Shown here: positions 1 through 20,598 of the stretch, piece by piece
Layout of the letters: each line of letters opens with the position of its first letter
Position numbering within the stretch: the first letter of the stretch is position 1
Source of the DNA: a virus
DNA length: 20,598 nucleotides
Direction: 5' to 3' (one strand)
Virus record (IMG/VR): IMGVR_UViG_3300036651_000849
Coordinates: 1 to 20,598 of that record
Notes under the pieces: model-generated
Told to the model about the DNA's origin: nothing
Databases searched by the model: none
Seen by the model: the letters and a program-made list of their open reading frames with translations, nothing else
Made by a program: the position numbers and the translations under genes

Positions 1-51
1 ATCGCCGCCCTGCTGTTGTGGGGTTGGGCGATCCTCGCGAAGTCCGACTGA
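1..51 (+). CDS. C-terminal end of an upstream gene (partial), possible membrane tail
   Basis: The first reading frame is open from the window edge to a TGA at 49-51 and encodes IAALLLWGWAILAKSD. The stretch is hydrophobic and Trp/Leu-rich and ends in a short charged tail, so it could be the end of a transmembrane helix of a small membrane protein. Its stop overlaps the ATG of the next gene by one base (TGATG), which fits the translational coupling seen through the rest of the array. Only 16 residues are visible and the product cannot be named. Confidence 0.45.
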   Translation: MAALLLWGWAILAKSD

Positions 52-260
52 TGCCGGCTGACAAACGGTACATCCTGCACCGGCCCGACACGGACCCGCT
101 GGTCATGCCGAAAGGCACCGACGTGCAACTCACGGACGGCTGGGTTGTGTTCCGGTCGGAGGCGAACGGGCAAGCGTTCCTGATCGTCCCGACCAGCAGT
201 GTCCGCGCAATCACCCACGAGAAGATCGGGCCACCCAGCCCGGAACGGAAGAACCCATGA
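51..260 (+). CDS. Small hypothetical phage protein, 69 aa
   Basis: I chose the ATG at 51 because it overlaps the preceding stop (TGATG); an in-frame GTG at 18 would give 11 more residues but would overlap the upstream coding end. The protein has alternating hydrophobic strands (residues 24-32 and 40-50) and a charged, Pro-rich tail, so it is probably a small beta-rich soluble protein. I see no catalytic motif, signal peptide or membrane segment. The stop overlaps the next ATG by four bases (ATGA at 257-260). I do not recognise a family. Confidence 0.7.
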   Translation: MPADKRYILHRPDTDPLVMPKGTDVQLTDGWVVFRSEANGQAFLIVPTSSVRAITHEKIGPPSPERKNP

Positions 261-796
261 GCTACCCCTACCAATCCTCGATCGAAGTCTTCCACGCCGC
301 GGAAGCGCTCCTCACTGAAGAGGTACACGTCATTGACCGCGCTGGTGCCAAGTATCGCGGCCGACTCTCCCGAGCCTCCTACCACGTCGGCACTCACATC
401 AGCAACTCGACGGAGGTTGTCCTCGACGGTATCGGTGCGATCGATGGTGTGACATCCATCGAGAAGGTGAAAGAGCCCGATCCAGAAATCGCCGGCCGCG
501 CCTATGTCGTGTACGACTCCGGCGTGAAACTCCTCGGCGAAGAAGTGGTCATCACCCGGTCGGACCAGCAATGGACCGGCAAACTGATGGATGTCACCGT
601 CACCCACAGCAGCAGGGGTGGCATATACGTAAGCGCGCGTCTCGAATACATGGGGACCGTCTCCAACCCAGAGAAGATCGAGAAGGTGCGAACCGCTGAC
701 GACGATCTCGCCGCCGCCCTCAGTGAATTCATGTATATCCCAAGAACCCGCGACGCGGTCAAACGGATCCGCGATCTCGGATGGGCGCCCCGATGA
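257..796 (+). CDS. Hypothetical protein with an internal duplication (two SH3/Tudor-like halves), 179 aa
   Basis: The protein contains two similar segments, at about residues 18-75 and 92-150. Each begins LL-x-EEV, continues to a basic-Gly turn followed by a strand (YRGRL in copy 1, WTGKL in copy 2), and ends with an IEKV motif followed by acidic residues (IEKVKEPD and IEKVRTAD). This suggests a tandem duplication of a small beta-barrel domain, perhaps SH3- or Tudor-like; the fold is my inference. The C-terminus ends in a helix plus GWAPR, resembling the helix plus GWRRS ending of the next gene. Both ends have 4-nt ATGA overlaps. Function unknown. Confidence 0.8.
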   Translation: MSYPYQSSIEVFHAAEALLTEEVHVIDRAGAKYRGRLSRASYHVGTHISNSTEVVLDGIGAIDGVTSIEKVKEPDPEIAGRAYVVYDSGVKLLGEEVVITRSDQQWTGKLMDVTVTHSSRGGIYVSARLEYMGTVSNPEKIEKVRTADDDLAAALSEFMYIPRTRDAVKRIRDLGWAPR

Positions 797-1482
797 ACAC
801 GGACCTGCTGTACGCAACCTCAGGGTTCACTCTCGCCCTCGTGCTCGCCGGGATCGTCCTCTGGATGCGCACCAGGAATTGGGAGGAGCGCCTCAACTCG
901 CTGACACGGGAGATGATGAGGCGCACCACCAAGGCCCGGCCACGAACCGACGAGGAGACGCGGCTGGAGACGACCCGCCTGTTCGGTCCGCTCTGCCACG
1001 CATCCCGCTACGGCTACCCCAGCCGGCAATGCATCTGCCGGCGTGACCACCAAGGTATGCACATGTACGCGCTGAACTTCTGCTGGCCACGGGAACCGGT
1101 ACCGGAGACGGTGCGCGAGCGAGCCGTCCGCCTCAACCAGAAACATGTGGAAGTACGCACCATGCTCGGCAACACGCTCCGCGGGTTCCTGGTCGAGATC
1201 GTCACCCACTCCGACTCCTCCGCCGTCGACGTCGGTATCATCCCCGCCTCCGACTACTACGCCGGCCGGCTGACATCCGGACTGATCCGCACCCGGAACA
1301 TCCGCGACATATGGGAGGCACCCGAACCGGTCCGACCGCCCGAACCAGCACCCGCGACTCTCGCAGACTTGGAAGCGCTCGAACGACTCCTTGAGGCGCA
1401 CTTCTCCCCCGCCGTCCTCGATGTGACTGACAAGAACAAGCTCGTGCAGGCGATCCTCACCGCGGGTTGGAGGCGGTCATGA
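793..1482 (+). CDS. Membrane-anchored Cys/His-containing hypothetical protein, 229 aa
   Basis: I chose the ATG at 793 for its 4-nt overlap with the preceding stop; a start at 781 would add four residues. An N-terminal hydrophobic helix (about residues 5-25) followed by positive charge (RTR) predicts one transmembrane anchor with the bulk in the cytoplasm. Residues about 69-97 hold a Cys/His cluster (LCH, CICRR, a nearby His-x-His and a Cys) that could bind metal. A Pro-rich linker near residue 180 leads to a short helical C-terminal region ending in GWRRS, like the upstream protein. The 3' end overlaps the whiB start. No named family recognised. Confidence 0.75.
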   Translation: MNTDLLYATSGFTLALVLAGIVLWMRTRNWEERLNSLTREMMRRTTKARPRTDEETRLETTRLFGPLCHASRYGYPSRQCICRRDHQGMHMYALNFCWPREPVPETVRERAVRLNQKHVEVRTMLGNTLRGFLVEIVTHSDSSAVDVGIIPASDYYAGRLTSGLIRTRNIRDIWEAPEPVRPPEPAPATLADLEALERLLEAHFSPAVLDVTDKNKLVQAILTAGWRRS

Positions 1483-1763
1483 CCGACGCAGCGGAAGCCC
1501 CGCACGGGAAACTCGACTGGGAGGATGATGCGCTCTGCGCTGAAACCGGGCCGTCCCTGTTTTTCCCCACCTTCGTCGTGAACGATCGCACGTTTGGCAT
1601 GTACGCGGAAGCCCGCACCATCTGCGAGCAGTGCGAGGTCAGGCGGCAATGCTTGAACTACGCGCTCGACAACGATGAGCGGACCGGGTTCTGGGGTGGA
1701 ATGTCGCCGATCGAACGGAAGAAGATTCTGATCCGGCAGGGCCGCTGGACGGGGAAACCATGA
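1479..1763 (+). CDS. whiB-like: WhiB-family Fe-S transcriptional regulator, 94 aa
   Basis: WhiB proteins are actinobacteria-specific regulators that bind a [4Fe-4S] cluster through four Cys and usually act with the primary sigma factor. The pattern is complete here: C20, then C49-x2-C52 and C58 (spacing 28-2-5), followed by the family's turn motif GFWGGM (70-75) and a basic C-terminal tail (RKK near 80) that would contact DNA. I chose ATG 1479: it overlaps the previous stop by four bases and has a GGAGG at 1469-1473. An in-frame TTG at 1467 is less likely. Actinophages are known to carry WhiB homologues, some of which dominantly block host WhiB proteins. The target here is unknown. Confidence 0.93.
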   Translation: MTDAAEAPHGKLDWEDDALCAETGPSLFFPTFVVNDRTFGMYAEARTICEQCEVRRQCLNYALDNDERTGFWGGMSPIERKKILIRQGRWTGKP

Positions 1764-2002
1764 GATGCGACGCAACGATGGTGCTCACAATCAGCGACGA
1801 GCCGGTCACGATCCGCTGTGTCCGGGACGAACCGCACGTCGGCTGGCTCCACAGTGGAGACGCTTATGCGCCAGGCGCCACCGTAGCCGCGTTCACCGTG
1901 TCGTGGCCGTCGTCGTGGCAACCGAACGGCAGTTCATCGCGGGTACCACTCCCACCGGATGTGATCGGTGCGGTTCATCGAACTTTGAAGGAGCCGTGGT
2001 GA
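1760..2002 (+). CDS. Small hypothetical protein, 80 aa
   Basis: It starts with an ATGA overlap with the whiB stop. The N-terminal half alternates polar and hydrophobic residues (VLTISDEPVTIRC, then HVGWLHSGDAY), suggesting a small beta-rich fold, with Cys at 3 and 19. The C-terminal part is Pro/Ser-rich and probably less ordered. The overlapping frame through 1765-1998 is Arg-rich, as expected for a shadow in GC-rich DNA, so I prefer this frame. No family recognised. Confidence 0.65.
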   Translation: MRCDATMVLTISDEPVTIRCVRDEPHVGWLHSGDAYAPGATVAAFTVSWPSSWQPNGSSSRVPLPPDVIGAVHRTLKEPW

Positions 2003-2217
2003 GAGCGTCAGCGTCGATTCGACGTCTCCGGGTCACCCGGCAGCAGGCAGCCATCCTCGTACAGCTTCGGGCGATCGTTGCGGAGCAGCCGAAACTGGAG
2101 CCAGGGTTCGCCCCAACCTCCGGTACATCCTCGACGGAGCGCGCGTCGCAACCGAAATGGTTACCGCATGAGCGGGACGGTCGCCCGATCGTCGGATTCA
2201 CGATGGAGGAACGATGA
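1999..2217 (+). CDS. Small hypothetical protein with GTG start, 72 aa
   Basis: I place the start at GTG 1999 because it forms a GTGA overlap with the preceding stop, matching the junction style of this array. A longer open frame back to 1765 would lie almost wholly on top of the previous gene. The N-terminal half is a basic amphipathic helix (about residues 5-30, with RRLRV and QQAAILVQLRAIV) and the C-terminal half is a polar Ser/Thr/Pro-rich tail. It could bind nucleic acid or a protein partner, but nothing specific shows this. Its stop overlaps the next ATG. Confidence 0.55.
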   Translation: MRASASIRRLRVTRQQAAILVQLRAIVAEQPKLEPGFAPTSGTSSTERASQPKWLPHERDGRPIVGFTMEER

Positions 2218-2651
2218 GGTTCCACGACGACTCCTACGCGTACGTGATGCTCCGGGAGCACGCCCGCGCTATGAGCCGGCAACCGGAACCGGTTAAACCG
2301 ATGACGTTCGCGGAGGCGGCGCAGTGGGCTGGCTCCGAGTTCCGGAAACTGATCGACGCGCTCCGGGGCCGCCCAAGGAAATGCGACTACGCGCTGTGCA
2401 ACTACCCCGCCGGCACACACGTCCACGCTAAGGGCATCATCCTCGACGGTGAGTACCACGAGTTCGCTCGCCGCCCGACTACCCCGTTCCGTGACATGGT
2501 CGTCAACGGTGACTACCCGACGCTCGCTGAGGGTGGGTTCGTGCCCAACTCGCATCCGATCGACCTCGGCGACCCACACCTGATCCGCGACCCGGACGGC
2601 AGCTATCGCGACATTCGAGGCTACCGCGCACCGCGATGGCTCCAGCCATGA
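2214..2651 (+). CDS. Hypothetical protein with a Cys/His segment, 145 aa
   Basis: ATGA overlaps join it to both neighbours. The N-terminal 55 residues are helical and charged. Residues about 57-72 read C-x4-C followed by a His-x-His (KCDYALC, then THVHAKG), a possible metal site. The C-terminal half is rich in Asp, Pro and Gly (for example GDPHLIRDPDGSY) and probably forms loops and short strands. No signal peptide or membrane helix is visible. I do not recognise a family. Confidence 0.75.
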   Translation: MRFHDDSYAYVMLREHARAMSRQPEPVKPMTFAEAAQWAGSEFRKLIDALRGRPRKCDYALCNYPAGTHVHAKGIILDGEYHEFARRPTTPFRDMVVNGDYPTLAEGGFVPNSHPIDLGDPHLIRDPDGSYRDIRGYRAPRWLQP

Positions 2652-2863
2652 GAACTGTCACCTACGCGCAGGGCTACATCTCGCGGGATGCGCTCGCGCT
2701 CGCCTGGTCTGGCCCGCTGCCAGTGATTCGCGCGCTGAAACAACAGTTCCTCCAATCCATCCGGAGCAACTACGAGCTTCGCCCCGGCGAGCGGATCGTG
2801 TTCCGCATCGAGGGTAGGGATGAGTTCGGTATCGCTTTCATTGCGGAGGTCCAGCAGCCATGA
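2648..2863 (+). CDS. Small hypothetical protein, 71 aa
   Basis: The start at ATG 2648 overlaps the previous stop by four bases; an in-frame ATG at 2636 would add four residues. The protein has a helix around residues 25-42 (VIRALKQQFLQSIRSN) followed by a strand-rich end (RIVFRIEGRDEFGIAFIAEV). A beta-hairpin after a helix is the simplest reading. There are no cysteines, unlike many neighbours. The gene ends in an ATGA overlap with the next gene. Function unknown. Confidence 0.7.
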   Translation: MRTVTYAQGYISRDALALAWSGPLPVIRALKQQFLQSIRSNYELRPGERIVFRIEGRDEFGIAFIAEVQQP

Positions 2864-3147
2864 CCACGACACTCGATCAGCCGGGCATCCTCGACCTCAC
2901 CGACCTACACGACGAACCCACCTACGAGCCGCCGTGCGAGGGCTACTTGGGTGTGTGTGAGCATCCCGCCGCTTGGTGTTGGCGGTGCCGGTTCTGCGGT
3001 GCGACAACGGAACTCTGCACCAGTCACGACGCGGTGACACGCGCCACATGTGAGGCTGCCGCTCTCGCCGGGTTCGCGCAGGGTTGCATACTCTGCAACA
3101 CGGTCCGGCTCGGCTGGGAGATCATCTGGGCTCGGGTGCCGCTATGA
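2860..3147 (+). CDS. Cys-rich putative zinc-binding protein, 95 aa
   Basis: After an acidic N-terminal 25 residues the protein is dense in Cys and His: CEGYLGVCEH, then CWRCRFCG, then CTSH, a single Cys, and a C-terminal CILC. The CxxC pairs separated by short loops suggest one or two zinc ribbons. The final 15 residues are hydrophobic and Trp-containing. ATGA overlaps flank it on both sides. Small zinc ribbons in phages often mediate protein or nucleic-acid contacts, but no specific role can be read here. Confidence 0.75.
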   Translation: MTTTLDQPGILDLTDLHDEPTYEPPCEGYLGVCEHPAAWCWRCRFCGATTELCTSHDAVTRATCEAAALAGFAQGCILCNTVRLGWEIIWARVPL

Positions 3148-3320
3148 ACGACCGGATCGACTGGATGGGCCACGACGGCTACCTCCTGCTATGGGAACTG
3201 CTGGTCGAGTTGCAGGATGACCGGCTCATGTCCCGCGCAGACCGCCGCGCCCTCGTCTACACCATGAATCGGGTACACCAGTACGGCAAAGAGTGCGGTC
3301 CGATCGAGTGGTTCCTGTGA
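3144..3320 (+). CDS. Small helical hypothetical protein, 58 aa
   Basis: The start is ATG 3144 with a 4-nt ATGA overlap; longer in-frame starts upstream would run deep into the previous gene. It is predicted to be mainly helical (YLLLWELLVELQDD, then SRADRRALVYTMNRVHQY), acidic in the first half and basic in the second, with one Cys near the end. The stop overlaps the next gene's GTG. I do not recognise a family. Confidence 0.65.
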   Translation: MNDRIDWMGHDGYLLLWELLVELQDDRLMSRADRRALVYTMNRVHQYGKECGPIEWFL

Positions 3321-3571
3321 CCGCATTCATCGTGTTCACATGCGACGCGATCGTGGACGGCGTGCTGCCCGTCGGCAAATGCGGTCGCCGTATCTGGTGG
3401 AAGCGGACCGCTGAAGATGACGGGGATGCGTACTCCCACGCTGAGGACTTCGGTTGGAGCATCCGCGCTGACACGGAGTACTGCCCCACCCACCACAACT
3501 ACGAGCCGCCACCCCGCATCGACATTGGCCCGCTCGCAACTGTTACCCCTTTGAAACCACGGAGGCGCTGA
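3317..3571 (+). CDS. Small Cys/His-containing hypothetical protein with GTG start, 84 aa
   Basis: GTG 3317 gives a GTGA overlap with the previous stop. The protein has a Cys near residue 8, then GKCGRRIWW, then a His in the middle, and CPTHHNYEP; these four positions could form a zinc site. The Cys-Gly followed by a Trp-rich strand resembles phage zinc-ribbon proteins that end in a Cys-x2-His knuckle. The C-terminal tail (KPRRR) is basic. The gene ends the first uninterrupted run of overlapping genes; 21 nt follow before the next start. Confidence 0.7.
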   Translation: MTAFIVFTCDAIVDGVLPVGKCGRRIWWKRTAEDDGDAYSHAEDFGWSIRADTEYCPTHHNYEPPPRIDIGPLATVTPLKPRRR

Positions 3572-3592
3572 ACCGCCACTAGGGAGCCCCCA

Positions 3593-3940
3593 GTGTCCGT
3601 CCTACAGCAGATCAGCCTAACGACGGGGGAATACCAGGCCCTCGCCCGGATCGCCGCGGAGAAGGACACACAGGTGCACCGGCTGATCGAATCCCTGGTC
3701 CGCCGCGCGCTCGGCACCACGATCGAACCGTCACCCCGGTATGGGCAGAAACCGCGGCAGACCCGGCGCCACCGCACCCACACCGACGATGACCTCCGGA
3801 AGGCGGTAGCGGACGGGCTCGTCGACTCGCAGATCGCAGCCCTGTTCAACATCAGTGTCCCCGTCATCTGTACGGATCGGCGACGGCTCGGGCTCCCCTC
3901 GAACGGTCCCCGCGGCGGCAGGCGGCGATCTAATGCCTGA
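3593..3940 (+). CDS. Putative DNA-binding protein (RHH-like N-terminus plus HTH), 115 aa
   Basis: GTG 3593 is preceded by a good ribosome site (AGGGAG at 3581-3586), so this gene can be translated independently. Residues about 7-40 (strand, then two helices ending VRRAL) look like a ribbon-helix-helix unit. A basic linker (about 49-63) follows. Residues about 64-104 fit a helix-turn-helix: SQIAALFNIS then a basic recognition-like helix with DRRRLGLP. The tail is Arg/Gly-rich. A regulator is the likeliest reading. A small terminase subunit is possible in principle, since none is otherwise seen upstream of terL, but the 2.4-kb distance argues against it. Confidence 0.75.
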   Translation: MSVLQQISLTTGEYQALARIAAEKDTQVHRLIESLVRRALGTTIEPSPRYGQKPRQTRRHRTHTDDDLRKAVADGLVDSQIAALFNISVPVICTDRRRLGLPSNGPRGGRRRSNA

Positions 3941-4214
3941 AACGGCTGAAGCGACTATCACCCTCACCGACTACGAGTTCGTGCCCCGATACGAGTGTGA
4001 GGATCGGCGAGCCCACGCGAACGGGCAGGCCCACCACGACCCAACCCAGCCGGCCTCGTACCACATGATCGCCCCCTGCTGCGGATCGCGGGCGCTGATC
4101 TGCAAAGCCCGCCGTGACTACCTGACCGGCCCCACCTGCGGCGACATTCACTGCACCCGCTGCGACCTTATGCACCCACCCGGCACGTACCGGTTCGAAC
4201 TTCTCCCGGATTGA
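3933..4214 (+). CDS. Cys-rich putative zinc-binding protein, 93 aa
   Basis: ATG 3933 overlaps the end of the previous gene by 8 nt; longer frames upstream would lie inside it. The protein holds APCCGS, a single Cys, then CGDIHCTRC and His residues, which together fit a treble-clef or zinc-ribbon site. The N-terminus has a short strand pair and another Cys (YECEDRR). The ending YRFELLPD is a likely final strand. The stop forms a TTGA overlap with the next short gene. No family name can be assigned. Confidence 0.72.
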   Translation: MPETAEATITLTDYEFVPRYECEDRRAHANGQAHHDPTQPASYHMIAPCCGSRALICKARRDYLTGPTCGDIHCTRCDLMHPPGTYRFELLPD

Positions 4215-4369
4215 AGCTGCTCATGCTCATCTGTCTCCGCTGCGCCCTGACCGGGCTGCTCGTGGCTATCGACTGGGCGGAGGAACCTCACCCGTTCGGG
4301 AGATTCCAGGACTGGTATTGCCCCGCCTGCCACCTGTACGGTGCCCGACTGATCCCGGAGCTCTCATGA
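4211..4369 (+). CDS. Very small zinc-ribbon-like protein, 52 aa (TTG) or 48 aa (ATG 4223)
   Basis: The frame is open from a TTG at 4211, which overlaps the previous stop (TTGA), to a TGA at 4367-4369, which overlaps the next ATG (ATGA). It therefore fills exactly the space between two genes. An ATG at 4223 is the alternative start. The protein has two Cys pairs, ICLRC near the N-terminus and YCPACH near residues 36-41, the spacing expected of a minimal zinc ribbon. The segment between (LTGLLVAIDW) is hydrophobic. Confidence 0.68.
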   Translation: MKLLMLICLRCALTGLLVAIDWAEEPHPFGRFQDWYCPACHLYGARLIPELS

Positions 4370-4722
4370 CCGACCCGGAAGAGAAAACCCGAAGCTGCTG
4401 GCTCGGCGTCCCCGAACTATACCGACTCGACTCAGCGTGCGCCCGACTCCAAGCCCTCTACCCGTTCCAGGTGTACCTCGTCGGTTCCGTGCTCGAACGA
4501 CGCAACTACCGCGACGTGGACATTCGCCTGCTGCTATCGGACAAGAAATGGGGGCGACACCTCAGCCGCGAGTGGCTGTTCTTCAACGCGGCGATCAGTG
4601 ACCAACTCGCCGCCGCGACCGGCCTGCCGATCGACTTCCAGTTCATGTGCCGCACCGAGTGGGACACGTACAAAGACCGACCCGTGCGCCCGCTCGGTCA
4701 TCTTCCAGGCCGAAAGGACTGA
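4366..4722 (+). CDS. Nucleotidyltransferase-fold protein (Pol beta superfamily), 118 aa
   Basis: The superfamily signature is visible: YLVGS (residues 37-41, the G-S of motif 1), then RDVDIRLLL with D50 and D52 as the metal-binding pair, and a third carboxylate in GLPIDFQF (D90). These residues bind the metals that activate an NTP for transfer. The protein is short, close to a single minimal catalytic domain, and lacks a visible substrate domain. I recall compact proteins with RDVDxRL and TGLPIDFQ motifs as common in actinophages, with substrates unknown. No HEPN partner lies next to it, which argues against a standard MNT/HEPN toxin pair. The ATG overlaps the previous stop by four bases. Confidence 0.85.
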   Translation: MTDPEEKTRSCWLGVPELYRLDSACARLQALYPFQVYLVGSVLERRNYRDVDIRLLLSDKKWGRHLSREWLFFNAAISDQLAAATGLPIDFQFMCRTEWDTYKDRPVRPLGHLPGRKD

Positions 4723-4724
4723 TC

Positions 4725-5033
4725 ATGACGATGCTGCTTGAGGGCACTGATGTCCTCCTGATCCTCGACGAGTTGGAAACGCCCGGATGCGATCTCTGCT
4801 CCGGGGAACCGCGTTGGCGCATCACGAAACTGTGTGTGTGTGGTCGGACGGCCCTGTACTGCAACTCCTGCCACAACGACCTGCTCGCGTTCGAGGTTTA
4901 CGTCACCCTCAGCGGCGAACAGTTCCATTGCCAAGCGTGCGATGCGCTCACTCCGACGATGCCGGAGCTGCTCAGCGTTCTCCCGCTCCCCTGGCTTCGA
5001 GGCCCGCGGCTGGCTCCTTCCGCCGCCGCATAG
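4725..5033 (+). CDS. Cys-rich zinc-finger-like protein, 102 aa
   Basis: ATG 4725 is 2 nt after the previous stop and has a GAAAGGA ribosome site at 4712-4718. Cys pairs occur as CDLC, CVC, CNSC and CQAC at roughly regular spacing, enough for two zinc sites. Between them lies LLAFEVYVTLSGEQFH, a likely beta hairpin. The C-terminal 25 residues are Pro/Leu-rich. The gene closes the first operon-like block; a hairpin-containing gap follows. It probably mediates protein or nucleic-acid binding, but this is inferred only from the zinc-finger spacing. Confidence 0.75.
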   Translation: MTMLLEGTDVLLILDELETPGCDLCSGEPRWRITKLCVCGRTALYCNSCHNDLLAFEVYVTLSGEQFHCQACDALTPTMPELLSVLPLPWLRGPRLAPSAAA

Positions 5034-5078
5034 GGCAGGGCACTCGGTACGCCACCGGGTTCGAAGATAACGGCGATA

Positions 5079-5108
5079 GGGCCAGGCGGCGTGCGTGTCG
5101 CCTGGCCC
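5079..5108 (+). terminator. Perfect 10-bp hairpin, likely terminator or processing site
   Basis: GGGCCAGGCG at 5079-5088 is perfectly complementary to CGCCTGGCCC at 5099-5108, with a 10-nt GT-rich loop between. It sits in the only sizeable gap (5034-5136) of the early array, between a stop codon and a gene with its own ribosome site. No T-run follows, so it would be a non-canonical (actinobacterial-type) terminator, an RNA-processing or stability element, or a protein-binding palindrome. Confidence 0.6.
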
Positions 5109-5136
5109 GACCTCATCCCAGCGAAGGGAAACCACC

Positions 5137-5298
5137 ATGCTCGACACCACTTGCGCCACTGACGACCCGGACGGCGCGTGCGCCAACGCGAATCACCCCG
5201 ACCCGCCCGAACGGACACCCGGCTACACCGATCACGGCATCCACTACCACCCGGACGGCCACGGCGGCTACATCCCGGACCGGGAATTCCTCGCGTGA
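5137..5298 (+). CDS. Small His-rich hypothetical protein, 53 aa
   Basis: ATG 5137 is preceded by GAAGGGA at 5123-5129, a good ribosome site, as expected for the first gene after the hairpin gap. The protein is acidic and His/Gly/Pro-rich (DHGIHYHPDGHGGYIPD), with two Cys near the N-terminus. The His-x-His runs could bind metal. No regular hydrophobic core is evident, so it may be partly disordered. The stop overlaps the next GTG (GTGA). No family recognised. Confidence 0.65.
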   Translation: MLDTTCATDDPDGACANANHPDPPERTPGYTDHGIHYHPDGHGGYIPDREFLA

Positions 5299-5477
5299 CC
5301 GCCGCGCAGTCGCTCATCGACACGGTTAGTGCCGCGATACAGGGTATCTACGCCACCGGTAGCCGGTACGAGCAGCCGACGTGGGTGATCCCGGAGCATC
5401 TCCTGGAGGAGGCCCGGCGCCTGTACCCGCAGGAAAAATTCGTCGGGCAGCTTCCGATCGAATGGCCCCCCGAATGA
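5295..5477 (+). CDS. Small hypothetical protein with GTG start, 60 aa
   Basis: GTG 5295 forms a GTGA overlap with the previous stop; the frame is open further upstream but would then lie inside that gene. Residues 3-20 form a helix (AQSLIDTVSAAIQGIY) and 33-44 another (IPEHLLEEARRLYP), followed by a Pro-rich end. The gene ends in an ATGA overlap. Function unknown. Confidence 0.62.
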   Translation: MTAAQSLIDTVSAAIQGIYATGSRYEQPTWVIPEHLLEEARRLYPQEKFVGQLPIEWPPE

Positions 5478-5632
5478 CCCCGTGGCAGTGCAAATACTGC
5501 GGCCACGCCTACGTTGTCCCATCTCTCGCCCGCGACTGCGAGCGCCGCTCCGAAGGGGGTGCATACCCGTGCCACTTACGCACGTCGGACAGGTTGCCCT
5601 CGTCCGTACTCGCGGCATCCTCCCGTGGTTGA
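5474..5632 (+). CDS. Small zinc-finger-like protein, 52 aa
   Basis: ATG 5474 overlaps the previous stop. The first 34 residues are a compact zinc-finger pattern: WQCKYCG, then LARDCE, then YPCH, similar to small phage C-x2-C zinc fingers with an aromatic strand between the pairs. The last 18 residues overlap the start of the next gene in a different frame (64 nt shared) and are low-complexity, so only the N-terminal part may be under selection for this protein. Confidence 0.62.
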   Translation: MTPWQCKYCGHAYVVPSLARDCERRSEGGAYPCHLRTSDRLPSSVLAASSRG

Positions 5633-6084
5633 TCCGGTTCTTCACCCGCGGCGCCAACGGTAGACCCGCCCGGTTCAACCACATGGTTGTCGGAATACAG
5701 GGCGGCGACACTGTCTCCGCAGAGCACCGGAACGTCCGCATCCGGCATCAAACCCATTTCAAACTGATCGTCTGGTCGCAGTTCACCGAGACGGAGTTGC
5801 AGCATTGGGAGGTTGCCGACTTCGCCTACCAGCAGATCGGGAAACCGTACAACTGGTGGGCGGACTTCTGGATACTGATCTCGATCCTCACCCGCCGGCA
5901 CACGCCCAGATGGGTCGAGGAACGCCTCAACGACGGCACCCATTGGCAGTGCGCGCAACTCGCGTACGCGTCGCTGATGGCGGCACATCCGGCCGTTGAA
6001 GTGCTAAAGGATGCGCGCCCGCCGGCTACCCGGTTCCCGGGCGCGTTCGAGAAACTGTGGATGGAGAGAGGCTGGCTGACCTGA
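5569..6084 (+). CDS. Permuted NlpC/P60-like (papain-fold) protein, 171 aa
   Basis: I chose GTG 5569 because GAAGGGGG (5552-5559) lies at good spacing and the upstream extension from 5482 is Arg-rich and overlaps the previous gene fully. In permuted NlpC/P60 proteins the catalytic His strand comes before the Cys helix; here FNHMVVGI (H38) precedes GKPYNWWADFW (91-101) and WQCAQLAY with C128 at a helix start. Members act as peptidases, amidases or acyltransferases. It could cut peptidoglycan peptides during lysis or entry, or modify a host substrate. A hydrophobic segment WILISILT (101-108) lies mid-protein but is too short for a clear membrane helix. Family assignment is by motif only. Confidence 0.7.
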   Translation: MPLTHVGQVALVRTRGILPWLIRFFTRGANGRPARFNHMVVGIQGGDTVSAEHRNVRIRHQTHFKLIVWSQFTETELQHWEVADFAYQQIGKPYNWWADFWILISILTRRHTPRWVEERLNDGTHWQCAQLAYASLMAAHPAVEVLKDARPPATRFPGAFEKLWMERGWLT

Positions 6085-6350
6085 TGCATGACGACGATGT
6101 TCCTATCGAGCGTTGGCTGATCACCGGGGCTGATCGGTGTGATGTGTGTCGGGCGCACGCGTATGCGTGGGTGCGGACTCCGTCGACCGGCGACTACCTG
6201 TTCTTCTGTGCCCACCACTGGGCTAAGCACAAGCCCGCCCTGATCGCACAGTACGGTGCGTGGGGGGATGAGACGGCCCGCCTGTACGAGGATGAGGCAG
6301 CCCGCCATGTTTACTCCGACCCGCCCGAGGTCATCAAAGCGAAGAAATGA
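6084..6350 (+). CDS. DUF7455-like small zinc-binding protein, 88 aa
   Basis: ATG 6084 overlaps the preceding stop (TGATG); an ATG at 6057 is possible but would overlap by 28 nt. The core reads ADRCDVCRAHAYAWV, then a Gly turn, LFFCAHHWAKHKPAL. CxxC followed by C-x-HH and a downstream His is the pattern of DUF7455-like proteins, common small actinobacterial proteins of unknown function, here recalled and not searched. The acidic helical C-terminus (about residues 55-75) is extra. It lies directly before terL, where a small terminase subunit might be expected, but it shows no TerS feature. Confidence 0.72.
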   Translation: MHDDDVPIERWLITGADRCDVCRAHAYAWVRTPSTGDYLFFCAHHWAKHKPALIAQYGAWGDETARLYEDEAARHVYSDPPEVIKAKK

Positions 6351-6356
6351 GCCCCT

Positions 6357-8015
6357 GTGACTGCGATGCTCCCGGCCGGCTGGCGGAACAACCCGGAAGC
6401 CGCCGCTGCTGTGCTGACGATGATGCAGCAACGGAAGCGGGCGCTGAACCCGCCGCCAAAGTTCGACACACCCGGTGATCTCGCGAAAGCCCTCAACCCG
6501 GCCACGGTGCAGACGGCCGCGCTTGACCTGATCGATGCGGCGCTGATGCGGGTCGCTCGCGGGGAATGCAACCGGCTGATCATTTCGATGCCGCCACAGG
6601 AGGGCAAAAGCCAGCGGACCACCCATTACGGGATTCTCTGGTTCCTGAAACAGAACCCGGAACTCCGCGTCGCGATCGTGTCCTATTCGGATCGGATCGC
6701 CCGCCGTTTCTCGCTGGAGATCAGGAACGACCTGCAAGCGTTCGACGGCCGCTACGGTGCCCTCGACCTGGAGCTCGGGCTGAAGAAGGATGCGAAGTCC
6801 ACCCAGTTCTGGCAACTCGCCCACCCGCACGCGGGCTCTGTGTACGCGACAGGCATCGGCGGCGCGTTCTCCGGTACCCCTGTGGACCTCCTCGTGATTG
6901 ACGACCCGGTGAAGGACTACAGGGCTGCTGAGTCGGTGATCCAGTCGGAGGCTGCCTGGGATTGGTGGTCGTCGGTTGCGCGTGCCCGTGTGTCCGCGAA
7001 ACCGGTGATCCTGATCCTGACCCGCTGGCATGAACTCGATCTCGCCGGCCGTCTCCTCACCCAACAAGCTGAGGACGAGAAGAAAGGTCTGGAGCATTTC
7101 GACCGGTGGGAGGTTGTGAACATTCCCGCGCAAGCGGACCACAACCCCGAAGCCGACGAAACCGATCCGCTCGACCGCCGGCCGGGTGAGTTCATGCAGT
7201 CCGCTCGCGGCCGATCGACGGCGGAGTGGGAAGCAACGAAAGCGGCCACCCCCGCCCGCACCTGGTCCGCCATGTTCCAGGGCCGCCCGAGCCCGGATGC
7301 TGGTGACGTGTGGAAACGGGAATGGTGGAGGTTCTACGACCGGCCGCTCTGGTCGATCAGCAACCCCGGCACGAATGAGGCGACGTACACGGTCGACGAT
7401 TTCGACGACATGATCATGAGTTGGGATATGACGTTCAAGGACGCCAACGACTCCGACTTCGTGGTCGGCGGTGTGTGGATGCGGCGCGGTGCGCTCGTCT
7501 ACAAACTCGACCAAGTCCGCGCCCGCCTGTCGTTCACCGAGACGGTGACCGCGTTCGAGCGGATGGTGCAGAAGTGGCCGCAAGTCCGCGCGAAACTCGT
7601 CGAGGACAAAGCCAACGGGACAGCGGTGATGGATACGCTGCGGAAGAAAATTCCGGGCCTCATCCCGATCAACCCGAAAGAATCGAAGTACGCTCGCGCG
7701 TCCGCTGTGTCCCCGTTCATCCAAGCCGGCGGCGTCTACCTGCCGTCGTCGGAGGTTGCGCTGTTTCCCGTCGATGAGTTCATCGATGAGGCGGCCCAGT
7801 TCCCGAACGGCGCCCACGACGACCAAGTCGACGAGTCATCGCAAGCTCTCGCCCGATTCTTCATCGGTGCGATCGGGGCGGCCGAATGGATCGCGGCGAT
7901 GCAGAAGAAGCAAGCGGAAACCGAACAGGCGGACGCTGAACTGACCCATGTGGAGCCGACCGGCGACCCACTACGAGACGCCCGCAATGCGGCGTTCCGT
8001 GCTGTTAAACGCTGA
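6357..8015 (+). CDS. terL: Terminase large subunit (TerL), 552 aa
   Basis: TerL is the packaging motor: an N-terminal ATPase drives DNA through the portal and a C-terminal RNase H-like nuclease cuts concatemers. The ATPase shows Walker A-like SMPPQEGKSQ (77-86), Walker B LLVIDDP (178-184) and a motif ILTRWHELDLAGRLL (220-234). The nuclease carboxylates are D357 (MSWDMTFKD), E416/D417 (VEDKANG) and D488/D489 (HDDQVD). The length is normal and complete. The start is GTG 6357, six bases after the previous stop, with a weak ribosome site; ATG 6366 is the alternative. The final 45 residues are charged and probably flexible. The portal follows after 16 nt. Confidence 0.96.
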   Translation: MTAMLPAGWRNNPEAAAAVLTMMQQRKRALNPPPKFDTPGDLAKALNPATVQTAALDLIDAALMRVARGECNRLIISMPPQEGKSQRTTHYGILWFLKQNPELRVAIVSYSDRIARRFSLEIRNDLQAFDGRYGALDLELGLKKDAKSTQFWQLAHPHAGSVYATGIGGAFSGTPVDLLVIDDPVKDYRAAESVIQSEAAWDWWSSVARARVSAKPVILILTRWHELDLAGRLLTQQAEDEKKGLEHFDRWEVVNIPAQADHNPEADETDPLDRRPGEFMQSARGRSTAEWEATKAATPARTWSAMFQGRPSPDAGDVWKREWWRFYDRPLWSISNPGTNEATYTVDDFDDMIMSWDMTFKDANDSDFVVGGVWMRRGALVYKLDQVRARLSFTETVTAFERMVQKWPQVRAKLVEDKANGTAVMDTLRKKIPGLIPINPKESKYARASAVSPFIQAGGVYLPSSEVALFPVDEFIDEAAQFPNGAHDDQVDESSQALARFFIGAIGAAEWIAAMQKKQAETEQADAELTHVEPTGDPLRDARNAAFRAVKR

Positions 8016-8031
8016 CTGAAAGGGTTACCTC

Positions 8032-11001
8032 ATGGGACTGCTGGACAACGCGCGCCGCGCCGCCCTCGCTCTCGCTGGGGTGCAGAAGGCGACCCCTGCA
8101 AGTAAGGATCTTGTTGTCCTCGCGAACCAGAATCAGGGCATGGACGGGCGTACCCCGCTCGGCCCGGGGATGCCGCTCAACCCGGCCTGGGGTATCGACC
8201 AGACTCCGCGCCGGTTCGACTACCAGCCGGGCCGGAACATCACCACCAGACCGCGCTCCGACTCCCGTATCTCCTTCTCAACACTCCGTGACTTCATCGA
8301 CGCGTACGATGTTGCCCAAGTGTGCATCACCCACCGGATCGACTCGATTCGGGCGTTGCCGTGGGAGATTGTCCCCGTTGATGGGGTGACCGAGAATGTG
8401 GATCGGGCGATCATGGAGGCCCGCCGGGTGATGGCGAAACCTGACGGCCGCACCCCCCTGTTCACGATGCTCGGTGAGTACCTGTGGGACATCCTCGCCT
8501 ACGACGCTGGCTGCCTGTACAAAGTCCGGAACAACGCCGGTCAAGCGATCGGCCTGAAACCGATCGACGGCACCACCATCGCCCCTCTGCTCGACGGCTG
8601 GGGGGATGTGCCGGATGGTGACGCCTCCGCATATGTGCAGATCATTCACGGCATCCCGGTCGAGTGGTACACGTACGACCAGCTCGTCTATGAGCCGTTC
8701 CGGAAAATCACCAACACACCGTACGGGCGAGCTCCGCTCGAAGCGGTCATCGTGAACGCCTCCACCGATGTCAAATTTCAGATGCATTTCCTCCGCAACT
8801 TCACCAGCGGGAACATCCCCGACATGTTCGGGATTCTCCCCGATGGCACCACCCCGGAGCAGAAGGACGCATGGCAGAAGTCGTACGATGCGATCCTCGC
8901 CGGGGATGAGGATGCGAAGTCGCAGATCAAATGGATGCCGCCGGGAGTCAAGTTTCAGGAGGTCAACCCGCACGCGTTCGATAAGGACATTGCGGCCTGG
9001 TTCGAACGGAAAACGACTGCTGCTTTCCACATGACCCCGCAAGACCTCGGCTACATCGTCGACGTGAACCGGGCGAACGGGGAAACCCAGGAAGGGCTCA
9101 CCGAACGTGTCGGTGACCTCCCGCTCCGGGAGCATGTCAACGGCGTGTTCACTCGTTTCCTGCAAGAGGACATGGGCCTCCCGGTCGAGTTCCGGTTCGA
9201 TGCGGGTGGGGAGACTGAGGACCGTCTCGCGACCGCCCAATCCGACAAGGTGTACGTGGAGATGGGTGCCGTGTCGGTGTCCGATATCGCGGAGGCCCGG
9301 TTCGGGATCGTCGACGAGCAGAAGGTTCCCCGGTTCGTTCTCGTTCCGAAGATCGGCCCGATCCCGTTGTCCTCTGTCGAGGCGGCGTCCGGTCCGGTCG
9401 ACCCGGAAACGGCGGAACCGATGCCCGGTACGATCACCCCCGCCACCGAGGCGGACCCGCAGAAGATTCAAGCGCTCACGATCTCCGATGGCGGGAAACC
9501 GACCCCGCAAGAGTCTGTCCTGAACGAGGGCGGTTCGCTCGCCGCGGCGGTTGCTGTGAAGTCCGCAGCATCCGTCAACGATGAGCGGGCGGCGTTCCGG
9601 AAGTTCGTCGAGACGCGCCGGAAACGGGGCACCTGGCGTGACTTCCAGTTCCGTACCGCTGGCGTCCGCGACGCGCACGAGCTCAACAAGCTCGGGCTCG
9701 CCGTCATTCGCAAGGATGCCGGTCAGGTCGCCGTTGCTGGGCTCGCCATTCTCGCTGAGGACACCGGGCGTGTGCTGATGATTCAGCGCGCACTCGACCC
9801 CACCGACCCGAATCAGGGCACGTGGGAGTTCCCGGGCGGACATCTGGAGGCAGGAGAAACGCCAGCCATCGCAGCGTCCCGAGAGTGGCAAGAGGAAGTC
9901 GGTGTTCCGATCCCAGCCGGTCAAATGACCGATGGGACTTGGGGCAACGGCCACTACCAGGGGTTCGTCATGCTCGTCCCCACGGAGGCGGATGTGCCGT
10001 GCCGGATCGGATCGACTGAAGTCCTGAACCCGGACGACCCGGACGGCGACAACATCGAGACGGTCGCATGGTGGGACCCGAAGCAGTTGGTCGGCAACCC
10101 GGCTGTGCGCGTGGACCTGCAAGCCGACATATCAGATGTACTTGTCGCCTTGCGCGGCGAACCTGCAGTGGAGGCCGATGCCGTCCCTTTTGAGAAGGGC
10201 TGGCGTGACGGCCAGCCGAAAACGCCGATGCACAACTACGACCTCCAAATCATCGACTACTACCAGCCGTTGCTTGTGAAAGCGCTCACCGACTGGATCT
10301 CGTCGTTACCGATCGGAGAGGTTGCCGCTGCGCACGCTGCCTCCTTCCTGAAATCGGGTGAGGGTGACGATATCGCCGCCGGACTCGACGACGGAACCGG
10401 CCCGGACATGGAGGTTGCACTCCGCTCCATGTCCACGGCCGGCTACCTGACCGGTTCACATGGTGGCGCGCAGCAGGTCGCGCAGCAACTCGGCGTCGAT
10501 TCGGTGCCCTCGTTCGCGGGGACTCTCAACGACATCGACTGGGCCACCTGGACACCCGGCGACACCGTCGCAGCGCAAGCCGCAGCGGACGGCGGGTTGG
10601 AGTCGCTGCTGAACTCGGCCGGTGTCACCATCCAGTCGGTGAAGCAAACGGTTCTCGGTCAGCTTGGCGATGCGATCGCCGAGGGGCTCGGCCGGGGTGA
10701 CTCGGTCGACTCGATCGCGAACAGCATCACCGACCTGGTCGATATTCCCGGCCGGGCGACGATGATCGCCGCGACCGAGACGGCGCGCGCGCAAACCGCG
10801 GGCGCATCCGGCACGTACTCCGACAACGGGGTGACCGAGTGGGATTTGGTCACCGCAGACGGGGCCGGCCCGGAATGCACCGACATCGAAGACCAGAACC
10901 CGCACCCTATGGGTGATGAGGGGGCTAAGCCTCCGCTTCACCCGTTCTGCCGCTGCTCAATGGCACCGGTCGCAGCAACCATCATCACCCCCAACGAGTA
11001 A
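8032..11001 (+). CDS. Portal - Nudix hydrolase - MuF fusion protein, 989 aa
   Basis: Residues 1-560 are a portal protein of the actinophage type: the clip/stem region includes YEPFRKITNTPYGRAPLE (220-237) and FHMTPQDLGYIVDVNRAN (332-349). Portals form the dodecameric DNA channel. Residues about 565-707 form a complete Nudix domain; the Nudix box spans G603-V625 with G603, E609, R617, E618, E621, E622 and G624 all in place. Nudix enzymes cleave nucleoside diphosphates linked to another moiety. Residues about 730-980 match MuF/SPP1 gp7 minor head proteins: a helical region, then ATETARAQTAG (914-924) and the Cys/His end C949, DIEDQNPHP (951-959) and HPFCRC (970-975). The frame is continuous through both joints. 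AAAGGG precedes the ATG. A portal alone is usually about 450-550 residues. Confidence 0.94.
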   Translation: MGLLDNARRAALALAGVQKATPASKDLVVLANQNQGMDGRTPLGPGMPLNPAWGIDQTPRRFDYQPGRNITTRPRSDSRISFSTLRDFIDAYDVAQVCITHRIDSIRALPWEIVPVDGVTENVDRAIMEARRVMAKPDGRTPLFTMLGEYLWDILAYDAGCLYKVRNNAGQAIGLKPIDGTTIAPLLDGWGDVPDGDASAYVQIIHGIPVEWYTYDQLVYEPFRKITNTPYGRAPLEAVIVNASTDVKFQMHFLRNFTSGNIPDMFGILPDGTTPEQKDAWQKSYDAILAGDEDAKSQIKWMPPGVKFQEVNPHAFDKDIAAWFERKTTAAFHMTPQDLGYIVDVNRANGETQEGLTERVGDLPLREHVNGVFTRFLQEDMGLPVEFRFDAGGETEDRLATAQSDKVYVEMGAVSVSDIAEARFGIVDEQKVPRFVLVPKIGPIPLSSVEAASGPVDPETAEPMPGTITPATEADPQKIQALTISDGGKPTPQESVLNEGGSLAAAVAVKSAASVNDERAAFRKFVETRRKRGTWRDFQFRTAGVRDAHELNKLGLAVIRKDAGQVAVAGLAILAEDTGRVLMIQRALDPTDPNQGTWEFPGGHLEAGETPAIAASREWQEEVGVPIPAGQMTDGTWGNGHYQGFVMLVPTEADVPCRIGSTEVLNPDDPDGDNIETVAWWDPKQLVGNPAVRVDLQADISDVLVALRGEPAVEADAVPFEKGWRDGQPKTPMHNYDLQIIDYYQPLLVKALTDWISSLPIGEVAAAHAASFLKSGEGDDIAAGLDDGTGPDMEVALRSMSTAGYLTGSHGGAQQVAQQLGVDSVPSFAGTLNDIDWATWTPGDTVAAQAAADGGLESLLNSAGVTIQSVKQTVLGQLGDAIAEGLGRGDSVDSIANSITDLVDIPGRATMIAATETARAQTAGASGTYSDNGVTEWDLVTADGAGPECTDIEDQNPHPMGDEGAKPPLHPFCRCSMAPVAATIITPNE

Positions 11002-11011
11002 GGAGCCCACT

Positions 11012-11308
11012 GTGGCAATCGAAAAGCGGCATGTCCGCGGAGTCAGCACCGTCACGGTCGGCCTCGACCACGACGGGAACCCAGTCAACCAGGTTCACCA
11101 GTTCGACGACTACGTCCCCGTCGACATCCTCGACGCATACCTGGAGGACGCCCGGAAACGGTTCTCCACCGTCCAGGTTGTCTCCGACGAGCACAACCCC
11201 GGCCCGGCCGGCGACGACGGGCTCACTCACTACCCGCACCACCTGTCCGAGGGTCACCCGCACCGCGGGAAGACTGTCGACGGGTCCGGCAAGATCGTGG
11301 AGGCATAA
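11012..11308 (+). CDS. Small His-rich head-region protein, 98 aa
   Basis: GTG 11012 has AGGAG at 11001-11005, overlapping the portal stop. The first 50 residues hold two strand-like segments (VSTVTVGLDHDG, VNQVHQFDDYVPV) and a helix (VDILDAYLEDARKRF). The C-terminal 40 residues are rich in His, Gly and Asp (THYPHHLSEGHPHRGK) and look flexible. Its position right after portal-MuF suggests a small head or connector-associated protein, but no family is recognised. Spacing to the next gene is 3 nt. Confidence 0.75.
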   Translation: MAIEKRHVRGVSTVTVGLDHDGNPVNQVHQFDDYVPVDILDAYLEDARKRFSTVQVVSDEHNPGPAGDDGLTHYPHHLSEGHPHRGKTVDGSGKIVEA

Positions 11309-11311
11309 CTC

Positions 11312-11659
11312 ATGCTCGCAGTAGCAGGCAAAACGCTCATGGCGACCGCGTATGCGGCGAACGTGGGTATCTACGGGGCGCTCAGCACCACCGCTCCCGG
11401 CTCATCCGCTGGCACCGAGGTTTCCGGTGGCGCCCCCGCCTACGCGCGGCTCGCCCCGGCCTGGGGTGCCGCATCGGCGGGCGCGATCACCACCACCGCG
11501 GCGTCCGCGTTCAACGTCCCCGCCTCCACCACCGTTGTCGGCTACGAGTTCTACACCGCCGTCACCGCTGGCACGTATGAGGACGGCGCGACGATCACAT
11601 CGCAGACGTTCGCATCTCAGGGCGTGTACTCCATCACGCCAACCTTCACCCAGAGCTAG
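11312..11659 (+). CDS. Decoration/fiber-like structural protein, 115 aa
   Basis: GGAGG at 11299-11303 precedes ATG 11312. The protein is Ala/Thr/Gly-rich and almost entirely beta-like. It has the pattern EVSGGAPAYARL, then a Trp-Gly-Ala turn, FNVPASTTVVGYEFY and a final strand, which I recall from small structural proteins next to fiber genes of actinophages. It contains no cysteines or charged core. It is distantly similar in layout to the next gene (EVSG, Tyr, strand, ARY/GYE strand). A virion surface or fiber role is inferred from composition and place. Confidence 0.78.
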   Translation: MLAVAGKTLMATAYAANVGIYGALSTTAPGSSAGTEVSGGAPAYARLAPAWGAASAGAITTTAASAFNVPASTTVVGYEFYTAVTAGTYEDGATITSQTFASQGVYSITPTFTQS

Positions 11660-11670
11660 GGGGCCGTATC

Positions 11671-12297
11671 GTGGCTGTCTCAGGATCGTTCTACCGTGGG
11701 GTGATGGCGAAAGCCTGGAATGTGGAGATCGACTTCAACTCCGACGTGATCAAACTCATGCTGTGCACGAGCTCGTACACCCCCGACCTTGACGCGCATG
11801 TGTACAAGTCGTCTGTCACCAACGAGGTATCCGGTACCGGATACACGGCGACCGGTGCGGTGCTGGGATCGGCGACGGTCGCGGACTTCTCCGGGAACAC
11901 GTACACGACCACTCGTGCCGCCACAACCGCGTACACGGTCGGGCAGATCGTCCGCCCCGCCACCGGCAACGGATACCTGTATCAGTGCTCCGCCGCCGGC
12001 ACAACCGCGTCCGGGCTGCCCACCTACCCGACCGTTGTCGGGCAGACTGTCGCAGACGGCACCGTCACCTGGACGTGTGTCGGCCGTGGCATCATGGTCC
12101 TGTCCGGGTCGAACGTGTCCTGGACAACCGCGACGATCACCGCCCGCTATGCGGTCCTCTACGACTCGACCCCCGCCTCGGATGCCACCCGGCCGCTGAT
12201 CGCGCTGATCGACTTCGGTGCGGACCAGACATCCACGGCGGGTACGTTCCTCGTCCAGTGGGACCCGTCCGGTATCGCCTACGTGCTGATCGCATGA
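11671..12297 (+). CDS. Fiber/decoration-like structural protein with an inserted beta module, 208 aa
   Basis: GTG 11671 follows AGGGGG (11658-11663). The outer domain, residues 1-77 and 139-208, matches a phage structural family I recall: DVIKLMLCTSSYTPD (25-39), NEVSGTGYTATG (51-62), ATITARYAVLYD (154-165) and LIALIDFGADQTS (176-188). Between them, residues 78-138 look like a separate insert: TAYTVGQIVRPATGNGYLYQC then a Gly/Pro loop and DGTVTWTCVG, the strand-Cys pattern of small carbohydrate-binding-like modules in phage fibers. So the module is nested inside another domain. The stop overlaps the next ATG by four bases. Surface adsorption or decoration is inferred. Confidence 0.82.
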   Translation: MAVSGSFYRGVMAKAWNVEIDFNSDVIKLMLCTSSYTPDLDAHVYKSSVTNEVSGTGYTATGAVLGSATVADFSGNTYTTTRAATTAYTVGQIVRPATGNGYLYQCSAAGTTASGLPTYPTVVGQTVADGTVTWTCVGRGIMVLSGSNVSWTTATITARYAVLYDSTPASDATRPLIALIDFGADQTSTAGTFLVQWDPSGIAYVLIA

Positions 12298-13841
12298 TCA
12301 CCGTAGCCACCTTCAAGGTGAAGGACCGCTTCACCGTTGAAGGTGTCGGCACACCGATCCAGGTGGGGCTCCCAACCGGGAGCTCCGCCGGGGTGGTTGC
12401 CCCTGTCGTGTCGACTGGTGCGCCCGGCGCCACCATCAACGCGGTTCCGATGGGCGCTCACGGTGGCACCGGCACCCCGTCCGCTTCCGTGTCCAGTTCG
12501 GGCGGCTCCGACTGGTCCGTCTCGAATCTCCCCCAGACATACACGTCCACGGCTCAACTCACGACCGACGCAGCATGGTCGGGCGCGACGATCGTCGACA
12601 TTCAGACCGGCGGTTCCGACTTCTACACCAACCTCGCGAACACGGTCGCCGCGGCTGGCGGTCGCTGCGTTGTGCGTCTCGTCGGCGGGACCGTCTATCA
12701 TCTGACGTCGTTCCGGCTGATCGGCGGCTCCGGTGACCAGACGTACTCGTTCGGGTTCTGGTTCCCGAACCTCCGCGGCTTCATCAGCAACTCGACATCG
12801 CAAGCGATCATCCAGATGGATGCGAACTCGATGTCGGCGGCGCAACTCAGCGCACTCCAGGCGATGACCCCGAGTAGCGGTAGCAGCCCGAACCAGATGG
12901 GCCTGTGCCGGATCGACGGGTCCGCCGCCTCTCCGGTGTTGCTCGCCGGAATCAAATTCCGTTCCGCGGATCAGCAGAACCTCACATCGCAAGCCGCCGG
13001 CGCGACCCCCGCGATGGTGGTTCCGCAGCCTGCCCCGCATCAGGGTGTCGTGATCTACTACAACGCGACCTCGTACATTTCGTACTGTGCGTTCATCGGC
13101 GCAGGGCGCGCATCGACATCGTCTCCGCCGTTCGAGCAAGGCAACATCACGACGGCGCAAGGCATCCACCACATCCACAACTGTGAATTCGACGGGCGCC
13201 GGGATGCGGCGATCGATGCGGCGCAGCCGACCCGTTGCGGTCCGATCATGGGCAACAACGAGACTGAGCATCACCTGGTCGATGTGTGGCTGCATGACTC
13301 GAATGTGTCCCGGTATGCGGTCAACGACCAGAACTCCGCCACATCCGGCACGTACGAGGCGACCCGAGTCAAGTCGGAGCGAATCTCGAACAACCACAAC
13401 ATCGACCCGGCCCTGAACAGTGGGGTGTCGCTCGGCGGCTACACGAACGCGTCGAATTTCGGGTGGGAGTCCTGCAATGGGACGATCAACGTCACCGATA
13501 CGATCATCTCCGTCGATGACCCGAACCTGGATGGGCAGTTCCCCGCACATCTACAGTTGACGTCAGTCGGTTCCCGGAACCCGCAAGGCGGCCGGTTGCA
13601 TGTTCGCGGTGGGACCTTCCATCACACCGCGTTCTCCCAGTTGGAGGGGTATCTGACGTTCCGGATCGCGATGACGACGTTCTGGTGGACGGACGGCATC
13701 GCGACCACGTTGGATGTGCGGCAATCGAACAACACTCCGATGACCGGATGGCAGTTCACCGGCACCTGGCCGCCGACCGCCGGGCAGATCGCGACTGCGG
13801 GAATCTCACCGACCACGCACTACATCTACAAAGGAGTCTGA
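12294..13841 (+). CDS. Beta-helix tail-spike/fiber-like protein, 515 aa
   Basis: I chose ATG 12294 (ATGA overlap); the frame runs open upstream to 11985 but that part is an Arg-rich shadow of the previous gene. Residues about 19-70 contain two copies of a 24-residue repeat shared with the next gene. Residues about 120-480 have the features of a right-handed parallel beta-helix: repeated short strands separated by Asn/Gly turns (VVIYYNATSYISYCAF, GIHHIHNCEF, HHLVDVWLHDSNV). Many phage spikes of this fold bind or cut polysaccharides; no catalytic pair can be named by eye. The C-terminal 60 residues are Thr/Trp-rich. It sits between portal and protease, so head fiber or host-adsorption spike are both possible. 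Confidence 0.78.
   Translation: MITVATFKVKDRFTVEGVGTPIQVGLPTGSSAGVVAPVVSTGAPGATINAVPMGAHGGTGTPSASVSSSGGSDWSVSNLPQTYTSTAQLTTDAAWSGATIVDIQTGGSDFYTNLANTVAAAGGRCVVRLVGGTVYHLTSFRLIGGSGDQTYSFGFWFPNLRGFISNSTSQAIIQMDANSMSAAQLSALQAMTPSSGSSPNQMGLCRIDGSAASPVLLAGIKFRSADQQNLTSQAAGATPAMVVPQPAPHQGVVIYYNATSYISYCAFIGAGRASTSSPPFEQGNITTAQGIHHIHNCEFDGRRDAAIDAAQPTRCGPIMGNNETEHHLVDVWLHDSNVSRYAVNDQNSATSGTYEATRVKSERISNNHNIDPALNSGVSLGGYTNASNFGWESCNGTINVTDTIISVDDPNLDGQFPAHLQLTSVGSRNPQGGRLHVRGGTFHHTAFSQLEGYLTFRIAMTTFWWTDGIATTLDVRQSNNTPMTGWQFTGTWPPTAGQIATAGISPTTHYIYKGV
12348..12503 (+). repeat. Two copies of 24-residue repeat A in the spike gene
   Basis: The encoded segment contains two units of the pattern xVxxxPxGxxxGxxxPxxS (VGLPTGSSAGVVAPVVS and INAVPMGAHGGTGTPSAS). 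The same unit occurs five times in the next gene at 14496-14855, where TVTAIPAGATSGAVPPVIS is a clear example. The copies are diverged in DNA, so this is a protein-level repeat. Confidence 0.7.
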
Positions 13842-13844
13842 TTC

Positions 13845-16052
13845 ATGGCCGTCGTCAGTAACACCTTTGAAGGCGGTACTGACGGCGTCGCTGTGACCAC
13901 CGCGAACTCGGGTGGCGCATCCGGGACCGCGTTCGATGCGATCTTCGGGACTGGGCTCACGTTCAGTTCCGCGGACAACTACGACGGAGTGATGGGGGCG
14001 AAGGTTGCCGCCTCGGCGTTCGGCGGCGGGCAGTACACGCTCGCCTCGATCACATCATGCGCGGCGGAGATCGTCGTCGACATGAAGGTGTTGTCGACGG
14101 GTGACGCGCACCTGATCTACTTCTCCGATGCGACCGGGCGTATCTTCTCCGTCCACATCAACGGGGCCGGGAAGCTCCGGGTCGATGACGCGACCGGGAC
14201 GACCGGCGTATTCACGTTCACGAACGTGCTCACCGCCGGTTCGAAGTACCTAATCAAAGTGTTCGCGACAGCCGGATCAACAACCTCGAACGGGGTCATC
14301 AAAGTCGCCTACTACGCGTACGGCTCCACCACCCCGGCGGAAACCGAGTACGTGAACAGTGCCGCGAATTTGGGTGCGGGCCGCACGTTCACGAAAACAC
14401 TCATGGGGAAGCTGACCGCCTCCGCTCAGGAGTATGGGTTCGACGACTTCGCATTCGATCCGGCCGCGACGGACCTGATCCCGTTCGCCACGAATATCAC
14501 CGTCGTCGCACCGCCAGCCGGGGCGACCTCGGGTGCGGTCGCCCCGACCCTCTCCACAACGGTCGGTGCCACCGTCACCGCGATCCCTGCTGGTGCAACG
14601 TCGGGTGCGGTTCCTCCTGTCATCTCGGCGGAAGCGGACGCGACTGGTACGAGCCTCCCCGGCGGGTACTCCGCCGTCGTCACCCCGACTGTCACCGCGG
14701 GTACTGGGGTGACAGTCACCGCGATCCCGTTCGGTGGGCAGGCGGGCGCATACCCAGGCTCGGGCGCTGTCGCTGGAACCAACGCCACCGTCACCGCGAT
14801 CATGAACGGTGGGGCGGTCGGCGGGACTGTCGCCCCGACCGTCATTCTGACGTTCTTCGCCACCAGCACCCTCACCGGCACTGGCACACTGACAGCGGCG
14901 CTCGCCGCCGCAACCGGAACCACGGCTGGTTTCGGCGGGACCGGCTCGCTGAGCGCGATCGTCACGCCCAGCATCAGCCGCCCCAGCACCCTCACGGGTG
15001 CGGGTGTGCTCAGTGATACCGTCCAACCGACCATCAACTCGACCGCTGCGCTCACCGGCACCGGTAGCATCACCGCCACAACGGCTGTGCTCGCCCCTGC
15101 AAGCCTTTCGGGTGCGGGTGCGCTAACTACTACGGTGACGGAATCTACGGCCGCCACAGCAGCGTTCAGCGCCGCTGGGACGATGGCCACGGCGGTCGCG
15201 CCTACCGTTCTGGCGTCGGCGACACTGACCGGCTCCGGGAACATGGAGGCAGTCGCGGGTATCCAAGCCCTCGCCGCACTGACTGGTACCGGCACGCTCG
15301 CCGCAACCGTAGCCAACCTGATCGTCAGCAGCACAGCCGCCCTCACCGGGGCGGGCGCGCTCAGCGGAGCAACCCGGCCCGCGACAGCGACAAGTGCGGC
15401 CTTCACGGGGTCGGGTGCTCTCTCCGCGGCTGTGAGCCCAGCAACCGGAGCGTCTGCCACCTTCACCGGAACTGGCTCGCTCGCCGCGGGTGTCAGTGCA
15501 CAGTTCTCCGACGTCGCCACTCTCGGCGGTGCTGGTGTTCTGGCGGGTGCGACAATCCTCTCGACCGGTACTCCCGGCCCGCTCGTCGGGATGGGCACCC
15601 TGTCGACGGTCGGATTCGGGACGGGCGGCACCGCATCCGCATTCACCGGCTCCGGGGCACTCACCGAAACCGACAGCGCAGCACTGTCCGCGTCCGCTGC
15701 GCTCGCCGGGACCGGGAACCTGACACCCGCCTCAACTCCGACACTCAACGGCACCCCGAGATTGACGGGGGCCGGGGATATGGAGGCGGTCGGGGTGCAG
15801 AACATCGACGGGACAGCAGCGCTCACCGGGTCCGGGGGAATGTTCCTGTCCCTCGCCCCGCAAATCGGGGTGGCGACGGTCCTTTCCGGTAGCGGTCAAC
15901 TGGTCACTTCATCGAGGAGCTCGGTGTTCGCCCCCGCCACTTTGAGCGGCGTCGGCACCTTGGCCGCTACCGGCATCGCCCGCAACCGGCAAGCCGTGTT
16001 CTTCACCATCGACCAGGCGTCGTTCCGCTGGCAACTCAGACAGGAGGCATGA
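13845..16052 (+). CDS. Repeat-rich virion fiber-like protein with lectin-like N-terminus, 735 aa
   Basis: AAGGAG (13831-13836) precedes ATG 13845. Residues 1-205 look like a laminin G/concanavalin-like beta-sandwich: alternating strands such as AEIVVDMKVLS, HLIYFSDATGRIFSVHING and YLIKVFATAG. Such domains often bind glycans. Residues 218-337 are five copies of repeat A (about 24 residues). Residues about 340-716 are about 19 copies of repeat B, about 20 residues each, with core aLTGxGxL. A short aromatic end FFTIDQASFRW closes the protein. It is nearly free of Cys and has few charged residues in the repeats, fitting an extended beta-solenoid or fiber shaft. An adsorption or head-fiber role is inferred. 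The stop overlaps the next ATG. Confidence 0.83.
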   Translation: MAVVSNTFEGGTDGVAVTTANSGGASGTAFDAIFGTGLTFSSADNYDGVMGAKVAASAFGGGQYTLASITSCAAEIVVDMKVLSTGDAHLIYFSDATGRIFSVHINGAGKLRVDDATGTTGVFTFTNVLTAGSKYLIKVFATAGSTTSNGVIKVAYYAYGSTTPAETEYVNSAANLGAGRTFTKTLMGKLTASAQEYGFDDFAFDPAATDLIPFATNITVVAPPAGATSGAVAPTLSTTVGATVTAIPAGATSGAVPPVISAEADATGTSLPGGYSAVVTPTVTAGTGVTVTAIPFGGQAGAYPGSGAVAGTNATVTAIMNGGAVGGTVAPTVILTFFATSTLTGTGTLTAALAAATGTTAGFGGTGSLSAIVTPSISRPSTLTGAGVLSDTVQPTINSTAALTGTGSITATTAVLAPASLSGAGALTTTVTESTAATAAFSAAGTMATAVAPTVLASATLTGSGNMEAVAGIQALAALTGTGTLAATVANLIVSSTAALTGAGALSGATRPATATSAAFTGSGALSAAVSPATGASATFTGTGSLAAGVSAQFSDVATLGGAGVLAGATILSTGTPGPLVGMGTLSTVGFGTGGTASAFTGSGALTETDSAALSASAALAGTGNLTPASTPTLNGTPRLTGAGDMEAVGVQNIDGTAALTGSGGMFLSLAPQIGVATVLSGSGQLVTSSRSSVFAPATLSGVGTLAATGIARNRQAVFFTIDQASFRWQLRQEA
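14496..14855 (+). repeat. Five copies of 24-residue repeat A
   Basis: Units start at about residues 218, 243, 267, 290 and 315 of the 735-residue protein. Four begin with a TV-x-A strand and Pro or Met-Asn, for example TVTAIPAGATSGAVPPVIS and TVTAIPFGGQAGAYPGSG. The unit continues with small residues and ends with Pro and a strand. Related units occur in the upstream spike gene at 12348-12503. Confidence 0.75.
14862..15992 (+). repeat. About 19 tandem copies of 20-residue repeat B
   Basis: The protein segment 340-716 repeats the core (A/S)-x-L-T-G-x-G-x-L at a period close to 20 residues (about 60 nt), for example ATLTGSGNMEAVAGIQAL, AALTGTGTLAATVANLI and AAFTGSGALSAAVSPATG. Counting cores gives about 19. 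A few units are one or two residues shorter. DNA copies have diverged at third positions, so the array is selected as protein. Copy number could vary between relatives. Confidence 0.85.
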
Positions 16053-16357
16053 TGGCGCAGCCTGTGATCGTCGTCAGCGAGGGATACTCGCGGCAATGCG
16101 GCGGCAACATCATCGAGTTATACGGGACGAACATCACCGGCGACACGGTACAGATGGGAGTCTCGGCGGACCCGCTCGTCCGCCCGACCTCATGGTCCGC
16201 CCCGACAACGTTGCTCTCGATCAGCCCGTCCGTGATTCATGTGATGCTGCTGCTCGACAACACGTACGCGCCGGGCGTGTATTGGTTGTGGGTGCAGATC
16301 ACGGACGGGCAGGACAAGGAGCCGATCCCGTTCCCGGAACCGTACCGGCTGATCTAA
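16052..16357 (+). CDS. Small beta-rich structural protein, 101 aa
   Basis: Two adjacent ATGs are possible, 16049 and 16052; AGGAGG at 16042-16047 is better spaced for 16052. The protein reads as a compact beta-sandwich: VIVVSEGYS, IIELYGTNITGDTVQMGV, VIHVMLLLD and VYWLWVQITDGQD. It resembles small Ig-like/IPT-like phage fiber or decoration domains, but this is by appearance only. It ends the fiber block, two bases before a strong terminator stem. No membrane or signal segment. Confidence 0.75.
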   Translation: MAQPVIVVSEGYSRQCGGNIIELYGTNITGDTVQMGVSADPLVRPTSWSAPTTLLSISPSVIHVMLLLDNTYAPGVYWLWVQITDGQDKEPIPFPEPYRLI

Positions 16358-16359
16358 CA

Positions 16360-16389
16360 CGAATGCCCCCGATCTCTCGGGGGCATTCG
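16360..16389 (+). terminator. Strong stem-loop terminator ending the fiber operon (possibly bidirectional)
   Basis: CGAATGCCCCCGA (16360-16372) pairs perfectly with TCGGGGGCATTCG (16377-16389) around a TCTC loop, a 13-bp stem. It begins 2 bases after a stop codon. It lies between convergent genes: the plus-strand block ending at 16357 and the minus-strand cassette ending at 16475, so it could stop both. A T-run is lacking. The rest of the gap, 16390-16474, is GC-rich with only a weak 7-bp stem (16428-16434 with 16452-16458). Confidence 0.85.
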
Positions 16390-16474
16390 GCCGTCAGTGT
16401 AACTGTCCAGCTTAGTCTACTCCGGCGGGGCGGCGGGGGCTTCCTTATCTGGCCGCCCACCGTCCCGGGTGTCT

Positions 16475-16612
16475 TTACTCGGTGACTTCCCACCGGATGT
16501 ACTCGCCGCACTTCTCGCAAGGCAGGACGGCGTGGCCGATCAGTCCGGCTTCATCCCATACGACCTCGGACGCTCCGAACTCGACCGGTTGGGGATGAGT
16601 GCAGGCGCTCAT
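16475..16612 (-). CDS. Minus-strand zinc-ribbon-like protein, 45 aa
   Basis: Reading the minus strand, ATG at 16612-16610 overlaps the previous stop by four bases (ATGA) and the frame ends in TAA at 16477-16475. The protein begins with MSACTHPQP and has CEKCGEYIRWEV near its end. One Cys-x-His and one CxxCG knuckle make a likely zinc ribbon. The core between them is acidic with VVWDEAGLIGH. It is the last gene of the minus-strand cassette. No family recognised. Confidence 0.72.
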   Translation of the reverse strand: MSACTHPQPVEFGASEVVWDEAGLIGHAVLPCEKCGEYIRWEVTE

Positions 16613-16971
16613 CGCGCACCCCGAATCTCGTTCCATTGCGCGTCGGTTACCCAGGCGTGGGCGTCGAACCCGATGCCGTGGAGGCCGATCGAGATGTTGC
16701 TGCCTTGATGGTTTTGGTACCGCTTGACCGAAACAGCCACACCCGAATCCCCCTCCACGTCGCGGGCGTAAACGGCCCCCGTGGGGATGACGAGATCGTC
16801 GGGTTGGCCTGCCGCGTGATCCTCCCAGGCAAGATACGCGTCGAACGCGGTCTGCCCGTCGAAGTCAGCCCGGCCGACCCCGTCACCGTCCGGGTTGTGG
16901 CAAGTGCAGATCGCCGTCCAGTGGCTACTGACGCCATCGAACTCCAGGCTGTCCATCTTGTGCTTGCTCAT
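16609..16971 (-). CDS. Minus-strand hypothetical protein, 120 aa
   Basis: The minus-strand ATG at 16971 has an AGGAGCAGGA ribosome site just upstream. Residues 1-60 read like a short Trp- and Cys-containing domain (WTAICTCHNPDGDG, then DGQTAFDAYLAWEDHAAG), similar in style to small actinobacterial proteins that carry a W-x-A-x-C-x-C strand. Residues 61-120 hold a strand-rich half (IPTGAVYARDVEGDSGVAVS) and a helical end (AWVTDAQWNEIRG). The antisense open frame at 16636-16986 is a shadow. Function unknown. Confidence 0.8.
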   Translation of the reverse strand: MSKHKMDSLEFDGVSSHWTAICTCHNPDGDGVGRADFDGQTAFDAYLAWEDHAAGQPDDLVIPTGAVYARDVEGDSGVAVSVKRYQNHQGSNISIGLHGIGFDAHAWVTDAQWNEIRGAR

Positions 16972-16982
16972 GATTCCTGCTC

Positions 16983-17180
16983 CTAGTCGCGAAGGGTCGT
17001 GTCGGTTGCGGAGACGATCTGGGCCTCGGTCCAGCCGTCCTGGCGGAGTTGCAGGTAGCACTCCTCAGCGTCCGCCTCGTTCTTGCGAACGTGGAGGAGC
17101 AGTTCGTCGGCTGTCTTCTCAGCCAGCGGTGCATGGTAACGGCCGGTTGCGATCGGGCGTTGGCTCCGGAATGCGGTCAT
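16983..17180 (-). CDS. Minus-strand helical hypothetical protein, 65 aa
   Basis: I place the start at the minus-strand ATG 17180, which has GAGGTGG (plus coordinates 17186-17192) five bases upstream. An in-frame TTG at 17213 is less likely. The protein is basic at the N-terminus, then mainly helical and acidic (LAEKTADELLLHVRKNEADAE, followed by LRQDGWTEAQIVSATD). Residues 46-60 could be a helix-turn-helix-like pair but are not convincing. It is the first gene of the minus-strand cassette, 11 bases before the next. Confidence 0.74.
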   Translation of the reverse strand: MTAFRSQRPIATGRYHAPLAEKTADELLLHVRKNEADAEECYLQLRQDGWTEAQIVSATDTTLRD

Positions 17181-17263
17181 TTGGACCACCTCACTTTCTC
17201 TCTCTACTACCAATATAGCTTATTGCGGCTCGGATATCTAGTCCCCAATCGAAAGGCACGCTG
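17181..17263. promoter_or_regulatory. AT-rich divergent intergenic region, likely promoters and an operator
   Basis: This 83-base spacer lies between the starts of the minus-strand cassette and the head-maturation genes and is clearly AT-richer than its surroundings. CAATATAGCTTATTG at 17211-17225 has CAATA/TATTG inverted arms and could be an operator. On the minus strand TATATT (17217-17212) is a possible -10 at suitable distance from ATG 17180, and on the plus strand TATAGC (17214-17219) and TATCTA (17235-17240) are weak candidates. No convincing -35 was found for either. GAAAGG (17251-17256) is the ribosome site for the plus gene. Confidence 0.6.
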
Positions 17264-17653
17264 ATGACTGACGAAGAGGACCGGTTCGTCCTCGGCATCG
17301 CCTACCAGGCGGGCCGCGACCCGAACATCAAAAAAGGTGCGGACGGGTACCGCGACTGGGCGACTGAGCGCGAGATCGAGTTGGCGTGCCACGGGTTCAT
17401 GAAAGCGGGCGGGCAACGCTCCGGTGTGTTCCACATCGACGGAACCGACACAGCCGGCCACGCCCGCATCGTCGAGAACTACGTCTACCGGAACCCGAAC
17501 CCCTGGATTCTGGAAGACGGACAAGTCGTGAAGATGGGCGACTGGCTCATCGGCGCGATCGTCGACGAGACAGCGTGGGACATGGTCAAGTCGGGGAGAA
17601 TCACCGGCTGGTCCCCGCAAGGGAAAGCGCGGCGGGTGCATTCCGATGACTGA
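17264..17653 (+). CDS. XkdF-like prohead protease, 129 aa
   Basis: XkdF-type serine proteases mature the phage prohead by cutting scaffold and capsid protein. The pattern fits: a helix ACHGFMKAG (41-49), H57 in a strand, H66 then the strand IVENYVY (69-75), GDWLIGAIVDETAW (92-105) and GRITGWSPQGKARR (111-124), with S117 as the expected nucleophile in the GWS turn. Domain size is about that of the minimal protease. In related phages the protease is often followed directly by, or fused to, scaffold sequence; here two genes intervene. ATG 17264 has a ribosome site at good spacing; the stop overlaps the next gene by 8 nt. Confidence 0.86.
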   Translation: MTDEEDRFVLGIAYQAGRDPNIKKGADGYRDWATEREIELACHGFMKAGGQRSGVFHIDGTDTAGHARIVENYVYRNPNPWILEDGQVVKMGDWLIGAIVDETAWDMVKSGRITGWSPQGKARRVHSDD

Positions 17654-17828
17654 GCATGACGCGCTCGTGGCGCTCACCGTCCTCCATCGTGAAGGCCACT
17701 ACCAGGAGCAGGACGAGTACGGCTACGCGGAGAACGTGACGCCGTGCTGCATGACTTGCCCCAACTCCGTCGGTTGGCCGTGCGAGACACGTCAGATCAT
17801 CGACCAAGCGCTCGGAGGCACCAAGTGA
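17646..17828 (+). CDS. Small Cys-rich protein between protease and PLD gene, 60 aa
   Basis: ATG 17646 overlaps the protease stop by 8 nt. The first half is helical and polar (EHDALVALTVLHREGHYQEQ); then CCMTCPNSVGWPCE gives four closely spaced Cys, a probable zinc knuckle, followed by a helix QIIDQALGG. The stop forms a GTGA overlap with the next gene, so it is translated with the head operon. Function unknown; the Cys pattern is like the early small zinc proteins of this window. Confidence 0.72.
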   Translation: MTEHDALVALTVLHREGHYQEQDEYGYAENVTPCCMTCPNSVGWPCETRQIIDQALGGTK

Positions 17829-18457
17829 TTGACGACGACCCGCGCATCGGCGCCCTCATCTCCGCGTACACCCCGGAAGGGCTCGCCGGGGTCCCGCCGA
17901 CCGGATACGGCGACCAATACCTGTTCTTCGTCGGCCGCGACGACTGCCACTCGATCCTGCATCATCTGATCCCGCTTGAACCGCTGCTGTTCAAAGGCAA
18001 CATGTTCGGGTTCGACGATGACGAACTCAACGCTGACATTCTCGGCCTGTTCAAGAACCCGGCCGTGCATGTGCAGTTCACCCTCGACCGATCCCAGGCG
18101 GGCGGCGTTCACGAGAAGAAACTGATCGCCTTCGACCAGGCCACCGACCCGACGAACTTCGGGTACAGCTTCGCGATCGGCCAATCTCTCACCCACCAGA
18201 TCAGCCACACGAAGGGCGGCATCCTCGCCGGACTCGGGATCGGGTTCGAGGGGTCGATGAACTGGTCGAACTCCGGTGAAGGTACCGGCATCAACCTCCG
18301 CCCCGGACCGCAGAAGGCGGGCTGGCAAGCCCAGAACAACACCCTGCTCGTCTCTACCAACCCTGTGTTCCTGTCGCGCTTCTCGGCGCGCCTCGACGTG
18401 GAGCACTCCATCGCGCAAGCCCAACAGCTTGCGCGGCAACAGAAGGGCTCCGCATGA
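17825..18457 (+). CDS. Phospholipase D-superfamily protein (single HKD-like motif), 210 aa
   Basis: The C-terminal half carries a PLD active-site signature: SHTKGGI with H128 and K130, then GSMNWSNSGE (143-152), where GSxN and the following acidic residue fit the family. The usual Asp six residues after the Lys appears replaced by small residues. The N-terminal half also fits the fold: FKGNMFGFDDDELNADI (56-72), then AVHVQFTLD (80-88). Only one motif is present, so activity would need a dimer, as in single-motif PLD nucleases. Members cleave phosphodiesters of DNA, RNA or lipids. Start GTG 17825 and stop both lie in 4-nt overlaps, coupling it to protease and scaffold. Its role in a head operon is unclear. 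Confidence 0.82.
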   Translation: MIDDDPRIGALISAYTPEGLAGVPPTGYGDQYLFFVGRDDCHSILHHLIPLEPLLFKGNMFGFDDDELNADILGLFKNPAVHVQFTLDRSQAGGVHEKKLIAFDQATDPTNFGYSFAIGQSLTHQISHTKGGILAGLGIGFEGSMNWSNSGEGTGINLRPGPQKAGWQAQNNTLLVSTNPVFLSRFSARLDVEHSIAQAQQLARQQKGSA

Positions 18458-19821
18458 CCTCGTCACTCGAACTAGAAGACGAAGACGGTTTCACGAAAAT
18501 CGTCGACCTCGACGTGCCCCGCGTGGACCTCGTCGACCGTGCAGCGAATGGCACCCATTTCCTGCTCACCAAATCCGAAGAATCCGCGGACGCGGGACTG
18601 CTCTCCACCGACCAGGTGCGGGCGCTCGCTAAGGCATCAACCGAACTGGAGGAACCCCCCGTGTCCGACCCCGTCGTGAAGGACAACCTCGACCCGACCG
18701 AAACTCTGGTGGGCGATTCGCCTGCCGCCTCGACGCCGTCCTCCCCGGAGTGGGAGCAGGTCGACCACGACACTGCGCAGAAGTTCATTTCGATCCTGAA
18801 CTTCGCCCAGTACGCCATCACCGAACTCGCCGGCCGGGAAGCCCAGGAGGGTGTCGCGGGAGCGGATGACGGGTGGGAGAACGAATGGAACCTCGAAGAC
18901 GCCGCGTGCGCGATCGAGTACGCCCGCGGAATCCTCGCCGTGTACGCGGCCGGGGAGAAGGGTGACATCGAAATCTCGGAGGAGATGGAGAAGGCGTCCG
19001 CGATCGTGAAGGCGCTTCAGCCGCTCGCTGAGTTCGACATCGTCGGCACGCAGTCCGCTGTCGCCGTCCGCAAATCCGGCCGGGTTCTCTCGGCCAAAAA
19101 CGAAACGCTTCTCCGCGACGCGGCTGAGGCTCTCACGAAGGTGTTGGGGTCGCTGCCCCTCGCCCCCGAAACGGAGGAAACCGTGACGAAGAACGACGAG
19201 TCCGTCGAGGTCGAGAAGACCGAGGGCGAAGAAGTGACCGAGCCGGTCGTGAAGGCCGACGACGACACCACCGACGACACCGACGACCAGTTGGTTGTCG
19301 TGTTCGACTCGAACAAAAACATCCTCGGCGTTGTGCCGGAATCCGCGATCCAGCCCGTCAAGGGTGCCGCGGCTCCGGAAGCCGAGGCAGAGACTCCCGC
19401 CGCCCCCGCGGCGGAGGACACGACTGCTGCGCCGAAGGCTGACGCCGGAATCGCAGCGGACGTAGCGAAGGGTGAGGAGCCCGATGCCGCCGAAGGTGAC
19501 TTCACGAAGGAGCTCGCGGAACTCCGTGAGCTCGTGAAGTCGCAGGCAGAGGACATCAAGTTCCTGAAATCGCCGGCTAAGCCGCGTGTCGCAATGAACG
19601 GGGTCACCCCGAAGGGGCCGATGCCCCTGCCGCAGAACGACCGACAGACCACTGATGTGGAGAAGTCGGAAGTGACTGAGGAAGAGATCGACGTGCTCAA
19701 AGCCGCCGCTCTCACCGGGACGGTTGCGGAGCAGGAAGCCGCGAAGAACCGTCTCACCGAGATCACTGCTGCGTCGTGGCAGGACCTCCGCGCCCAGGCC
19801 GCCAGCCGGTTCCGGCGTTAG
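18454..19821 (+). CDS. Acidic scaffold-like protein with XkdF-associated N-terminus, 455 aa
   Basis: It starts with an ATGA overlap. Residues about 14-40 (IVDLDVPRVDLVDRAANGT then FLLTKS) are a motif I associate with protease/scaffold proteins of the XkdF type. Residues 105-180 form a helical domain including WEQVDHDTAQKFISILNF. Most of 240-350 is Glu/Asp/Ala/Pro-rich and disordered. A short coiled-coil FTKELAELRELVKSQAEDI (about 350-368) and a helical C-terminus ending in RASRFRR-like basic residues are typical of scaffolds that bind capsid protein. It lies between protease and capsid gene, as scaffolds do, and would be degraded on maturation. Two in-frame GTG codons with ribosome sites may give shorter forms. 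Confidence 0.8.
   Translation: MTSSLELEDEDGFTKIVDLDVPRVDLVDRAANGTHFLLTKSEESADAGLLSTDQVRALAKASTELEEPPVSDPVVKDNLDPTETLVGDSPAASTPSSPEWEQVDHDTAQKFISILNFAQYAITELAGREAQEGVAGADDGWENEWNLEDAACAIEYARGILAVYAAGEKGDIEISEEMEKASAIVKALQPLAEFDIVGTQSAVAVRKSGRVLSAKNETLLRDAAEALTKVLGSLPLAPETEETVTKNDESVEVEKTEGEEVTEPVVKADDDTTDDTDDQLVVVFDSNKNILGVVPESAIQPVKGAAAPEAEAETPAAPAAEDTTAAPKADAGIAADVAKGEEPDAAEGDFTKELAELRELVKSQAEDIKFLKSPAKPRVAMNGVTPKGPMPLPQNDRQTTDVEKSEVTEEEIDVLKAAALTGTVAEQEAAKNRLTEITAASWQDLRAQAASRFRR
18648..18663 (+). promoter_or_regulatory. Possible internal ribosome site and GTG start in the scaffold gene
   Basis: GGAGGAA at 18648-18654 lies 8 nt (GGAGG to codon) before an in-frame GTG at 18661. Starting there gives 386 residues beginning VSDPVVKD and drops the XkdF-type N-terminal segment. 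The site also encodes Glu-Glu, so chance is possible. Confidence 0.45.
19173..19185 (+). promoter_or_regulatory. Second possible internal ribosome site and GTG start in the scaffold gene
   Basis: GGAGG at 19173-19177 is five bases before an in-frame GTG at 19183. Starting there gives 212 residues, mainly the acidic region and the C-terminal coiled coil. Sequence and spacing resemble the site at 18648. Glu-rich coding could create both by chance. Confidence 0.4.
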
Positions 19822-19863
19822 ACCCCGCAACTCACCTTCACTACCCAAGAAAGGGCAACGATA

Positions 19864-20598
19864 ATGGGTGTTCCCATTGAAGACATCGCCAAGGAGACTC
19901 TCGACGAGATCACCAAGGCACAGACCACAGGCATCCTCGAATCGACGGGCGCCTACAGTTACGACCTGACCGGCATCGTCCGGCTCATCCCGGTCGTGAC
20001 GCCGTTCCGCGACAGTGTCGCCCGTGAAGGCTCGAAGAACGGTTCGCCGTTCGCGGTCTGGCGTGCGTTCCTGAACGTGAACTCCAGCCAGCCGCGCGCC
20101 ACGCCGGGCTTCGACTACGCGTCGAACGAAGTCGTGTTCGCTGAGCAGGACTTCCAGGCGAAATACCAGCCTGTCGGTCTGGCCGGCCTCGTCACCCAGG
20201 ATGCGTACGACCTCGCGCAGGGCCTCTACGACCCGTACGCGGAGTCCACGTTCCAGGTGCTCAACCAGACGCTGATCGCGGAGGACAAGCTCCTCATCGG
20301 TTCGCAGTCGTACCCGCTGCCGCAGCCGGTCGCCCCCACCCTCCAGGTGTCGACGACTCTCGGTTCGATCGGTGCTGTCACCCTCTGGGTCGGCGTCGCC
20401 GCACGTACCGGGGCCGGCTTCTACTGGTCCGGGAACTCGCGCGGCAACTCCGCCTCCACGGCGGCGCTGTCCGGCTCGACCAACCAGGTCACCGCGTCGA
20501 TCCCGTCGTTCCCGAAGGGCGCCATCGCGCTCGACTGGTTCTACTCGACCAACGCCGGCGTCACCGTGTACTACGCAGGAACCTCCTCGACGTCGTCG
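19864..20598 (+). CDS. Major capsid protein, HK97-like (partial, 245 aa visible)
   Basis: The frame is open from ATG 19864 (AAAGGG ribosome site at 19851-19856) to the window end, so the C-terminus is missing. Residues 28-150 look like an HK97-fold capsid protein: IVRLIPVVTPFRDSVAREG (38-56), then YQPVGLAGLVTQDAYDLAQG (101-120) and helix STFQVLNQTLIAEDKLLIG (128-146). From about residue 150 the sequence turns into a beta-rich Gly/Ser/Thr stretch (VTLWVGVAARTGAGFYWSG, then IALDWFYSTNAGVTVYYAG), consistent with an inserted Ig-like or surface domain. It follows protease and scaffold, the expected order. The shell is built of several hundred copies. Confidence 0.88.
   Translation, partial: MGVPIEDIAKETLDEITKAQTTGILESTGAYSYDLTGIVRLIPVVTPFRDSVAREGSKNGSPFAVWRAFLNVNSSQPRATPGFDYASNEVVFAEQDFQAKYQPVGLAGLVTQDAYDLAQGLYDPYAESTFQVLNQTLIAEDKLLIGSQSYPLPQPVAPTLQVSTTLGSIGAVTLWVGVAARTGAGFYWSGNSRGNSASTAALSGSTNQVTASIPSFPKGAIALDWFYSTNAGVTVYYAGTSSTSS

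Follow-up and report, generated by a model that had tools for sequence, protein, structure and literature searches.

A diverged and mobile PLD subfamily in a phage head module, with a recurrent place next to lysis genes

Why should a PLD-superfamily gene lie between the prohead protease and the scaffold of a phage? This arrangement is found in the 20.6-kb virus record analysed here (hereafter the window), in which the PLD gene and a small gene for a Cys-containing protein separate the two head genes (Table 1). The initial annotation, which had this order right, considered a role for the PLD protein in the prohead and read both ends of the gene as 4-nt overlaps with head genes. For the scaffold side this is correct, as the PLD gene and the scaffold-like gene share 4 nt (18454-18457). 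The 4 nt shared at the 5' end (17825-17828), on the other hand, belong to the 60-aa Cys-containing gene, for which we found no evidence of a head role and whose product gave no match in the phage records searched. The protease overlaps this small gene by 8 nt and has no contact with the PLD gene, which therefore touches one head gene and not two. The PLD ORF is intact, with a GGAGG just upstream, and the N-termini of the homologues in L002 and L007 (MTDDPRI.../MDDPRI...) favour the GTG at 17825 over an upstream GTG at 17744. The dN/dS values of 0.25-0.33 against these two nearest relatives indicate that the gene is under purifying selection.

Table 1. Features of the window that bear on the PLD gene
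Feature	Position	Strand	Remarks
Putative papain-fold protein (NlpC/P60, YiiX-like by eye)	5482..6084	+	phrog_1128
Prohead protease, XkdF / Peptidase_S78_2	17264..17653	+	E 1.5e-13 (Pfam)
60-aa Cys-containing protein, putative cargo partner inserted with PLD	17646..17828	+	phrog_23623, E 0.0019
PLD-superfamily single-HKD protein	17825..18457	+	210 aa; GTG start; HTK 128-130, GSMN 143-146
Scaffold-like protein between protease and capsid genes	18454..19821	+	PHROGs; same place in Mufasa8, Sonali
Major capsid protein, cut by record end	19864..20598	+	41% to Mufasa8 major capsid protein

The HxK and GSxN elements that had suggested a PLD protein are both present (Table 1). Used alone as a query, the window protein found no match in Pfam, PHROGs, NCBIfam, the PDB sequences or INPHARED (50,697 phage records); two of its relatives likewise had none in the 50,697 phage records, and for one of the two a search of 72,556 plasmid records was also without a match. 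A family of about 48 loci emerged when uncultivated viral contigs and a set of genomes, one per species, were scanned (17 loci viral and 31 from bacterial genomes); it appears to be an undescribed PLD subfamily. The initial annotation had staked its assignment in part on the conservation of H128 and K130. In an alignment of 37 members both are invariant, together with G143, S144 and N146. The further invariant positions are V36, G37, D39, H42, M60-G62, D64/D65, L87/D88 and S90/Q91 as well as, among others, H96/E97, Q125, E142, E152 and N172. The polar residues D39, H42, D64, D65, S90, Q91, H96 and E97 of this set lie outside HxK and GSxN and are not explained by the known PLD mechanism; they could mark a specific substrate site.

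The defining signature of the PLD superfamily is HxK(x)4D(x)6GSxN (PMC5714352), and it is found in its exact form in 23 of the 37 members. The other 14 read HTKGG...GSxNWS, in which the Asp is missing and the spacing is one residue longer; among them is the window protein, which has Ala135 in place of the Asp and one more residue before GSxN. The window protein is thus a diverged, non-canonical member of the PLD fold. In profile comparisons PLDc_2 matches 28 of the 37 (best E 2.6e-7, many below the Pfam cut-off) and the DrmC model of PADLOC 19 (best E 7.8e-6), in neither case including the window protein, while the NucT models of NCBIfam match 20. Each 210-aa chain carries one HxK...GSxN, as in single-HKD proteins of the Nuc/NucT type (about 150-200 aa). 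Profiles A1 and A2 gave only weak matches to PDB sequences, with FAM83A, a PLD-fold protein, among those of A2. SIR2 defence models matched 21-22 members, which we judged to be a local resemblance and not membership; the single SIR2 alignment seen (PDB 8j4u) spans just a short GFGFxDxHxN-like stretch.

An AlphaFold model of the monomer, calculated from the 37-sequence alignment, reached a pLDDT of 85 and a pTM of 0.84; a model from six sequences was useless (pLDDT 47) and was replaced by it. A Foldseek search of the PDB with this model returned 33 entries at E up to 0.001, every one a PLD-fold protein; Nuc, NucT, Zucchini, PLD3, FAM83 and TrmBL2 are among them. VIA-align, which gave Z values of 12-13.5 to PLD proteins, has NucT as the top match (6ehi; Z of 13.5, r.m.s.d. 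of 2.5 over 142 residues); next come Zucchini, Nuc, TrmBL2 and a bacterial phospholipase D, effectively tied at Z of 12.5-12.9. The assignment to the PLD superfamily is therefore supported by the PLDc_2 matches of the relatives, the modelled fold and the invariant active-site residues. The predicted fold alone, on the other hand, does not fix the substrate. We also asked whether the phage clade could be a pseudo-enzyme that uses the PLD fold for binding, in the manner of FAM83 or TrmBL2. Both of these are among the structural matches, the signature Asp is lost and the active-site loop is one residue longer, but the active-site His, Lys, Ser and Asn do not vary within the family, and we regard a pseudo-enzyme as quite improbable.

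If the gene belonged to the head module, related phages should be informative about its position. Searches with the capsid protein and the protease led to 25 further loci of this phage kind, and the junction could be compared in 23 relatives, among them L008, in which protease as well as scaffold had been identified. A PLD gene between protease and scaffold was present in none of the 23. As the initial annotation had noted for other phages, the two genes are frequently side by side or fused: in most of the relatives the stop codon of the protease and the start codon of the scaffold share 1-4 nt or are separated by no more than about 10 nt, or there is a single fused gene (L072, L073). Protease and scaffold are directly coupled in L008, and in Mufasa8 and Sonali, two cultured Arthrobacter phages, the protease and the next gene overlap directly by 4 nt, with no PLD gene there. 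In five of the 23 (L050, L062, L065, L066 and L068) the gap between the two genes holds unrelated sequence or genes. A Cys-rich protein with a CxxCxxCC-like start fills it in L066 (6739-7768) and L068 (6895-7858).

A PLD profile run over the loci with this head/terminase module found the gene, besides the window, in L002, L007 and L008 only. In all three its place is upstream of the terminase, and it runs into the start of a putative papain-fold gene that follows directly; the papain-fold homologue of the window is likewise located upstream of the terminase. The simplest account would be that relocation or re-acquisition brought the PLD gene of the window lineage to the protease/scaffold junction. 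The junction itself is a tolerated insertion point that holds other cargo in relatives. Could the protein nevertheless belong to the head as an enzyme, either active in the prohead or packaged and then ejected? Its position between protease and scaffold and the 4-nt overlap with the scaffold gene are in favour of this. However, that position is found in the window only and not in the 23 relatives or the two cultured phages, the sister PLD genes sit elsewhere, and start/stop overlaps are usual in these operons, the PLD coupling in L002, L007 and L008 included. The interpretation as a head gene thus fails on synteny, and we consider a head function very improbable. More generally, insertion between protease and scaffold does not by itself make a gene part of the head, and in these actinobacterial phages the junction is a site of cargo insertion.

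The capsid protein of the window has a homologue with 41% identity in Mufasa8 and Sonali, and an actinobacterial host is therefore likely on sequence grounds. A 98-aa look-alike of WhiB-type transcription factors (1467-1763, Cys pattern assigned by eye) points to an actinobacterial host. A single 989-aa protein (8032-11001) contains portal, NUDIX hydrolase and MuF-like domains according to Pfam, and Sonali is annotated with a portal-MuF fusion. Portal and protease are separated by about 6 kb (11312-17213) with tail- or fibre-like genes and three ORFs on the minus strand, whereas in L008, Mufasa8 and Sonali the two are adjacent or nearly so; the head module seems to have received a second, larger insertion at this place. 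The N-terminus of the scaffold (18454-18600) matches the N-terminal part of the head-maturation-protease family PHROG 3017, the later part of which matches the separate protease gene of the window, and this fits a protease/scaffold fusion or fission.

The phylogeny of the PLD family splits into a phage-type and a bacterial-type clade (support 100/99). The former comprises all viral contigs and two Pseudonocardiaceae genomes, the latter Pseudomonadota, Acidobacteriota, Bacteroidota, Chlorobiota and Verrucomicrobiota. The window PLD groups with L002 and L007 (support 88/86, inner pair 81/46), while L017, which keeps the full signature, is on a long branch and its placement is unsure. The neighbourhoods of the bacterial-type genes revealed no conserved family, save for flanks shared by Paraburkholderia and prophage-type genes. 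The dN/dS values among the Paraburkholderia PLD genes are 0.04-0.09. The species of this genus share conserved synteny at the locus.

In unrelated viral contigs the PLD gene is close to genes for cell-wall hydrolases of several kinds: an Rv2525c-type glycoside hydrolase (L006, L009), GH25 (L012, L013), CHAP (L014-L016) and phage lysozyme (L017/L018). The genes between PLD and hydrolases encode small membrane proteins, some of which match holins weakly, and in L006 a transglycosylase gene follows PLD. The same arrangement is present in prophage-like regions of bacterial genomes (L041 with CHAP; L042, a Polynucleobacter prophage whose PLD has the full signature, with phage lysozyme). In a whole-record search of 13 viral records for five hydrolase families, six records had a single hydrolase, which was always 16-2536 nt from PLD. 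Under random position the combined Fisher p is 0.0014 (0.0025 without one related record), a value that holds only for records in which a hydrolase was found and that was calculated after the neighbourhoods had been noticed. L003/L005 and the window itself showed no such arrangement, and L004, L010 and L011 are ambiguous. Lysis neighbourhoods often collect cargo genes, and proximity need not mean function. In the literature, as far as our incomplete coverage goes, we found no description of a PLD protein in a phage lysis cassette.

The window gene hence belongs to a new, diverged and mobile PLD subfamily with a recurrent address in lysis modules. We tentatively propose, with more doubt than conviction, that the Asp-less PLD subfamily is a recurrent accessory of lysis modules across actinobacterial and other phages, where it would act as a lysis-timed nuclease or phospholipase beside holin and endolysin, and that it is separate from a bacterial branch with the full signature and often histone-like tails. 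Should the link to lysis be functional, the holin-endolysin-spanin scheme usually given for phage lysis would have to be extended by a phosphodiesterase, and one purified protein would suffice to test whether this enzyme acts on host nucleic acid or on membrane phospholipid.

Which of the two targets is more plausible? A membrane-active phospholipase or cardiolipin hydrolase would help holin and endolysin to break the cell envelope. Several PLD copies are directly among holin-like and endolysin genes (L012, L013, L014-L016, L009), others are coupled to the putative papain-fold hydrolase (L002, L007, L008) or, in L025, lie near a lipase gene. Moreover, PLD-fold lipid enzymes (vaccinia F13, phosphatidylserine synthase) are also found among the structural matches, and the acidic PLD protein without a basic tail suits a lipid substrate. 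On the other hand, the best structure and profile matches are single-domain nucleases (NucT, Nuc, Zucchini, DrmC), and neither a signal peptide nor a membrane segment is apparent by eye in the window protein. Many bacterial-type members (e.g. L029, L031, L035 and L046, from soil bacteria) have Lys/Ala-rich, nearly acid-free tails that resemble histone H1; such basic tails would suit nucleic acid and speak for it as the substrate. Acidic pI values of about 5-6 were obtained for the catalytic cores and for the full-length phage proteins, and the phage proteins have no basic tails, which is unusual for a nuclease and, like the absence of an apparent signal peptide, counts against nucleic acid. 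The active-site groove of NucT is positively charged (PMC5714352), and core pI values of about 5 in the relatives argue against such a groove here. The missing signature Asp in the phage clade likewise weighs against a nuclease. On balance we estimate nucleic acid to be about twice as probable a substrate as lipid, and regard the phospholipase as rather unlikely.

A nuclease could also be carried as a moron that excludes superinfecting phages or acts against competitors. The cargo-like distribution, the similarity to the DrmC and NucT models and the bacterial-type genes without a conserved neighbour family are in line with this, yet no defence-island context was seen, and a gene in the late operon with lysis neighbours is more likely to be expressed late than in the lysogen. 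We consider such a moron distinctly unlikely.

Our preferred reading, in which belief and doubt are about evenly balanced, is that of a mobile, late-expressed, single-HKD and probably dimeric phosphodiesterase near lysis, with nucleic acid likelier than lipid as its substrate. The protein would be cytoplasmic, a small PLD-fold phosphodiesterase akin to Nuc, NucT and Zucchini, and the one HxK...GSxN half-site per chain would form the active site in a homodimer, by analogy with NucT and Nuc. In this site His128 would be the nucleophile, and Lys130 and Asn146 would bind the phosphate. As horizontally mobile cargo of the late operon, the gene may have been inserted in the window phage together with the 60-aa gene at the protease/scaffold junction, where the overlapping stop and start codons would keep the operon translationally coupled. 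The protein would be made late and could cut ssDNA or RNA around the time of lysis, as NucT does; it might degrade host nucleic acid or competing DNA, or ease the release of virions.

The head modules of Mufasa8 and Sonali have a portal or portal-MuF fusion, a capsid maturation protease, a scaffold-like gene and a homologous capsid protein in the same order as the window, but neither the PLD nor the Cys gene. Gene 53 of Arthrobacter phage Galaxy encodes a NucT-like nuclease and is another phage-encoded PLD fold (Foldseek probability of 0.97). It is located in the early region beside an ssDNA-binding protein, and as it is not alignable by profile we rejected it as a member of the same family. 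DrmC is the PLD nuclease of DISARM; among the neighbours of the family we recognised none of its DISARM partners. The window protein has the single-domain PLD nuclease fold in common with Nuc of plasmid pKM101 (PDB 1byr) (Z of 12.5 over 143 residues), although the identity is 12% and the window protein alone gives no detectable sequence match. NucT of Helicobacter pylori (PDB 6ehi; PMC5714352) shares the fold, the one HKD per chain and the catalytic His, Lys, Ser and Asn. It is 16% identical to the window protein, and the phage clade differs from it in being acidic, without the Asp and with a loop that is one residue longer. NucT is periplasmic and has a signal peptide, whereas none is apparent by eye in the window protein, and unlike NucT the present family is encoded by phages and soil bacteria.
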